From assembly GCA_035712365.1 (NCBI GenBank), contig DASTAW010000046.1, positions 1 to 64,000 on the forward strand: a stretch of 64,000 nt of DNA. Direction: 5' to 3'. Origin of the DNA: Terriglobia bacterium (GTDB taxonomy: Bacteria > Acidobacteriota > Terriglobia > UBA7540). Position 1 is the stretch's first letter, and every line of letters begins with the position of its first letter. Of the stretch, positions 1-64,000 are shown piece after piece. The position numbers and the translations under genes were made by a program. The notes beneath the pieces are model-generated. The model did not search any database, was not told the origin of the DNA, and saw only the letters and a list, made by a program, of their open reading frames with translations.

Positions 1-695
1 CCGCCCCTCGGCGTCGTACTCGTAGGTGGACCATATGTCGTTCAACTGGTTGCCGGCCGCGTCGTAACTGACGGCAGTGCTTCCGATGCTCGTGAGTCGG
101 TTCGTGCTTGAATTATAGCTCATCGCTGGGCACAAACCACCCCCCGAGCCCGGAACACACGTTCCGTTGCCGTACTGGTCGTAGCTGTACATCAGATCGT
201 AGGCCGGACTCCCCGAAGCAACCGCATGCGTCAGCCGGTTCACGGCATCGTAACAATAAGTGAAGGTGTGGCTGTAACCCGGATTCACATTGTCCGTGTA
301 GGTTTCACCCGTTATGCTGCCGTTGTCGCCCGCGCCTTGCGGTATCGTGCACGGCGGGTTGGAGTTTCCCGCATAAGTATAAGTCAGGGAATAATCGGCT
401 GACAGGTTGCTCGAATTGCCCAGTTCCATCAGTACTGGCTGGAGCCGGCTGTTATACTGGCGCGTTTCCTGCGACTGCGCGCAGCCCTGGCCCCCGCACA
501 TCGTGCTGATGGCGCCCCAAGGCGTATAGGTGATGCTCGATACGGCCATATTCGCGCCGTACGTCAAGCTGGTTGGCCGCTGGTTCACGTCGATTCCCAG
601 TCGATTCCCTGGTTCACGATGAATCCCGCCGGGTTTGTATAGCTCGTCACGTCATCCGCCAAGCGCAAATTGTCGAAATTTTCCGGAGATCTCAT
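1..695 (-). pseudogene. RHS/YD-repeat protein fragment, frameshifted, continues past left edge
   Basis: The minus strand reads typical YD-repeat protein: motifs such as YSYDQYGNGT, FTYCYDAVNRLTHA and VSYDAAGNQL recur at the spacing expected of RHS repeats. These proteins form beta-barrel cages around toxin or adhesin domains; what this one carried cannot be seen because its 3' end lies beyond base 1. A first frame from about 695 reads FDNLRLADDVTSYTNPAGF and stops at 587-585. The RHS reading resumes two bases out of phase at the 29-bp duplication (direct repeats 580-588 and 609-617). Removing one copy restores one continuous frame. I therefore call a 5'-truncated, frameshifted remnant. A sequencing or assembly slip is the alternative. 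Confidence 0.7.
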
Positions 696-937
696 TTCTG
701 GGGTGTTATAGATAAACTGGACAGCTTTGCTGAACGATTGCGGCCTTTGCGGACCCTGCGCACCGAATCGCCTGAACCAGGGTGGAGCACGCCAGGCCGA
801 TCACATGCCTAGTCCTTCCCCGGGGCCGATGCCCGTAACGAAACGAGTGCCGCAACCCTTTCAAGGCGGCAGGAAGTGTGTTAGCCTGATGGTTGTGCCG
901 GGGCTGGCTATGAGGTCACACCCTTGCGCAATCGCTT

Positions 938-1621
938 ATGGCCTCGATTGTGCCTTCGCTGCTCGCAGGAGACTTTGCCCGGCTGGGAGAATCACTGGGA
1001 CTTATCGAGGCTCTGGGAGTGTCGTCCGTCCATATTGACGTCATGGATGGCCATTTCCGGCCCCAGATTTCTGTCGGGCAACCGGTCGTTCGCAGCATCC
1101 GAAAGGCGACCCGTTTGAAGGTGGACGTTCACCTGATGATTGAGCGCCCTGAGCGTTATATCGAGGACTTTGTTGAAGCTGGCACGGATTCCCTCGCAAT
1201 CCACCTTGAGACAACCCAGAACATAAGCCTGGCCATTGGCGCGGCGCGAAAATTGGGAGTGAAAGTGGGCGTGGCCCTGAACGCTGCTACGCCGGTGGCA
1301 AGCTGCTTCGAAGTCCTGGAAGACCTCAATTTTGTAGTGGTGGAGACGGGGAGTGGAAGCCTTTTGCAGCGGTCCCTCAAAAGAGTGGCAACCTTCGTTA
1401 GGGCGCGCGAGAGCGCTGGATTGAAATTCGCCGTAGCGGCAGAGGGGGATGTCGGCGCCGGCGAAGCGGAACAATTATTACTTGCGGGTGTAGACATCCT
1501 TGTGGTGGGTCCAGCCATCTTTGATAGAAAAGGGCGTGGCGAAGCCATGCGCGCGCTAACGCAGGCATTGAGCGGTGGTTCCCCAGCTTTCGGGCAGGGA
1601 ATCAAGTCCCGGGCCCAGTAA
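938..1621 (+). CDS. Ribulose-phosphate 3-epimerase-like TIM-barrel protein with a degenerate active site
   Basis: The 227-residue protein matches the length of ribulose-5-phosphate 3-epimerase, which interconverts ribulose 5-phosphate and xylulose 5-phosphate in the cytosol. The N-terminal half is canonical: PSLLAGDFARLGE, VHIDVMDGHF (metal-ligand His and Asp) and DVHLMIERPERYI. The C-terminal half is not. The phosphate-loop motif NPGFGGQ is replaced by ETGSGSLLQRS, and the segment aligned with the catalytic EVDGGI reads AAEGDV, so the second catalytic Asp is replaced by Glu or displaced. The end again resembles the family (GVDILVVGPAIF). It may be a divergent epimerase or a paralogue with another sugar-phosphate substrate. 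No clear Shine-Dalgarno sequence precedes the ATG. Confidence 0.75.
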   Translation: MASIVPSLLAGDFARLGESLGLIEALGVSSVHIDVMDGHFRPQISVGQPVVRSIRKATRLKVDVHLMIERPERYIEDFVEAGTDSLAIHLETTQNISLAIGAARKLGVKVGVALNAATPVASCFEVLEDLNFVVVETGSGSLLQRSLKRVATFVRARESAGLKFAVAAEGDVGAGEAEQLLLAGVDILVVGPAIFDRKGRGEAMRALTQALSGGSPAFGQGIKSRAQ

Positions 1622-1700
1622 CTTGGCTGCCGGTTGACAGTTTTGCACTTGGTGCGGGACCTCGAAATTTTCCAGGTTTGCGGGTTTTCACAAGGAAATC

Positions 1701-3005
1701 ATGACAGATTGCTTGCGGCTTAGAGCACAGGACGCGACCCAGGAGGTGGCCGCGCGTGCCTGCATGCGCGGGATAGTTCGGTCGCGACCGCGCTGGATCG
1801 GGCTGCTTTCCCTATTGACTGTGGCCGTCATGACGCTGCCCGGTTGCGTTTTGTTTGTGCACAGAGGGCCAACGGACAACCTGCTCCCAACCGGCCAGCA
1901 GCCCGACAAGATTCTCTATGAAAAGTCCCTTGACGCCATAAACCACGGCCATTATGACGTTGGCCGGCTGACACTCCAGGCGCTGCTCAATACTTATCCC
2001 GACAGCGAATACCTCGCTAAAGCCAAATTGGCGATTGCGGATTCCTACTTTGAGCAGGGTGGGACCGCAGGACTTACCGAATCCGAGGCCGAGTACAAGG
2101 ATTTCCAGACCTTCTTCCCGACAGCTCCCGAGGCGCCGATGGCCCAGTACCGAGTGGCCATGTCGCACTTCCGGCTGATGGGGAAACCCGACCGCGACCT
2201 GACCCAGATCCGGCTGGCCGAGGCGGAGTTTAAGGAATTTCTTCTGAAGTATCCTGACAGCGATCTGATGCCCCGCGCCAAGGCCCGATTGCGCGAGGTC
2301 CAGGAAGTCCTGGCTCAGGGTGAATTTGAGATTGCGCGATTCTATTTCGAAAAGCATGCCAATCCGGCAGCTGAGTCTCGCCTGCTGGAAATCGTGGACC
2401 ATTATCCCTCGTTCAGCGAGGCGGATACGGCATGCTGGTATCTGGCGCAGACATACGAACGTCTGAAAAAGCCGAATGACGCTGTTCCGTATTACGCTCG
2501 GATTCTGACCGACTATCCGTTAAGCCCGATGGTATCGGGCGCCAAGGAGCAGCTTGTTGCAATGCACCAACCGGTCCCCAGGGCGAGTAGGGCGACCCTG
2601 GCGCGTGCCCACGCCGACGCTCTGCATGATTCTCGTCTGAGCCTGGTGGAGAAGGTCATGGGGACTTTCTCCAGTGCGCCTAACCTCGCTGCCACCCGGC
2701 ATGGAGCTGTGGTCCTTACGAATCCCTCCAACAACCCGGTGATGATGGCAAAGAATCCCCAGCCCGGTGAGACTTCAGGAACTGCAATCGCTGTCCAGCC
2801 GGTGGGCGAGGAAGCCCTGAAGAGCGGCAAAGCCGTTGATCCCGCTGCTTCTGCGGACAATTCGGCGGTCGCCAAGGCGTCGCCCGATCCCAAAGCGAAG
2901 GATAAGGCTGCGGACAAGCCCGACGACGAAGCAAAGACAGCCACAGTCCCAAAGAAGAAATCAGGCCCCCTCCACATGTTTAAGATGGTTCTTAAGCCTT
3001 TCTGA
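1701..3005 (+). CDS. bamD: BamD-like outer membrane assembly lipoprotein with TPR repeats
   Basis: The 434-residue protein has a basic N-terminus, a hydrophobic stretch and a lipobox (TLPGC, Cys49), so it should be a lipoprotein. Residues about 68-280 form helical TPR-type repeats with the BamD pattern (YEKSLDAINHGHYDVGRLTLQ, LLNTYPDSEYLAKAKLAIADSYF). BamD works with BamA on the periplasmic face of the outer membrane to insert beta-barrel proteins. The C-terminal 150 residues are longer than in E. coli BamD and end in a low-complexity Lys/Ala/Asp tail. An AAGGA sequence sits just before the first ATG. An internal Met22 (1764) would give a more compact signal peptide and is a possible alternative start. 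Confidence 0.8.
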   Translation: MTDCLRLRAQDATQEVAARACMRGIVRSRPRWIGLLSLLTVAVMTLPGCVLFVHRGPTDNLLPTGQQPDKILYEKSLDAINHGHYDVGRLTLQALLNTYPDSEYLAKAKLAIADSYFEQGGTAGLTESEAEYKDFQTFFPTAPEAPMAQYRVAMSHFRLMGKPDRDLTQIRLAEAEFKEFLLKYPDSDLMPRAKARLREVQEVLAQGEFEIARFYFEKHANPAAESRLLEIVDHYPSFSEADTACWYLAQTYERLKKPNDAVPYYARILTDYPLSPMVSGAKEQLVAMHQPVPRASRATLARAHADALHDSRLSLVEKVMGTFSSAPNLAATRHGAVVLTNPSNNPVMMAKNPQPGETSGTAIAVQPVGEEALKSGKAVDPAASADNSAVAKASPDPKAKDKAADKPDDEAKTATVPKKKSGPLHMFKMVLKPF

Positions 3006-3110
3006 ACGTGTGGCTTAGCCATCCTTACTGCTTCACCCCGGCCCTGAAGAATCTCTGTTCAGGTTCTAGGCTCGCACTGGCAAAGTCTGGGGCCTTGGCC
3101 AAGAGGCCTC

Positions 3111-3181
3111 CGCCGAAGGCGCATCTCAACGAGTGCTCCATTTTGGTACAACTTCCTTCGGCGCCTTGGTATAAGAGATGC
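3111..3181. other. Overlapping inverted repeats between bamD and valS
   Basis: In the 322-bp gap before valS, CGCCGAAGG (3111-3119) is complementary to CCTTCGGCG (3155-3163), and GCATCTC (3121-3127) to GAGATGC (3175-3181). The second left arm lies in the loop of the first stem, so the two stems form a pseudoknot or are alternatives. They lie upstream of the putative valS promoter, so they may act at the 3' end of the bamD transcript. No T-tract follows. I see nothing else recognisable in 3006-3193. Confidence 0.35.
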
Positions 3182-3193
3182 GGTGCCCGCAAG

Positions 3194-3222
3194 TTGACCG
3201 GCTCGCGGCCTGACGATATAGT
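3194..3222 (+). promoter_or_regulatory. Putative sigma70-type promoter for valS
   Basis: A TTGACC -35 box (3194-3199), a 17-bp spacer and a TATAGT -10 box (3217-3222) lie about 105 bp before the valS GTG. Both hexamers are one base from consensus and the spacing is ideal. The inferred leader is about 100 nt. Confidence 0.5.
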
Positions 3223-3327
3223 AATCTAACCTTAAGCTTTACCAGTGACCTGTTAACGATCCGCACTTCCGGAGAGGCTTTTCAGTGCCTGGGATGCAGA
3301 TCGGGTGCAACGGGGATTGGAGCGAGA

Positions 3328-6075
3328 GTGCAAACCGAGATCCCCAAGGTCTATTCCCCTGAATCCATTGAGCCTTACTGGGCACGGGTATGGGTTGAGA
3401 AGGAGCTCTACCGCCCGGCGGACGATCCTTCCTGTCCGCGTTTCAGCCTGGTGATCCCGCCGCCCAACGTGACCGGGTCGCTCCACATTGGGCACATGCT
3501 GGAACACACGGAGATTGACATCCTGATGCGTTGGCATCGCATGCGCGGAGAAGACGTTCTGTGGCTACCGGGGACCGACCACGCTTCCATTGCCACTCAA
3601 ATGGTGGTGGAGCAGGAGATCGGACGCGAAGCTCTGCCGGAACTTGGGGGTCAAGCGTCGGCAACAGCTTCCTGGAGGCGCGAGGGCCGCCGTCTGCGGA
3701 TTGAAATGGGCCGGTCGAAGTTCCTTGAGCGCTGCTGGCAATGGAAGGAACAGAGCGGCGGGAGGATCAGGAAGCAGATGGAGCGGCTGGGCGCTTCGGT
3801 TGACTGGACGCGCGAGCGTTTCACGATGGATGCCGAGTACTCGCGTGCCGTCTTCCAGGTATTTGCCCGGCTCTACAACGATGGTTTAATTTATCGGGGC
3901 ACCTACATCGTCAACTGGTGCCCGCGTTGCGGAACGGCGGTGAGTGATCTTGAAGTGGCACACGAGGAGCGTGCCGGCAAGCTCTGGTACATCCGGTATC
4001 CGTTTGAAGACGGTCGCGACTACATCACTGTCGCAACAACGCGTCCGGAAACCATGCTGGGCGATACCGCCGTGGCAGTGAATCCCAAGGATGAGCGATA
4101 CCGTCATGCCGTGGGCCGGAGACTGGCACTTCCGCTGCTCAAACGCGTCATTCCCATTGTTGCCGATGAATTTGTCGATCCGAACTTCGGGACAGGCGCG
4201 GTGAAAGTCACGCCCGCCCACGATCCCAACGACTTTGCCATCGCCGGCCGTCATAGCCTGCCGCAGTTGAAGGTTCTGGATGAAGAGGCGCGCATGACGG
4301 AGGCCGCCGGCCCTTACCAGGGACTCGATCGCTACAAAGCTCGGGAGCGCATCCTGGATGATCTTCGATTAGCCGGGCTCCTGGAGAGAGAAGAGGACTA
4401 CGCTTTAAGCGTGGGCATCTGCAGCCGCTGCAAAACTGTGGTTGAGCCGATCCTGTCAAAACAATGGTTCATGAAGATGCAGCCTCTGGCCGGACCCGCC
4501 ATCCGCGCGGTGGAGGAAGGCCGCATCAGGATTGTTCCCGAGAACTACCGCAAGATCTATCTGGACTGGATGTCCAACATTCACGACTGGTGCATTTCGC
4601 GCCAGCTCTGGTGGGGCCACCGCATCCCGGTCTGGACGTGCAGGCAGTGCGGCGAGGTGATTGTTTCGGAAGAGTCGCCGGCGACCTGCCCAAAGTGCGC
4701 GGGCAGAGATCTTCAGCCTGAGACCGATGTTCTCGACACCTGGTTCAGCTCGGCGTTGTGGCCGTTCGCAACGCTCGGCTGGCCGGAAGATACGGCCGAC
4801 CTGCGCCGCTACTATCCCACCGACCTGATGATCATGGGCTTTGACATCCTGTTCTTCTGGGGCGCGCGCATGATCATGATGGGCCTGAAGTTCATGGATG
4901 ACGTGCCGTTTCGCGAGCTCTACATCCATGCTCTGGTCCGCGACGCCGAACGACAGAAGATGTCAAAGACCAAGGGCAATGTGATTGACCCGCTCGAGGT
5001 GACGGAGCAATACGGAACAGATGCCGTCCGCTTTGCGCTGGCCATTAGCGCCGCGCCGGGCACCGACATCGCTTTCAGCTACGACAAGATTAAATCGTAC
5101 CGCGCTTTTGCCAACAAAATCTGGAACGCCAGTCGTTTTATTCTGATGAACCTCGAGAAGCTTGCTCCGGAAGTCCGCACGCGCATCTCAGCCGCGACAA
5201 AAGCGGCTCCAGAGAATGGGTTTGGGCCTCTGCCAACAGCGCCGACCCTGGCGCTGGCGGACCAATGGATGTTTTCACGGCTGGCGGCCATCACAAAGGA
5301 AATTGAAGAGGCCCTGGCGGACTACCGCTTCCACGAAGCTTCCTTCAAGGTCTATCACTTCTTTTGGGGTGAGTTCTGCGACTGGTATCTCGAATGGATT
5401 AAGCCGGAAATCGCCAGGACGCTGGGCCCGGATGATTCCTGCAACTCCTGGGCGAACCTCCTGCTGATTTTCGAATCGGCGCTTCACCTGTTGCACCCGT
5501 TCATGCCGTTTATCACGGAAGAGCTCTGGCATCGCCTGCCCAATCGCGCCGATGAGGTATCAATTTCCCTCACGCCTTTTGCGCTGGTGAGTGCGCGGGC
5601 CGCGAATCCGGTTGCGGAAAAAGACTTTGAGAACATCCGCAGCCTGGTGGTGGCGGCGCGTAACGCCAAAGCGGAATCAGGTTTGCAGAAAGAAAATGTC
5701 GGGGCGCGAACGGCGAGTGAAGATGCGGCGATTCTTGACCTTTTCAATGTTCACCGGCAAACCGTTCTGAGGCTGGCCGGGCTTGAATCGCTGGAGACCG
5801 TTTCCGGGGGGCTTGAAGGGGGAATCCCCGTGACCTCCGCATTTGAATTTCAGCTTGTCCACCACAAGCAGGTTGACGATGACGTCGAGCGTGCGCGGCT
5901 CGGCAGGGAAAAGGAGAAGTTGGAAGGGGCATTGTTTCGCGTGAAAAAGCAGCTCGAAAACAGAAGCTTTCTGGATCGCGCGCCCGAGGATGTTGTTCGG
6001 AAGACCGAAAACCATCGCGCCGAGCTTGAAGTTCAATTTCAGAAAGTTGTTGAGTCTCTCGAAAGGCTGGGATGA
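3328..6075 (+). CDS. valS: Valyl-tRNA synthetase
   Basis: This 915-residue class I aminoacyl-tRNA synthetase charges tRNA-Val with valine. The HIGH signature is in PPNVTGSLHIGHM near residue 46, and the KMSKS-type loop is KMSKTKGNVIDP near residue 550. Between them lies the CP1 editing domain, with the typical VATTRPETMLGDTAVAV and GTGAVKVTPAHDPND motifs that hydrolyse Thr-tRNA-Val. Zinc-type CxxC pairs are present (NWCPRCG, CRQCG, CPKC). The C-terminus is a coiled-coil arm rich in Arg, Glu and Lys, as is usual for ValRS. The start codon is GTG. The gene is followed after 13 bp by nadC on the same strand. Confidence 0.97.
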   Translation: MQTEIPKVYSPESIEPYWARVWVEKELYRPADDPSCPRFSLVIPPPNVTGSLHIGHMLEHTEIDILMRWHRMRGEDVLWLPGTDHASIATQMVVEQEIGREALPELGGQASATASWRREGRRLRIEMGRSKFLERCWQWKEQSGGRIRKQMERLGASVDWTRERFTMDAEYSRAVFQVFARLYNDGLIYRGTYIVNWCPRCGTAVSDLEVAHEERAGKLWYIRYPFEDGRDYITVATTRPETMLGDTAVAVNPKDERYRHAVGRRLALPLLKRVIPIVADEFVDPNFGTGAVKVTPAHDPNDFAIAGRHSLPQLKVLDEEARMTEAAGPYQGLDRYKARERILDDLRLAGLLEREEDYALSVGICSRCKTVVEPILSKQWFMKMQPLAGPAIRAVEEGRIRIVPENYRKIYLDWMSNIHDWCISRQLWWGHRIPVWTCRQCGEVIVSEESPATCPKCAGRDLQPETDVLDTWFSSALWPFATLGWPEDTADLRRYYPTDLMIMGFDILFFWGARMIMMGLKFMDDVPFRELYIHALVRDAERQKMSKTKGNVIDPLEVTEQYGTDAVRFALAISAAPGTDIAFSYDKIKSYRAFANKIWNASRFILMNLEKLAPEVRTRISAATKAAPENGFGPLPTAPTLALADQWMFSRLAAITKEIEEALADYRFHEASFKVYHFFWGEFCDWYLEWIKPEIARTLGPDDSCNSWANLLLIFESALHLLHPFMPFITEELWHRLPNRADEVSISLTPFALVSARAANPVAEKDFENIRSLVVAARNAKAESGLQKENVGARTASEDAAILDLFNVHRQTVLRLAGLESLETVSGGLEGGIPVTSAFEFQLVHHKQVDDDVERARLGREKEKLEGALFRVKKQLENRSFLDRAPEDVVRKTENHRAELEVQFQKVVESLERLG

Positions 6076-6088
6076 CCGCGTGGCGGGA

Positions 6089-6970
6089 ATGAATCAAGGC
6101 CATTCTGCATCGCTCGACGAGATGGTGTCAGGCCTTCCTGTGCAGCAGGTCCGCAGGGTCGTGTCCCGCGCCCTGGTTGAAGACCTCGGCGACGGCGATT
6201 TGACCACCAGCCTGACTGTCCCTGAGACGGCCAAGGCGCGGGGGACGTTCTATTCCAAGCAGCCTTTGGTGGTGGCCGGGCTTCCCGTGGCGGCAGAAGT
6301 TTTTAGAATGCTGGAACCGGACTACGAGTGGAAGGCCGTGACATCGGACGGCACCGCCGTGCTTGCGGGTGAGCCATTGGCCACGGTGGAAGGAAAAGCC
6401 GCCACACTGCTCTCCGGCGAACGCGTGGCGTTGAATTTTCTTCAACGCTTGAGCGGAATCGCGACCCTTACACGGAAATTCAAAGACCAACTGCGAGGGC
6501 TGAAGACGGAATTGCTGGACACCCGCAAGACCTCTCCGGGCCTGCGAATTCTTGAGAAGTACGCTGTCAGCATGGGCGGCGGGACGAACCACCGGATGGG
6601 GCTCGATGACGGAATCCTGATCAAGAACAACCATATTGCGATTGCGGGCGGCATCGGTGCCGCAATCCAGCGGGTGCGGCCGGGACGTCCAGCCCGGATG
6701 CCGATTGAGGTCGAGGTCCGAACTCCCCAGGAGCTTGAAGAAGCGATTGGCGCTGGCGCCGATCTTGCCCTGCTGGACAACATGTCGCCCGGCGAAGTGG
6801 CGGAGTGCGTCAGCCTGGCCCGAGGGCGCGTGCTGCTGGAAGTATCAGGCGGCGTGAGTCTTGAAAACGTGCATGCCTACGCCGAGACAGGCGTTGACAG
6901 AATTTCCGTTGGCGCGCTGACGCACTCGGCGCCTGCCGTTGATATCCATTTCCTGATTGAGCCTTTTTAA
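6089..6970 (+). CDS. nadC: Nicotinate-nucleotide pyrophosphorylase (quinolinate phosphoribosyltransferase)
   Basis: The enzyme converts quinolinate and PRPP to nicotinate mononucleotide, carbon dioxide and pyrophosphate in de novo NAD synthesis. The 293-residue protein carries the family signatures ALVEDLGDGDLTT, ERVALNFLQRLSGIAT, LLDTRKTSPGLR, GGGTNHRMGLDDGILIKNNHI and EVEVRTPQELEEA, and ends with ISVGALTHSAPAVDI. I place the start at ATG 6089, 13 bp after the valS stop and preceded by GCGGGA. A longer reading from 5990 would overlap valS and adds no conserved sequence. Confidence 0.96.
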   Translation: MNQGHSASLDEMVSGLPVQQVRRVVSRALVEDLGDGDLTTSLTVPETAKARGTFYSKQPLVVAGLPVAAEVFRMLEPDYEWKAVTSDGTAVLAGEPLATVEGKAATLLSGERVALNFLQRLSGIATLTRKFKDQLRGLKTELLDTRKTSPGLRILEKYAVSMGGGTNHRMGLDDGILIKNNHIAIAGGIGAAIQRVRPGRPARMPIEVEVRTPQELEEAIGAGADLALLDNMSPGEVAECVSLARGRVLLEVSGGVSLENVHAYAETGVDRISVGALTHSAPAVDIHFLIEPF

Positions 6971-7044
6971 GTGGAACCGGCGCGCTCCGGCGCGCGAGCG
7001 GCTTTGGGCAAGGGCGCCCGGTCCATGCGCCATGGGGAACAGGC

Positions 7045-8037
7045 ATGAGCCTCGGAACCACAGATCACAAGATCGATCGACTGGTCCACCTGCTGGTCAA
7101 GAACGCGACCGTGGTGGTGCCCGGGCCCAAGATCGCCTCTGAGATTGGCGTTTCAAGGTCCACGGTGTGGGAGTGGATCGAAAAACTGCGCGAACTGGGC
7201 GTTGCCATCAAGGGACATGCAAGCCACGGCTACCAGCTTGAGAAATTGCCCGATGTTCTCGTGCCGAGCCTGGTGCGGGCTGAACTCCCGAACGCAGAAA
7301 TCGGGCATAAGGTCATCCACTACTTTCGCACTGATTCGACCAACAGCGCAGCACTCGAATTGGGCGCCCAGGCTGCGCCTCATGGCACGGTGGTCATCGC
7401 CGAAGAGCAGACAGCCGGGCGGGGGCGGCTGGGGCGGAAGTGGTATTCTGAAAAATCCAGCGGGATCTATGCTTCAATTATCTTGCGGCCGCCGCTCGCC
7501 CCAGCGGCTGCGCCTGTCCTGACCCTGCTGGCGGGCGTTGCCGTGCACAGCGCTGTGCGTTCGGCCACCGGCCTCGGTGGCGACATCCGCTGGCCCAACG
7601 ATCTGCTGGTGAATGGCAAAAAAGTTTGCGGAATTCTCACGGAGATGAGGGCTGAAGTTGACCGCCTTCACATGGTGGTACTGGGCATCGGCATCAATGT
7701 GAATCAGAGCTCGATGCCGGAAGAGCTTCGGGAAATCGCGACATCGCTCGCGCTTGAAGGGGGGCGCCACTACTCGCGGCTGCACATCCTGGTGGAATTG
7801 CTTCGCGACGTCGAACGTTACTATCATATGCTTTTGAATGAAGGCAACCCGGCCATTGTTCGGGAGTGGTCGGCGGCCTCGAGCTATGCCGATGGAAAGC
7901 GCGTCCGCGTGAACGCCGGCGGGTGTGAATATTCCGGCGTCACTTCGGGCCTTGATGCGAGCGGCGCACTGAAGGTCCGTCGCGATGACGGCCGGCAGGG
8001 GCTGCTGGTGGCAGGCGAGATCACCGAACTGAGATAG
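7045..8037 (+). CDS. birA: Biotin-[acetyl-CoA carboxylase] ligase with N-terminal helix-turn-helix
   Basis: The 330-residue protein attaches biotin to the carboxyl carrier protein of acetyl-CoA carboxylase through biotinyl-AMP. Residues 1-65 form a winged helix (KIASEIGVSRSTVWEWIEKLRELGVAIKGH), so it is the bifunctional type that may also repress biotin genes. The ligase core shows DSTNS, AEEQTAGRGRLGRKW (adenylate loop) and DIRWPNDLLVNGKKVCGIL. A small C-terminal SH3-like domain follows. It sits between nadC and coaX in a cofactor-biosynthesis run. The ATG at 7045 lacks a strong Shine-Dalgarno sequence. Confidence 0.95.
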   Translation: MSLGTTDHKIDRLVHLLVKNATVVVPGPKIASEIGVSRSTVWEWIEKLRELGVAIKGHASHGYQLEKLPDVLVPSLVRAELPNAEIGHKVIHYFRTDSTNSAALELGAQAAPHGTVVIAEEQTAGRGRLGRKWYSEKSSGIYASIILRPPLAPAAAPVLTLLAGVAVHSAVRSATGLGGDIRWPNDLLVNGKKVCGILTEMRAEVDRLHMVVLGIGINVNQSSMPEELREIATSLALEGGRHYSRLHILVELLRDVERYYHMLLNEGNPAIVREWSAASSYADGKRVRVNAGGCEYSGVTSGLDASGALKVRRDDGRQGLLVAGEITELR

Positions 8038-8089
8038 CCGCGCCTTCGCCCTTGCTGTCCAGGACGCTTTCGTACCGAGCAGGAACACC

Positions 8090-8872
8090 ATGCTTCTCGT
8101 CATTGATGCTGGCAACACGAATACATGTCTAGGGGTTTTCAAAGAGCGCGAGCTGTTCGCCCAGTGGCGCCTTTCCACCCATCGTGAGCAGACGGCCGAC
8201 GAATACGGCATCCTCAGCCGGAACCTTCTCACGCTGGGCGGCATCCAGCCTGGCGAGATCAAAGCCGTGATGGTGTCGAGCGTGGTCCCCACGCTCAATC
8301 CGGTGATTCAGGAGATGGCTGAGCGGTACTTTCACGTCAAGCCGTATTTTCTGGGCCCAGGGGTACGTACCGGAATGGCCATCCACTATGACAACCCGCT
8401 GGAGGTGGGGGCCGACCGCATTGCCAACGCCGTTGCGGCATTTGAAAAATGCGGTGGTCCGTGTATCGTGGTGGATTTCGGCACAGCCATCACTTTCGAT
8501 GCCGTCTCGGAAAAGGGCGAATATCTGGGCGGGGTGATCGCGCCGGGAATCGGTATTTCAGCCGAAGCACTGTTTGCACGCGCCGCCCGCCTGCCGCGCG
8601 TCGAGATTCGCGAGCCCGAACGCGTTATCGGCGCCAACACGGTCTCCAGCATGCAGTCGGGACTCTTCTACGGGTCCGTGGGCCTTGTGGACGGGGTGCT
8701 TGACCGCATGTGCGCTGTGATGGGCGCCAAAACGCGCGTGATTGCCACGGGAGGCCAGGCCGAATTGCTGGCTTCTGCCTTGAAACACAAGCCTCCGGTG
8801 GACCCGTTCCTGACGCTCGAAGGGCTTCGGATCATCTACGAACGAAATGCTTCATCCGCTCATCGCAAATAA
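8090..8872 (+). CDS. coaX: Type III pantothenate kinase
   Basis: It phosphorylates pantothenate in the first step of coenzyme A synthesis. At 260 residues it has the usual CoaX length and the ASKHA-fold motifs: DAGNTNTCLGVF near the N-terminus (phosphate 1), PLEVGADRIANAVAAFEK, CIVVDFGTAITFDAV (phosphate 2), GVIAPGI and VIATGGQAELLA. The type III enzyme is not feedback-inhibited by CoA, as known for the family. It follows birA by 52 bp and almost touches the next gene. Confidence 0.96.
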   Translation: MLLVIDAGNTNTCLGVFKERELFAQWRLSTHREQTADEYGILSRNLLTLGGIQPGEIKAVMVSSVVPTLNPVIQEMAERYFHVKPYFLGPGVRTGMAIHYDNPLEVGADRIANAVAAFEKCGGPCIVVDFGTAITFDAVSEKGEYLGGVIAPGIGISAEALFARAARLPRVEIREPERVIGANTVSSMQSGLFYGSVGLVDGVLDRMCAVMGAKTRVIATGGQAELLASALKHKPPVDPFLTLEGLRIIYERNASSAHRK

Positions 8873-8874
8873 CA

Positions 8875-9582
8875 TTGGAAAATTACTTTAACTACTTCAC
8901 CGAAATTGAAGAGTGCTTCCAGCGGGCGCGCGGCTCCACGACTTTGCTTTCCACGCTGGACTGGGCGCTCATCGAATCATGGAAGGACGCGGACATTCCA
9001 CTGGAGGCCGTGCTGACCGGGATTGAGCGCACCTTTGAGAAGTATCATAAGCGGCCGAAGCGGTTCCAGAAAGTCAACAGCCTGGCTTACTGCTCGCAGG
9101 AAGTTCTGCGCGCCGCCGAACAGGCCGACAGGGCTGGGGTCGGCGCTGCGCAAGCAAAGGCGGGGGGCGACGAGCCGGTCTTCGTAAGGGATGACGTCGC
9201 CGCTTTTCTTAGCCGCAACCGGGAGGTCCTTGAGCGTGCGGCGGCATCACAGGAGGCCGGGGGCGAGAGCATTCTGGCCCTGGACTTCCGCGAGGCAGCA
9301 AAAACTCTCGGCGAGATTGCATCCAGCGATGCCGATTGGGGGCGCGATCCTGAAAGCCTTGAACGGCAACTGACGGCGCTGGAAGACAAGCTTTCTGCTT
9401 CTCTCACGCGCGCCGCGCCGGTCAAATTGCTCACTGCCTTCCGGGCGGAGATGGACCGCGCCATGGCGCCCTATCGCAGGAACCTTGGAAGAGGCGAGAC
9501 GGAATCTTTGGAGCGACAATTCATCAAGAAGGGTCTTTTTGAACATTACAACCTTCCGCGGCTGAGTTTGTTCTATATGTAA
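8875..9582 (+). CDS. Conserved hypothetical protein downstream of coaX
   Basis: I do not recognise a domain. The product is about 235 residues, soluble, and rich in Arg, Glu and Ala. It begins with an aromatic motif (LENYFNYFTEIEECF), followed by LSTLDWALIESWKDADIPLEAVLTGI and FEKYHKRP, suggesting a helical DNA- or protein-binding N-terminal region. An Ala/Glu-rich linker and a helical C-terminal part follow. The likely start is TTG 8875, two bases after the coaX stop. The frame is open upstream to ATG 8710 inside coaX, but that part is a shadow of coaX. Tight spacing suggests co-transcription with coaX. Confidence 0.7.
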   Translation: MENYFNYFTEIEECFQRARGSTTLLSTLDWALIESWKDADIPLEAVLTGIERTFEKYHKRPKRFQKVNSLAYCSQEVLRAAEQADRAGVGAAQAKAGGDEPVFVRDDVAAFLSRNREVLERAAASQEAGGESILALDFREAAKTLGEIASSDADWGRDPESLERQLTALEDKLSASLTRAAPVKLLTAFRAEMDRAMAPYRRNLGRGETESLERQFIKKGLFEHYNLPRLSLFYM

Positions 9583-9640
9583 AGCCGGTTGCGATTTGTA
9601 GTAACGGCTTGCCCTCAAGTCTTCTGCTAAAGGATCATTC

Positions 9641-10918
9641 GTGTCATTTGAATTTTCCCCGCAAAAGCTGGTGTATGGCGGCGAGGCCCTTGGCCACGCG
9701 GAAGGGCGCACCGTGCTTGTGCCGCGCGCGCTGCCAGGCGAGCGGCTGGAAGTGGAAACCGTGCGCGTCGCCAAAGGCGTTATCCACGCCAGACCCTTGC
9801 GCATCCTCGAGAGTGCTGCCGAGCGCGTCAGTCCTCCCTGCCCGTATTTTGGCCGATGCGGCGGGTGTCATTATCAGCATCTTGCGGTTGAACACCAGGT
9901 GCGGTGGAAATCGGAGATTGTGCGCGAGACCCTGAAGCGAATCGGAAAAATCACATGGGACGGAGACATCATCGTCCATCAGGCGGGTCCCTGGAATTAT
10001 CGAAATCAGGCCCAACTGAAGGTGGGCGAAAACGAATCCGGCGAAGTTGAAGTGGGATTTTTCGAGGGCGAGTCGCACCGGCTTGTGCCGATTGACGAAT
10101 GCCTGATCCTCTCGCCGCGCCTGAACCAGGTGCTGGGCCAGCTTCGCCGGCCGGAGTGGGCTACGAGGCTGCGAGGCTGCCGGGAAGTTGAGCTGCAAGT
10201 CAACGATCAGGACAATCATGTCCGCATCACCTTCCACGGAAACCCCGAGGCAGGCGATCATGAATCGCTGGCGAAGGACCTGATCGGGGAATTTGACGGC
10301 GTTGTGGCCGTGGCCTTTCTTGACGGGAGAGAGCCGCAAGTGTTCGGGCCATCTGACTTCATTTACCACGTGGGCGAGTTCGGATATCAGGTCAGCGCCG
10401 GCGCTTTCTTTCAGCCTTCCAGAAACCTGCTTCCGGAACTGGTGAACGCTGTGACGGATGTGCCTGGCGGAGAACTGGCGATTGATCTTTACGCGGGCGG
10501 AGGCTTGTTTACGCTTCCGCTTGCCCGGCGGTTCCGGCAGGTGATCGGCGTGGAGTCGCATCCTGCGGCGGCGAGCGACCTCAAAGCGAATGCGGCAAAC
10601 TACGGGTTGGAAAACGTTCGCGCGGTGGGGCAGCCGGCGGCAGATTTCCTTCGGCGGTTTGCGCAGACCCGGCCCGGCCTTGTGGTGCTTGACCCGCCCC
10701 GCTGCGGCGCCGGAAAATCCACTCTGAAATATCTGGTTGATTTGCAGCCGCAACGTGTTCATTATGTTGCGTGTCATCCGCCCACCTGGGCGCGTGACTT
10801 GTCTTGCTTGCTCAGCATGGGTTATCGGCTGGAAGGGGTTGAAATGTTCGACTGCTTCCCGCACACCTATCACATCGAGTGCCTGGCGCGTCTGGTTTGT
10901 CAGGACCCTGTGGCCTGA
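9641..10918 (+). CDS. TrmA/RlmD-family 23S rRNA or tRNA m5U methyltransferase
   Basis: This 425-residue SAM-dependent enzyme should methylate a uridine C5. It has an N-terminal TRAM RNA-binding domain (about 1-55). An iron-sulfur motif follows, with Cys67, Cys73 and Cys76 in CPYFGRCGGCHYQ and a fourth candidate, Cys154. The Rossmann domain contains AIDLYAGGGLFTLPLA (SAM loop), VVLDPPRCGAG and YVACHPPTWARDL. The last carries the nucleophilic Cys, although the usual CNP is CHP here. Family membership is clear; which RNA and position are modified cannot be told. Its stop codon overlaps the ATG of comEC (TGATG). Confidence 0.88.
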   Translation: MSFEFSPQKLVYGGEALGHAEGRTVLVPRALPGERLEVETVRVAKGVIHARPLRILESAAERVSPPCPYFGRCGGCHYQHLAVEHQVRWKSEIVRETLKRIGKITWDGDIIVHQAGPWNYRNQAQLKVGENESGEVEVGFFEGESHRLVPIDECLILSPRLNQVLGQLRRPEWATRLRGCREVELQVNDQDNHVRITFHGNPEAGDHESLAKDLIGEFDGVVAVAFLDGREPQVFGPSDFIYHVGEFGYQVSAGAFFQPSRNLLPELVNAVTDVPGGELAIDLYAGGGLFTLPLARRFRQVIGVESHPAAASDLKANAANYGLENVRAVGQPAADFLRRFAQTRPGLVVLDPPRCGAGKSTLKYLVDLQPQRVHYVACHPPTWARDLSCLLSMGYRLEGVEMFDCFPHTYHIECLARLVCQDPVA

Positions 10919-13587
10919 TGAAGAGTCCGTTGCTGATCGTGGCGGTTTGCTTTGCGCTCGGCATCCTGGCCGCGCGCGCGCTGGCCCCCGGCTTTGATGA
11001 CATCTGGCTGCCGCTTGCCGCCGCTTCCGCCTGCCTTCTGATTGGCCTTGTATCTCTTCGCCAGGACTGGATTCCACTCTCCGTCTGCATGGCGCTCGCG
11101 GGTTTTGTGCTGGCGGGCATGGCGGCCGGCGCCGCGTTTCAATACCGGTTTTTGCCCAACGACATTCACAACCTCGCCGGCTGGGGCGCGGACCTCAACA
11201 AGGAAGTGGAAACGGAGGGCGTGATTGCCAGCAACCCGATTCGCGGCGATAACAGTTACAGGTTTGAGCTGGAATGCCGGAGGGTCGAAATCAGCGGCGA
11301 GTGGCGGCGGGTGCGGGGAAAAATCCAGGCCCGGTTGTTCACACCCGCCGATGCGCAAAGCTGGGCGACGGTCGAAGCGATGGATCTGCGATACGGCGAC
11401 CTGGTCCGGGCGCCCGTCCGGTTTGAAAAGCCCTACGTTTACCGCAACCCCGGGAGCTTTGATTTCCGCTGGTGGCTGGAAGCGGTCGAAGACATTTCAT
11501 GGGAAGGCAACATCAGGAATCCGCGCGCCGTGCAGAAACTTTCCGCAGCACAGGCGTCTCGTTTTGCCATGCTGGTCGCGAATGTCCGGCGGCGCCTGCT
11601 GCGAGGGATTGACCGCCTGTACCCATCGTGGTCGCCTGAGGGGCGCGTGGGCGCGGTGCTGAAAGCTGTACTTCTGGGTGACCGATCATCGCTCGATTCC
11701 GATACCGTGGAGAATTTCAGGCAGTCGGGGTTATATCACTTGCTGGTGATTGCCGGACTCCATGTGGGCCTGCTGGCGTCTATCATTCTCTTCTTTCTTT
11801 ACCGTTTTCGAGTGGGAGAATCCTGGAGGGCGGCATGCCTCCTCATTTTTCTGGGAGGTTATTCACTGCTGGTCGAACAGCGTGCTCCCACGCTGCGTGC
11901 AACCTTGATGATCGCGGCTTACGTGCTGGCCCGCTATGTTTATCGTGACCGGTCGGCATTGAACGCGGTCGGACTTGCGGCGTTGGTCTTGCTGTTTCAC
12001 CGGCCCGCATGGCTTTTTGAGGCAGGATTCGAGCTTTCTTTCTCCGCTGCACTGCTGATTGCCGGGCTGGCGCTTCCCATCCTTCAGCGCACGACGGTCC
12101 CTTACCGAAACGCACTGTTTGGGCTGAAAGAATTGGACCGTGACATCAATTTAGCGCCGCGCCATGCTCGGTTTCGGGTGGAGCTTCGCATGATGATCGG
12201 CTGGCTCAAAGCGCAATCGTCATGGCTCGAGAGGCATCCGGCGCTTTGCGAGAACGCTGTCACCATGCCGCTCCGGATTGCTCTGTGGGCGGCAGACCTG
12301 GTGTTGTTTTCGGCGGTCCTTCAGGTGGGGCTCATGATGCCCATGGCGGAGACTTTCCATCGAATCACCATTGTTGGAATCGGCCTGAACACGATTGCAT
12401 TTCCGCTGATGACTGTGCTGCTGGCGCTGGCGTTGCCCACGGTGGCGCTTGCCGCGACACTGCCGGCGCTGGCCGTGCTGCCAGGGAAGCTGCTTTTCTG
12501 GATCACGAGCGGCCTGCTGGCCCTCACCGAATTTCGCGGCGCACCCCTGTGGATGTCTTACCGGATTCCGGGACCGCCTTTCTGGGTTGTCCTGGGCTTT
12601 GCGCTTGCGGCAATCGCCTCCGCACTGACATTGGGCCGACGCCGGCGTCCTTTCTTCGTCTCCGTCTGCCTGTTCATAACCTTTGCCGGGCTGGTGGTTT
12701 CGTATCCGTTTGCTTCGAACCTGCCGAAAGATCAGCTTGAGGTGACGGCCCTTGATTGCGGACGAGGTGAAGCGCTTTTCAGCGTGCTTCCTGACGGGAC
12801 CACGCTCCTGGTAGATGCCGGAGGCCGGGAGCAGTTTGGTTCGGAGGCCGGGCGCTGGAACCCGGGCGAAGAGATTGTTTCTCCCTACCTTTGGTCGCGC
12901 GGCATTAAGAAAATCGACATCGCAGTCCTTGGCGAAGGGAGCGATGAAAACATCCAGGCCATGACGGCAATCCTCCACAATTTCAAGGTCCGTGAACTGT
13001 GGCGCAGCCCTCGCAATTCTGGTCCGGACACTCGCTCTCTGGTTGACGCCGCGCGTGAACGGGGCGTTCAGATTCGGGACCTGGCGCCGGATACCGGCGA
13101 GGACCCCGGCACAACAGCAATTCAGGTCCTATGGCCCCGCGCTGTTTCGGGCAGCTCGCTGTTGCCCTTCCGCGACAGGGCGCCCGTGCTGCGCGTTGCG
13201 GGGCCGGCCGGAAGCTTTCTCTTGCAGGGCGCGACGGACGGACGGGTGGGACGGATTCTGGCAGAATCGGTGAACGACCTTTCCAGCGACGTACTGGAAT
13301 CTTCACGGCCGCTGTCAGAAATCTTCTCTCAAAAGAAATTTGTGGAGCTGGTGAAACCTGCGGTTGTGTTGCAAGCCGGTGGTCGTAATCAGGACCGGCT
13401 GGCGAGAGGGGTCTTGCACATTGGCGCTCACGGCTCGGTTGACGTGCCTGTGCTCACAACGGCCAGGGAGGGGGCCATTACAATTGACATGAAGAAGTCA
13501 ACTCTCACCGTCCGATGCTACGGCACTGCCAGGGAATTCCACTGGCCGCGTCCGAAGGGCCGTGCGGCGGACTTTTCCGGCCTATAA
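10918..13587 (+). CDS. comEC: ComEC/Rec2-family membrane protein, competence channel-like
   Basis: The 889-residue integral membrane protein matches ComEC, the inner-membrane channel for DNA uptake in natural transformation. It has an N-terminal pair of membrane helices, an OB-type soluble region, and the Competence domain with many helices (YHLLVIAGLHVGLLASIILFF is the conserved core). A C-terminal metallo-beta-lactamase-like domain begins near LEVTALDCGRGEALF. In that domain the metal-binding HxHxDH motif is absent: the aligned stretch reads LGEGSDENIQ, so nuclease activity is unlikely. The start ATG overlaps the stop of the preceding methyltransferase gene. Confidence 0.88.
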   Translation: MKSPLLIVAVCFALGILAARALAPGFDDIWLPLAAASACLLIGLVSLRQDWIPLSVCMALAGFVLAGMAAGAAFQYRFLPNDIHNLAGWGADLNKEVETEGVIASNPIRGDNSYRFELECRRVEISGEWRRVRGKIQARLFTPADAQSWATVEAMDLRYGDLVRAPVRFEKPYVYRNPGSFDFRWWLEAVEDISWEGNIRNPRAVQKLSAAQASRFAMLVANVRRRLLRGIDRLYPSWSPEGRVGAVLKAVLLGDRSSLDSDTVENFRQSGLYHLLVIAGLHVGLLASIILFFLYRFRVGESWRAACLLIFLGGYSLLVEQRAPTLRATLMIAAYVLARYVYRDRSALNAVGLAALVLLFHRPAWLFEAGFELSFSAALLIAGLALPILQRTTVPYRNALFGLKELDRDINLAPRHARFRVELRMMIGWLKAQSSWLERHPALCENAVTMPLRIALWAADLVLFSAVLQVGLMMPMAETFHRITIVGIGLNTIAFPLMTVLLALALPTVALAATLPALAVLPGKLLFWITSGLLALTEFRGAPLWMSYRIPGPPFWVVLGFALAAIASALTLGRRRRPFFVSVCLFITFAGLVVSYPFASNLPKDQLEVTALDCGRGEALFSVLPDGTTLLVDAGGREQFGSEAGRWNPGEEIVSPYLWSRGIKKIDIAVLGEGSDENIQAMTAILHNFKVRELWRSPRNSGPDTRSLVDAARERGVQIRDLAPDTGEDPGTTAIQVLWPRAVSGSSLLPFRDRAPVLRVAGPAGSFLLQGATDGRVGRILAESVNDLSSDVLESSRPLSEIFSQKKFVELVKPAVVLQAGGRNQDRLARGVLHIGAHGSVDVPVLTTAREGAITIDMKKSTLTVRCYGTAREFHWPRPKGRAADFSGL

Positions 13588-13620
13588 TGGTGTTGTGGGG
13601 CGCGCTCTTCGAGTGAGGTG

Positions 13621-13863
13621 ATGGTGCCGACCGAGGCGGAAATCCAGGAAGAGGCCAGGAAAGTCCGGCGGCTTCAGTTGGTGATGGACCTGGTGACGAG
13701 CACGCTCCAGCAGGAGGACATGCCGGTTGAGCAGGCCTCTGAACTGATTGCCGCCACCCGCCAGTTTGCCCTCAACCTTTTCCCCGACAAGGGCCACACC
13801 TTCGATCTTATCTACCGGCCGCGGCTGCAACGCATATTCGCCGAGAAATACAAGGTGGTTTGA
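13621..13863 (+). CDS. Small conserved hypothetical protein
   Basis: The 80-residue product has no recognisable domain. It is acidic and helical at the N-terminus (EAEIQEEARKVRRLQLVMDLVTSTLQQ) and ends in basic YRPRLQRIFAEKYKVV. GAGG precedes the ATG, and GTG 13618 is an in-frame alternative. It lies 33 bp after comEC and its stop is one base from the end of the convergent DUF3108 gene. The coding call rests on its compact fit between the neighbours and a protein-like composition. Confidence 0.6.
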   Translation: MVPTEAEIQEEARKVRRLQLVMDLVTSTLQQEDMPVEQASELIAATRQFALNLFPDKGHTFDLIYRPRLQRIFAEKYKVV

Positions 13864-13864
13864 G

Positions 13865-14692
13865 TCATTTTGCGTTTTGGCCGTTCTCAGCTTTGTCGGC
13901 AGGGGCGTAGCCGGGAGGCGCTGGTGAAATGGAAGTCAGCGTCCCTGTAATGGCGCCGACTTTGAGCGAAGCCCTGATTCGCAGGGGAAAGTGATACTCG
14001 TCGTCACTGAACCAAATCACAATCTTTCCCTTCCTGTTCTCGTAGAGATTTCCGAAAACGGAAGGTTCCACGCGCAAGGCTTCACGGTCCCCCAGAGGAG
14101 TCTGGATTTTCTTCCGTCCCGTTACTGCCGCCACCACGACCTTCGTTTTTGAGCCGTCGTTGATAGCCAGTTTGATGTTCTGGCCCACGTGCAGAGGCTG
14201 GCTGCGAACATAGTAGAAGGCCGTAATGATGTCCTGGGCGCAGGGCGGAATCTGGTGCTCTTCGTGCTTTTGAGGTCTGTCCCCGCCTCCCGCATCGCGT
14301 TCATCCAGAATTGCCAGCCCGCGTTTGCTGTCGAACGTGATCTTGGTAATTTTGTGACGGCTGCCTTCGTTGATCTGTTTGGAGATCTCGATGGAACAGA
14401 CCGTTTCCGGATTAAACACGGACTGAAATTTGTCCTGGACCTTGTACAGGAGCGAGGCGAATCCCTGCGAATCGGCGGTGGTCGTGACCCTGTAGAAATC
14501 GTCGCCGTTTTTTTCGCGGCTGAGAGTGGCCGTGACTTTTCCGGCGGGAAAGACGGACCAGCTTACGTCGAAGGTCAATTTTTCACCGGGGCCGTAAGCC
14601 TGGGGCTTTTTTTCGACAGGCTGCGCGCTGCTGTCGAACGCAACCAGGGCGAGGAAGAGAGCAAGCGCAATGCGGGGCTGAAAGCGTGTCAT
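13865..14692 (-). CDS. DUF3108 domain protein, predicted periplasmic
   Basis: The 275-residue protein has a signal peptide (MTRFQPRIALALFLALVAFDSSAQ) and then the DUF3108 pattern: YGPGEKLTFDVSWSVFPAGKVTATL at the start and SDDEYHFPLRIRASLKVGAITGTL near the end. The family forms a beta-barrel-like fold in the periplasm of Gram-negative bacteria; its function is not settled. It is the last gene of the minus-strand LPS cluster, 44 bp after the methyltransferase gene, so a role in envelope biogenesis is a reasonable inference only. Confidence 0.85.
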   Translation of the reverse strand: MTRFQPRIALALFLALVAFDSSAQPVEKKPQAYGPGEKLTFDVSWSVFPAGKVTATLSREKNGDDFYRVTTTADSQGFASLLYKVQDKFQSVFNPETVCSIEISKQINEGSRHKITKITFDSKRGLAILDERDAGGGDRPQKHEEHQIPPCAQDIITAFYYVRSQPLHVGQNIKLAINDGSKTKVVVAAVTGRKKIQTPLGDREALRVEPSVFGNLYENRKGKIVIWFSDDEYHFPLRIRASLKVGAITGTLTSISPAPPGYAPADKAENGQNAK

Positions 14693-14736
14693 ACCGGGGT
14701 TAGGGGCCTCATCTCCAAAGGAGCAACCTGCACCCT

Positions 14737-15282
14737 CTAACGTAACAGCATTTTTGCCGCCAGGAAAATAACTCCGGCCAGATAGCCAAGCGCCGCTTCA
14801 TACTCACGGTTCCGGCGATAGCGTTTCCATTCGAACTTTGTACGCGAGGGCTTCAAGCGCCTGCGCAAGGGGAAAAATAGCGGAACAGCAGCGGAGTAAT
14901 TCTCAAATTCCTGGCCAAAGCGCCGGCGCAGATTTCTCTCTTCGCGGCGCATCACGGGACCATAAACCACGAGGAAAAAGATGAGAAACACGACGCCCAG
15001 CGCCCATTGAGCGCCGGCAAGGACCAGTCCGAGGCCGATCAGCAGGCTGCCTAAATACAAAGGATTGCGCGTATAGGCGTAGGGCCCGCCGGTGGCCAGG
15101 CTCTGATCTTTTTCCACGTGGCCTGCGGCGAAGGCGCGGATGCCCAGGCCTGCGAGGGCCACCAGGGACCCGGAGATCAGCAGCGGCAACGTCGGCTGGG
15201 CGAAAACCAGATACGCGATGCCCAGCGCAAATCCAAACGGCACGCGCCAGCGCGCCACAAAGGCCGAGAAATCATGATCCAT
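14737..15282 (-). CDS. Isoprenylcysteine carboxyl methyltransferase/PEMT-family membrane methyltransferase
   Basis: The 181-residue protein has four or so hydrophobic helices and the ICMT/PEMT core: GPYAYTRNPLYLGSLLIGLGL followed by the C-terminal YGPVMRREERNLRRRFGQEFENY. This fold methylates small or lipid-linked substrates in the membrane with S-adenosylmethionine. The bacterial substrate is unknown. It overlaps the waaC gene by 11 bp, so the two are likely translationally linked and the protein may act on an envelope lipid. Confidence 0.85.
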   Translation of the reverse strand: MDHDFSAFVARWRVPFGFALGIAYLVFAQPTLPLLISGSLVALAGLGIRAFAAGHVEKDQSLATGGPYAYTRNPLYLGSLLIGLGLVLAGAQWALGVVFLIFFLVVYGPVMRREERNLRRRFGQEFENYSAAVPLFFPLRRRLKPSRTKFEWKRYRRNREYEAALGYLAGVIFLAAKMLLR

Positions 15283-16333
15283 TTTCGGTCCTCAACCGTT
15301 GCAGCGCCGCGTTGACAACGGACCCCACGCTGACTCCTTCGAGAAAGTTCAAGTCCTTGGACTGGTTCCCGTGCCCGGCTGGCCTGGGTCCGCACAGGAT
15401 GATGTCTGAAGGGTTGAACGGGCCATTGCGCTCGGGAGTGTTGCGGGTATCGGCGGCGTTGAAGATGGCCACGATGGGTGTCCCGGCCGCTGCGGCAAGG
15501 TGCAGCGGTCCGGTATCTCCGCCAATCAGGAGCCTGGCTTCACGCGCCAGCGCAATGAACCGCAGAAGCGTCGAGGGAAACCACTTCGCGCGCGGCGTAT
15601 GGGCGCGTGCAATGATTTCGCGCGCCACATCCTCTTCCTGGGGCGGGCCGGTAATCAGAAAATCAAGCGCCACCCGCCCGGCCAGCGCGGAGACCGCCTC
15701 GGCATAGTGTTCTGGAGGCCAACGCTTGGATTTCCATCCTCCGCCGGGATTGATGATGATGTAATCTTTTGTCCCGAGCCGCTGAAGTTCTGCGCGGACC
15801 CCCTCCCTGTCCGCAGGCCGATCGGGCAGGGAAAACTCCCAACTGGAGGTGCGCGCTCCGAGGGGTTCCACCAGTGACAGATTGATCTCGATGATGTGCG
15901 TGCGGTCCTTTGGAGATACTCGCTGCGTGTAGAGTAATGCCGCCAGCGGTTCGCGCAGAAACGCCCGCGACAGGCCAAACCGCTTGCTTGAATGGCTCAG
16001 CCACGCGAAGATGGCGGACTTCATCAGGCCCTGAAAATCGATGACGGCGTCATATTGGCATTCACGAAGCGCCTGGAAGCCCTGCATGATTTCCGTCATC
16101 ACTCTGCCGGAAGCCGGGTCTTTTCTCCAGCCGAGAGTATCGAGCCTGATCAGGCGGCTGATGAAAGGATTTCCGGTGAGAAGCTCTGCGAAGCGGTCCT
16201 CCACCGCCCAATGGATCTCCGCCTGCGGGTGCGCGCGGCCCAGCGCCGCCACGGCGGGCAGAGTGTGGACAATATCTCCAATTGAGCTGAGGCGAACCAC
16301 AAGGAAGCGCTGACGGGATTCCGGCATTTTCAT
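15272..16333 (-). CDS. waaC: Lipopolysaccharide heptosyltransferase I (GT9)
   Basis: This 353-residue GT9 enzyme should add the first L-glycero-D-manno-heptose to Kdo2-lipid A on the cytoplasmic face of the inner membrane. The N-terminal signature is FLVVRLSSIGDIVHTLPAVAAL; the C-terminal half has INPGGGWKSKRWPPEHYAE and LIGGDTGPLHLAAAAGTPIVAIF, which bind ADP-heptose. The type I assignment, rather than II, rests on SSIGDIVHTLP and on a second, waaF-like enzyme in the cluster. It lies downstream of hldC. Confidence 0.88.
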   Translation of the reverse strand: MKMPESRQRFLVVRLSSIGDIVHTLPAVAALGRAHPQAEIHWAVEDRFAELLTGNPFISRLIRLDTLGWRKDPASGRVMTEIMQGFQALRECQYDAVIDFQGLMKSAIFAWLSHSSKRFGLSRAFLREPLAALLYTQRVSPKDRTHIIEINLSLVEPLGARTSSWEFSLPDRPADREGVRAELQRLGTKDYIIINPGGGWKSKRWPPEHYAEAVSALAGRVALDFLITGPPQEEDVAREIIARAHTPRAKWFPSTLLRFIALAREARLLIGGDTGPLHLAAAAGTPIVAIFNAADTRNTPERNGPFNPSDIILCGPRPAGHGNQSKDLNFLEGVSVGSVVNAALQRLRTENGS

Positions 16334-16391
16334 TCAGATCGAAGTGGACGAATCGGAATGGCGACTGGCTTTGATCATCCTTTTCGGAGCG

Positions 16392-16880
16392 TTATTTTTC
16401 CACTTTGTTGAGTTGGGCGATGCGCGCCAGCAGATCGCGGGTTGAATGGCTTTTGGGATCGCCCACAATCACCACACGCCCACCCCAACTCCGGACCACC
16501 TCGCGCTCCGGAACGGTCGCCTCCGTGTAGTCGGTCCCCTTGCAATGAACATCGGGCCGCAGGTCGCGCAAGATCCCCGCGGCGGTCGCATCATCAAAGA
16601 TGACCACGTAATCAACGCATTCCATCGCCGCCAGCAGTTCGGCGCGCGCTTCTTCAGGCAGCAGCGGCCGGCCTTTGCCTTTCAGTTCTCGCACGGAGCG
16701 GTCACTGTTGACGCCCACGACCAGCGCGTCGCCCTGCTGCCGCGCCCCTTCGAGATACCGGACATGCCCAACGTGCAGAAGGTCAAAGCAGCCGTTAGCG
16801 AACACGACCTTTTGCCCGGTCTGTCGGAGGCGCTCGCCGAGCGCCGAAACTTCCGTGCGGGGAACCATCTTGCCCGTCAT
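16392..16880 (-). CDS. hldC: D-glycero-beta-D-manno-heptose 1-phosphate adenylyltransferase
   Basis: The 162-residue nucleotidyltransferase activates heptose 1-phosphate to ADP-heptose. The fold signature is [22 protein letters not shown], followed by [20 protein letters not shown] and [15 protein letters not shown]. It corresponds to the C-terminal domain of E. coli HldE (RfaE), encoded here as a separate gene. The chosen ATG at 16880 overlaps the TGA of hldA in an ATGA, which indicates translational coupling; a longer frame from 16961 would lie inside hldA and lacks conserved residues. Confidence 0.92.
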
Positions 16881-17890
16881 GCGTTGCGTATGGCCTCCTT
16901 CAGTTCGCGTGCGGTGACGGTGGCAGTCCCGCGCTTCATAACCACCAGTCCGCCCGCGCAATTCGCCAGCAGGGCGGCAATCGTAAAATCGGCGCCTGCC
17001 GCCAGCGCCAAAGTAAAAGTTGCCCCGACGGTATCGCCCGCTCCCGTCACATCGACTGCCTGATCGGACCCAAAAACCGGAATCAGTTGTGGCTTTCGGC
17101 CCTGCTGAAACAGCGCCATTCCGTCGCGGCCGCGGGTAATCAGAAGGGCCTTCAGGGACTGCCGCTCGAGCATCGCGCGCCCCAGTTCAAAGAGCAGGTC
17201 GAGATTGTTACCGATGCTCCTGCCGAACGCCGCCTCTACTTCGGGCTCGTTGGGAGTCGCGGCAGTGACTTGCGCATAGTCTCCGAGCGCGTAGCGCGAA
17301 TCCACCACCACCGGCACACGCGCGGCCTCGATTCGGCGCTGGAGTGCTGCAACTGCGGATGCATCCGCCGCTCCATATCCGTAATCGGCCACCAGAACTC
17401 CGGCCTTGCCACTTAGCAGGCGCGCGGCCTGACGGCTGACGCGCCTTCGCAATTCGTTTCGGTTATCTTCGGACGGCTCGCGATCGATACGGACAATCTG
17501 CTGGCGCTGCCAATGGCTGAGCCCGCCGAGAATGCGCGACTTGGTCGGCGTGGTATAGCCCTCGACGCGCAGAAGGCCGCGCGTCGGAACGCCTCTGTTT
17601 CTGAAGTATTGGAACAGCGCCTCGCCGGCAGGGTCGTCGCCGATCAGTCCCACCGGCGTGACTCGAGCGCCCAGGTCGGCCAGGTTATTCGCGGCATTGG
17701 CTCCGCCGCCGGGCACAATCCGGCTATCGCGCTGTTTCAGAATCAGGACCGGCGCTTCGCGCGACACCCGCGCAATTTCCCCGTAGACGAATTCATCGGC
17801 GACCATATCGCCAAGCACGAGAACGTGCTGCCGAGAGAATCGCGCAATGGTCGCCAGCAAGGTCGAACGGAATTTGCGAGTGAGATTCAT
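16877..17890 (-). CDS. hldA: D-glycero-beta-D-manno-heptose-7-phosphate kinase (PfkB family)
   Basis: The 337-residue sugar kinase phosphorylates heptose 7-phosphate at C1. It matches the N-terminal kinase domain of Hld[54 protein letters not shown], and the C-terminal PfkB signature [19 protein letters not shown] with its catalytic Asp. Having kinase and adenylyltransferase as two proteins is a known alternative to the fused enzyme. It overlaps both gmhB upstream and hldC downstream by ATGA. Confidence 0.92.
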
Positions 17891-18570
17891 GAGCGGATTG
17901 ATTGCGTGGCGCTTCCGGCGGCTGCGGGAGCATTCAATTCCTTCACAACGAGTCTTGCCGCTTCCAGCAGGTCTTGGGCGATCAGGTCCGGCATGCGTGG
18001 CCAGTTCTGGCGGCGGTATTCATATTCCCCGCGACCGTAGCCCGTCATCAGCAGAACGGTTCGCGCTCCAATGTTGAATCCCATTTGCATGTCGCGCCAG
18101 GTATCGCCCACCACGTAGGAGGCGCCGAGATCGATGCCAAATTGCTCCGCCGCTTGCTCAGGCATGCCGGTCCCGGGTTTGCGGCAGCGGCATTCCTGCC
18201 GGTATTTTTCGATGGCCGCGCCGGGATGGTGCGGGCAGAAATAGAAGGCGTCCATACTCGTGCCGGCTGCCTGAAGCGCTTCCTGGACCATCCGGTGGAC
18301 CTGGTGTACGATCTCCTCGGTAAAGTAACCCCGACCGACGCCTGACTGGTTGGTGACGATGATCACCGGAAGGCCGGTGGATTTCAGCAGACGGACCGCC
18401 TCGGGGGCATACGGGTAAATCCTTGCGCGGCTGATATGGTTGATATAACCAACCTCGTCGGTGACGGCGCCGTCACGGTCCAGAAAAATCGCCGGCCGGA
18501 GTTCCATGCCGCAGTCCCGTGGCCCGGTGTTTCGCTCTGCTGCTTTACGATAGAGTTGCGGGCCGTTCAT
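17887..18570 (-). CDS. gmhB: D-glycero-D-manno-heptose 1,7-bisphosphate 7-phosphatase (HAD)
   Basis: The enzyme removes the 7-phosphate from heptose 1,7-bisphosphate between the HldA and HldC steps. The HAD motifs are FLDRDGAV (nucleophile Asp), VTNQSGVGRG and VGDTWRDMQMG, and a GmhB-type zinc loop is present (CPHHPG...CRCRKP). At 227 residues it has about 20 extra N-terminal residues; ATG 18570 has GGAG six bases upstream, while an internal Met at 18507 has none. It overlaps waaF by 26 bp and hldA by an ATGA. Confidence 0.92.
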   Translation of the reverse strand: MNGPQLYRKAAERNTGPRDCGMELRPAIFLDRDGAVTDEVGYINHISRARIYPYAPEAVRLLKSTGLPVIIVTNQSGVGRGYFTEEIVHQVHRMVQEALQAAGTSMDAFYFCPHHPGAAIEKYRQECRCRKPGTGMPEQAAEQFGIDLGASYVVGDTWRDMQMGFNIGARTVLLMTGYGRGEYEYRRQNWPRMPDLIAQDLLEAARLVVKELNAPAAAGSATQSIRS

Positions 18571-19633
18571 GGGTCACTCCAAATTCCTTCACCAATCCCA
18601 GGGCAGTGCGATGGACTTCATCAACCGTCACGCCCTTCATGCACCGAAAGTCGATGGGGCACTCGCGCAGTCCACAAGGGCTGCAGGCAACCGGATGCCG
18701 AACCACCCTGGCCAGCGGGCTGACCGGCCCGGTGGCATTTTCGTCCGTCGATCCGAAGATGGCGACCACCGGCAATCCCAGCGCAGCCGCCAGGTGCATG
18801 GGGCCGGAATCGTTGGTGATCACCAGCCGGCATTGTACCAGCAGCGCCATCAACTGGCGCAAGGTGGTTTCTCCCGTCATGATCACCGGCGTGTGGCCCA
18901 TGCCATGAGCAATTTCTTCCGCCAGCGGCTTTTCAGCAGGCGAGCCGAAGATCAACACGTCGGCGTTGAGCGCTCCAATCAGCCGGTCCGCCAATTTCGC
19001 GTAGCGGTCCAGCAGCCAGCGCTTGGCTGGACCGAAGGCGGCGCCGGGCGTGAGACCCACAAGAAAGCGCGGCCCGCCCAATCCGAGGCTTTTAACCTGC
19101 CTTGCCGCCCAGGTCTTCTCGCTGTTCTCGACGTCCAGCCTGATGGTTTCCACCGGTGCAACTCGATCCACCAGGCCCGCGCGGAACAGCAGTTGCAGAT
19201 AATAGTTGCTCTGGTGGCCGTAGAGCGCCGGCGAAGGAACGGGAACTGAATCGGTGAGCAAAATGCCGCGGCCTTCAAGTCCGTAACCGATGCGAACGGG
19301 AATGCGCGAGCGCCAGGCCATCCAGGCGGCGTGGAAAGCGTTCTGGAAGAGAACGGCCATGTCAAAACGTTCGGCGCGAATCTGCTCCACCAGTTTCGAA
19401 AGGCCGCGCGGGCCGTGATTTTCGCCCGCCGCATCGTACACGATCGACCGGTTGACGGCAGGATGATGGAGATAAAGGTCCGCTACCCAGGGCTTGACCA
19501 CCAGCACGATTTCAGCCGCCGGAAACCGCTCACGGAGGGCCTCCAGCGCGGGCAGTGACATCACCCCATCCCCCACCCAGTTGGTTGCTCGGACCAGAAT
19601 CTTTTCGGGATTCAGAACCCTGCTCTTGCGCAT
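18545..19633 (-). CDS. waaF: Lipopolysaccharide heptosyltransferase II (GT9)
   Basis: The 362-residue GT9 enzyme should transfer the second heptose to the inner core. It shows the WaaF start ILVRATNWVGDGVMSLPALEALRERFP (NWVGD is typical of type II), the donor site TPGAAFGPAKRWLLDRYAKLAD, and TNDSGPMHLAAALGLPVVAIFGSTDE. The Cys-rich C-terminal segment SPCGLRECPIDFRCMKGV is also usual. It follows lpxK by 43 bp and overlaps gmhB. Confidence 0.93.
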   Translation of the reverse strand: MRKSRVLNPEKILVRATNWVGDGVMSLPALEALRERFPAAEIVLVVKPWVADLYLHHPAVNRSIVYDAAGENHGPRGLSKLVEQIRAERFDMAVLFQNAFHAAWMAWRSRIPVRIGYGLEGRGILLTDSVPVPSPALYGHQSNYYLQLLFRAGLVDRVAPVETIRLDVENSEKTWAARQVKSLGLGGPRFLVGLTPGAAFGPAKRWLLDRYAKLADRLIGALNADVLIFGSPAEKPLAEEIAHGMGHTPVIMTGETTLRQLMALLVQCRLVITNDSGPMHLAAALGLPVVAIFGSTDENATGPVSPLARVVRHPVACSPCGLRECPIDFRCMKGVTVDEVHRTALGLVKEFGVTHERPATLS

Positions 19634-19676
19634 AAATCGACGGCCTCGAAACCAAACGTTCGGCCCAGGGCACGAC

Positions 19677-20720
19677 CTATGATCCTACCCGGTTTCGCTC
19701 GATGCCTGCCAGAAGTACTTGTTCGAATTTTTCCGCCTCGGAGATTTCCGCCCGGACTGCGCAAGCCAGTAGCGGAAGACCGAACTCCAATTGGACCGGA
19801 AGGTTCATCAAGTCCTTTTCGGTGGTGAGAAAAGCCGTTGCACTTTTTTTGCTGGCGGCCAGGTTGATGCGCCGAATGTCTTCCTGCGTATAGACGTGAT
19901 GGTCACGGAACGCGACTTCGGCAACCGGATTGAAGCCCCACCGCCGCAGATCAGCAAAGAAGGCCGCCGGGTTGCCAATGGCGCAAAAAGCGCAGACCGG
20001 CCTGCCGCGATAATTCTCAGCTTCGACGGCCTGCCCGCTGGGCGCTTCAATCAGGCTGTGCAGCCGCGTCTCGCAGGCGAAAATCGGCGCACTGGCGTTG
20101 ACTTGCCTCACCTGCTTCTCGATTGCAGCGGGATCACGGATTTCCGTCCGGGTCAGGATGATGAGGTCCGCGCGCGACAGGGCCCCCACCGGCTCGCGCA
20201 GGCGTCCGGCAGGCAGCACGGCGTCCTCTAGAACATTCTGAGTCGCGTCGATGGCCACCAAATCGACGTCGCGCGAGAGAGAGAGGTGCTGGAACCCGTC
20301 ATCGAGGATATGGACACCCACCGCAAAGCGTTCTTCGGCAAACTGCCCGGCGCGAAAACGGTCGGCACAAACAATGATGGAGACCTGCGGGAGCGCGCGG
20401 GCCAGCAGCGCAGGTTCATCGCCTACGGCGCGCGCGTCAGCACCGTTTTGCGATTGAGGCCCCAGAGCGACGAGCTCGGCTTGCCGTTCACGGCGGTAGC
20501 CTCGCGTGAGGATGGCGGGTTTGTGGCCATGGCGAAGTAGAATCTCAGAAATCAGCACGACCAGCGGAGTCTTGCCGCTTCCTCCGACAGTGAGATTGCC
20601 CACGCTGATGACGGGACGGGAAAGGCGCCTGGACTTCAGCCAGCCCCGCTCGAAGGCCCGGCGGCGTAAGCGCGCTCCGGCGCCATAGAGACCGGCAAGC
20701 GGCAAGAGGGAACGGTTCAT
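19677..20720 (-). CDS. lpxK: Tetraacyldisaccharide 4'-kinase
   Basis: LpxK phosphorylates the 4' position of the lipid A disaccharide at the inner membrane, giving lipid IVA. The 347-residue protein has an N-terminal membrane-associated segment, the P-loop VGNLTVGGSGKTPLV, and ILDDGFQHLSLSRDVDLVAID, the conserved catalytic region. FLTTEKDLMNLP is near the end. The start at 20720 forms an ATGA overlap with waaA; upstream Met codons lie inside waaA. The order waaA-lpxK places lipid A finishing steps beside heptose-core synthesis. Confidence 0.95.
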   Translation of the reverse strand: MNRSLLPLAGLYGAGARLRRRAFERGWLKSRRLSRPVISVGNLTVGGSGKTPLVVLISEILLRHGHKPAILTRGYRRERQAELVALGPQSQNGADARAVGDEPALLARALPQVSIIVCADRFRAGQFAEERFAVGVHILDDGFQHLSLSRDVDLVAIDATQNVLEDAVLPAGRLREPVGALSRADLIILTRTEIRDPAAIEKQVRQVNASAPIFACETRLHSLIEAPSGQAVEAENYRGRPVCAFCAIGNPAAFFADLRRWGFNPVAEVAFRDHHVYTQEDIRRINLAASKKSATAFLTTEKDLMNLPVQLEFGLPLLACAVRAEISEAEKFEQVLLAGIERNRVGS

Positions 20721-22051
20721 CGGGCGGCCCGGGACAACGGCGCAGCGGTCGTTTGCGGGTGGCCAAGCCAATCCTCCATCTGGTTCAGAATGCGCGTGGC
20801 GGCGCCAGACTGCTGGGTAATCACCTCTTTCGCTTTTTCGCCCATCCGGCGGGCGTCGGCCGAGCGGTCGAGCAGGCCAAGCACAGCCTCGACCAATTGA
20901 TGGGAGTCGGCCACTTGCATGGCGCCGCCTGCGCTAAGAAACAGGCTGGCCACATCCCGAAAGTTATGCATATGGGGGCCAAACAGAATCGGCTTCCCCC
21001 AGAAGGCGGGCTCGACGATGTTGTGGCCGCCGGTTGGGACCAGGCTGCCTCCGATAAACACAATGTCTGCCAATCCCACGATTTCTGCGAGTTCTCCGAT
21101 GGTGTCGAGCAGCAGGATCTCTGCCTGGGAGACGCGACGGCCAATTTCTTCATCACTCTCTGGAAGGTGCGTCCGCCGAACGGCATTCACCTGCTGCGCC
21201 TGCAACAGCGCAGCGACCTCGTCAAATCGCGCAGGATGTCGCGGCGCCAGGACCATGAGCGCGCGGGGGTGCTTCCGGCGGATGCTCTGCCAGGCTTCGA
21301 GCACCAGCGGTTCTTCTCCGCGCATCGTACTGCCGGCCACGATGATCGGGCTTCGATCCTCTCCCGCCAGAACGTTTCTCATTTTCAGTCCAAAATTTCC
21401 GAACTCCGGGGCCTTCGCATCAAATTTGAGATTACCGGATACGGCGACGCGATCAGGATGGGCGCCCAGCGCCTTGAAACGTTCGGCGTCGGTCTCGGTC
21501 TGGGCGCAGATTCGGGTGACGTTCTCCAGCACGCAGCGCATGAAAGGACGGCCCAGCCGGTAGCCGGGAAATGACCGGTCAGAGATACGCGCGTTCACCA
21601 GAATCGTCTTGCACCCCGACTCACTGGCGGTCTTCAGCAGGTTGGGCCACAGTTCGGTTTCAACGATGACAAGGACCGAGGGGCGAATCTGCTGCAGCAC
21701 GCGGCGCACGGCCCACTTCCAGTCAAAGGGCAGGTAAAACTGGCCGGCAACGCGTGGCAGTTTTTTTTCGGCGGCTTCCCGTCCGGCTGCCGTCACGCTG
21801 CTCAGAAAGATTTTCCGGTCCGGATAGCGATCGAGAAGGTGCTTCACCAGGCCGGCGACGGCCAGCGTTTCGCCCACCGACACGGCGTGAATCCAGATTG
21901 CCCCCGTGGCTTGCTGGCGGAAATCGGCGGGAAGCTTGCCCAGCCTCTCGCGCCAGGCTGCAAGCTCTTTTCTTCCCCTGTGGCGCCAAATGTAGTAGGG
22001 CGCCATCAGGACCAGGCCGAGGCTGAACAAAATGCTGTACAGTCGGTACAT
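20717..22051 (-). CDS. waaA: 3-deoxy-D-manno-octulosonic acid (Kdo) transferase
   Basis: WaaA transfers Kdo from CMP-Kdo to lipid IVA at the inner membrane. The 444-residue protein starts with a single membrane anchor (MYRLYSILFSLGLVLMAPYYIW), then has IWIHAVSVGETLAVAGLV, IVETELWPNLLKTASESGCKTILVNARIS and, in the C-terminal GT-B domain, FIGGSLVPTGGHNIVEPAFWGKPILFGPHMHNF. I chose ATG 22051; a frame from 22117 adds 22 residues with no family match. It is the first gene of the LPS cluster. A TATAAT-like box at 22098-22103 (minus strand) is a weak promoter candidate. Confidence 0.95.
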   Translation of the reverse strand: MYRLYSILFSLGLVLMAPYYIWRHRGRKELAAWRERLGKLPADFRQQATGAIWIHAVSVGETLAVAGLVKHLLDRYPDRKIFLSSVTAAGREAAEKKLPRVAGQFYLPFDWKWAVRRVLQQIRPSVLVIVETELWPNLLKTASESGCKTILVNARISDRSFPGYRLGRPFMRCVLENVTRICAQTETDAERFKALGAHPDRVAVSGNLKFDAKAPEFGNFGLKMRNVLAGEDRSPIIVAGSTMRGEEPLVLEAWQSIRRKHPRALMVLAPRHPARFDEVAALLQAQQVNAVRRTHLPESDEEIGRRVSQAEILLLDTIGELAEIVGLADIVFIGGSLVPTGGHNIVEPAFWGKPILFGPHMHNFRDVASLFLSAGGAMQVADSHQLVEAVLGLLDRSADARRMGEKAKEVITQQSGAATRILNQMEDWLGHPQTTAAPLSRAAR

Positions 22052-22195
22052 GCGAGGATAAGGGCAGCGTGGGAGCCTGCAATCGAACCCAGAGGCAATT
22101 ATAGGTTGAAACGGCAAGAATCGCTATCGAAACCAGGTCGCTGGCGGGTTGCTGGACGTTGGAAGGAGGGCATTTGCGCTGAGAATCAAGATGGT

Positions 22196-22224
22196 GGAGG
22201 GACGCCACCCGATGGCGCCCCTCC
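22196..22224 (-). terminator. Hairpin downstream of the ferredoxin gene
   Basis: On the minus strand, 23 bases after the ferredoxin stop, GGAGGGGCGCCA pairs with TGGCGTCCCTCC through 12 positions (including G-T pairs) around a 5-nt loop. No T-run follows, so this is a strong hairpin but not a textbook intrinsic terminator. Confidence 0.5.
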
Positions 22225-22247
22225 TTGTTGCCTGGGCCCGTGCGTTG

Positions 22248-22508
22248 CTACTTCTTGTAGTATTCAGCGTTCTTCGCCGTAAAGCTTTGCCATTTTTCCG
22301 GCAGGTCGTCCTGAGGGAAAATTGCTGAAACGGGACACACCGGAACGCAGGCCCCGCAATCGATACACTCCACAGGGTCGATATAGAGCATTTCCGATTC
22401 TTCAAAGTTTGCCTCGTCTTTGCGAGGGTGGATGCAATCCACCGGGCAAACGTCCACGCAGGCGGTGTCTTTCGTACCGATGCAAGGCTCCGCGATTATA
22501 TAAGCCAT
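22248..22508 (-). CDS. Bacterial ferredoxin with two Fe-S cluster motifs
   Basis: The 86-residue electron carrier has two ferredoxin-type Cys motifs: [19 protein letters not shown], whose longer first spacing is typical of the seven-iron (3Fe-4S/4Fe-4S) ferredoxins, and [16 protein letters not shown] for a 4Fe-4S cluster. It should be cytosolic. A GGAGGAAG ribosome site precedes ATG 22508, which fixes the start; an upstream in-frame ATG at 22550 is not needed. It is divergent from the Crp/Fnr-family gene, and the 194-bp space between them holds two palindromes. Confidence 0.93.
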
Positions 22509-22557
22509 TCTAGCTTCCTCCGCAATTGTTTCCGAGGCGCTGATTCGCACCCCGTCT

Positions 22558-22604
22558 TAATTTAAATTAGTTGGCACGCGTGAAGAATGCGACGACTTAA
22601 GTCG
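22558..22604. promoter_or_regulatory. Two perfect 12-bp palindromes between ferredoxin and crp-like genes
   Basis: TAATTTAAATTA (22558-22569) and CGACTTAAGTCG (22593-22604) are perfect palindromes, 35 bp apart centre to centre, in the divergent intergenic region. They could be operators for the adjacent Crp/Fnr-family regulator or another dimeric protein. A possible plus-strand promoter, TTGGCC-17-GACAAT, lies at 22642-22670. Neither palindrome matches the E. coli FNR or CRP consensus well. Confidence 0.4.
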
Positions 22605-22702
22605 GCATCCGGGCAGGAGCGAATACACCCTCCCAAACCAATTGGCCATTATACCCCGGATCAGGACAATACCTTGCCGCTTTTGCACGCCGAGATTAGG
22701 AT

Positions 22703-23425
22703 GTGATTGTGCTTATGACCGGGCTTGATGCCATCGCGACGCTGCGGCGTGTCCCCTTCTTTGCCGTTCTCGGTGAAGAGGAACTTCGCCGTCTGGCCGG
22801 CCATTGCGTCGTCCGATTTCTCAACAAGGAAGAACTTCTGTTCACCGAGGGAGACCCCTGCGAAGGCATGTACGTCGTGCAATCAGGGGCGATCAAGCTG
22901 TTCAAAATGGCGGACACGGGGCGCGAACAGGTCTTGGTGATCGAGCGAGCAGGTTCGACGGTGGGGGAACTTCCAGTTTTTGATGGTGGCAACCTGCCGG
23001 CCTCCGCGGCGGCGCTCGAGGATTCCAGCCTGCTCTTTCTTCCTAAGCGGGAGTTACTTGAGCTGTGCCGGCGGAACTCCGAGGTTGCTTTCGCTGTCAT
23101 ACGCTCGCTGGCGTGGCGGTTCCGCTACATGGCCTCTCTGGTGGAAGAGTTGTCGCTCAAGGAAGTCAGCCACAGGCTGGCGAGATTTCTGCGCGACCGG
23201 GCGCTCACTGCGGGAACGCGGACGCGGCGGGGCATCGAATTCCCGCTGGAGGAATCCAACCAACAGATCGCTGCTGAAATTGGCACGGTCCGCGATCTGG
23301 TTTCCCGAAATCTGCGGCGCCTGGTCGATCGCAAAATTATCAAAATGGAGCGACGGAGGGTGATTGTGCTGAACATGGCTGACCTGGAAGAGCAGATTGC
23401 AGGGAGCAAACGCGCTTCGGGATAG
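22703..23425 (+). CDS. Crp/Fnr-family transcriptional regulator
   Basis: The 240-residue protein has an N-terminal cyclic-nucleotide-binding fold (LRRVPFFAVLGEEELRRLAGHC, GDPCEGMYVVQSGAIKLFK, GELPVFDGG) and a C-terminal winged helix (EESNQQIAAEIGTVRDLVSRNLRRLVDRKIIK). It lacks the N-terminal Cys cluster of true FNR, so oxygen sensing through an Fe-S cluster is not supported; the ligand is unknown. Three in-frame starts are possible (GTG 22703, GTG 22709, ATG 22715). GTG 22709 is best spaced from the AGG at 22698. It may control the divergent ferredoxin gene. Confidence 0.9.
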   Translation: MIVLMTGLDAIATLRRVPFFAVLGEEELRRLAGHCVVRFLNKEELLFTEGDPCEGMYVVQSGAIKLFKMADTGREQVLVIERAGSTVGELPVFDGGNLPASAAALEDSSLLFLPKRELLELCRRNSEVAFAVIRSLAWRFRYMASLVEELSLKEVSHRLARFLRDRALTAGTRTRRGIEFPLEESNQQIAAEIGTVRDLVSRNLRRLVDRKIIKMERRRVIVLNMADLEEQIAGSKRASG

Positions 23426-23572
23426 CGCCGCCGAAATCGCGGGTCCCTGGCGTCGTCCTGCCATAATTTTGGCTTTCTCGATCTGCTGCCCAACCGTCTG
23501 CCAGGTCATTTCTGTCTTGCCATCACCTGCTGCCTGCCCGTACTCTATATGACTGTTTTCATCCAATGAGGT

Positions 23573-24625
23573 ATGAGCGTGAGCGCAAAAGCACCGCGTC
23601 TGGTAGTCTTCACCGAGCGAGAAGAGGGCCCCGTCTGCGGACTCGATGAGAAAGTGATCCGAGATGCTGGCGGCGCACTTCACTATGGCAGAGCGGGTAG
23701 CCTGGCTGATCGCGTCGCCCTGGCAAAGCCCGCCAACGTTCTGATCGCAAGCACCGCCCCGATGCGGCGCGAATTTCTGCTGCAGCTCCCGCAGTTGAAG
23801 GGGATCGTACGACTCGGCATCGGAGTGGACTCGGTTGACCTCGACGCCGCCACCGACCTGGGAATCGTGGTGGCGAATGTGCCGGTGTTCTGCCAGGATG
23901 AGGTGGCCGAGCACGCCCTGGGGTTGCTGCTGGCGGTGACGCGCAAGATCGTTCTGGCCGACCGCCTCACGCGCCAGGGGAAGTGGGTTGTTGGGATTCA
24001 AGAAAGGATGCTCCCCATGCGGCGGCTGAGGGGCCAAACACTGGGCATGGTCGGATTCGGCCGGATTGCGCAAAGACTCACGGGCATGGCCCAAGCTTTA
24101 GGCCTGCGGGTCATTGCTGCAGACCCTTACGTGGCGCCGGAGATTGCCCAGGCCGCCAGGGTGGTCCTGATGCCGCTTGCGGAACTGCTTCCCCAAGCCG
24201 ATATTGTGTCTCTCCACGTCCCGCTAACCTCTGAGACTCGCGGGCTGATCAACGCCGACGCTTTCGCGCTGATGAAGCGAGGCGCCATCCTCATCAACAC
24301 TGCGCGCGGCCCGGTGGTGGATGAAGTCGCGCTGGAAGAGGCGCTGGCGGACGGCGAGCTGGGCGGCGCAGGCCTCGATGTTCTTGAAACGGAGCCACCC
24401 AATATTCCCCATCCGCTGCTCGAATTCGACAATGTTGTGTTGACGTGCCATTACGGCTCCTGCAGTTTTGAGGCTTATGCCGATTTGCGCCGCAGCGTGT
24501 CGGAACAGGCGGCCCAGATCCTTCGCGGTGAATTTCCCCGGCACCTTGTGAATTCCCGGGTGAAGGACCTGCCTCAGTGCAGGCTGCGGAATCCAGGAAC
24601 GCAAGCGCAGGGCGCGCGGAGTTAA
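23573..24625 (+). CDS. D-isomer-specific 2-hydroxyacid dehydrogenase, phosphoglycerate/CtBP-like
   Basis: The 350-residue NAD-dependent enzyme has the Rossmann motif MVGFGRIAQRL and the catalytic set Arg (INTARGPVVDE), Glu (LDVLETEPP) and His (LTCHYGSCS). The N-terminal half (IVRLGIGVDSVDLDAATDLGIVVANVP) resembles phosphoglycerate dehydrogenase-like and C-terminal-binding-protein-like members. The substrate is probably a 2-hydroxy/2-keto acid and cannot be named. It begins 147 bp after the regulator and precedes a second family member by 39 bp, suggesting a joint pathway. Confidence 0.85.
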   Translation: MSVSAKAPRLVVFTEREEGPVCGLDEKVIRDAGGALHYGRAGSLADRVALAKPANVLIASTAPMRREFLLQLPQLKGIVRLGIGVDSVDLDAATDLGIVVANVPVFCQDEVAEHALGLLLAVTRKIVLADRLTRQGKWVVGIQERMLPMRRLRGQTLGMVGFGRIAQRLTGMAQALGLRVIAADPYVAPEIAQAARVVLMPLAELLPQADIVSLHVPLTSETRGLINADAFALMKRGAILINTARGPVVDEVALEEALADGELGGAGLDVLETEPPNIPHPLLEFDNVVLTCHYGSCSFEAYADLRRSVSEQAAQILRGEFPRHLVNSRVKDLPQCRLRNPGTQAQGARS

Positions 24626-24664
24626 TCCCAGGTATCGACAGGGCCGGGAAGATCAGCAATCAAG

Positions 24665-25711
24665 ATGGCCATAAGACAAAAGATAAAGCAGCACCGTCTC
24701 AAGGTGGTCCTCGTCGGCAACGTTGCCGCAAAAGCCGCGGACCAACTCAAGGCCCTCATAAAGGCCCCCTCAACCATTGTTGCCTTTCCGGTCAATCGCG
24801 ACGGTCCCCAGATGCTCAAGGAATTGTCGAACGCCGATGTGGCGGTGGGGCACTTCTTCACCGAAAAAATGGCGCGCGCCGTCCGGAATCTGAAACTGTT
24901 GCAGGCGCCCAATGCCGGCGTGGATGCTTTTCGGATGGATTTGCTTTCTCCTCAAACCACCGTTGCGAACGCTTATTTCCACGGCCCCGCAATCGCAGAG
25001 TTTGTGGTAATGACGGTCCTTGCACTCCGCAGGGACCTGTTGAATCTCGATGCACGATTTCGGAAGGGTATCTGGAACGGCTCATGGATAGAGGGTGAAC
25101 TGCCCCCTGAGGAAGTGCTTGGCAAGAGCCTCGGCCTGGTCGGCTACGGAACCATCGGCCGCGAAGTTGCCGTGCGCGCCCGAGCGTTGGGAATGTCCAT
25201 CAAGGTGATTAGCGCCCATCCGCCCAAACGAAAACCGCGAGATGTCGATTTCTGGAAAGGCCCGGCCGCCCTGCCGCAGCTTCTGGAGGAATCCGATTAC
25301 ATCGTTCTTGCCTGCCCGCTGAACAAGGAGACGCGCGGCCTGATTGGACCGCGGGAGTTCGGCCAGATAAAGCGCAGCGCTTTCCTCATCAACGTGGCGC
25401 GCGGCGCGGTAGTCCAGGAAGAAGCATTATTTCGCGCGTTGAAAGAACGCCGAATTGCGGGCGCCGCCATCGACGTCTGGTACCGTTACCCGAAAGCCGA
25501 CAGGCCTTCGCGCCCGTCCCGTTTCCCGTTCCACAAACTGCCGAACGTGGTGATGACCCCCCATGTTTCCGGCTGGATGCTGGGCACGCGCCAAAAACGC
25601 CTTGAATTGGTGGCCGCAAATATTGATCGCCTGGTTGCAGGTAAACCGCTGCTGAACGTTGTCAAGGGGCCGCGCAGGCACAGCCCCACAGAGTGGGATG
25701 CCTCTATCTGA
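24665..25711 (+). CDS. D-isomer-specific 2-hydroxyacid dehydrogenase family protein, catalytic Glu not conserved
   Basis: This 348-residue protein has the same fold as its upstream neighbour but is only distantly similar. The coenzyme motif is LVGYGTIGREV, the substrate-binding Arg is in INVARGAVVQ, and the His is in MTPHVSGW. Where active family members have a Glu before Pro (DVFxxEP), this one reads IDVWYRYP, so the Glu of the Arg-Glu-His relay appears replaced by Tyr. It may act on an unusual substrate or be impaired. Co-transcription with the preceding gene is likely. Confidence 0.82.
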   Translation: MAIRQKIKQHRLKVVLVGNVAAKAADQLKALIKAPSTIVAFPVNRDGPQMLKELSNADVAVGHFFTEKMARAVRNLKLLQAPNAGVDAFRMDLLSPQTTVANAYFHGPAIAEFVVMTVLALRRDLLNLDARFRKGIWNGSWIEGELPPEEVLGKSLGLVGYGTIGREVAVRARALGMSIKVISAHPPKRKPRDVDFWKGPAALPQLLEESDYIVLACPLNKETRGLIGPREFGQIKRSAFLINVARGAVVQEEALFRALKERRIAGAAIDVWYRYPKADRPSRPSRFPFHKLPNVVMTPHVSGWMLGTRQKRLELVAANIDRLVAGKPLLNVVKGPRRHSPTEWDASI

Positions 25712-25730
25712 ATTCCACCACGAAAACAGG

Positions 25731-26801
25731 TTACCGATTTGCGGAATGCATGCGCGGCAAGCGATCTTCCACCGGCGGCAGCGGCGGCAGGGGAGCGTGC
25801 GGTTCGGTCTGATACCAATACGCCACGGAATAGTAATTGTCGCCGCGGTTGTTGGCCGTGCCATGCTCGATGGTTGCGCGCAGGGACCTGGTGAAAGGTA
25901 TCGGCGAATCGAGATGAAAGCGGTACACGGACCATCGGGCCCCCTGGCGCTCAGGGCCGACGACCGGCGCGCCGAATAGCCCGTAAGCAAAAGGATGGCC
26001 GCCAAAATCCCACGCTCCGAGGAAATAGTCTTCCGTCCCAGTACCGTTAATGGATGGCCGCTTTTCGCCGTCGATGAAGAACATGTCGTCGCCCTCGCCC
26101 CACCATCCGTCCTTGTTTTCCAGGATTGACATGGTGACGCCCACAAACTGCCCGCGGCCTTTGGCATCCACCCACAGATAATTGTCCTTGCCTTCGAGGT
26201 TTTTCCCGTTGCTCGCGACAGCAGTACACGGAGCGCACTGGTTGTATCGCGCGTGGAAATAGAGGGTGCTTACGGGCAAAGGATTTGAATAAGCGCGATA
26301 GTCAATGTTGAAGTAGAGAGCGTCAATGGCTTCGTGGCCTTCATTGGTGACCGTGATGCGAGCATGCCTTTTGAACGGCATGGGAAAAAAGCTGTTGAGC
26401 GCCTTGGCTTCTCCCACGGCCAGCGGAACGGATTGATAAGTGAAGTAGTCACCCAACCCCAGGCCGAAGAAATCTCCGATGGGCGTCTCCACGCTGGGAT
26501 TGGTTTCGCCGTCCCAGTACATGCGCAGGACGATTTTCTTCAGATGATAGAGTTCGGGGTCCGCAATGGTGAACCAGGCGTGGGTGATGACTCCGGGGCC
26601 GGGTTCGTCGAGCACCGTGAACGTCTGGCCCGGGTTAACGTGGCGGTAATCTTCATTTCCGCCTGTCCGATCATAGCTCGATACCCGCTTTAGGACGTAA
26701 GAGTGCGGCTCAGGAAGCTGTCCGAGCCAGTCGCTGAAGTTCTGGGCCACGGCGGGCACAGCCAGCACGAGCATCACGATCAAAGGCGCGGCTTTCCGCA
26801 T
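25731..26801 (-). CDS. DUF2961 (GH172-type) secreted protein
   Basis: The 356-residue protein begins with a signal peptide (MRKAAPLIVMLVLAVPAVAQ) and continues with the DUF2961 fold: LDEPGPGVITHAWFTI, RMYWDGETNPSVETPIGDFFG, WGEGDDMFFIDGE and INGTGTEDYFLGAWDFG. Characterised members of this family (GH172) act on fructofuranose- or arabinofuranose-containing carbohydrates; the acidic residues in DGE and GTEDYF fit a glycosidase. The product is probably periplasmic or secreted. GGAGGA precedes ATG 26801; the longer frame to 26891 has no support. The gene is convergent with the dehydrogenase gene. Confidence 0.88.
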   Translation of the reverse strand: MRKAAPLIVMLVLAVPAVAQNFSDWLGQLPEPHSYVLKRVSSYDRTGGNEDYRHVNPGQTFTVLDEPGPGVITHAWFTIADPELYHLKKIVLRMYWDGETNPSVETPIGDFFGLGLGDYFTYQSVPLAVGEAKALNSFFPMPFKRHARITVTNEGHEAIDALYFNIDYRAYSNPLPVSTLYFHARYNQCAPCTAVASNGKNLEGKDNYLWVDAKGRGQFVGVTMSILENKDGWWGEGDDMFFIDGEKRPSINGTGTEDYFLGAWDFGGHPFAYGLFGAPVVGPERQGARWSVYRFHLDSPIPFTRSLRATIEHGTANNRGDNYYSVAYWYQTEPHAPLPPLPPVEDRLPRMHSANR

Positions 26802-26983
26802 CGGATCCTCCAGGTGTTCTCGAAGTTCAGAAAATGAGTGCCGCGCGATTCTATCACAGGATACGCTGGACAGAGGCCCCGGCCGCTCCATGTCTCGACG
26901 GGTGGTTTATACTCAATTCAGGATGCGGCGGGAAGATTTTGGCCAGGCGACGCCCCGCGCGCGAAGCTTCTGTTGAAAAACCC

Positions 26984-27823
26984 ATGAAAACGCAGCACCA
27001 ACCCGTACGCGAAAGACTGCGGGAACTGACCAGCGCAACCAATTCCCTGGTCAAAGTGTTTCGCCGCGCGCTTGCAGAAGGGGTTACGCACGATGGCTGG
27101 CTTTGCGGCGAAGGGCCACATTTTCTTGAAGAGGCGCTCAAGCCGGGTTCGCGTGCCACCGTTCGCAGCGTGCTGGTTTCGGCCGAAGCGGCAAGTAAGT
27201 ACGCGGCGTTGCTGGCCCTGCTTCCGGCAGATTCGGAGCTGGCCCAAATACCCGACCGGCTCTTCCGTCAGATTGCCGGCACCCGGACGCCGCAGGGCGT
27301 TGCGGCGATTGTTGAGCTGGGCGCGGTTGATCTCAAGGCGTTGGCGGCGTCCCGAAATACAATTCTGATCGTCGCCTGCGGACTTCAGGACCCGGGCAAC
27401 ATGGGGACCATCATCCGCAGCGCGGACGCGCTTGGGGCTTCAGCCGTCGTCACCATGGCGGGGACAGTGAATCCATTTAATCCCAAGTCCGTGCGGTCGT
27501 GCGTTGGGTCCATCTTTCGGATGCCAATATTCGCAGGTCTGAAGCTGGGACCCGCTTTGAAGCTTTTGCGGGACTCCGGGGTGCGCATTCTGGGCACGGA
27601 CCCCCGCGGCACGGTTGCTCTCTCAAGCGCGAACCTGCATGGTTCGATTGCGCTGCTTGTAGGGCAGGAAGCGTCGGGGTTGCCGGCAGAAATTTCCAGC
27701 GAGGCCGACGAACTCCTGCGCGTTCCTATTCGCGTCGAGGCCGATTCACTGAACGCCGCAATGGCAACGGGGATTTTCCTTTATGAAGTTGCGAGGCAAC
27801 GCAGATTCCAATATCAGCCATGA
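26984..27823 (+). CDS. TrmH/SpoU-family RNA 2'-O-methyltransferase
   Basis: The 279-residue enzyme has an N-terminal substrate-binding domain (LTSATNSLVKVFRRALAEG) and a C-terminal SPOUT domain with the knot motifs: LQDPGNMGTIIRSADALGA (motif 1), LLVGQEASGLP (motif 2) and IRVEADSLNAAMATGIFLYEV (motif 3). It should methylate a ribose 2'-OH in rRNA or tRNA using SAM; the site is not predictable. ATG 26984 is chosen because conservation begins there. Its TGA overlaps the ATG of rarA. Confidence 0.9.
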   Translation: MKTQHQPVRERLRELTSATNSLVKVFRRALAEGVTHDGWLCGEGPHFLEEALKPGSRATVRSVLVSAEAASKYAALLALLPADSELAQIPDRLFRQIAGTRTPQGVAAIVELGAVDLKALAASRNTILIVACGLQDPGNMGTIIRSADALGASAVVTMAGTVNPFNPKSVRSCVGSIFRMPIFAGLKLGPALKLLRDSGVRILGTDPRGTVALSSANLHGSIALLVGQEASGLPAEISSEADELLRVPIRVEADSLNAAMATGIFLYEVARQRRFQYQP

Positions 27824-29160
27824 GTCTCTTTGAAACACAGCCTTCGGAAACCAAGGAGCAGGGCCGGCGCCCCCTGGCCGACCGCATGCGCCCTGAAAAG
27901 CTGGAGGAATACGCCGGTCAGCTCCACATCCTGGGGCCCGGCAAGCCGCTGCGGCAGCAGATCGAGCGCGACGAGCTGGCGTCCATGGTCCTCTGGGGGC
28001 CGCCGGGATCAGGAAAGACCACTCTGGCGATGATTGTGGCCCGCAAGACCCAAAGTGATTTTGTGCGCTTCAGCGCTGTGCTTTCCGGCATTCGAGAAAT
28101 CAAGGATGTGATGGCGGCCGCCGAGAAAACCAGCCACTACGGGCGGCGGACCATTCTTTTTGTTGATGAGATCCATCGCTTCAACAGGGCGCAGCAGGAC
28201 GCCTTCCTCCCCTACGTGGAGCGCGGCGACATTGTCCTGATCGGCGCCACAACGGAAAATCCGTCGTTTGAGGTCAACGCGGCGTTGCTGTCACGCACCA
28301 AGGTCTACATGCTCTCGGCGCTGTCCACCGGCGAGGTCGTGACCTTGCTCCAGCGCGCCCTGCACGATCAGGAGCGCGGGCTTGGCGGCCAGAAGGTCGT
28401 GATTTCCGACGAATTGCTGCGGCAGATTGCCGTGTTCGCAAACGGCGACGCTCGCGCGGCCTATAACACCATTGAGGCTGCCGTTGCCGCGGCGCCTCGC
28501 GACGCCGAGGGACGCCCCACGATCACTGAAAAGCTGATTGAAGACGCCATCCAGCGCAAGGTGCTGCTTTATGATAACGCCGGCGAAGAACACTTCAACA
28601 TCATTTCCGCCCTGCACAAATCGGTGCGCAATTCCGACGCTGACGCGGCGCTCTACTGGCTGGGGCGGATGCTCGAGGCGGGCGAGGACCCGCTCTACAT
28701 TGCGCGGCGGCTGATCCGCATGGCGTCGGAAGACGTGGGCATGGCGGATCCCAGGGCGCTGGAAGTAGCCGTTGCCGCCATGCAGGCCGTGCACTTTGTG
28801 GGATTGCCGGAGGGCGACCTGGCACTGGCCGAGGCTGCGGTCTACCTGGCGCTTGCGCCGAAATCGAACGCGCTCTACACGGCCTACGGCGAGGTGAAGA
28901 GCGACGCGCAGAAGACGGTCGCCGAGCCTGTCCCCCTGCACCTGCGAAATGCCGTCACCGGGCTGATGGCCAACATCGGCTACGGTAAGGGCTACCAGTA
29001 TGCCCACGACGCCGACGAAAAACTTACTGACATGGATTGCCTGCCCGAAAATCTCAAAGGCCGCCGCTACTACCAGCCCACCGATCAGGGCTTCGAAAAA
29101 AAGCTGAAAGAAAAAATGCAGGCGATTGAAGAGTGGAAGCGGAAACGGCAGGGTAAATGA
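27820..29160 (+). CDS. rarA: Replication-associated recombination protein A (AAA+ ATPase)
   Basis: The 446-residue RarA/MgsA protein acts at stalled replication forks and is related to clamp-loader subunits and eukaryotic WRNIP1. It shows MRPEKLEEYAGQLHILGPGKPLR, Walker A WGPPGSGKTTLA, Walker B ILFVDEIHRFNRAQQDAFLP, sensor 1 LIGATTENPSFEVNAALLSR, and the C-terminal MgsA domain (HKSVRNSDADAALYWLGRMLEAGEDPLYIARRLIRMASEDVG). An ATGA overlap couples it to the preceding methyltransferase gene. Confidence 0.96.
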   Translation: MSLFETQPSETKEQGRRPLADRMRPEKLEEYAGQLHILGPGKPLRQQIERDELASMVLWGPPGSGKTTLAMIVARKTQSDFVRFSAVLSGIREIKDVMAAAEKTSHYGRRTILFVDEIHRFNRAQQDAFLPYVERGDIVLIGATTENPSFEVNAALLSRTKVYMLSALSTGEVVTLLQRALHDQERGLGGQKVVISDELLRQIAVFANGDARAAYNTIEAAVAAAPRDAEGRPTITEKLIEDAIQRKVLLYDNAGEEHFNIISALHKSVRNSDADAALYWLGRMLEAGEDPLYIARRLIRMASEDVGMADPRALEVAVAAMQAVHFVGLPEGDLALAEAAVYLALAPKSNALYTAYGEVKSDAQKTVAEPVPLHLRNAVTGLMANIGYGKGYQYAHDADEKLTDMDCLPENLKGRRYYQPTDQGFEKKLKEKMQAIEEWKRKRQGK

Positions 29161-29161
29161 T

Positions 29162-29191
29162 TTGGACTATGGTCATTGACCATGGTACACT
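29162..29191 (+). promoter_or_regulatory. Promoter with palindromic operator ahead of the toxin-antitoxin pair
   Basis: TTGGAC (29162-29167) and TACACT (29186-29191) form a promoter with an 18-bp spacer. The spacer contains the palindrome ATGGTCATTGACCAT (29169-29183; 7-1-7). An antitoxin bound there would block RNA polymerase, which is the autoregulation usual for Phd-type modules. Confidence 0.6.
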
Positions 29192-29209
29192 TTCGGCAGG
29201 GACTCTGGC

Positions 29210-29449
29210 ATGGAAAAGATCGCCATCTCGAAATTCAAAGCAACTTGCCTGGCCGTGGTTGAGCGCGTCCGCCGTACGAAGAAACCCGTCTTGATTACGC
29301 GCTTCGGCAAACCCGTTGCTGAGGTTGTCCCGCCGCCACCAGTAAGGAAATCTCAGGATTGGCTTGGTTCTTTGGCCGGGACTGGCCGCATTGTGGGCGA
29401 CATCGTTTCTCCTGCCAGCGACGAGAGTGACTGGGAAGCTCTGCGCTGA
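29210..29449 (+). CDS. Phd/YefM-family antitoxin
   Basis: The 79-residue protein has the Phd/YefM N-terminal DNA-binding fold (ISKFKATCLAVVERVRRTKKPVLITRFGKPVAEVVP). It has an acidic C-terminal tail (DIVSPASDESDWEALR) that would wrap and inhibit the toxin. It should bind its own operator, probably the palindrome at 29169-29183. Its TGA overlaps the ATG of the PIN-domain gene, the standard layout of type II systems. Confidence 0.92.
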   Translation: MEKIAISKFKATCLAVVERVRRTKKPVLITRFGKPVAEVVPPPPVRKSQDWLGSLAGTGRIVGDIVSPASDESDWEALR

Positions 29450-29844
29450 TGAGATTGCTGCTGGACACTCACATCTGGCTGTGGAGCATTCTTGCGCCGG
29501 AGCATCTTTCTCTAAGAGTGCGACGTGCGCTGCGAGGCCGTGTGAACGAGCTGTGGCTTTCTCCGGTGAGTGTGTGGGAGCTCACCGTTCTTTCCGCCAA
29601 GGGGCGTGTTGCGCTGAATGAAGATGTTACGGAATGGGTCCCGAAGGCGATATCCGCCATGCCCGTTCGGGAAGCACCGGTCACTCACGAAATCGCTCTG
29701 GAGACGGCCAAGCTTAGCTTGCCACATCACGATCCTGCCGACCGTCTTCTGGGCGCCACGGCCCGCGTACTGGGACTTACCTTGGTGACGGCAGATAAGA
29801 GGCTGATCGAGGCAAACCAGTTTCCTGTGTTGGCGAACCGGTAA
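29449..29844 (+). CDS. PIN-domain toxin (type II toxin-antitoxin)
   Basis: The 131-residue PIN-domain ribonuclease has the expected acidic residues: Asp in LLLDTHIWLWSI, Glu in VSVWELTVLSAKGR, and Asp residues in HHDPADRLLGATARVLGLTLVTADKRL. Such toxins cleave RNA and halt growth when the antitoxin is lost. It overlaps the antitoxin gene by one base. The sequence is full length with no sign of decay, so the module is probably functional. Confidence 0.92.
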   Translation: MRLLLDTHIWLWSILAPEHLSLRVRRALRGRVNELWLSPVSVWELTVLSAKGRVALNEDVTEWVPKAISAMPVREAPVTHEIALETAKLSLPHHDPADRLLGATARVLGLTLVTADKRLIEANQFPVLANR

Positions 29845-29855
29845 TGCCCCGCACA

Positions 29856-29871
29856 GCCGCCGGATGGCGGC
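29856..29871. terminator. Short GC hairpin between convergent genes
   Basis: GCCGCC-GGAT-GGCGGC forms a perfect 6-bp stem 11 bp after the toxin stop, between convergent transcription units. There is no T-tract on either strand, so a bidirectional terminator is only a suggestion. Confidence 0.3.
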
Positions 29872-29931
29872 GAGAGTGTTCCGCCGATGCTGCAAAGCAA
29901 TGAGACCGCAGATTGCTTTCGCCAGGCAGCC

Positions 29932-30342
29932 CTAAATTCCTTCGCTGACAAAGTGCTTGGCGTGTTCTTTCAAGATGCAGCGGTCCTGGACGACTGCGAG
30001 ACCGGCTTCGCGGGCGCGCCGGGCGGCTTCTTCATGCTGCACGCCTTCCTGCATCCAGATGACCCGGGCGCCTTTGCGGATGGCGCTTTCCACAATTTCC
30101 GGCACAAATTCCGAGCGGCGGAAAATGACAACGGCGTCGAAGCTTTCCGGAACATCATCGAGCGCCGGATAGCACTTGTCGCCCAGCACGGAATCTTCAT
30201 TGGGGTTGACGGGAATGATGCGGTAGCCGTGTGACTGCATGTACAAGCTCACGCCGTAGCTGGGCCGCGAAGGTCTGGAGGACAGGCCGACCACGGCCAG
30301 CGTCTTGCAGGTTTCCAGAATGTTCTGAATCGTGTCCGGCAT
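29932..30342 (-). CDS. CoA-binding domain protein (YccU-like)
   Basis: The 136-residue Rossmann-like protein matches the stand-alone CoA_binding family: TLAVVGLSSRPSRPSYGVSLYMQSHGYRIIPVNPNE, FDAVVIFRRSEFVPEIVESAI, and GARVIWMQEGVQHEEAARRAREAGLAVVQDRCILKEH. The family resembles the CoA-binding domain of succinyl-CoA synthetase alpha; its physiological role is unknown. The start MPDTIQNIL at 30342 is preferred over 30369 because family homology starts there. It is the last gene of the long minus-strand block. Confidence 0.88.
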   Translation of the reverse strand: MPDTIQNILETCKTLAVVGLSSRPSRPSYGVSLYMQSHGYRIIPVNPNEDSVLGDKCYPALDDVPESFDAVVIFRRSEFVPEIVESAIRKGARVIWMQEGVQHEEAARRAREAGLAVVQDRCILKEHAKHFVSEGI

Positions 30343-30408
30343 GCCAAGTCTCCAGCTTGCGCTGGGCAACCTTTAGTTCGTCCGCAACTCCGCCATTACA
30401 TCATAAAT

Positions 30409-31536
30409 CTATCGTTTCGTCCTCAGCGTAAAAGTTTTGGCCACACGCGCAAGGCCCTCCAGGAATTTTTCGTTGTCTTCGTGCCTGCCGATCGTCACCC
30501 GCAGCGAGGTTGGGAAACCGTAAAGCTTCATCGGCCGGACGATTACGCCCTCATGCAGCAGACGGATAAAATCCTCTTCGCAGTCGCGGCCCGTATCAAT
30601 CAGCAGGAAGTTTCCCACGGAGGGCGTGTAACGAACGCCGGCAAGCGCCAGTTCCTCAGTCACAAACTTCATTTCATGGGCGTTGGATTCCACTGAATGC
30701 GCCACGTGTTCCTGATCGTCGAGGGCCGCCAGTCCGGCTGCCTGCGCCAGGCTATTGGCATTGAACGGTGAGCGCACGCGGTTGAGGGCCTCGATCAGCT
30801 CGGGATTCCCCATGCCGTAGCCGAGCCGCAGGCCCGCCAGCCCGTACACTTTGGAAAACGTGCGCAGCACCAGGACGTTTCTGCCGTTGCGAACGTAATC
30901 GAGAGAGTGGGAGTAATCGGGTCCGCGAACGTATTCGTAGTAGGCCTCGTCCAGCACGACGAGTACGCGAGGCGGCAGCGATCCAAGAAAGCGGTCCATG
31001 TCATCCGCGGTGACCATGCGGCCGGTGGGGTTGTTGGGGTTGGCGATATAGATGACTTTCGTCCGCTGAGTTACTGCACGTGCGATGGCCGCCAGGTCGA
31101 AGGCGTTATCGCGCAGGGGAGTTTGCACAAGCCCGGCGCCCATCCCCTCGATGGCGAGCCGGTAAATATAAAACGCAGATTGTGAGGTAATGCCCTGGTC
31201 GCCGGCCGTCAGGAACGTCCTGGCCACCAGTTCAATCAGGTCGGTGGATCCTGCCCCCAGAATGATCTGAGAGATGTCAAGCTGCTGGAACTCCGCCAGT
31301 TTCCGCCGCAGATAATAGCCCGCGCCGTCGGGATAAAAATTGGCAAGGTCAAGCGAATTGCGCAGGGCCTCCAAAGCCTTGGGGGAAGGTCCCAAGGGGT
31401 TCTCATTCGAGGCCAGCTTGATGGCTGTGTGGCCCAGTTCGCGCTCCACCTCCTCAATCGGCTTGCCGGGAGGATAAGGCCGAAGGCGCGTGATCCAGGG
31501 AGGCAGCAGTTCATTGATGGAAAATCGGTGTGGCAT
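30409..31536 (-). CDS. hisC: Histidinol-phosphate aminotransferase
   Basis: The 375-residue pyridoxal-phosphate enzyme makes histidinol phosphate from imidazole-acetol phosphate and glutamate. It has LASNENPLGPSPKALEAL, FYPDGAGYYLRRKLAEF, ANPNNPTGRMV, VVLDEAYYEYV, the Schiff-base Lys in RTFSKVYGLAGLRLGYG, and the C-terminal SLRVTIGRHEDNEKFL. No other his genes are in the window, so an aromatic aminotransferase activity instead of or beside HisC is possible. The start at 31536 fits the family; an extra eight residues are open to 31560. Confidence 0.9.
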   Translation of the reverse strand: MPHRFSINELLPPWITRLRPYPPGKPIEEVERELGHTAIKLASNENPLGPSPKALEALRNSLDLANFYPDGAGYYLRRKLAEFQQLDISQIILGAGSTDLIELVARTFLTAGDQGITSQSAFYIYRLAIEGMGAGLVQTPLRDNAFDLAAIARAVTQRTKVIYIANPNNPTGRMVTADDMDRFLGSLPPRVLVVLDEAYYEYVRGPDYSHSLDYVRNGRNVLVLRTFSKVYGLAGLRLGYGMGNPELIEALNRVRSPFNANSLAQAAGLAALDDQEHVAHSVESNAHEMKFVTEELALAGVRYTPSVGNFLLIDTGRDCEEDFIRLLHEGVIVRPMKLYGFPTSLRVTIGRHEDNEKFLEGLARVAKTFTLRTKR

Positions 31537-31640
31537 GGCCAGTCGTTCGGCGAAGAGCAATTATAAAGGATGACAGCGGGAGAAGATCGCAGACCTTGCG
31601 GGTGAGGACGCCAGCCGCAGCGGTCCTTTCATCTGAAATT

Positions 31641-32381
31641 TTAGCATTCACTCTCGCGGCCGGCTTCTGTTTTCCAGCGCTTCAGGCGCTCAACTTCCGA
31701 AGCGCTCAAATACCGGAACTGCCCGGGCTTGAGGCCGCGGTCTGTGAGGAAGGCCAGCCGCACCCGCTTGAGCTTCGCCACGCGCTGCCCCGCGCGTTCA
31801 AACATTCTACGCACCTGGTGGTAGCGGCCTTCCATCAGGGTGATTTCATACCAGGGCTTCTCGCGTTCGGAAATCATGCGAATCTTGCAGGGCGCAGTGG
31901 GGCGACCGTCCAGCACGATTCCGCGCTCGAGGCGCGCGAGGTCTTTCGGCGCCGGCTGGCCCTCCAGTTTGACGTGATAGGTGCGCGGAATCCTGGAGGC
32001 GCGTGAGGTGAGGAAATTGGTGAGATCGCCATCGTTGGTCAGCAGCAGCAGGCCTGAAGAATTGTAGTCGAGCCGGCCGATGGGGTAAACGCGCTGCTTG
32101 ACGCCCTCGAGCAGCTTCACGACGGTGGGGCGACCCTGGGGATCCTGCAAGGTTGAAACCACGCCGGTGGGCTTATTGAGGAGAATCACAAGGTGGCCGT
32201 GGCTCCTCGGCAGCGGTTTGCCGTCCACTCGAATCTTGTCGCGGCCAGCGTCGGCCTTTGATCCCAGTTCCCGCACCACGTGCCCGTTGACACTGACGCG
32301 GCCCTGGACGATCAGTTCTTCGGCTTTGCGCCGAGAGGTGACGCCCGCCGCGGCAACGATTTTCTGCAGCCGCTCAAGCAT
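31641..32381 (-). CDS. rluB: RluB/RsuA-family rRNA pseudouridine synthase
   Basis: The 246-residue enzyme should isomerise a uridine in rRNA (RluB modifies 23S U2605 in E. coli). It has an N-terminal S4 domain (LQKIVAAAGVTSRRKAEELIVQGRVSVNG), the catalytic motif IGRLDYNSSGLLLLTNDGDL with the nucleophilic Asp, and LMEGRYHQVRRMFERAG. The ATG at 32381 starts at the S4 domain; upstream sequence is a shadow of scpB. scpAB-rluB is a widespread gene order, which supports the symbol. Confidence 0.92.
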   Translation of the reverse strand: MLERLQKIVAAAGVTSRRKAEELIVQGRVSVNGHVVRELGSKADAGRDKIRVDGKPLPRSHGHLVILLNKPTGVVSTLQDPQGRPTVVKLLEGVKQRVYPIGRLDYNSSGLLLLTNDGDLTNFLTSRASRIPRTYHVKLEGQPAPKDLARLERGIVLDGRPTAPCKIRMISEREKPWYEITLMEGRYHQVRRMFERAGQRVAKLKRVRLAFLTDRGLKPGQFRYLSASEVERLKRWKTEAGRESEC

Positions 32382-32415
32382 AGGTTGATCTGTGCCAGGA
32401 CATGATTTTCTCAGG

Positions 32416-33177
32416 CTAGGCGTTCTCTTCACCCGCTGTGTCATCTTCTGGCGGAGCGTCGGCGGAGGCCGCGCGCGTAACTTCTTCCTCCGGCGCGCCA
32501 GCCGTGGGCGGTCCGGGTCCCACCGCCTTGTTCGCCTCTGCGCCCTCGTCGCTCTCAGCGGGTTCTTCGCTGTTGGCAGCGCCAGATGCAGCGGTCCCGG
32601 CGTGCGGTCCCAGTTCCTCTGAAAGGTCAGGGCCCAGGGCCTGCCGGGCGAGTTCTTCAAACTCCTTCAGGCTTGGCAGTTCGCTGGTATCCTTCAGGCC
32701 AAAATGGACCAGAAATTCCTTCGAGGAGCGGTAGAGAATGGGCCGCCCCACCACGTTCTTTCGCCCCGCGGTGACAATCAATTTTTTTTCCAGTAGAGTA
32801 TGGATGACTCCGCCGCAATCGACGCCGCGGATTTCCTCGATTTCCGGCACGGTGATCGGCTGGCGATAGGCGATCACCGCCAGGGTTTCAAGCGCCGGTC
32901 TGGAAAGCCGGACGAGCGGTTTCAGGCTTTTGACAAACTTCCTCAGCACCTCGTGGTGTTCGGGCTTGGAAGAGAAGCGGTAGCCCCCGGCTACGTGGCG
33001 CACCTCGATTCCGTGGCCCGGCTGCCCATATTCCCGGATGAGGAGTTCAATTTGCGCCTTCACCCGTTCGCGCTCCTCGCCTTCCAGAGACTTGACGATG
33101 GCGTCCAGCGGCACCGGCTCCGGCGCGACGTAGATGATGGCTTCGATCAACGCTTTGAGTGTTTCGTCCGTCAGCAT
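32416..33177 (-). CDS. scpB: Segregation and condensation protein B
   Basis: ScpB is the dimeric winged-helix (kite) subunit of the SMC-ScpAB condensin. The first 180 residues are canonical: LIEAIIYVAPEPVPLDAI, GYRFSSKPEH, LSRPALETLAVIAYRQPITVPEIEEIRGVDCGGVIHTLLEKKLI and GRPILYRSSKEFLVHFGLKDTSELPSL. A low-complexity acidic tail of about 70 residues rich in Glu, Ala and Pro follows, longer than in most ScpB proteins. It lies 12 bp downstream of scpA. Confidence 0.95.
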   Translation of the reverse strand: MLTDETLKALIEAIIYVAPEPVPLDAIVKSLEGEERERVKAQIELLIREYGQPGHGIEVRHVAGGYRFSSKPEHHEVLRKFVKSLKPLVRLSRPALETLAVIAYRQPITVPEIEEIRGVDCGGVIHTLLEKKLIVTAGRKNVVGRPILYRSSKEFLVHFGLKDTSELPSLKEFEELARQALGPDLSEELGPHAGTAASGAANSEEPAESDEGAEANKAVGPGPPTAGAPEEEVTRAASADAPPEDDTAGEENA

Positions 33178-33189
33178 GTTTTATCCGTC

Positions 33190-34062
33190 TCAGATTTCGC
33201 CCAGACTTTCTTCCAGGCCTGCGGCGTTCACCGAATCCACGATCTCTTCAAATCTTTTACTTTTCACCGCGGTGATGGGGGCAAACAGTTCGTCCTGCCG
33301 AAGATGAATGGCCCGCAGCCGCACCAACTCGAGCAGCGCCAGCAACAACGCGATCAGCGCCTGCCGCCACACATATCCTGCCGCGAGGTCTTCAATAGAG
33401 ACCGGTCCGGAGCGGCCCCGCATCACCTGCTTTACGTGCTCCAGCATTTCGCGAACGGTTACCTGTTCCCGCCGCACGTGGATTTGCGGACGCTTTTTGG
33501 CCCGCTCAAGGATCTCTCTGAAAACCGAAATCAGATCGAAGACGGAGACAGCGAGGCCCGGCTCATCTTCCGCTTCTGTGAACTCGTCGATGCCGGGGCG
33601 CGACCACGTGGCCTCCTCCACCGTCCGCTTCGATTTCAGCATCTCGGCGGCGTTCTTGAACTGCTCGTGTTCCAGCAGCCGCTGCACGAGTTCCGCGCGC
33701 GGGTCCTCTTCCATCTCCTCGGCAGGAGCTGTGGGGTCCGGCGGCAAGAGCATCCGCGATTTAATGTAGATCAGCGTCGCCGCCATCAGGACAAACTCGC
33801 CGGCGACGTCAATGTTCAATTCCTCCATCAGCCGAAGATAATCCAGATACTGCCGCGTGATCCTGGCGATGGGAATGTCATAGATGTTGACCTTCTGCTT
33901 GCGGATAAGGTCGAGGAGGAGGTCCAGGGGACCTTCATAAGCCTCCAGCTTCACCGGAGGCGCGGGCACCTCGGCGCGGGTGGTCCGCTTTGAGGCCTCC
34001 GGAGCATCTTCCTGTGCGCGCTCTTCAGGAGTATCCGGGTTGGGTGGACGATTGTCATTCAT
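33190..34062 (-). CDS. scpA: Segregation and condensation protein A
   Basis: ScpA is the kleisin that bridges the SMC heads in chromosome condensation. The 290-residue protein shows the kleisin N-terminal motif YEGPLDLLLDLIRKQKVNIYDIPIARITRQYLDYL, then ILMAATLIYIKSRMLLPPD, an acidic central linker and a C-terminal winged helix (ALIALLLALLELVRLRAIHLRQDELFAPI). A Pro/Glu-rich extension of about 40 residues precedes the first motif. Its start overlaps the end of trpS by 8 bp. Confidence 0.95.
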   Translation of the reverse strand: MNDNRPPNPDTPEERAQEDAPEASKRTTRAEVPAPPVKLEAYEGPLDLLLDLIRKQKVNIYDIPIARITRQYLDYLRLMEELNIDVAGEFVLMAATLIYIKSRMLLPPDPTAPAEEMEEDPRAELVQRLLEHEQFKNAAEMLKSKRTVEEATWSRPGIDEFTEAEDEPGLAVSVFDLISVFREILERAKKRPQIHVRREQVTVREMLEHVKQVMRGRSGPVSIEDLAAGYVWRQALIALLLALLELVRLRAIHLRQDELFAPITAVKSKRFEEIVDSVNAAGLEESLGEI

Positions 34063-35062
34063 GGGTCAGATTCGTTGCGGCCCTCACCTCGCCCATCGTT
34101 TCCTGCGCCACATGGCGGGCCTTATCGGTGCCCGCGGCCAGCACGTCCCAGACTTTTTGAGGGTCGCGCTCGTAAATTTTTCGACGCTCCTGAATGGGAG
34201 CGAGGTATTCGTTCAGATATTGCGCCATCAGCTTCTTGCACTCCACGCAACCGAGCTCAGCCGTCCTGCATTCGCGATTCACACGCTCGATGACTTCGGG
34301 CGGTGAGAAGAGTTTGTGATGGTCGAACACCGGACAAACGTCAGGATTCCCTTTGTCATACCGCCGCTTGCGCGCAGGATCGGTCATCATGCCCCGGACC
34401 TTCTCGTTGACCACATCCGGAGGATCGGAGAGGAAAATGGCGTTGCCATAGCTCTTGGACATCTTGCGTCCGTCGGTCCCACGCAAGCGCGGGCTCGCCG
34501 TCAGCAGCAATTGCGGTTCCGGGAAAACTTCTCTGTAAATGTGGTTGAAGCGCCGCGCAATTTCGCGCGTCAGTTCCACGTGCGGTACCTGGTCTTCACC
34601 TACCGGAACACAATCGGCCTTGTACATCAGTATGTCTGCTGCTTGCAGGACCGGGTAGCCAAGAAAGCCAAACGTGTGAATGTCCCGATCGGTAATGTTT
34701 TCGAGCTGCTCTTTGTAGGTTGGCACACGCTCCAGCCAGCCAAGCGGAGTCAGCATCGAGAAAATCAGAAAAAGCTCAGCATGCTCAAGCAGGCGCGATT
34801 GCACAAAAAGGGTTGCCTTCTCAGGATCGAGCCCCACGGCCAGCCAATCGGTCACCATTTCCTGGATATTTGACTGCAACTCGGAGGTGTCGGCGTAGTC
34901 GGTGGTCAGCATGTGCCAATCCGCCACGAAATGGAAGCTTTCATACTGGTCCTGGAGCTTGATCCAGTTCTGGAGTGCTCCCACCAGGTTGCCCAGATGC
35001 AACTTGCCAGTGGGGCGCATGCCGCTCAGCACACGCGGCCGCTTGTTCGTCGGCTCTGCCAT
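34055..35062 (-). CDS. trpS: Tryptophanyl-tRNA synthetase
   Basis: The 335-residue class Ic synthetase charges tRNA-Trp. It has GMRPTGKLHLGNLVGAL (HIGH-type loop), YPVLQAADILMYKADCVPVGEDQ, and GTDGRKMSKSYGNAIFL (KMSKS loop). Length and motif order match the bacterial enzyme, and the C-terminal anticodon-binding helices are present. The 272-bp space to etfA on its upstream side holds no gene I can support. It overlaps scpA by 8 bp. Confidence 0.96.
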   Translation of the reverse strand: MAEPTNKRPRVLSGMRPTGKLHLGNLVGALQNWIKLQDQYESFHFVADWHMLTTDYADTSELQSNIQEMVTDWLAVGLDPEKATLFVQSRLLEHAELFLIFSMLTPLGWLERVPTYKEQLENITDRDIHTFGFLGYPVLQAADILMYKADCVPVGEDQVPHVELTREIARRFNHIYREVFPEPQLLLTASPRLRGTDGRKMSKSYGNAIFLSDPPDVVNEKVRGMMTDPARKRRYDKGNPDVCPVFDHHKLFSPPEVIERVNRECRTAELGCVECKKLMAQYLNEYLAPIQERRKIYERDPQKVWDVLAAGTDKARHVAQETMGEVRAATNLTHE

Positions 35063-35334
35063 ACGATGGAGTCCCGGCTGTCTCGATCGCCAGTGGGCGG
35101 AAAAACTGACCGCTGCCCTGTGTAAGAACTAATTTTCCATCGTAACATAGGGTTGGAACAAACGCGAAGAAGGGCCGGCAAAGCGATAGTGATTCATTTG
35201 GGTTGTGCCACGAGCGTCCTCGCCCCTGATCACCGGCCGCGGGCAGTCGTTGAGGAAATTCGACTGCGGGGCCTGCAAAGTGATCGAAGCTGGATGGACA
35301 AATTTTGAAAGGGTACCGGCGAAGTAGCGGAAAT

Positions 35335-36339
35335 TCATCCCGCCTTTGCTTTCTTAATTTCTTCGATCAGCGGCGGAACGATCTCAAAAAGGTCTCCCGC
35401 AATTCCATAAGTTGCGATCTCAAAGATGGGCGCTTCGCGGTCTTTGTTGATGGCGACCACGGTCCGTGAACCTTTCATTCCCACCTGGTGTTGAATGGCC
35501 CCTGAGATCCCCAGAGCAAGGTAGAGCTTGGGAGCCACGGTCTGGCCGGAACTCCCGACCTGGCGGTCCATGGGTAGCCAGCCGCTATCGCAGATGGGTC
35601 GCGAGGCGCCGACTTCTGCTCCCAGAGCCTCCGCCAGCTTCCGGGCCAGTACCATATTTTCGGACTTTTTGATGCCACGCCCTACAGCGACGATAATTTC
35701 CGCCTGGCTCAGATCGACCGCCTGCCTGGCCTCCCGGAATTTTTCCTGGGGCCGCGTGCGAACGGCCCCGGGGGGAATGTCGATCGGTACCGAGGTTATT
35801 TTTGCGCTGGCTACACCCTGCTGGACGGAATCTTCTCGAAAAGCCCCCGCCTGGAATGACACGAAGTACGGCGGTTCGCCTCGAAACTCAACGTCGGCTG
35901 AAAACTTGCCCTGAAATACCTGCCGCACAAAGATGATTCTTTCGCCTTCGAGGCGGTAATCCAGTGAGTCGCCTATGAGGACGCGATCGAGCGAAGCGGC
36001 CAGTTTTGGAGCGAAGTCGCGCACCTGGTAGGTGTGGCTGAAAACAACGAATCGAGGGTGTCGCAATTCGACAACCTGGCGGAGGGCCGCGCTGTAGCCG
36101 TCCGGCGTGTACTGGGCAAGCTGCGGCGATTCGATAGTCAACACCTCCGACAGCCCGGCGCCGGCCAGTTCTTCGGCGAGATTGCGGACGTTTTCCCCCA
36201 CGACTGCGCCAACGCAGTTCGCCCCGAGCGCCGCGGAAAACCGTTGCGCCGCTGCCACGGCCTCCCATGCGGGGCGCGCCAGCTTGCCATCCTGGTGTTC
36301 CGCGTAGACGATGATTTCTTCAGCCACGGGCGTATTCAC
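35335..36339 (-). CDS. etfA: Electron transfer flavoprotein alpha subunit
   Basis: The 334-residue subunit carries the FAD of the ETF heterodimer, which passes electrons from acyl-CoA dehydrogenases to the quinone pool. The N-terminal domain includes ENVRNLAEELAGAG. The C-terminal FAD domain has IIVAVGRGIKKSEN, ASRPICDSGWLPMDRQVGSSGQTVAPKLYLALGISGAIQHQVGM and VVAINKDREAPIFEIATYGIAGDLFEIVP, the signature of the family. It lies 92 bp downstream of etfB, its partner. Confidence 0.96.
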   Translation of the reverse strand: MNTPVAEEIIVYAEHQDGKLARPAWEAVAAAQRFSAALGANCVGAVVGENVRNLAEELAGAGLSEVLTIESPQLAQYTPDGYSAALRQVVELRHPRFVVFSHTYQVRDFAPKLAASLDRVLIGDSLDYRLEGERIIFVRQVFQGKFSADVEFRGEPPYFVSFQAGAFREDSVQQGVASAKITSVPIDIPPGAVRTRPQEKFREARQAVDLSQAEIIVAVGRGIKKSENMVLARKLAEALGAEVGASRPICDSGWLPMDRQVGSSGQTVAPKLYLALGISGAIQHQVGMKGSRTVVAINKDREAPIFEIATYGIAGDLFEIVPPLIEEIKKAKAG

Positions 36340-36431
36340 TTCCGTATGTAGCGCCGCCCCGCTCCAGCGGGACCGGCACGTGCCGCCCTGAAGGACGGCG
36401 CTGCATGCACCCTGATTTCTGGCGCACTACG

Positions 36432-37211
36432 TTAGATCACTCTTGCTTCGTTTTTCAATTTATCGACCAGCCGCTCAGCAATTTCCTTCGGACTGCCTTC
36501 GATAAATTCGGTTTGCGCCGTCTTCTGTGGGACGTAGACCCGGGAAATGATCTGGCGCGGTTCGAGCGCGTCAGTATCGAGCCCCAGGTCCTGCGCCGTC
36601 AATTTTTGGAGCGGCTTGTTCTTTGCCGCCATGATCCCTTTTAACGTGGCGTATCGAGGCTTGTTGATGCCTGATTGAATCGTCAGCACGGCAGGCAGCG
36701 GCATCTCAATCCACTGGAACCAGCCCCCCTCGAGTTCGCGTTTGATTTTCAGGTGCTCGCCTTCCGCCTGGATCTCCATCACGATGGTTGAATGAGGCAG
36801 GTTCAACATTTCCGCCATGATGACCCCGGTCTGCGCATACCCAAAATCGTCAGACTGGAGGCCGGTGAGCACCAGGTCGGGATTATCCCTGCGGATGGCG
36901 GCGGCCAGCGCTTTGGCGGTCCCGTGCGCGTCCAGGTTGGCAAAAGCAGCGTCATCGAGGTGCAGGGCGCGGTCGGCGCCCTTGGCCAGCGCCTCCTTGA
37001 TGGCCTGCGCGGCGCGGGCGGGGCCGAGCGTGCAGACAATGACCTCTCCTCCCAGTTTCTCCTTCAGCCGCAGTCCCTCTTCGAGCGCGTAAACGTCAGG
37101 CTCGTTCACCTCGTAGCTGATGTCGGCTTCCTCGATCCACGTCGAGGCGGCATTCACCTTGAGGAAAGCGTCGCGGGACGGGACCTGCTTGAGGCACACA
37201 ACAATTTTCAT
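36432..37211 (-). CDS. etfB: Electron transfer flavoprotein beta subunit
   Basis: The 259-residue subunit binds AMP and docks the partner dehydrogenase. Motifs: KIVVCLKQVPSRDAFLKVN, SYEVNEPDVYALEEGLRLKEKLGGEVIVCTLGPARAAQAIKEALAKGADRALHL, DLVLTGLQSDDFGYAQTGVIMAEML, and the C-terminal LPAVLTIQSGINKPRYATLKGIMAAKNKP. It follows the fab genes by 53 bp, which links fatty-acid synthesis and electron transfer from acyl-CoA oxidation in one co-directional block. Confidence 0.96.
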   Translation of the reverse strand: MKIVVCLKQVPSRDAFLKVNAASTWIEEADISYEVNEPDVYALEEGLRLKEKLGGEVIVCTLGPARAAQAIKEALAKGADRALHLDDAAFANLDAHGTAKALAAAIRRDNPDLVLTGLQSDDFGYAQTGVIMAEMLNLPHSTIVMEIQAEGEHLKIKRELEGGWFQWIEMPLPAVLTIQSGINKPRYATLKGIMAAKNKPLQKLTAQDLGLDTDALEPRQIISRVYVPQKTAQTEFIEGSPKEIAERLVDKLKNEARVI

Positions 37212-37264
37212 GAGGGGAAAATTCTCCGCGGAGAAAACTTCAATCCAGCGAGAGTGCGGTCCTG

Positions 37265-38506
37265 CTATTCAGAATAACGCTTCAAAAGCAGAGCAGCATT
37301 GGTGCCGCCGAACCCGAACGAGTTTGACAGCACGAAATCGACCTTCGCCCGCCGGGCCTGGTTCGGAACGTAGTCCAGGTCGCATTCGGGGTCCGGGGTT
37401 TCGTAATTGATGGTTGGAGGAATAATCTGGTCACGCAGGATCAGCGTCGAGATTCCAGCCTCGAGACCTCCTGCTCCTCCCAGCAGATGTCCGGTCATCG
37501 ACTTGGTGGAACTGACCGGGAACCTGTAGGCGCGTTCTCCGAATACGGCTTTGATGGCCTTGGTTTCAAGCTTGTCATTGAAAGGAGTGGAGGTCCCGTG
37601 GGCGTTGATGTAGTCCACCTGCTGGGGTTCTACGCCGGCGTCCTTCAGGGTGTTGCGCATCACCCGAATGGCGCCGTCAGCGTTCTCCGACGGCTGCGTG
37701 ATGTGGTAGGCGTCGCCGGACATTCCATAACCAACAATCTCGCCCAGGATTCTGGCTCCGCGCTTGACGGCAAAACCCAGTTCTTCCAGGACCAGGATGC
37801 CCGCTCCTTCTCCGATGACGAAGCCGTCGCGGTTGCAGTCAAAGGGACGGCTGGCCTTTTCGGGTTCGTCGTTTCGTGTCGAGAGCGCGCGCATGGAGGC
37901 GAACCCACCCACGCCCATGGGAGTGATGGCCGCTTCGGCGCCGCCGGAAATCATCACATCCGCGTCGCCGCGCTGGATCAACTTGAAGGAATCGCCCACC
38001 GCGTGCGCGCTGGACGAGCAAGCCGTGCAGGTTGCGGAATTTGGTCCCTTGGCGCCCCAGCGGATGGAGACAAAACCGGAAGCAAGGTTGACGATGGAAG
38101 CGGGGATGAAGAAGGGAGATATTTTTCGTGGACCGCCCTTCATCAGCTCGGTGTGCTCGCGCTCGATGACGTCGAATCCCCCGATCCCTGAGCCAATATA
38201 GACGCCCGTCCGCTCCGCCAAGTCCGGGGTGATTTTCAGTTCCGCCTGCTCCATGGCAAACTCGCTGGCGGCCATGGCGAACTGGATGAACAGCCCCATC
38301 TTCTTCACTTCTTTTTTTTCAATGAAGCGAAGCGGATCGAACCCTTTGACTTCTGCGGCGAATGTGACGGGAAAGCCTGTGGTGTCGAAGTGCGTGATGG
38401 TGGCGGCGCCGCTTTTCCCGGCGAGCAGATTCCGCCACGTTTCTTCGGTCCCCACCCCCAGCGCGCTAACCAGGCCAACCCCTGTTACTACAACTCTTCG
38501 CGCCAA
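37265..38506 (-). CDS. fabF: 3-oxoacyl-[acyl-carrier-protein] synthase II
   Basis: FabF condenses malonyl-ACP with acyl-ACP in chain elongation. The 413-residue thiolase-fold enzyme has RVVVTGVGLVSALGVG at the start, the nucleophilic Cys in SATCTACSSSAHAVGD, and the two His residues in INAHGTSTPFND and KSMTGHLLGGAGG. The terminal SNSFGFGGTNAALLLKRY is typical. It follows acpP by 27 bp, the common acpP-fabF order. Confidence 0.97.
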   Translation of the reverse strand: MARRVVVTGVGLVSALGVGTEETWRNLLAGKSGAATITHFDTTGFPVTFAAEVKGFDPLRFIEKKEVKKMGLFIQFAMAASEFAMEQAELKITPDLAERTGVYIGSGIGGFDVIEREHTELMKGGPRKISPFFIPASIVNLASGFVSIRWGAKGPNSATCTACSSSAHAVGDSFKLIQRGDADVMISGGAEAAITPMGVGGFASMRALSTRNDEPEKASRPFDCNRDGFVIGEGAGILVLEELGFAVKRGARILGEIVGYGMSGDAYHITQPSENADGAIRVMRNTLKDAGVEPQQVDYINAHGTSTPFNDKLETKAIKAVFGERAYRFPVSSTKSMTGHLLGGAGGLEAGISTLILRDQIIPPTINYETPDPECDLDYVPNQARRAKVDFVLSNSFGFGGTNAALLLKRYSE

Positions 38507-38533
38507 GTTTTGCCCTCCTGTGGACCTGTGCCG

Positions 38534-38782
38534 TCAGTTCTTTGCTGGCTTGGTATGGGCCTGGATGTAATCGACGGCATCTTTTACGGTCTGGATCTTT
38601 TCGGCGTCTTCGTCGGGAATCTCGATCTCGAACGCCTCCTCGAACGCCATCACCAACTCCACGATATCCAGCGAATCGGCTCCAAGGTCATCGACGAAAT
38701 GCGCTGTGGGGGTAACCTCTGCTTCATCAACTCCAAGCTGCTCAACGATAATCTGCTTAACCTTTTCTTCAGGCGAAGCCAT
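38534..38782 (-). CDS. acpP: Acyl carrier protein
   Basis: The 82-residue acidic four-helix protein carries acyl intermediates on a phosphopantetheine arm attached to the Ser of [30 protein letters not shown]. The N-terminus reads [18 protein letters not shown]. An AGGAGG-type ribosome site precedes the ATG, which suits a highly expressed protein. The 171 bp between acpP and fabG show no clear terminator or promoter. Confidence 0.97.
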
Positions 38783-38954
38783 TGATGTATCCTCCTCACC
38801 CTACATGGGGTTGGCTATTCTAACTTTGGGCTGGAGGGGCGTCAAGCTCTGCACTTCCCGGGCCTGCACGGCGACGGCGCAGCGCGGCAAGCAAAAACGT
38901 CCCTCACGTACCGTTATCGAAAACACTTCCTCGCTGATCTGGCCCGGACCGCCA

Positions 38955-39698
38955 TCAGGCCATATACATCCCGCCATTAACGTTCAGCACGTGGCCTGTA
39001 ATATATCCTGCTTCCTCAGATGCCAGGAAGCGCACTCCGCAGGCAACGTCCATATCGGTACCCATTCGGCCCACCGGAATAATGCCCAGCAGCTTTTGGC
39101 GGACCTCTTCGGGCAGCTTGTCCGTCATCGGCGTTGCGATAAAGCCCGGGGCAACCGCGTTGACGGTGATGCCCCTTCGCGCAACTTCTGACGCCACGGC
39201 CTTGGTGAGCCCAATCAGGCCCGCCTTCGACGCGATGTAATTCGCCTGGCCCGGATTTCCGGCCTGGGCCACTACTGAGGTGATGTTGATGATGCGGCCA
39301 TATCGCTGCCGCACCATGCCGGGCAGCGCCTCTTTAATGCAATGGTAGGCCCCGTCCAGGTTTGTTCGCAACACCGCGTCCCAATCTTCCGCCTTCATCC
39401 GCAAAAGTAAATTATCCCGCACGACGCCGGCATTATTCACTAAAATATCGATCTTTTTCCACGTGTCCAAAACTTTGCTGATGCCGGCTTTGATGGATTC
39501 GGGGCTGGAAACGTCCATGTTCAGCACCAGCGTTTTGCGCCCTTTTGATTCGATCTGCCGCGCCACGGAGTCCAGCTTTTCCATGTTCCGGCTGGCCAGC
39601 GCGACGTCCGCGCCCGCTTCCGCCAGCAGCAGCGCACAGGCCCGTCCTATTCCCTGGGAAGCCCCTGTCACCACGGCAATGCGCTCGTTCAGGTTCAT
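38955..39698 (-). CDS. fabG: 3-oxoacyl-[acyl-carrier-protein] reductase
   Basis: This NADPH-dependent short-chain dehydrogenase reduces 3-oxoacyl-ACP. The 247-residue protein has VVTGASQGIGRACALLLAEAG (cofactor loop), ILVNNAGVVRDNLLLRMKAEDWD, catalytic Ser in INITSVVAQAG, and YIASKAGLIGLTKAVASEVA with Tyr and Lys. The end, ITGHVLNVNGGMYM, is typical. ATG 39698 (CCAGGCACG upstream) matches the family start; the frame is open to 39758 without homology. Confidence 0.96.
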   Translation of the reverse strand: MNLNERIAVVTGASQGIGRACALLLAEAGADVALASRNMEKLDSVARQIESKGRKTLVLNMDVSSPESIKAGISKVLDTWKKIDILVNNAGVVRDNLLLRMKAEDWDAVLRTNLDGAYHCIKEALPGMVRQRYGRIINITSVVAQAGNPGQANYIASKAGLIGLTKAVASEVARRGITVNAVAPGFIATPMTDKLPEEVRQKLLGIIPVGRMGTDMDVACGVRFLASEEAGYITGHVLNVNGGMYMA

Positions 39699-39761
39699 CG
39701 TGCCTGGCATTAGCGAAAAACCGGGGGACTGAACGTTCATTCCGGCCCGGCCTTGCATTCC

Positions 39762-40700
39762 TTACTGTGGCTGCACTGCCCCAACCGCTTCCTCAAGCGA
39801 CGCAAGGTCACCGGCACGCGCGGTCCGGGCTTCGCGGTCAATCTGATGCATCAATCCCGAGAGCACTTTACCGGGACCCGCCTCCACAAAAAGCCCCGCG
39901 CCTTCCCGTCTCAGTGCCAGCATTGAGCCGGTCCACTTCACAGGGGAAGTTACCTGCCGCTTGAGTCCGTCCCGAACAGCCTCTGCACTCCGAACGACGG
40001 CCGCATCGGCATTATTGACCAGCGGGACCCGCGGGTCGCTGATGGCGACGGCGTCCAAATCCATGGCCAACCGGTCAGATGCTGGCTTCATCAGGCTGCA
40101 ATGGAACGGAGCGCTGACGTTCAGCAACACCGCGCGTTTTGCTCCGCGGGCCTTTGCCAGCTCGATTGCCCTTTCCACCGCGGCACGATGTCCGGCGATT
40201 ACAATCTGAGCCGGTGAATTCAGATTGGCCGCGGCCACAACTTCGTCTTCGGCCGCCTCGCGACAAACTGCATCCACCGCGATCGAGTCAAGGCCGAGCA
40301 GCGCCGCCATGGCTCCCTGGCCGATGGGAACAGCTTCCTGCATATATTCGCCGCGCTTGCGCACCAGCCGCAGCGCATCCGTCAAGTCCAGCGCGCGGGC
40401 CGCCACCAGCGCCGAATATTCTCCCAGGCTGTGCCCCGCGACATAACCAGGCCGGATGCCTTTTTCTTCCAATACGCGCGCCGCCGCAACCGAAACGGCA
40501 AGAATGGCAGGCTGCGTATTCGCCGTCAACTGCAATTCTTCGGCCGGACCTTCAAAGCACAGCTTCGAGAGCGGAAATCCCAGCGCGGCGTCCGCCTCCT
40601 CAAAAACTTGGCGGGCCGAGGTGAAATGTTGCGCCAGTTCGAGGCCCATTCCAGGCGCCTGCGAACCCTGCCCTGGGAAAAGAAAAGCTATTTCGGACAA
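39762..40700 (-). CDS. fabD: Malonyl-CoA:ACP transacylase
   Basis: FabD loads malonate onto ACP. The protein begins IAFLFPGQGSQAPGMG and has the active-site Ser in VAGHSLGEYSALVAA, the Arg in LVRKRGEYMQEAV, and the His in NVSAPFHCSLM. I propose the TTG at 40700 as start: AGGAG lies eight bases upstream and the family N-terminus follows directly. A longer reading to ATG 40805 overlaps fabH and adds low-complexity sequence. The product is 312 residues. Confidence 0.93.
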   Translation of the reverse strand: MSEIAFLFPGQGSQAPGMGLELAQHFTSARQVFEEADAALGFPLSKLCFEGPAEELQLTANTQPAILAVSVAAARVLEEKGIRPGYVAGHSLGEYSALVAARALDLTDALRLVRKRGEYMQEAVPIGQGAMAALLGLDSIAVDAVCREAAEDEVVAAANLNSPAQIVIAGHRAAVERAIELAKARGAKRAVLLNVSAPFHCSLMKPASDRLAMDLDAVAISDPRVPLVNNADAAVVRSAEAVRDGLKRQVTSPVKWTGSMLALRREGAGLFVEAGPGKVLSGLMHQIDREARTARAGDLASLEEAVGAVQPQ

Positions 40701-40777
40701 AAACCAGTCTCCTGCTGGGCCAGGCGGTTCCTGGTGAATCGCCCCTGCGCCGCCCGTTCCTGCCGCTTCCGCCTCCG

Positions 40778-41758
40778 CTACCAGCGCATCAGGACCGATC
40801 CCCACGTTACGCCGGCGCCGAAAGCAGACATCAGAATCAGGTCGCCCTTCTTAATGCGGCCGCTGCGTACGCATTCATCAAGGCAGATCGGGATGGAGGC
40901 CGATGAAGTGTTGCCCACCCGATTGATGTTTGAATAGACCTTTTCAGCCGGCACGCCCAGCCGCTCTCGCACGGCTTCAGTGATGCGGAGATTGGCCTGG
41001 TGGGGGATAAACAGATCGATCTCGCCGGGCTGAACATCAGCCTGCTCCATCACGCAGCGCGAAACCTCTTCCAGGCTGCGAACGGCCACTTTGAAAAGTT
41101 CGTTGCCGCGCATCTTGATGAAGTGTTCCCGCGCCTGGACCGTTTCGCAACTGGCCGGCCGGGCGGTGCCGCCGGCGGGGATGTAGAGATGGTCCGCATA
41201 GGCGCCGTTCGTATGCACCTCAGAAGCCAGAATCCCCGAAGAGGAATTGACGGGGCCCAGCACGCCTGCGGCCACCCCGTCTCCGAAGATCACGCAGGTG
41301 GCGCGATCCTGATAATCGAGGTACCGGGAAAGCAGTTCGGCCCCGATCACCAGCGCATATTTGGCTTTCCCTGTTTTGACGAATTGATCGACCACCGTCA
41401 GCGCAAAAAGGAAACCCGAGCAGGCCGCCGCCAGGTCGAAGGCGCAGCAGGTTGCAGCCCCGAGTTCCCGCTGGATAAGTGATGCGGTGGCAGGCAGGGG
41501 CATGTCGGGAGAAATGGTTGAGCAGATAATGAGGTCGAGCTTGTCGGGAGTGATGCCAGCCATATCCAGCGCTTTCCGCGCCGCCTTCACCGACAGCTTG
41601 GAAGTGGTCTCGCTGGGGGCGGCCTGGCGCCTCTCCTTGATGCCCGTACGTTCGGTGATCCACTTGTCGGAGGTGTCCACCATCTTTTCCAGGTCGGAGT
41701 TCGTGATCACCTTCTTAGGCAAGGCTGAGCCGGTGCCCAGGATCCCTGTTGCAATCAT
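40778..41758 (-). CDS. fabH: 3-oxoacyl-[acyl-carrier-protein] synthase III
   Basis: FabH starts fatty-acid synthesis by condensing an acyl-CoA with malonyl-ACP. The 326-residue enzyme has the Cys nucleophile in CAFDLAAACSGFLFAL, the His in DLFIPHQANLRITEAV and the Asn in INRVGNTSSASIPICLDE. The N-terminal ITERTGIKERRQA is also typical. It ends near the fabD start and begins 21 bp after plsX. Confidence 0.97.
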   Translation of the reverse strand: MIATGILGTGSALPKKVITNSDLEKMVDTSDKWITERTGIKERRQAAPSETTSKLSVKAARKALDMAGITPDKLDLIICSTISPDMPLPATASLIQRELGAATCCAFDLAAACSGFLFALTVVDQFVKTGKAKYALVIGAELLSRYLDYQDRATCVIFGDGVAAGVLGPVNSSSGILASEVHTNGAYADHLYIPAGGTARPASCETVQAREHFIKMRGNELFKVAVRSLEEVSRCVMEQADVQPGEIDLFIPHQANLRITEAVRERLGVPAEKVYSNINRVGNTSSASIPICLDECVRSGRIKKGDLILMSAFGAGVTWGSVLMRW

Positions 41759-41779
41759 TATGGCTCCTGAAACAACTTC

Positions 41780-42793
41780 TTAATTCCCGCTGAGCGAGGC
41801 GAGGGCCAGTTCGCGCTCAATTTTTTCGTTCACGCGGCCTTCGGAAAATTCTGCAGCCACGCGAATGGCGTTCTTGATGGCGTTGGCGTTAGACCCGCCG
41901 TGGCAGATGATGCAAACTCCCTTGACACCCAGCAGCGGCGCCCCTCCATATTCGGAGTAATCCAGCCGCTTTTTCATCCGGCCGAAGGCCTTTCGCGAAA
42001 GCAGGTAACCCATTTTCGACGAAAAGGTGCTCGATAGCGACTCTTTCAAAAGGCTTGAAACCGTATCGACGATCCCTTCGCTGATTTTCAGCGCGACATT
42101 GCCGATGAAACCATCGGCAACAATCACCTCGACGCGGCCGTTAAACAGGTCCCTTCCCTCCACGTTGCCGACGAAGTTCAGACTCAATTCGTTCAGGCGC
42201 GCCAGCGCTTCGCGCGTTACTTCGTTACCCTTATGAGATTCCGAGCCGTTTGAGAGCAGCCCCACCCGTGGCCGCTCAGCGCCGAAAATCACGCGGTAAT
42301 AAATTTCACCCATCACGGCGAACTGCTCAAGGTGCAGCGGCTTGCAATCCACATTCGCACCCACGTCCAGCAGGACGGAAGCCTTCCCATTTTTCGAAGA
42401 GGGGAAAACCTGGGCCAGCGCGGGCCGGTCCACTCCTTCCAGTGTTCCCAGCAGGATTTTCGCCGTGGTCATCACGGCGCCCGTGTTCCCGGCGCTGATC
42501 AGACCGGCTGCCTTTCCATCACGCACCAGCCGCGCTGCTACGCGGATCGAGGAGTCCCGTTTGCGACGGAAAGCCTTGGCGGCCGCATCCTCCATGGTGA
42601 CGGCCTCAGAGGCATGGACGACCTCGATTTTGAGATTGCTCGCCCCTCGTTTCGTCAGTTCCTGATTCAGCAAATCCTGGGGGCCGACCAGAAGGACTTC
42701 CGCCTGTCCGACCTGCGCCGCCTGAATCGCACCCTCGACTTCAGGCAGAGGCGCCGTGTCCGATCCCATTGCATCAACAGCAATCGCACGCAT
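41780..42793 (-). CDS. plsX: Phosphate acyltransferase PlsX
   Basis: PlsX makes acyl-phosphate from acyl-ACP for the PlsY step of phospholipid synthesis. The 337-residue protein starts [22 protein letters not shown] and continues with [66 protein letters not shown] and [19 protein letters not shown]. It is peripheral to the inner membrane. The position between rpmF and fabH is the classic gene order. Confidence 0.97.
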
Positions 42794-42870
42794 GGTCTAT
42801 AGAGGCCACCAGAATGAAAGGTCCAAGTCGGCGAGACCAGGCGGTGCCTGGAACAGCCTCAGGCCCCCCG

Positions 42871-43056
42871 TTACGCCGCTTCGTCCACCAGCATTGCTTC
42901 CCGTCCGTTGTAGTGGCCGCAACGCGGGCATGCCTGGTGGGGTAATTTCGATTCATGACAGTTGGGGCACTCAGAAAGAGACCGCCGCTTCAGGTGGTCA
43001 TGGGCGCGCCGCCGGTTGCGCCGCGCCTTTGAATGTCGCCGTTTCGGATTTGCCAT
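42871..43056 (-). CDS. rpmF: 50S ribosomal protein L32
   Basis: The 61-residue ribosomal protein has the standard start MANPKRRHSKARRNRRRAHD and a zinc-ribbon with two Cys pairs (CPNC and CPRC), so it is the zinc-binding form. It lies between yceD and plsX, as in many bacteria, and is expected to be expressed from the same promoter as yceD. Confidence 0.97.
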   Translation of the reverse strand: MANPKRRHSKARRNRRRAHDHLKRRSLSECPNCHESKLPHQACPRCGHYNGREAMLVDEAA

Positions 43057-43189
43057 CTTTCCATTTCCTTCACATCAAGTTGCCTTGCGGTCGTGTCTTT
43101 GCTGCAAGGCTAGATCGATTTTCGCATGGGCTCCGGGCAGGAACGGTTGGCGGCCCACACGCCAACGCCGGGTGACACGCGGCCAGCAG

Positions 43190-43708
43190 TTAGCTGACCT
43201 GTATTTTCTTCAAGAAAGCAAAGGGTGAATCTTCGTGCTGCGCAGAACAACCGCATTCCCTGGCATTGCGGTTCACGCCGCACGCCGGACAGATCCCACG
43301 GCAGTCAGGCCGGCAAACCACTTTCATAGGGACAGACAAGAGGGCCTGCTCCCTTACCACTTCGGCCAGATTGACGCCGTCGCCCGAAAAGTAGCCGATC
43401 TTCAATTCGTCTTCCCCAATTTCGAGCTCTTCTTCCCGCGCGATTTCTTCCATCGGCCGATAGGGCAGATCGAAATCGATTTCCACAGGTATCTGGATTT
43501 TCTCAAGGCACCGGTCGCAGGCGGCTTCCAGAGCTCCGGAGATATGCCCGCGAACTCGAATTTCCTTCCCGGCGAGCTCGGCTTCGGCGTTTACCGTCAA
43601 AGGCCCGGCCTGCCGGAACTTAGTCTCCTGAAAATCCAGGGCCCCCGGCAAGTAGGTCTCTGATACCGTTACGCGGTGAAGCTCCAGCTCGCGGAGACTA
43701 ATAAGCAC
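43190..43708 (-). CDS. yceD: YceD/DUF177-family protein
   Basis: The 172-residue protein matches the YceD family, which is encoded next to rpmF and has been linked to 23S rRNA maturation. It has CDRCLEKIQIPVEIDFDLPY and LSVPMKVVCRPDCRGICPACGVNRN, with a C-terminal CGC; the Cys residues could bind zinc. It is the first gene of the long minus-strand block and lies about 27 bp after a consensus promoter. Confidence 0.9.
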   Translation of the reverse strand: MLISLRELELHRVTVSETYLPGALDFQETKFRQAGPLTVNAEAELAGKEIRVRGHISGALEAACDRCLEKIQIPVEIDFDLPYRPMEEIAREEELEIGEDELKIGYFSGDGVNLAEVVREQALLSVPMKVVCRPDCRGICPACGVNRNARECGCSAQHEDSPFAFLKKIQVS

Positions 43709-43734
43709 TTCGGCCTCACTCGTCCAAAACTACA

Positions 43735-43762
43735 ATTATAGCTTGCAGCCGATGCCTGTCAA
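43735..43762 (-). promoter_or_regulatory. Consensus sigma70 promoter for yceD-rpmF-plsX-fab block
   Basis: The minus strand has a perfect TTGACA (43762-43757) and a perfect TATAAT (43740-43735) separated by 16 bp. The predicted start of transcription near 43728 leaves a 20-nt leader before the yceD ATG (43708). This is the strongest promoter-like sequence I see in the window. Confidence 0.75.
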
Positions 43763-43922
43763 GAAACGCTGGCAAAACAAGGACTTACTTTCAGCCACTT
43801 GGCCAGTCGCCAGGGCGACGCAGCGCCCCCCTCGTTACAGGCGTTTTCCCAGGCCTCAGGCGCCTTAACCAGCTTTCCCTCTTGAAATTATCGCCCGACT
43901 TGACTACAGTCTCAACTCTTGG

Positions 43923-45182
43923 GTGGAAAAGATTAACAGCCTTGTCAGTCCTGTGTGCGCCGAGTCCCAGCGGAACAGACTCGCCCACTGGGCATCGGTC
44001 TTCTTCAGCCTTTCAGTGCTCACCTATCTGGTTTCCATCGCCATCACCCAGGCTTTTCTGGCCGTTGCGGGGCTCCTTTATGCCGTGCATCTGCTTCGCA
44101 CCCGCCCCCGCATCGCCTTTCCGCCCGTCAAGCTGCCCATGCTGCTGTTCTGCATTTTTACCGTGGTCTCCGTTTTCTGGGCCACAAATACGGCCGTCGG
44201 CTGGTTTGCGGTCAGGAAGCTGGTCTTGTTCCTGATCATCCTGCTGGCGGTGAACCTGATCGCGAGCAGCCGGCAGATAGTCTGGCTGTGGAAGGGCCTA
44301 TTTGTTGAATCCGCGATCGTCGCGCTGATTGCGGCGGGGCAGTTCGTCAATCAATACCGCACCGTCCGAATGGAACATCCGCATCACGTTTACCCCTATA
44401 TGATCTCGAACCGCATTACGGGGCTGATGGGTGACTGGATGAACTTCGGCGGTCAACAGATGCTGGTGTTTATCGTTCTGGCGTCTTTTCTATTATTTGG
44501 TTTGAGGGCGCGGCGAAGATGGTGGGCGGTAGCCATCATCGTGGCCATTTCTATCGCCCTCAACCTGACGCGGGGAGTCTGGCTGGGATGCTTCTTCGCC
44601 CTCGTGTATCTCCTGTGGCGGTGGAAGCCCTGGTGGGTCTTGGCCCTGCCCGCGCTTGCTGTGGTGATTTACGTTTTTGCCCCGCGCATGGTGCACCAGC
44701 GTCTCTGGCTGGCTCTCCATCCCTCCCGCGATCCGGCGCTTTCCATCCGGTTTGAGATGTGGCAGGCCGGACTGAACATGATCAGGGCCCATCCCTGGGT
44801 GGGCGTGGGACCGGACAACATTCCGCAGATGTATGATCTCTACCTTCCTCCCGGGCGGGCGCCCGCGGCGGGTTTCCATGACCACCTGCACGACAACTTC
44901 ATCCAGTTGGCGGCGGAACGGGGACTTCCTTGCCTCGCGGCATGGATTTGGTTTATGGCGGCCCTCTTTTGGCAAATGTGGAAAGTCCGTCGCCGATGCC
45001 GCGCCGGCCGGTGGCTGATTGACGGAGCAATCGCCGGCTGGGTGGCTTTTGTGGTGGAAGGATTTTTTGAATTCAATTTCGGCACTTCCCCCGTCTTGAT
45101 GGTTTTTCTGTTCGTCGTCTCAACACCTTTCGTGGTGGAACAGCTCGAGACCGCAGCCGGCGAAGACCCTTCGGTGTACTGA
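43923..45182 (+). CDS. O-antigen ligase/polymerase family membrane protein
   Basis: The 419-residue protein has about ten to twelve hydrophobic helices and a large periplasmic loop with the Wzy/WaaL pattern AGLNMIRAHPWVGVGPDNIPQMYD ... HDHLHDNFIQLAAERGLPCLAAWIW. The His residues are conserved in ligases, which join undecaprenyl-linked glycans to lipid A-core or to proteins. Whether this one is a ligase or polymerase cannot be decided. The start is GTG 43923. murJ follows after 66 bp. Confidence 0.87.
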   Translation: MEKINSLVSPVCAESQRNRLAHWASVFFSLSVLTYLVSIAITQAFLAVAGLLYAVHLLRTRPRIAFPPVKLPMLLFCIFTVVSVFWATNTAVGWFAVRKLVLFLIILLAVNLIASSRQIVWLWKGLFVESAIVALIAAGQFVNQYRTVRMEHPHHVYPYMISNRITGLMGDWMNFGGQQMLVFIVLASFLLFGLRARRRWWAVAIIVAISIALNLTRGVWLGCFFALVYLLWRWKPWWVLALPALAVVIYVFAPRMVHQRLWLALHPSRDPALSIRFEMWQAGLNMIRAHPWVGVGPDNIPQMYDLYLPPGRAPAAGFHDHLHDNFIQLAAERGLPCLAAWIWFMAALFWQMWKVRRRCRAGRWLIDGAIAGWVAFVVEGFFEFNFGTSPVLMVFLFVVSTPFVVEQLETAAGEDPSVY

Positions 45183-45248
45183 TTGCGAACGCGAGGTGTC
45201 CACTCTGTTTGACCTTTCGCTCTCGCAAAGCCGGGCTGTCCCATCTGG

Positions 45249-46805
45249 ATGTGCATGACTGCCAAGCGCCAAATGTTTCGCAGTTCGGTGGTGGTGGGTG
45301 TTTTTTCCTTCCTCGGCAGCCTGACCGGCATCCTGGTGGAAACCAGCATCGCCGCCCACCTGGGCCTTTCAAAAAGCTCTGACACGTTTTACGCTGCCTT
45401 CACAATTCCGTACATCATCACTAATCTGCTGCGGGTGACGGGGCAGTTCTCGCTGGTCCCTTTTTTTTCATCGCTTGCGACCGGCCATTCCGCCCGGGAA
45501 CTATGGGGAGGATTCAGCTACGCCACAAACGTTGTTCTTCTGGGCCTGGCCGGGATTTCCGCGCTTGGCGCGCTGGCTTCGCCATTGCTGATTACGGGGA
45601 TTGCGCCCGGTTTCACGCCGCAGGAAACCTCTGTCGCCATCCAGTTGTCCCGTTGGCTTTTTCTGATTCTGGCTCCGGCTGGAATAGCGGAGGTCATCCG
45701 CTCGCTCCTTTTCAGTCAGCGCCGTTTTGTGGTGGCGGCTTCGGGGAACTTTTTCAGAAATCTCACGGTTATCGCCTTCGTGGCTTTCGATTTTCGGCGC
45801 CACGGGTTTTACAGCATCGTACTCGGGTACGTGGCTGGCCATTTGATCCAACTGGGGATTTTCGCGGCCTACCTTCTCACCGCCTTTCCCGTGCGTTACT
45901 CGCTGACGCTGAAGGGCTCGGGCGAGTCGTTTCGGAACCTGCGCGGCGCCGGCACGGTGCAAATGACGACCGCGCTTGCACGGCAAGGGCTGGTAGTGGT
46001 CGAACGGATAATCGCTTCATTCCTGCCGCCGGGAATGCTGACCGCGCTCGGCTATGGCGTAAAGATCATGTCCACCCTGTCAGACCTCCTGGCCGGTAGC
46101 GTGGGCACGGCGTCCCTTCCAACGCTCTCCCGGGCGTTTGCGCGCAAAGAGAGCGAGGAAGTTCGCAGCGGACTCCGCCACGCTATTGAAATAACGCTAC
46201 TGTTGATTTCTCCCGCTGTCGTGCTCTGCTTGATACTCTCTCCGAACATCATCCGCCTGATCTTCGAGCGGGGCAACTTCACTCTCGACGCAACGATATT
46301 GATGGGCCAGGTGCTTTTCTATTACAGTCTGAGCCTTCCGTTTCTTGCGGGCCTCCGAATTCTGAATTTCTATCTCTTCGCAAGAAATGAAGCGACGGCT
46401 TTTTTTTATATAGCGACCGTTCAGGTTGGCCTGAACCTGGTGCTGGACATTATCTTTGTGGTTGTATTCCATTGGACCACGGCCGGGATACCGCTGGCCC
46501 TGTTGACCAGTCTCGCCGCCTGCTGCTCAATGGCCTACGCGCGCAACCTGGGAAGCGTCAGGGAAAGCCTGGATAGCTCGCTTGCGGCCTACGCGCTCAA
46601 GATTCTGACAGCCTCTGCCCTGGCGGCGCTTCCTGTGTGGGTCCTCCGCGTCAGTTTGGCCGCTCCGATGGCGGGGATAAGAAATTTCATTTTTTTGTGC
46701 GAGGCGTGCGGGTCCGGTGTACTGACCTTCTTTGTTACACTTCTCGTCCTGCGAGTCGTTAAACTTTCCCAGATTGGCTCGCTCCTGAAACAGGCGGAAA
46801 GCTAA
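45249..46805 (+). CDS. murJ: MurJ/MviN-family lipid flippase
   Basis: The 518-residue membrane protein has about 14 helices and the MOP-superfamily pattern of MurJ: LVETSIAAHLGLSKSSDTFYAAFTIPYIITNLL, a loop with LVPFFSSL, and GMLTALGYGVKIMSTLSDLLAGSVGTASLPTLSRAFA. MurJ flips lipid II across the inner membrane. Its place in a surface-glycan region, after an O-antigen ligase-like gene, makes a Wzx-like role for another lipid-linked glycan possible. It is convergent with the FkbM gene. Confidence 0.85.
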   Translation: MCMTAKRQMFRSSVVVGVFSFLGSLTGILVETSIAAHLGLSKSSDTFYAAFTIPYIITNLLRVTGQFSLVPFFSSLATGHSARELWGGFSYATNVVLLGLAGISALGALASPLLITGIAPGFTPQETSVAIQLSRWLFLILAPAGIAEVIRSLLFSQRRFVVAASGNFFRNLTVIAFVAFDFRRHGFYSIVLGYVAGHLIQLGIFAAYLLTAFPVRYSLTLKGSGESFRNLRGAGTVQMTTALARQGLVVVERIIASFLPPGMLTALGYGVKIMSTLSDLLAGSVGTASLPTLSRAFARKESEEVRSGLRHAIEITLLLISPAVVLCLILSPNIIRLIFERGNFTLDATILMGQVLFYYSLSLPFLAGLRILNFYLFARNEATAFFYIATVQVGLNLVLDIIFVVVFHWTTAGIPLALLTSLAACCSMAYARNLGSVRESLDSSLAAYALKILTASALAALPVWVLRVSLAAPMAGIRNFIFLCEACGSGVLTFFVTLLVLRVVKLSQIGSLLKQAES

Positions 46806-46853
46806 TGAGGGAACATCGCCGGGATTGACAAGAATAAGGTTGATGTTGCTGAA

Positions 46854-47678
46854 TCAGTCGGAACGCAGAATGGTGTTTCCCAGCACCGTGTCTGAAATCC
46901 GGTAGCCAAGCGGCCGCAAATGTTCAGACACCCAGGTATTGCACGGGGGCGTCTCCACCAGAAGGACCGGACGGCATCGGTGGATGGTGCGCAAGGCGCC
47001 AGTGAGAGCACGCTCCTCATAACCCTCCACGTCCAGGTGGATCACGGAAATTCGCTGATGCTCAGGAACAGTCCCGTCGATGGTTACGATCCGGACTTCC
47101 TGGCTGCGCATTCCTTCCGCATGGAGAGCGTCTGAATCAGAAGGAAACATCGTGCTGGTACCCCCCAGCCCGGACCCCCTCCGGTCGTGCGTGACAAGTT
47201 CCGCCGCACCCGGCTGCTCGCCCAGTCCTGCATTGACCAATTCGACGTTGGTCAGTTGGTTGAGGTCTATCGTGATTTGTGCGCACCGATAACTCTCAGG
47301 GTGAGGTTCAAACGCCCAGACCGTGCCGCCGGGACCCGTTACACGGGCCAGGGCAGGCAGAAAATCGCCGAAGAATGCGCCCGCGTGTACGATGTCCCCG
47401 CCATCGTTGTGAGCTGCTATGAAATCGAGTGTGGCGGCCTCCCACACATCTCCAGCAAGCACGTGCAAGGCCGCGAAACTGCGCAAGCCCGAAATCGGCA
47501 CGCAGTAAGCGCCATATCTGTTGTAGGCGACGACGCAATCCAGAGCCGTCTCGGATTGCGGGGGAGAAACGGAAAACGGAAACGGTTTTCCGCGGATGCG
47601 GGCACGCACGGCCATCCGGCGCAAGGCCTGTCGGGCGTGTAACGGAACGATAGCTTTGATCAGGCGAGGTACGATCAT
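46854..47678 (-). CDS. FkbM-family SAM-dependent methyltransferase
   Basis: The 274-residue protein has a Rossmann methyltransferase domain of the FkbM type: DIVHAGAFFGDFLPALARV (SAM loop), VWAFEPHPESYRCAQITIDLN, and ISVIHLDVEGYEERALTGALRTIHRCRPVLLVE. Family members O-methylate sugars and other small molecules, so decoration of the surface glycan is likely. The SAM-loop motif reads HAGAFFGDF rather than the more usual DVGANIGxY. The start at 47678 (GAAG upstream) follows homology; an extension to 47774 is Cys-rich without support. Confidence 0.85.
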   Translation of the reverse strand: MIVPRLIKAIVPLHARQALRRMAVRARIRGKPFPFSVSPPQSETALDCVVAYNRYGAYCVPISGLRSFAALHVLAGDVWEAATLDFIAAHNDGGDIVHAGAFFGDFLPALARVTGPGGTVWAFEPHPESYRCAQITIDLNQLTNVELVNAGLGEQPGAAELVTHDRRGSGLGGTSTMFPSDSDALHAEGMRSQEVRIVTIDGTVPEHQRISVIHLDVEGYEERALTGALRTIHRCRPVLLVETPPCNTWVSEHLRPLGYRISDTVLGNTILRSD

Positions 47679-47838
47679 CTTCAAATGACTTGCCACAAGT
47701 CGGGGGCAAGCGTGCGGCTGCGCTTTGCAATTCCGGGCAGCGCAAGTATACGATGCCGGCGGGCTGGCAGTCACGACGAATTCCCTTTCATGCGCGCTGC
47801 CGTTGTGGGTCGGGAGCGCCGATACCGGTCCCCAATCC

Positions 47839-47867
47839 TTGACACCTCAAGAGTATTAAAGTAAGAA
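47839..47867 (+). promoter_or_regulatory. Putative promoter at the GT4 gene, leaderless arrangement
   Basis: TTGACA (47839-47844), a 17-bp spacer and TAAGAA (47862-47867) end seven bases before the ATG at 47875. Transcription would begin at or next to the start codon. There is no ribosome site upstream of that ATG, consistent with a leaderless mRNA. Confidence 0.45.
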
Positions 47868-47874
47868 TACGAGC

Positions 47875-48945
47875 ATGTTCCAAGCGGGAACTTTAGGCGT
47901 TCCGCAGGCCCTTGCCAAGGCCGCGCGCCATCTTCGTGTTCTGGTCGTAACCAACCTCTGGCCAACCGATGCCGATCCAAGCTACGGGGCGGCGATTCAG
48001 GCGCAGATGAAATCTTTGGGTGGTCTCGGCGTGGACTATGACGTGCTCTTCGTCAACGGCCGCGAGTCCGTAGTCAATTACATTCGAGGCATTTTCGAGG
48101 TGCGGCGTCGCGTCGCGGCTGAACCCTATGACTTGATTTACGCGCATTTCGGGCTGTCAGGCTGGGTCGCCCGGTTCCAATGGGATGTCCCGGTCGTGGT
48201 GAAATTCATGGGTGACGATGTCCTGGGCGAGTTCGATCGGCATGGCCGTATCACGCTAAAGGGGCGGGTCTTCCAAATCTCCAGCTTTATCCTGGGGCGC
48301 CTCGTCGAGGGCGTGATTGTGATTAGCGACGCGATGAAACGCCGCCTGCGGCTTAAGGCCGCACAAGTTGTCAGGGTGGGAGTAAATCTGGATCTTTTCA
48401 GGCCAATGGACCGCATGGAAGCTCGTAGAGCACTGCATCTGAATCCAGCCAAAAAGTACGTCCTATTCCCTTGTGATCCAAAGATTGAGAGAAAGCGCTT
48501 CGACCTGGTCCAGGAAGCCGTGCAGCGAGCGCGACCTGAAGTTCCGGAAATCGAAATCCTGCAAGTTATCGGCGTTCCCCAGGAGCGCATGCCCCTCTAT
48601 TTCAATGCCGCGGATGTGCTGGTGATTGCTTCGGAATGCGAGAGCGGGCCGAATACCGTTAAGGAGGCGATGGCGGTCAACCTGCCTGTCATCGCGGTTG
48701 ATGTAGGGGACGTTGTCAAGACGATTGGAGACGCCGAGGGTAATTTCATCGTGCCGCGAAACGCGGTTTCGGTGGCTGAAAAGCTTGTCCATGTGTGCCG
48801 CCACTCGATCATCAGCCGCGGCCGGGAACGTCTGGCGCCACATTCCATCCAGGGTATGGCGGAGAAGGTCGTCGCCGTTTTCGACGATGTTCTCCGGCGG
48901 CAGGCCGGAGGACGCCATTCGAATAGCAATAAGCTGGCGATCTAG
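47875..48945 (+). CDS. Glycosyltransferase family 4 protein
   Basis: The 356-residue GT-B enzyme has an N-terminal acceptor domain (LRVLVVTNLWPTDADPSYGAAIQAQMKSL, LIYAHFGLSGW, VVVKFMGDDVLGEFDR). Its C-terminal GT4 donor domain has KYVLFPCDPKIERKRFDLV and FNAADVLVIASECESGPNTVKEAMAVNLPVIAVDVGDV, with the retaining-enzyme Glu motif. It should transfer a sugar from a nucleotide donor to a growing glycan in the cytosol. The gene begins the plus-strand group with the UDP-sulfoquinovose synthase, so sulfoquinovose may be its donor; that is inference. Confidence 0.9.
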   Translation: MFQAGTLGVPQALAKAARHLRVLVVTNLWPTDADPSYGAAIQAQMKSLGGLGVDYDVLFVNGRESVVNYIRGIFEVRRRVAAEPYDLIYAHFGLSGWVARFQWDVPVVVKFMGDDVLGEFDRHGRITLKGRVFQISSFILGRLVEGVIVISDAMKRRLRLKAAQVVRVGVNLDLFRPMDRMEARRALHLNPAKKYVLFPCDPKIERKRFDLVQEAVQRARPEVPEIEILQVIGVPQERMPLYFNAADVLVIASECESGPNTVKEAMAVNLPVIAVDVGDVVKTIGDAEGNFIVPRNAVSVAEKLVHVCRHSIISRGRERLAPHSIQGMAEKVVAVFDDVLRRQAGGRHSNSNKLAI

Positions 48946-50247
<1,302 letters not shown>

Positions 50248-50398
50248 GAAGCGGGTCCCATATGGGCGAGAAATGCAGCCTTTCGCACAGTATGTGCAGG
50301 CATGAGAGTCCGCAGACTCCAGGGAAGATAATCGACCCTTTCAAGTTTAAGGAAGGCGAAGGCGGGTAGCCCAAAATCCATCATCTTGACTCCGAAAT

Positions 50399-51556
50399 AT
50401 GGCAACTCGTGATCAGCTACTTGGGGCGTCCCTAAGCCTCCACCAATTCCTGGCTAAGAGACATTACACCGATGGATTGCTGCACGGCCCCGACCCCGGC
50501 GTGCGATTCAACCTGCGCCTCTGGCGCTTTGCAAAGAGCGCCCTCGACTACTTTCCGTGGGGGGACGATTATATCTTCACGCAGTCCCAGGGAAATTGGG
50601 TGCTCGCCAACTGGATGCTTTACGAGGCCACCGGAATGCGCAGCTTCCGCGACATTGCGCTTGAGAGCACCACGGCAACCCTGGCGCTCCAATCAGCGGA
50701 AGGTTACTGGCCGTATCCACTGCCCGAGCGGCGCCACTTGATCGCGGCGCTGGAGAGCATCTGGGGCTCGACTGCGCTGCTTGCGACTTACTCTCGCACC
50801 TCCCGGCCGGAACTCCTCCACGCCGCAATCCGCTCCTACGAATTCATTGCGGGCAGGATTGGCTTCCAACCTCACACCCCCGGAAAGGCCATCAATTACT
50901 TCGATAAGCCGCGGGGCAAGGTGCCCAACAATTCAGTCATTGCTGTTTGGTTTTTTCTGCGCTTGTGGCACTCCACCCAGGATGAACGATTTCTTGAGCA
51001 CGTGCCGCCGCTTCTCCAGTTCATCGGCGCAGTCCAGTTGCGGGACGGAGAGATTCCGTACATTGTGGATGGTCCTCTCGAGAAGGGACGAGACCATTAC
51101 CTGTGCTTTCAATACAACGCCCACCAATTCCTGCACCTGTGTCGTTCCGAGCGGCTGCGTCCAGGGATGGGGGCGATGCCCATTCTGGCCAGGCTGTTCC
51201 AGTTTCTGCGGCGCGGTGTGTGTCTGAACGGCTCGTGCGCGAACGACTGCGCGTGCGCCGAACGTGGCGGCCCTGAGGTCAATTACTACACGGCGGCACT
51301 CGGCGCGGCGCTTCACCAGGCCCATCTCCTGGGACTCGACACGACCGACGAATCAGCCCAACGATGTTTTGATCGAGTGCTCGCGCGGCAACGCGCCGAC
51401 GGGAGCTTTGGTTTTTCCACGGGAGATTACGGGATACTCAAAGATGAACGATCCTATCCCCGCCAACAAGCGATGATCCTGTTTCATCTGCTGGGTGCGG
51501 CTGACCTTGGGGATGGATTTGCCGCCCTCCCAATGCGTCGAACACACGAGGCCTGA
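50399..51556 (+). CDS. Predicted alpha/alpha-toroid protein of unknown function in the glycan region
   Basis: The 385-residue protein shows a repeated helical-hairpin pattern (GNWVLANWMLYEATG, LESIWGSTALLATYSRT, NNSVIAVWFFLRLWHST, NYYTAALGAALHQAHLLG, PRQQAMILFHLLGAADLG) like glycoside hydrolase-type or terpene-cyclase-type toroids. ADGSFGFSTGDYG resembles the short QxxDGSWG-like repeats of cyclases. A Cys cluster (275, 280, 284, 286) in GVCLNGSCANDCAC could bind a metal. There is no signal peptide, so it is probably cytosolic. It may process or measure a glycan or lipid-linked intermediate; I do not assign a function. Confidence 0.65.
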   Translation: MATRDQLLGASLSLHQFLAKRHYTDGLLHGPDPGVRFNLRLWRFAKSALDYFPWGDDYIFTQSQGNWVLANWMLYEATGMRSFRDIALESTTATLALQSAEGYWPYPLPERRHLIAALESIWGSTALLATYSRTSRPELLHAAIRSYEFIAGRIGFQPHTPGKAINYFDKPRGKVPNNSVIAVWFFLRLWHSTQDERFLEHVPPLLQFIGAVQLRDGEIPYIVDGPLEKGRDHYLCFQYNAHQFLHLCRSERLRPGMGAMPILARLFQFLRRGVCLNGSCANDCACAERGGPEVNYYTAALGAALHQAHLLGLDTTDESAQRCFDRVLARQRADGSFGFSTGDYGILKDERSYPRQQAMILFHLLGAADLGDGFAALPMRRTHEA

Positions 51557-52140
51557 CCCGGAATCGAAATGCGCTCGCAGGGACTGGGCATACAGTGCAA
51601 TTTTTGCCCGGTGTGCCAGAATCAGACACAAATTCCGGCAGGACCGATTTCGGACCCGCAAATATTTTATTATATAGAGGATTATAAACGAGTTATCGAA
51701 AATTCGATTTTGGATGGTTAAAATCCCATACGTCCCATCTGGGGCCTTATTCCATCTGTATAGCCTATATAACAAGGCTAGATTGCAAAGCCCGCCAGCC
51801 CCGATGCGAGGCCCAGCGGCGAGATGCTCGCTTCCCGGATTTGCTCGGAAAAGTATGTTCTCAGGGTGCAGCGCGCGACTCCGGATTCTCCGCAGTCTGG
51901 CGGCGATCCGCTTCCCGGGCAGAGTCCGCCTGCTGGCCCCCGGGCCATCAGCAAAACGCGGAGAGCTGACCAGCAACCATAAACGAAGCCGAGCTCACTC
52001 CTGCTGGCCGCCCATTACTCAGCAGAGCAGCGAGATCTGACCAGCAAACGGGGAATGAAGGCGATGGGATAAGTGATTACCGGACGCTTCGGAAACGCCG
52101 CGATGCTGCACGGCCGCCCTGGCGGAATGAATATTCCGCC
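51557..52140. other. Gene-free AT-rich spacer
   Basis: This 584-bp stretch has no ORF I can support. Positions 51655-51790 are strongly AT-rich compared with the surrounding DNA (runs such as AAATATTTTATTATATAGAG). Two copies of CTGACCAGCAA (51966-51976 and 52038-52048) occur near the right end. The region separates the glycan genes from the truncated TIG gene and looks like a junction of differing origin. Confidence 0.5.
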
Positions 52141-52998
52141 TCATTGGACGGTGTACGCGTCGTCGAGCGTGTAACTCTGTCCGTCCGGGTTCGTGATCTT
52201 GATCTGGACCGCTCCTGCCGGCAGCGAGGGCAGTGTGAGGTTGAGAGTGCTACCATCCACATAGCTGACGGCAGCGGACGTTCCATTTGCGCTCGTGGTG
52301 GCTCCCTGAACGAAGCCGCTTCCACGAACCGTCACCTGCGTTCCTGCGGCGCCCGACGAGGGCGTTACGCTCCCGACCGAAAGAGGGGCCGAGTCCAGTT
52401 GGGCTACGGTGAGCCCCTTGTGGGTGATCAGAAATAGTCGTTCGCCTGTCTCATCAATGGCCATGCTGTGGACAATTCTATTGACGAGGTCCCCCAGCGT
52501 TCCTCCGCCGTTGGACATCTGTTCAGTTAGAGAAATGCGTTCCCGCAGGTTCCCATGATGGACATCGTAAATATCGAATCCATGAGCGAGGGGAACATAG
52601 ACCAGGCTGCCGGAGTTGTTGAGGCGAGCGCCCGGCAGGTAAGTGGAGGTGACGGGGGTAGCGGCAGGCAGCATCGCCTGCACAAAATCCGGCAGGCCAA
52701 CTGTCCCCAGAATGTTTGCCTGCGTGTCAAGGAAACTGATTGAGGGTGGCAAACCAGGGCTGTTTTGACCAACCGCCGAGAATGCGCTGCCGTCTCCGGA
52801 GACTGTCCCATCAACGAGCATGGAGCCGAGGCCATATTCGATCCATTTGTTGGTCGCCGCAGTCCAGATGATGGCAGGCCCAGGACTGCTGTTTGGAGTG
52901 GCGATGATGGCGCTGGCGCCATCTTGGGAAGAGCTGATCCAGCTTCCCGAAGACTGAAGGTAGGTCAGTGCAGCGGGTAGCGAAGAGTCTGTGGGGTT
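52141..52998 (-). pseudogene. IPT/TIG-domain surface protein, 5'-truncated fragment
   Basis: The minus-strand frame is open from a stop at 53001-52999 to 52141 (286 codons). Its first 170 residues read like a beta-propeller (ATPNSSPGPAIIWTAATNKW, GSLVYVPLAHGFDIYDVHHG, SMAIDETGERLFLITHKGLTV). The last 80 are a clear IPT/TIG immunoglobulin-like domain (VGSVTPSSGAAGTQVTVRGSGF ... VQIKITNPDGQSYTLDDAYTV). There is no signal peptide or plausible start before Met at 52821, and the break lies in the REP-like hairpin next to the transposase gene. It is most likely the 3' end of a larger surface protein cut by that element. Confidence 0.75.
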
Positions 52999-53007
52999 TC
53001 AGACTCT
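52976..53007 (+). repeat. REP-like hairpin upstream of the transposase gene
   Basis: A GTAG tetranucleotide (52976-52979) is followed by AGAGTCTG (52984-52991), an 8-nt loop and CAGACTCT (53000-53007). A GT(A/G)G box 5' of a hairpin is the layout of REP sequences recognised by REP-associated tyrosine transposases. The hairpin lies 22 bp before the transposase start. Confidence 0.55.
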
Positions 53008-53029
53008 GCGGCTTTAGGGTTGTGAATGG

Positions 53030-53578
53030 ATGGGGCGGCGCGTTACGCTGGGCGGCATGTCGCGTCTTGGCCGCCTGGTATTGTCGGACCGCTTTTTCTT
53101 TGTCTCTTGCCGGCTGGCCCGGGATTGCGGGCCGCTCAGCGAACCTGAATTCGAGCAACTGGCCCGAGTGGTGAGTGAGCGCCGGAACGAGCACGGGTTC
53201 CTTTTGACGGCGTGGGTGTTTCTTCCCGGCCACTGGCACGCGATCATTTTCCCGCGTCATCCGCTGACCATCTCGCGGGTGATGGAAGCCATCAAGGTCG
53301 GCTCGACGCTGCGAGTCAACGGGAGCCGAAAGCGAACGGGCCGACTCTGGCAGGGGCGATTCTTCGACCGCGCTTTACGCGCCGTGCGGGAATACAACGC
53401 GAAGGTCGAGTACATTCACCTGAATCCGGTAAAGGCGGGGCTGGTTCGGCGAGCGGAAGATTGGCCGTGGTCAAGCGCACGGGAATATTCGGGGTCAATT
53501 CAGGAAACTGCCACGCGCCATCCCTTCCTCCCAATCGACCGCGTGTTGCTGCCGTCGGAAGGAAGAACTCGCATCTGA
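53030..53578 (+). CDS. REP-associated tyrosine transposase (Y1_Tnp, RAYT)
   Basis: The 182-residue protein belongs to the HUH single-strand transposase superfamily. The HUH motif is HWH (His68, His70) in FLPGHWHAIIFP, and the catalytic Tyr is probably Tyr128 in VEYIHLNPVKAGLV. GRLWQGRFFDRAL and the C-terminal WPWSSAREY are typical of RAYT proteins. They cut and join single-stranded REP hairpins and spread them through the genome. It sits beside a REP-like hairpin and interrupts an older TIG-protein gene. The frame is intact; ATG 53057 is an alternative start. Confidence 0.9.
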   Translation: MGRRVTLGGMSRLGRLVLSDRFFFVSCRLARDCGPLSEPEFEQLARVVSERRNEHGFLLTAWVFLPGHWHAIIFPRHPLTISRVMEAIKVGSTLRVNGSRKRTGRLWQGRFFDRALRAVREYNAKVEYIHLNPVKAGLVRRAEDWPWSSAREYSGSIQETATRHPFLPIDRVLLPSEGRTRI

Positions 53579-53624
53579 CGAAAAGCTGCTTCGCCCCGAA
53601 CAGCGTACTGCCAGGTCAAAATTG

Positions 53625-53742
53625 CGGGAACCACATCGCCAACTTTTCGGCAAATCACCTGTAATTCTTTGACCTCTGCCGATTTGCCCCTTCTGGCCGG
53701 ACCCGTGCCTGCCAGTATCAATTCGCTGCGATGTGGTTCCCG
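53625..53742. repeat. 15-bp perfect inverted repeat downstream of the RAYT gene
   Basis: CGGGAACCACATCGC (53625-53639) recurs inverted as GCGATGTGGTTCCCG (53728-53742). The 88-bp interior has a further short inverted pair, GGCAAATC and GATTTGCC. The structure begins 47 bp after the RAYT stop and may be a substrate of that enzyme or the ends of a small mobile unit. Confidence 0.6.
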
Positions 53743-53754
53743 ATGAAATCCGGG

Positions 53755-54339
53755 TTACGCCCCGGTGAATTCGAGGTGGTTTTCAAGGCCCTTCATCCGA
53801 TCTGAGGTTTTTCCATAGTCCAGGAACGAGCTGACCGTGCTGTTGATCTCCTCCACATGTTCCGACATCGCCTTGATGCTGTCGGTGTAGGTTGGCGTCC
53901 ACAGCCTGATCTGGTGCTCATTCAGGAAAGCAATGGCCTCTTCTGTGTGGCCGGCGAGGGTCGCCGCAGTTGGCACCACCCGCTCAACGGCCTCTTGCTG
54001 CCACGGCGCAATCATGCTCTGAATCTCCTGCAAGCGATCCAGCTTGTCGCCCATCGCGTTGATGTGCGTGCTGATCTCACCGAGATGCCCAGCGTGGCTT
54101 CTCCAGTCGAGCGAATTTCGCCGCGAAGCGAAATTCAACAGGTCTGCCTTGTCAGCCGCTTTGGACGAAAGCGACCGGATCTCCTGGAGCAGCCCGGAAG
54201 CTTCCTCAGCATACGCCCAGTTGTAAGCCGGCGTGTTGCCGGCCTTCGCTTCCTCCTTTGCACTGGAAGCAAAAAGCGGAGTCATCAGAAACAGGGTCCC
54301 CAGGATTCCCCAACCGATCCTGCGCAGTGTCAATCGCAT
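53755..54339 (-). CDS. Predicted periplasmic helical protein of unknown function
   Basis: The 194-residue product begins with a signal peptide (MRLTLRRIGWGILGTLFLMTPLFASSA) and is otherwise almost wholly helical and amphipathic (EEASGLLQEIRSLSSKAADKADLL, GHLGEISTHINAMGDKLDRLQEIQ, SIKAMSEHVEEINSTVSSFLDYG). It resembles a four-helix bundle or coiled-coil sensor-type domain, but no family is recognised. GGAGGAT precedes ATG 54339, which fixes the start. It may be exported on its own; neighbours give no functional hint. Confidence 0.75.
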   Translation of the reverse strand: MRLTLRRIGWGILGTLFLMTPLFASSAKEEAKAGNTPAYNWAYAEEASGLLQEIRSLSSKAADKADLLNFASRRNSLDWRSHAGHLGEISTHINAMGDKLDRLQEIQSMIAPWQQEAVERVVPTAATLAGHTEEAIAFLNEHQIRLWTPTYTDSIKAMSEHVEEINSTVSSFLDYGKTSDRMKGLENHLEFTGA

Positions 54340-54556
54340 AAGCTTATCCTCCAAGTTGAATGTTCTCCCATGGGCCGCAAGCGCGCCGCCCATATGTACG
54401 TTGTAACAAGCTCCACACCATTAGAAAAGTAGAAAGTTTAGACGTATTTGATAGATTTTTCCTATTCATGCAGCGGGCCGCCTGAAACGGACCAAAGATC
54501 ATCATCTGCTTTGCTCTGAGCGGCGCCGGTTTTGTAATTTTCGCTGCTCCTGGAGG

Positions 54557-54868
54557 ATGCCGGGGCGGGACGCCGCGCCTTCGCCGCTCCGTCCATTCTG
54601 GATTCCGAGGTGCGCAATACGGCTTCCGAATCGTCGGGCGCGCCAGCACTGGCCGCTCGCGCGTTTATGCAATTTCGATGGGAGGAAAAATCAAAATCGT
54701 GCTGCGGTTGCCATCATCGAGGCCGCACGCCAGCGCATTTCTGGGCAGGACCGCTTCGTGTTTGGCGGACGCATCGGCCTTCCGGTTGGCGGGGACAAAA
54801 ACGCGATTTCCTGGCTTCTATTTCCGAAAGAGATTCTCGAAGGCTGCCCGGGCATCAAGCGGCTTTGA
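54557..54868 (+). pseudogene. Possible integrase C-terminal remnant in a gene-poor stretch
   Basis: In the 478-bp interval between the two minus-strand genes (54340-54817), one plus-strand frame includes AAVAIIEAARQRISGQDRFV, which resembles the stretch before the catalytic box of tyrosine recombinases. No Arg-His-Arg-Tyr catalytic set can be seen and the frame overlaps the end of the zinc-ribbon gene, so this is at most a decayed scrap. Otherwise I see nothing in 54340-54817. Confidence 0.25.
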
Positions 54869-55228
54869 GGAAGAGGTTTCTCGTTCAATCGTTGTTCGTG
54901 GGGCGAAAAAGGAGCATTCATTGCGGGCCTCCTTTTTCGGGATCCGCGCGGTTATCGGCCTGGTGCATTCGAAGCGGCTGCCCGTATCGAAAAACGTACA
55001 TTGCCTGCAACTGTGAAGTTCGACGCCGCAACTGGGGCACTTGTCCTGCGGGTCAATCCCGGCCGGCAGCAGCGCCGCGCAGGAAGCGCAACGCCACACA
55101 GAGCGCTGGCCCGGCATGTTGGGGGTCCGTGGGCCGAATGTTTCAGGCTTCTTCTGCTGTGGCCGCCCCGCGCGCTGATCGCCATCAGAAGAGTCCATGT
55201 AGCCCTGCTGCTTGTACTTCCTTCCCAT
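54818..55228 (-). CDS. Conserved hypothetical zinc-ribbon protein
   Basis: The 136-residue protein has a basic, Gln-rich N-terminus and then a double Cys motif (CASC ... CPSC), followed by SCRQCTFFDTGSRFECTRPI and ECSFFAPRTTIERE. Eight or more Cys residues suggest one or two zinc sites. I recall similar small proteins in Acidobacteriota, though no function is known. A long frame on the opposite strand is a shadow. The start is the ATG at 55228. Confidence 0.7.
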   Translation of the reverse strand: MGRKYKQQGYMDSSDGDQRAGRPQQKKPETFGPRTPNMPGQRSVWRCASCAALLPAGIDPQDKCPSCGVELHSCRQCTFFDTGSRFECTRPITARIPKKEARNECSFFAPRTTIERETSSSKPLDARAAFENLFRK

Positions 55229-55489
55229 TACAGAACCTCTTTACTGGGTCCGAGAAAAATATTGAGGATGCCAACTATCTTCATCATAGGACTATTGCGC
55301 ACTCGGCGCCAGCAGGATGGCCGCGAACTCTGGAGGACCCCCATTCAGGCGACATCAAAAAGCCACCAGGCGCCCAGCGCGATGATCACAAAGAATGGCT
55401 ATGAATCGGCGATCCACCCGTCTCTCGGAGAGGGGTTTGGAGATTGACGCCGGCCGGTCGCCATTTCCGGCGCAACTTAAAGCTGTTGG

Positions 55490-55831
55490 CTACTTCTTTG
55501 CGGCGCCGAGCGAACGGATATACTTCAGTACAGCCTTCATTTCCTGCTGGCTGAGCTTGTCCTTGAAGGAAACCATCGCCGTGCCCTTAACGCCGTTTTC
55601 GATGGCGTTCATCAGTTCCTTATCGGAATGCGCCGCCTGCCATTTGGCATCCGTAAAATTGGGGGTCTTGATGGCGGAGTAGCCTGTGCCGTCAATCCCG
55701 TGGCACATCGAGCATTTTTCCCTGAAAATATCGCCGCCGTTGGGAGTGCTGGCAGCAAACGACAACGTAACCGCATACGCAATTGATCCAAACACTAAAA
55801 CAGTGGCAGCAAGTGTACGAAGAAGCGTCAT
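55490..55831 (-). CDS. Small periplasmic c-type cytochrome
   Basis: The 113-residue protein has a signal peptide (MTLLRTLAATVLVFGSIAYAVTLSFA) and one haem c site, CSMCH, in GGDIFREKCSMCHGIDGTG. A probable axial Met lies in GVKGTAMVSFKDKLS, and the end (EMKAVLKYIRSLG) is typical of class I cytochrome c. It should carry electrons in the periplasm. GGAG precedes ATG 55831; the frame is open upstream to 56056 but that segment has no signal or homology. Confidence 0.9.
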   Translation of the reverse strand: MTLLRTLAATVLVFGSIAYAVTLSFAASTPNGGDIFREKCSMCHGIDGTGYSAIKTPNFTDAKWQAAHSDKELMNAIENGVKGTAMVSFKDKLSQQEMKAVLKYIRSLGAAKK

Positions 55832-56266
55832 GAGTTTTTTCTCCAACTTCGAGTATGATTCGGCGAAACCGGCATCATTTACGCAGGCAGGACCAAAATT
55901 GTCTGTCTGCGCCGGAACACCGCGTGCCAGCACACCATGGGGCCAGGTTCGAATCACCGTCCCAATCTCAGGGATTTTCGCATCCGGGCCGGACTTCAGA
56001 AAAATCGGCGTGCCCACGAAAACGGAAATCAGATGGCCCTTTCGGGCAGACTGCAAAGCGACCCAGGCTTTACGGCGCCTGAGGCATAACCCAAATCAGC
56101 GCCTGCGTGCACATTGTGGACGCAAAGCGCCACTCATTTTTATGCTATGGACAGAACGAAAAAAAATCAAGTCCGATCAACACAACCACAAAACCGGATA
56201 CAAGTCGACCGATGCGGAGGAGACATTGAGGAGACATTGATGGCTCCGCAAAGCTGCACCCCATGC
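55832..56266. other. Gene-free spacer with an 11-bp tandem repeat
   Basis: No supported ORF is seen in these 435 bp. GAGGAGACATT is repeated in tandem at 56217-56240 (two full copies plus two bases). The region leads directly into the left inverted repeat of the cassette carrying the dihydrofolate-reductase-fold gene. Confidence 0.45.
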
Positions 56267-57037
56267 GGTAGTGTCTCAGTTTGAAATTCGGGTTTCGACC
56301 CAAAGCGGACCTGACGAGCCGTCGCAGTCCGTCGGACGAGTCGCGCGATTAAGCAGGAACGTACGTCAACCTAATCACGTCCTCGGCAATCAGATCACTG
56401 GCCACAAGGCGGAGCGGCGGCCGGGGGCCTGCAAAGAATGGCTTGCCACGACCAAGCACGATGGGGTGGAGGTAGAGCCGATACTCATCAATAAGACCAA
56501 GGTCGGTTAGGCTTCCTGCCAAGTTTGGCCCGGCAACTTCAATCTCCCCAGCTAGCCGGGCCTTCAACCCGCGTATCACCGCCTCGATGTCATTCCCGAC
56601 AAGTGTGGCGTTGGGGCCGACCGACTTCAACGAGCGCGACACAACCCACTTCGGCTGGCTCCGCCACGCCGCCGCGTAGTCGCGTTCCTCCGCGTCCCAA
56701 TCCGGAAGGTCATCGTCCCAATAACGCATTACCTCGTACATGCGGCGACCGTACACCATGCCCGTCAGACCGCGCACCCGCTCTATGAAATGACGAAAGA
56801 GAGTTGGACGGGGCGGCCCCATTTTCATGTGGTCGACGTAGCCGTCCAGGGACTGGTTCAATTCATACACGAGCTTTGCCATGGTACAAAATCTCCACCC
56901 CAGATTCTTCAGAATAGCTTGCGCCGACGTTCCGCACAATGAGGTTGGACACGATCTGCGCGTCGCATCGTCGGTGTGACCAATAACCGGAGGTCCGCTT
57001 TCCACCCAAGGCGGATCTTTCAAACTGAGACACTACC
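56267..57037. mobile_element. Possible mobile cassette: gene enclosed by 46-47-bp inverted repeats
   Basis: GGTAGTGTCTCAGTTTGAAA (56267-56286) recurs in perfect inverted orientation at 57018-57037. A second shared block, AAAGCGGACCT (56302-56312), pairs with 56991-57001, separated from the first by 15 or 16 diverged bases on each side. The 771-bp unit contains one gene. No transposase and no convincing target-site duplication are visible, so it would be a non-autonomous element mobilised in trans. Confidence 0.55.
56349..56882 (-). CDS. Dihydrofolate reductase-family (RibD C-terminal-like) protein
   Basis: The 177-residue protein has the DHFR/RibD-C fold: KLVYELNQSLDGYVD at the start, GMVYGRRMYEVMRYW, KWVVSRSL, GEIEVAGPNLAGSLTDLGLIDEYRLYLHPIVLGRGKPFF near the end. 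Such stand-alone proteins are NAD(P)H-dependent reductases of unknown substrate and are often acquired horizontally. GGAG lies upstream of ATG 56882. The gene is the sole content of an inverted-repeat unit, which suggests recent or past mobility. Confidence 0.9.
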   Translation of the reverse strand: MAKLVYELNQSLDGYVDHMKMGPPRPTLFRHFIERVRGLTGMVYGRRMYEVMRYWDDDLPDWDAEERDYAAAWRSQPKWVVSRSLKSVGPNATLVGNDIEAVIRGLKARLAGEIEVAGPNLAGSLTDLGLIDEYRLYLHPIVLGRGKPFFAGPRPPLRLVASDLIAEDVIRLTYVPA

Positions 57038-57132
57038 CGCCATCCGGAGTTCTTTGAGGATCGTCGCAGCGACTGATAAGATGATTTCTTGGGCAAATCC
57101 TCTGAATCGCATCATCAAGTTGGTTCACGACG

Positions 57133-58554
57133 TTGAAGAGCGTACTGATCTCCACCTACGAGCTTGGCCGTCAGCCTTTTGGGCTGGCGTCGCCTGCCGC
57201 CTGGCTGCGGCGCGCCGGCTCGGAGGTCGCTTGTCTCGATCTCTCGTGCCAGTCGCTCGATGAAGCGGCGGTCAGGTCAGCCGATTTTGTCGCGATCCAT
57301 GTGCCGATGCACACGGCGACGCGATTGGCTGCGCAGGTCCTCCCTAAGCTGCGACAGCTTAACCCGCGCGCCCAAATCTGCTGCTTCGGCCTCTATGCGC
57401 CTGTCAATGAAGCATTGCTGCGGAAGCTCGGAGCGCAGACCATTCTGGGCGGTGAATTTGAAGAAGGCCTGGTGGCAATTTTCGAGAGTTTGCGAAGCGG
57501 GAAAATTCTGCAAACGAACGAACAGCCACCCATCATCTCTCTGGCACGGCAGAATTTTCTGGCGCCGGACCGGCAATCCCTTCCACCGCTCAGCCGCTAC
57601 GCGAAACTTGTGGGAGCCGACGGCAAAGCCCGGGTCGCGGGCTATACGGAAGCCAGCCGGGGCTGCAAACATCGCTGCCGCCACTGTCCAATCGTCCCGG
57701 TTTACAACGGCATCTTTCGCATCGTCCAGCCGGAGGTGGTGCTTGAAGATATTCGCCGGCAGGTGGCGATGGGAGCCGAGCACATCACCTTTGGCGATCC
57801 CGATTTCTTCAACGGCATCCGCCACGCCATGCGGATCGTCACGGCATTGCACGAGGAGCACCCCGCGATCACTTACGACGTCACCATCAAAGTGGAGCAT
57901 CTGCTGAAGCACTCCGAGTGCCTGCCCGAGTTGCGGGAAACGGGATGCGCCTTTGTGACCACCGCCGTGGAATCTTTCGATGACGAAGTTCTCGTCAGGC
58001 TTGAGAAGGGGCATACGTACCAGGATTTTGTCTGCGTGCTCGAGTTGTGCCGGCAGGCGGGCCTGGCGATCTCGCCCACGTTTGTCGCCTTCACGCCCTG
58101 GACCACGATCGAGACCTACTGCGGCTTTATTACCGGCCTGCACCAGCTCGGCCTGGCCGATCACGTCGCGCCCGTCCAGCTTGGCATTCGCCTGCTGATT
58201 CCTGCGGGCTCGCGGCTGCTGGAGCTTCCGGAAATTGCCCAGACGGTCGGACGGTTCGACGAAAAGATGCTGGTCTATCCGTGGTCCAATGCTGATCCGC
58301 GGGTGGATGAGTTGTGCGCAGAAGTGCAGAGCGTTGTTCACGAAGGCGGAAAGCAGAAGGCAGCCCGGCGGCAGATTTTTGAACGCGTTGCGGAAATGGC
58401 CTACGCAGCCGCAGGGGTCGCGCCGCCGGCCGTGACGGATGAGAATCGGCTGGACCGTGCCGCGATTCCGTATCTCACCGAGCCCTGGTATTGCTGAGCC
58501 GAGCCGACCGGAGACCAGTTGGCCTCCCTGCATCACGGCGAAGGCGTTATCTGA
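57133..58554 (+). CDS. B12-binding-type radical SAM selenoprotein with CUAEP tail (in-frame TGA read as selenocysteine)
   Basis: Residues 1-130 form a cobalamin-binding-like domain (SVLISTYELGRQPFGLASPAAWL, ADFVAIHVPMHTATRLA). The radical SAM core follows, with the 4Fe-4S motif GCKHRCRHCP (Cys178, Cys182, Cys185), then GAEHITFGDPDFFNG and the TIM-barrel elements. The frame reaches Cys454 and TGA 58495-58497, then continues Ala-Glu-Pro and 15 codons to a second TGA at 58552. Cys-Sec-Ala-Glu-Pro is the tail that names the CUAEP/CCAEP radical SAM (seleno)protein family, and a SECIS-like hairpin follows the TGA. The full product would be 473 residues. The substrate is unknown. The start is TTG 57133, without a strong ribosome site. 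Confidence 0.88.
58495..58527 (+). promoter_or_regulatory. Selenocysteine TGA codon and putative bacterial SECIS hairpin
   Basis: After the TGA (58495-58497), GGAGACC-AGTT-GGCCTCC (58510-58527) folds into a stem of six pairs with one A-C mismatch. The apical loop AGUU contains the GU dinucleotide that SelB recognises in E. coli fdhF. The hairpin starts 12 nt after the TGA, close to the 11-nt spacing of fdhF. It lies in coding sequence, as bacterial SECIS elements do. Confidence 0.75.
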
Positions 58555-58635
58555 CAAGGCCCGCAACACAAATGGATTTCAAACAAATTAACAATCCTGC
58601 CGGATTAAACGCAGGGACCACGAAAGAGAGGACCA

Positions 58636-59352
58636 TTGGCGTACGCACAATTTGCAGAAAGTCTCGTACAAAAGTTGAAGCTGAGCCGCACACCTGTTGG
58701 AATTGCGTTTCTTGATCAGGCTCCCCGCGGAGTCAAGCACTATGACCAGGCCGTTCCTTCGGCATGCACTTTCTGGAGGGCGGCCGAGCGCGAACTGTTC
58801 TACGCCACGGCGGCGGACCATTATAACTGCCCCATCGGCGCCATCACGCAGGGATTCCAGGTCCCGCAGCCGGTTTCAGAAAAGGCCATGGAACTGATCG
58901 GAATGATGGGAAAGATTTCCTATCTCGAAGCTGCCGAAGCCGGCAACGTTCCGGCAGTGGAAAAGAAGCACAACGTGGTCGTCTACGGCCCGCTGAGAGA
59001 TTTTGCCGAAATCCAGCCTGACGTCGCGCTTCTGATAGCCACGCCTTTTCAGGCGATGCTGATTTCAGAAGCCAGCGGCGTCGCATCGTGGGGCATGGGA
59101 CATGAAAGCCGGATGCTCGGAAGGCCCGCCTGCGCGGTGATTCCCGCGTCAATGAAAAGCAACGACGCGACCATTAGTATGGCGTGCATGGGCGCCCGGA
59201 CGTTTGCAGACATCAGGAATGAAGAAGTGCTGATTTCAGTTCCGGCCCGCGCACTTGTCGATCTCCAGAGCCGGCTGCCCGTAGTCCTGGACGCCAACGT
59301 CGGGATGGAGAAATTCTACGACGGGCACAAGCGAAACTTTGCGTCAGTTTAG
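58636..59352 (+). CDS. DUF169 domain protein
   Basis: The 238-residue protein matches the DUF169 family: LSRTPVGIAFLDQAPRGV near the start, ACTFWRAAERELFYATAADHYNCPIGAITQGF with two conserved Cys residues, and a C-terminal ACMGARTFADIRNEEVLISVPA. The family has no known reaction; its Cys and Asn-Cys-Pro motifs suggest metal or cofactor binding. It starts with TTG 58636 (GAGAGG upstream), 81 bp after the radical SAM gene, and is followed by the ATP-grasp gene after four bases, so the three are probably one operon. Confidence 0.9.
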   Translation: MAYAQFAESLVQKLKLSRTPVGIAFLDQAPRGVKHYDQAVPSACTFWRAAERELFYATAADHYNCPIGAITQGFQVPQPVSEKAMELIGMMGKISYLEAAEAGNVPAVEKKHNVVVYGPLRDFAEIQPDVALLIATPFQAMLISEASGVASWGMGHESRMLGRPACAVIPASMKSNDATISMACMGARTFADIRNEEVLISVPARALVDLQSRLPVVLDANVGMEKFYDGHKRNFASV

Positions 59353-59356
59353 CGCC

Positions 59357-60682
59357 ATGAATCAACGCGCTTCCAGGCCCGTCCGATCTGCGCCAGGCGG
59401 CGAAAAGCGGCGATTGCTGCTGCTGACGACGACCACGGGCTACCAGACCCGCGCGTTCGTCCAGGCGGCCGAAAAGCTGGGCCTCGCCGTCGCCTTCGGA
59501 AGCGACCGCTGCCACGTGCTGGCCGATCCGTGGCAGGACGGCGCGCTGGCATTGAAGTTTGAAAATCCCGGCGAGTCCGCCGCGAAGATTGTCGAATATG
59601 CAGGCCGCCACCGATTGGATGGCATTGTGGCCCTGGGCGATGCGACGCCTCCCACCGCCGCTCGAGCTGCGGAGACGCTGGGGCTGCCGTTCCACGGCCC
59701 CGAAAGCTCCGACATTTGCCGCGACAAATACCGTTCGCGCCAGCGCCTGGCGGAAGGCGGGCTCAGCGTGCCGCGTTTTACCCGCTTCGCCATCGGCGCT
59801 GACCCGGAAGAAATCGTGAGGCCTGGAGTCGCGCCCATTGGCTTCCCCTGCGTCCTCAAGCCGCTGGCTCTCTCCGCAAGCCGCGGAGTGATTCGCGCCA
59901 ACAACGCGCGGGAATTCATCGGCGCATTCAAACAGATTCAAACACTGCTGCACTCGCCGGACGTCCAGGTGAAGCGCGAAGAAACCAGCAACTATGTGCA
60001 GGTGGAGGAATACATCGAGGGAGAAGAAATCGCCGTCGAGGGCGTTGTCGATCGCGGCCGGCTGAAGGTGCTGGCCATGTTTGACAAGCCGGACCCGCTG
60101 GTTGGCCCCTATTTTGAAGAGAGCATCTACGTGACGCCCTCACGGCTTTCGCTCGAAACGCAGGCAGAGATCACGGAAATGTTGCGGCGCGCGGTCGAGG
60201 CGCTGGGCCTCTCTCACGGCCCCTTGCACGCCGAACTGCGCATCAACCGTCGCGGGCCGTGGATTCTGGAAGTGGCTGCGCGCTCCATCGGCGGGTTGTG
60301 CTCGCGCGCGCTGCGTTTCCACGCGCTCGGAGCCGACGAGAATATTTCGCTGGAAGAACTGATTATCCGGTTGTCACTCGGAGAAGATGTCGAGGCCATT
60401 CGGCGCGAGGAGGCTGCGTCAGGAGTGATGATGGTTCCCGTACCCAGGACAGGTATTTTTCAGCAAGTCGAAGGCATCGAAGACGCGCGCAAGACACCAG
60501 GCGTGGAAGACATCATCATTACGGCCCAGCCGAACCAGAAGCTCCTACCCCTTCCAGAGGGAACGAGCTATCCCGGATTTATCTTTGCGCGCGGTCCATC
60601 ACCCGAGTTCGTTGAGCGGGCGCTGCGCGACGCCCATCAGAAAATGCGTTTTGTAATGAGTTCCGCGCTCCCGGTAATGTGA
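59357..60682 (+). CDS. ATP-grasp domain enzyme
   Basis: The 441-residue protein has a pre-ATP-grasp Rossmann domain (RLLLLTTTTGYQTRAFVQAAEKLGL, LDGIVALGDATPPTAARAAETLGLP). The ATP-grasp fold follows (CVLKPLALSASRGVIRANNAREF, VQVEEYIEGEEIAVEGVVDRG, GPLHAELRINRRGPWILEVAARSIGG), with the metal-binding Glu and Asn/Arg positions. A C-terminal lid and RimK/biotin-carboxylase-like domain end it. Such enzymes ligate a carboxylate to an amine or thiol via acyl phosphate. Its partners here are a radical SAM selenoprotein and a DUF169 protein; the substrate is unknown. ATG 59357 is preferred to TTG 59339. Confidence 0.92.
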   Translation: MNQRASRPVRSAPGGEKRRLLLLTTTTGYQTRAFVQAAEKLGLAVAFGSDRCHVLADPWQDGALALKFENPGESAAKIVEYAGRHRLDGIVALGDATPPTAARAAETLGLPFHGPESSDICRDKYRSRQRLAEGGLSVPRFTRFAIGADPEEIVRPGVAPIGFPCVLKPLALSASRGVIRANNAREFIGAFKQIQTLLHSPDVQVKREETSNYVQVEEYIEGEEIAVEGVVDRGRLKVLAMFDKPDPLVGPYFEESIYVTPSRLSLETQAEITEMLRRAVEALGLSHGPLHAELRINRRGPWILEVAARSIGGLCSRALRFHALGADENISLEELIIRLSLGEDVEAIRREEAASGVMMVPVPRTGIFQQVEGIEDARKTPGVEDIIITAQPNQKLLPLPEGTSYPGFIFARGPSPEFVERALRDAHQKMRFVMSSALPVM

Positions 60683-60745
60683 AGGGAGGCGCAAAATCAA
60701 GAGTGGCAGATCCGGGCTAAGGCCGAAGCTACTACAATTCCCTGA

Positions 60746-61027
60746 TTACGCCTTTGTTCGTGGTGGGACGTACCCCGGGGGCAGCGCGGCGCCTTCGCCA
60801 AAGAAAAACTGCTCCATCTGCTGGGCGATAATCTCCTGCGATTCCGGGTTGGCGGGAGCCAGCCGGTATTCGTTGATCAGCATCTTCAGGTGTTCCAGCC
60901 AGAGCTTCCAGGCTTCCTGAGACACGCTGTCATAAATGCGCTGGCCCAGTTCTCCCGGCCAGGGCGGCTCATCAAGGCCCGGCAACTCCTTTTGGAATTT
61001 CACGCATTGGACCATGTGTTCCGCCAT
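60746..61027 (-). CDS. yggX: Fe(2+)-trafficking/oxidative damage protection protein YggX
   Basis: The 93-residue protein matches Ygg[75 protein letters not shown]. In Enterobacteria it protects Fe-S clusters from oxidation and may pass iron to them. Cys in VQCVKF is the conserved one. The start ATG 61027 follows homology; upstream Met at 61105 is not supported. It lies next to two enzymes that need Fe-S clusters or radical chemistry, which may be chance. Confidence 0.95.
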
Positions 61028-61269
61028 TAAAAGCCTCCGTCTGAAAACGCGTCTAAAGTGATTTTCCTGGCCGCTTCGCCCAGGAGAGAAGAGAACATCA
61101 ACCATTCATTATACAGGAAATGCCACACGATCAAAGGGATGGCGATTGCTAAAACACAAAAACTCCTCTCGCAAAGGCGCAGAGGCGCAAGGGTAAAACC
61201 GCTGAGTTTCCAAAGTCGAGAAGGCCCGAACCGTAAGCGCGCACGCAGTGACGCGGATACGGCCTCGTC

Positions 61270-62805
61270 TCACGCCCAGTAATTGCGGTCGAGCGAGCGA
61301 TATTGGATGGCTTCCGAAACATGCGCGGAACCGATGGATTCGGCGCCGTCGAGGTCGGCGATGGTGCGGGAGACTTTCAGGATGCGGTCGTGGGCGCGCG
61401 CGGAAAGCCCCAGGCGAGTCATGGCGCTTTCGAGCAAGCGGTCGCAATCGGCCGAGAGGCTGCAGTATTTCCGGATCTGCCTGGGGCTCATTTGCGCGTT
61501 GCAATAGATCTTCTCGCCTTCAAAGCGCTGCAACTGCCGCTGGCGGGCGCGCACGACGCGTTCACGAATCTGCTCGGAGCTTTCGCCGCCCGAACTCTGC
61601 CGCAGCTCGCTGTACTTCACCGCCGGCATGTCAATGTGGATGTCGATGCGATCGAGCAGTGGGCCTGAAATTTTTGAGACGTATCGCTGGATCATGGGAG
61701 GCGTGCAGGAGCAATCGCGCGAAGGATCATTGAAGAATCCGCACGGGCAGGGATTCATAGCCGCGGCCAGCATAAAGCGCGACGGAAACGTCAGCGACAT
61801 CGCCGCTCGTGAAATGGTGACGGAGCCGTCTTCAAGCGGCTGGCGCATCACCTCGAGCACGTTGCGGGCAAATTCCGGAAGCTCGTCGAGAAACAGCAGC
61901 CCGTTGTGCGCCAGGCTCACCTCGCCCGGGCGTGGCACGGCGCCGCCGCCAATCAGGCCGGCGTCTGAAATGGTGTGGTGCGGGGCGCGGAACGGCCGCA
62001 CGCCCACCAGGCCCATGCCGGAATCCAGCACTCCGGCCACGCTGTGGATTTTGGTGGTCTGGATGGCCTCATTGAAGGTGAGTGGCGGCAGAATGGTCGG
62101 GATGCGCTTGGCCAGCATCGTTTTCCCTGCCCCCGGCGGCCCGATCATCAGAATGTTGTGACCTCCGGCGGTGGCGACTTCGATGGCGCGCTTGGCGTGC
62201 ATCTGCCCCTTGACGTCGTGGAAGTCCACGTTGTACTTGCCGGCGTGGTCCAGCATCTCCGCGGTATTGACTTTGGTGGGCTTGAACTCGCGTGCGCCGT
62301 TGATGAGATCAATCACTTCGGGCAGTGAGCGCATGCCGTATACCTGAACGTCGCCCACCACTGCCGCCTCCGGAGCATTTTCCACCGGCACCACCAGCGT
62401 GCGGATGCCCTTCTGTTTGGCCATGGCGGCAATTGACAGTGCGCCCTTGATGGGGCGAATGCCGCCGTCGAGAGAGAGTTCGCCGAGAAAAATGTAACTC
62501 TTCAGATGGTTATTGAGCAGGGAGCCGCTGTTTGCTCCCAGGATGCCCAGCGCAATCGGCAGATCAAAACCCGAGCCTTCCTTCTTGACGTCTGCGGGGG
62601 CAAGGTTCACCGTGATGCTCTGGAATGGGTATTCGAGACCGCAATTCTTGATGGCCGCCTTGATGCGCTCACGGCTTTCACGGATCGCGGCGTCGGGCAG
62701 CCCGACGGTCGTGAATTCCGGCTTGCCGGCGGAGATGTCCACTTCCACTTCAACCGGGTAAGCCTCAATCCCAAATGTTGCAGCGCTGAAAGTTTTGAAC
62801 AGCAT
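61270..62805 (-). CDS. comM: YifB/ComM-family Mg-chelatase-like AAA+ ATPase
   Basis: The 511-residue protein has an N-terminal Lon-like domain ([41 protein letters not shown]), the AAA+ core with Walker [16 protein letters not shown] and Walker [26 protein letters not shown], a zinc-type Cys region ([19 protein letters not shown]) and a C-terminal Mg-chelatase-like domain. ComM is a hexameric helicase that aids branch migration of incoming DNA during natural transformation. It would fit the comEC gene of this window, but the family also occurs in bacteria not known to be competent. Confidence 0.94.
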
Positions 62806-62945
62806 TCCCGCCCCCGAAGGTCTCCGGCAGAGGTGCCTACCATAGCGGATGTGCGCGTGAATGGCAACCGGATTTTTTCAGCGCCTCGCAAAGCAGCGCG
62901 TCATCCAAACTGCCCGTGGAGCGCAAGATGCCGCGTGAATGCTGC

Positions 62946-63830
62946 TCAAGAGCGGCTCCCGGCCGGGCCTCGCAGGCCGCGCATCTTCGCTGTGTAACGG
63001 GGACGCCGCTGGCATTGGGGACAGAAGTGGCTGCTGCGTCCGGCGATCACGATGCGCCGAATGGTCGTTCCGCAGCGAGGGCAAGGTCCGCCGGTTTTCT
63101 GGTACACGCGCAGCCGCTGAAGATAATTTCCCGGTCTGCCTTCGATGTTGATGTAGTCGCGAAAGGTGGTCCCCTGAAGATTGACGGCGCGCTTCAGAAC
63201 TTTTTGCATCGCGCGATACAGCCGGCGTCCCGAGGCCGGAGAAACCCGATCCGGCTGGGCGAGAGGATGAATACCGGCTTCAAACAGGGCCTCATCCGCA
63301 TAGATATTTCCCAGGCCGGAAACGCCCTGCTGGTTTAACAGCCAGCTCTTGATGGCCCCGCGCCGGCCGCGCATGGCCGCGAGGAATTCCTCTTCCGTCG
63401 CCTGCTGCGCGTCCGGGCCAAGGCCCTTGAGCAGGGCATCCAGTTCCTCGCGCGTCGAACAGCGCAGCCGGCCAAAGCGCCGTACGTCGCGAAAACGCAA
63501 TTCTTCCGTTCCGCCGTGGAAAAGCATTCGGACGTGCGTGTGGGGCTCGAGCGGCGCCGCAACCGGCTGAATCGTGACTTGTCCGGTCATCCCCAGCCTG
63601 AGAACAAGATAATTCGTTCCCGATGCGCCGGGGCCTGCCAGCTCCACAGCCAGAACCTTGCCTTTGCGCCGGACGGCAACCGTGGTCCTTCCTTTGATGT
63701 TCGCAATGAAGTCTTCAACGTCACCGGCGATAACACCGGCGTGCAGGACCTCAACCTCGACAATACGCCGTCCCAGCGCGCGCTTGCGGAGTCCCCGCAA
63801 GACCGTTTCAACTTCCGGGAGTTCAGGCAT
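62946..63830 (-). CDS. mutM: Formamidopyrimidine-DNA glycosylase
   Basis: MutM excises 8-oxoguanine and formamidopyrimidines from DNA and cleaves the abasic site. The 294-residue protein starts MPELPEVETVLRGL (catalytic Pro2 and Glu3), has the Lys in VRRKGKVLAVEL, the H2TH domain with LLNQQGVSGLGNIYADEALFEAGIHP, and a C-terminal zinc finger (CPRCG ... HFCPQCQ). It ends with a short basic tail. It lies 140 bp upstream of yifB/comM on the same strand; a shared transcript is possible. Confidence 0.96.
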   Translation of the reverse strand: MPELPEVETVLRGLRKRALGRRIVEVEVLHAGVIAGDVEDFIANIKGRTTVAVRRKGKVLAVELAGPGASGTNYLVLRLGMTGQVTIQPVAAPLEPHTHVRMLFHGGTEELRFRDVRRFGRLRCSTREELDALLKGLGPDAQQATEEEFLAAMRGRRGAIKSWLLNQQGVSGLGNIYADEALFEAGIHPLAQPDRVSPASGRRLYRAMQKVLKRAVNLQGTTFRDYINIEGRPGNYLQRLRVYQKTGGPCPRCGTTIRRIVIAGRSSHFCPQCQRRPRYTAKMRGLRGPAGSRS

Positions 63831-63868
63831 GCGTTTAGTGATGGATTTCGGATTCTGCGGGAGCCACG

Positions 63869-64000
63869 CTAGACAGCAACCTTAATGTCATCGCCTTCCA
63901 CCTGGACGGGATAGGTGTCGAGCTTCAGCAGACTGTCTTCCAGATTTTCGCCTGTGCAAACATTATACTGCCACATGTGCCAGGGACACGTTACCACGTT
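63869..64000 (-). CDS. Rieske [2Fe-2S] domain protein, C-terminal part (runs off the right edge)
   Basis: The minus strand from the right edge reads CPWHMWQYNVCTGEN followed by SLLKLDTYPVQVEGDDIKVAV and a TAG stop. The Cys-Pro-Trp-His half is the second Rieske box. The protein is probably a small ferredoxin of the type used with dioxygenases or nitrite reductase (NirD-like). Only the last 43 residues are visible. The stop lies 38 bp before the mutM start. Confidence 0.85.
   Translation of the reverse strand, partial: NVVTCPWHMWQYNVCTGENLEDSLLKLDTYPVQVEGDDIKVAV

Follow-up and report, generated by a model that had tools for sequence, protein, structure and literature searches.

The radical SAM gene that starts with a TTG codon at position 57133 on the (+) strand of the 64,000-nucleotide stretch of DNA analysed here (the window) is annotated as ending at a TGA codon. 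The question raised by this locus is whether that codon is a stop or is read as selenocysteine (Sec) and, in the latter case, what a Cys-Sec pair near the C-terminus could do in a radical SAM enzyme. The features of the gene are as follows.

57133..58554, + strand: CUAEP-tail radical SAM selenoprotein gene, predicted product of 473 aa with Sec455 (NF040546, PF04055, AlphaFold2)
57664..57687, + strand: CKHRCRHC radical SAM [4Fe-4S] motif, codons 178-185, with Cys178, Cys182 and Cys185 (invariant in 88 sequences)
57946..57948, + strand: codon of Cys272, outside the radical SAM motif (invariant in 88 sequences)
58492..58497, + strand: Cys454 (TGC) and Sec455 (TGA) (sequence; Cys/Sec alternation)
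58498..58551, + strand: post-Sec tail A-E-P-T-G-D-Q-L-A-S-L-H-H-G-E-G-V-I (AEP and Q462 kept in Sec and Cys relatives)
58510..58527, + strand: bacterial SECIS hairpin GGAG-A-CC-AGUU-GG-C-CUCC, apical loop AGUU at 58517-58520 (covariation, covariance model)
58552..58554, + strand: true stop TGA (sequence)

The open frame beyond the annotated stop and its family

Cys454 is encoded by TGC (58492-58494) and is followed in frame by TGA (58495-58497), beyond which the frame continues with GCC GAG CCG (Ala-Glu-Pro, 58498-58506) and 15 more sense codons up to a second TGA (58552-58554). Reading of the first TGA as Sec would add 19 residues to the 454-residue protein, for a total of 473. An earlier note on this DNA had claimed exactly this frame and had regarded the annotated stop as not real; the sequence agrees with it in every codon. 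The note had also placed the product in a radical SAM family named for a Cys-Sec-Ala-Glu-Pro tail. Residues 4-464 matched the NCBIfam model NF040546, "CUAEP/CCAEP-tail radical SAM (seleno)protein", with 650.3 bits (curated cut-off 500 bits), and both features of that family are present, CX3CX2C (as CKHRCRHC) and the C-terminal C-TGA-A-E-P. Radical_SAM PF04055 was matched with 58 bits. NCBIfam already has an entry naming this family and its Sec, so the gene in the window adds a member to it and does not define a new family.

Members of the family occur in several phyla; within the window's phylum, 61 of 396 genomes have a match above the cut-off. It is missing from the list of 119 prokaryotic selenoprotein families in a 2026 review (PMC13188914), and no paper describing it was found in the open literature; an earlier description in selenoprotein-family papers is possible. 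Truncation by a standard gene caller, as predicted in the earlier note, is seen on a Thermomicrobium roseum plasmid (L135:4932-6368), where the RefSeq protein WP_012643191.1, named as a CUAEP/CCAEP product, stops at the TGA, and AEP and a SECIS-like hairpin come after it.

The AlphaFold2 model, for which 88 family sequences were used, had a mean pLDDT of 93.8 with the residues after 466 disordered, and the solved structures closest to it are AprD4, MgmA, TsrM and OxsB. The predicted fold of the N-terminal domain is B12-like; its match to the B12-binding family PF02310 (29.5 bits) lies under the Pfam gathering score of 32.1.

Decoding of codon 455

The codons at the motif were compared across the fetched loci; the locus sample, for which the top 80 out of at least 557 confirmed matches were retained, is skewed toward the window's relatives. 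Cys-TGA was found 80 times, Cys-Cys (TGC or TGT) 25 times and TGA-Cys twice, so that the alternation of TGA with a cysteine codon, which the earlier note had proposed to look for, is present in the family. Neither Cys-TAA nor Cys-TAG occurs at the motif among these loci, even though TGA makes up only 31 of 116 ordinary stops of the conserved neighbour genes. In a sample of Chloroflexota, 16 motifs read Cys-TGA, 13 read Cys-Cys and one, from the L122 genome that is already among the loci above, reads TGA-Cys. On the tree, Sec and Cys replaced each other at least 11 times. The sequence after the codon is conserved whether Sec or Cys is encoded: none of the 88 sequences deviates at Cys454, position 455, Glu or Pro, Ala is kept in 87 and Gln462 in 86, where the earlier note had considered that homologues might end at this codon with nothing conserved beyond it. 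Among the Chloroflexota Cys-Cys forms, L150, L152, L153, L156 and L157 continue beyond CCAEP in a long tail that holds additional cysteine pairs (e.g. ...SCCG...SGCCSVGH).

The TGA-Cys loci are two Chloroflexota genomes (L122:11350-11410 and L126 near 11370-11415) with the pair reversed, reading WY-TGA-Cys-Ala-Glu-Pro. The hairpin in both sits 3 nt further from the TGA, and SelB is over cut-off in both genomes. The reversed order suggests that either position is able to carry selenium.

The hairpin with a GU-containing loop that the earlier note had described was found exactly at its place, beginning 12 nt past the TGA with the apical loop AGUU 19 nt past it, in general bSECIS geometry. Folding of the window region alone, which the note had proposed together with a comparison to known SECIS elements, did not single it out: the stability was within the range of shuffled sequences (z -0.3 to -1.5), the stem is broken by one A-C mismatch, and the energy of -7.6 kcal/mol is borderline, narrowly inside the published bSECIS limit of -7.5 kcal/mol (PMC13188914). 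Because it is no more stable than shuffles, the hairpin is unconvincing from the window alone, and single-sequence folding was rejected as proof of it. An Rfam scan of the region returned no SECIS family and three sub-threshold chance matches.

The comparison part of that proposal was borne out across the family. After the TGA, 5.73 of 6 positions are paired in 77 Sec genes, whereas the figure for 24 Cys genes is 3.46; the mean hairpin energy is -10.2 kcal/mol in Sec genes and -3.5 in Cys genes (p 3e-11), and a loop with G[U/G] is present in 77/77 and 12/24 respectively. The covariation score, computed on 44 thinned sequences, was 0.435 against 0.215 in shuffled alignments (0/500 as high), with slid controls at or below 0.207. 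A covariance model built leaving the window out, in which conserved coding sequence supplies part of the score, matched 58495-58533 with 43.1 bits (E 2.9e-13 in the window, 2.1e-11 in the genome), and this site is its sole match in the 4.67 Mb genome. At the level of sequence it is the cross-genome comparison, not the window fold, that settles the hairpin as a bSECIS. Three Cys genes (L106:4333-4371, L078:7158-7196, L080:11351-11389) retain a SECIS-like hairpin, and SelB over cut-off is absent from the L106 genome; these are apparently recent replacements of Sec by Cys with a fossil hairpin.

The selenium machinery that the earlier note had named for a search is present in the window's genome: selA (580 bits), selB (354), selD (378) and a tRNA-Sec with UCA anticodon. 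The selD of this genome has an in-frame TGA of its own (G000 contig C33:124245-125168) and is probably itself a selenoprotein. SelB was found in 25 of 29 TGA genomes versus 15 of 21 Cys genomes (p 0.29); as a discriminator between the two it pointed in the right direction without being significant and was set aside. It is weak in this respect because Cys genomes can retain Sec for other proteins. Four TGA genomes have no SelB over cut-off; two of them carry fragments resembling a split selB, and the others are L066 (a 1.3 Mb partial genome) and L134 (Planctomycetota).

That the TGA is a plain stop and the conserved sequence downstream coincidental is hardly credible. The poor showing of the window hairpin by itself speaks for such a stop; against it, the in-frame stops at this codon are all TGA, what follows them is conserved, the hairpin shows covariation, and relatives have Cys in this place. 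These comparisons make it nearly certain that UGA codon 455 would be decoded as selenocysteine by means of the downstream SECIS with SelB and Sec-tRNA, from which we infer selenium in the protein; for this decoding and the identity as a CUAEP radical SAM selenoprotein together, we put the probability at about 0.9. The Sec call is solid, yet ordinary gene callers miss it.

Gene neighbours and a possible role for the Cys-Sec pair

Downstream of the radical SAM gene lie the following genes.

58636..59352, + strand: DUF169 protein (PF02596), the next gene, with a homologue at the corresponding position in L026 and 7 further loci
59339..60682, + strand: ATP-grasp ligase-like protein with an L-amino-acid-ligase C-terminal domain (PF13535, PF18603); an alternative start is possible at ATG 59357
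60746..61105, - strand: YggX-type Fe(2+)-trafficking protein (PF04362)

Among 81 loci of this sample, skewed as it is toward the window's relatives, an ATP-grasp gene lies beside the radical SAM gene in 49 (about 60%), and YggX is nearby in 34, aconitase in 19, an NfuA-type protein in 11 and DUF169 in 8. In the loci without ATP-grasp, no one neighbour family dominates.

ArsL forms a 3-amino-3-carboxypropyl radical from SAM, which is bonded to As(III) (PMC8552651). The substrate, the reaction and the part of the ATP-grasp partner that we infer for the window protein follow this example. The SECIS hairpin directly 3' of the UGA would recruit SelB and Sec-tRNA and place Sec at codon 455. The resulting radical SAM enzyme would have a B12-like fold in its N-terminal domain and carry the Cys454-Sec455 pair near its C-terminus. 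The pair, perhaps with the invariant Cys272 as a possible third soft ligand, would grip a soft, thiophilic (metalloid-like) atom, and a carbon fragment taken from SAM, which in ArsL is 3-amino-3-carboxypropyl, would be moved onto the held atom. The adjoining ATP-grasp ligase would then couple the unusual amino acid so formed to a second one. Compared with Cys, Sec may offer tighter binding together with quicker release and re-reduction of the held atom.

Only six cysteine positions are invariant in the 88 sequences: the three of the radical SAM motif, Cys272, Cys454 and Cys/Sec455. Three such positions beyond the motif, together with the reversible order of the pair (L122, L126), fit a dithiol or selenothiol that grips a soft atom, with Cys and Sec as joint ligands. 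An ArsL-like transfer of a SAM-derived carbon fragment to a soft atom on the Cys-Sec pair is the likeliest of the chemistries considered, offered by analogy as a tentative proposal. Somewhat more doubtful is the wider idea that the CUAEP family, related to ArsL but dependent on selenium, builds a carbon-to-soft-element bond on Cys-Sec or Sec-Cys, and that many soil bacteria use it with the ATP-grasp enzyme to make an amino acid or dipeptide of organometalloid or organochalcogen type.

The same pair could act as a redox device, through a selenenylsulfide that cycles between oxidised and reduced states at each turnover or serves in protection and resetting of the enzyme, with no binding of substrate. 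Mammalian thioredoxin reductase offers a parallel in its Cys-Sec tail. Adjacent Cys and Sec on a flexible C-terminus, their reversible order and a tail beyond Sec that is of low confidence in the model and probably mobile would suit such a device, but AEP and Q462 are near-invariant in Sec and Cys forms, beyond the needs of a plain redox tail, and no recurring thioredoxin-type partner lies next to the gene. We consider this role rather unlikely.

The neighbours bear on another alternative, in which the pair and Cys272 support a sacrificial Fe-S cluster or a persulfide/selenide relay for sulfur or selenium insertion of the MiaB or lipoyl synthase kind. The recurrent NfuA, YggX and aconitase genes point to Fe-S biology over metalloids: the NfuA-type Fe-S carrier adjoins the gene and, like YggX, recurs across different phyla and arrangements. 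There are exactly three invariant cysteines beyond the motif, and MiaB is among the fold matches (TM 0.55-0.61). On the other hand, the nearest solved fold, AprD4, is a dehydratase, the aconitase linkage comes mostly from a single group of acidobacteria, whose shared ancestry may account for the gene order, and adjacent cysteines seldom ligate one cluster. We consider such a function rather unlikely as well.

A service in corrinoid-based metal or metalloid methylation, HgcAB-like, is improbable as the role of the family. It is suggested by a same-strand row of CUAEP, DUF169, CpaM (NF043040, a corrinoid-protein-associated methyltransferase) and a mercury-methylation-type HgcAB-like fusion (NF043039) in L088:11169-13900 and L097:10363-13039, an arrangement that suggests a link of this operon to such methylation. 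However, the row occurs in these two loci only, and the window's genome has no HgcAB-like fusion over cut-off. For this operon, the reversed Sec-Cys form and the ArsL/ATP-grasp parallel no description was found, which does not by itself prove novelty.

Comparison with known systems

Against NF040546, the window protein shows a full-length match with CX3CX2C and Cys-Sec-Ala-Glu-Pro and differs in nothing essential; the reversed Sec-Cys of L122 and L126 departs from the family name. AprD4 (PDB 6fd2, a radical SAM 1,2-diol dehydratase) is the nearest solved fold (TM 0.65) and shares the B12-like N-terminal domain and the radical SAM barrel, but is 17% identical, with another tail and no Sec. SaoC, SaoL, HgcA and other selenoproteins with a Cys-Sec motif likewise have the adjacent pair (PMC13188914); judging by their names, they are not radical SAM proteins. 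For SaoB, SaoC and UXX-star, the review proposes metal binding or an unknown substrate (PMC13188914).

ArsL (NF040542) is the second-best family, homologous over residues 4-408 with 288.8 bits (curated cut-off 450 bits). Paired C-terminal cysteines and an ATP-grasp gene in the cluster are shared with it: all three ArsL-type clusters opened, on plasmids of Priestia, Alicyclobacillus and Pantoea (L136, L137, L138), carry an ATP-grasp gene, and two of them also encode ArsM and an MFS transporter. These RCCLKC-tail clusters may make arsinothricin-containing peptides. The differences are in the tail, which is RCCLKC without Sec in ArsL (KRCCLKC at the end of the plasmid genes) and WYCUAEPT... in the window protein, in Cys272, which is not kept in ArsL, and in the neighbours, as the three ArsL-type clusters carry ArsM or ArsR/ArsI/ArsN genes. 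A tblastn search with the ArsM of L137 matched L137 and L138 only, and no ArsM homologue was found in the CUAEP loci. The ArsL reading of the window protein thus fails several tests, namely the score under cut-off, the missing RCCLKC and the missing ArsM, and plain arsinothricin synthesis was rejected on these grounds. The ATP-grasp proteins of the two groups, 24-28% identical (E 1e-14 to 1e-22), and the absence of Cys272 from ArsL also argue against a close equivalence. The kinship with ArsL, the common ATP-grasp neighbour and the reversible Cys/Sec order nevertheless provide a concrete idea of what a terminal Cys-Sec pair may do in a radical SAM enzyme.
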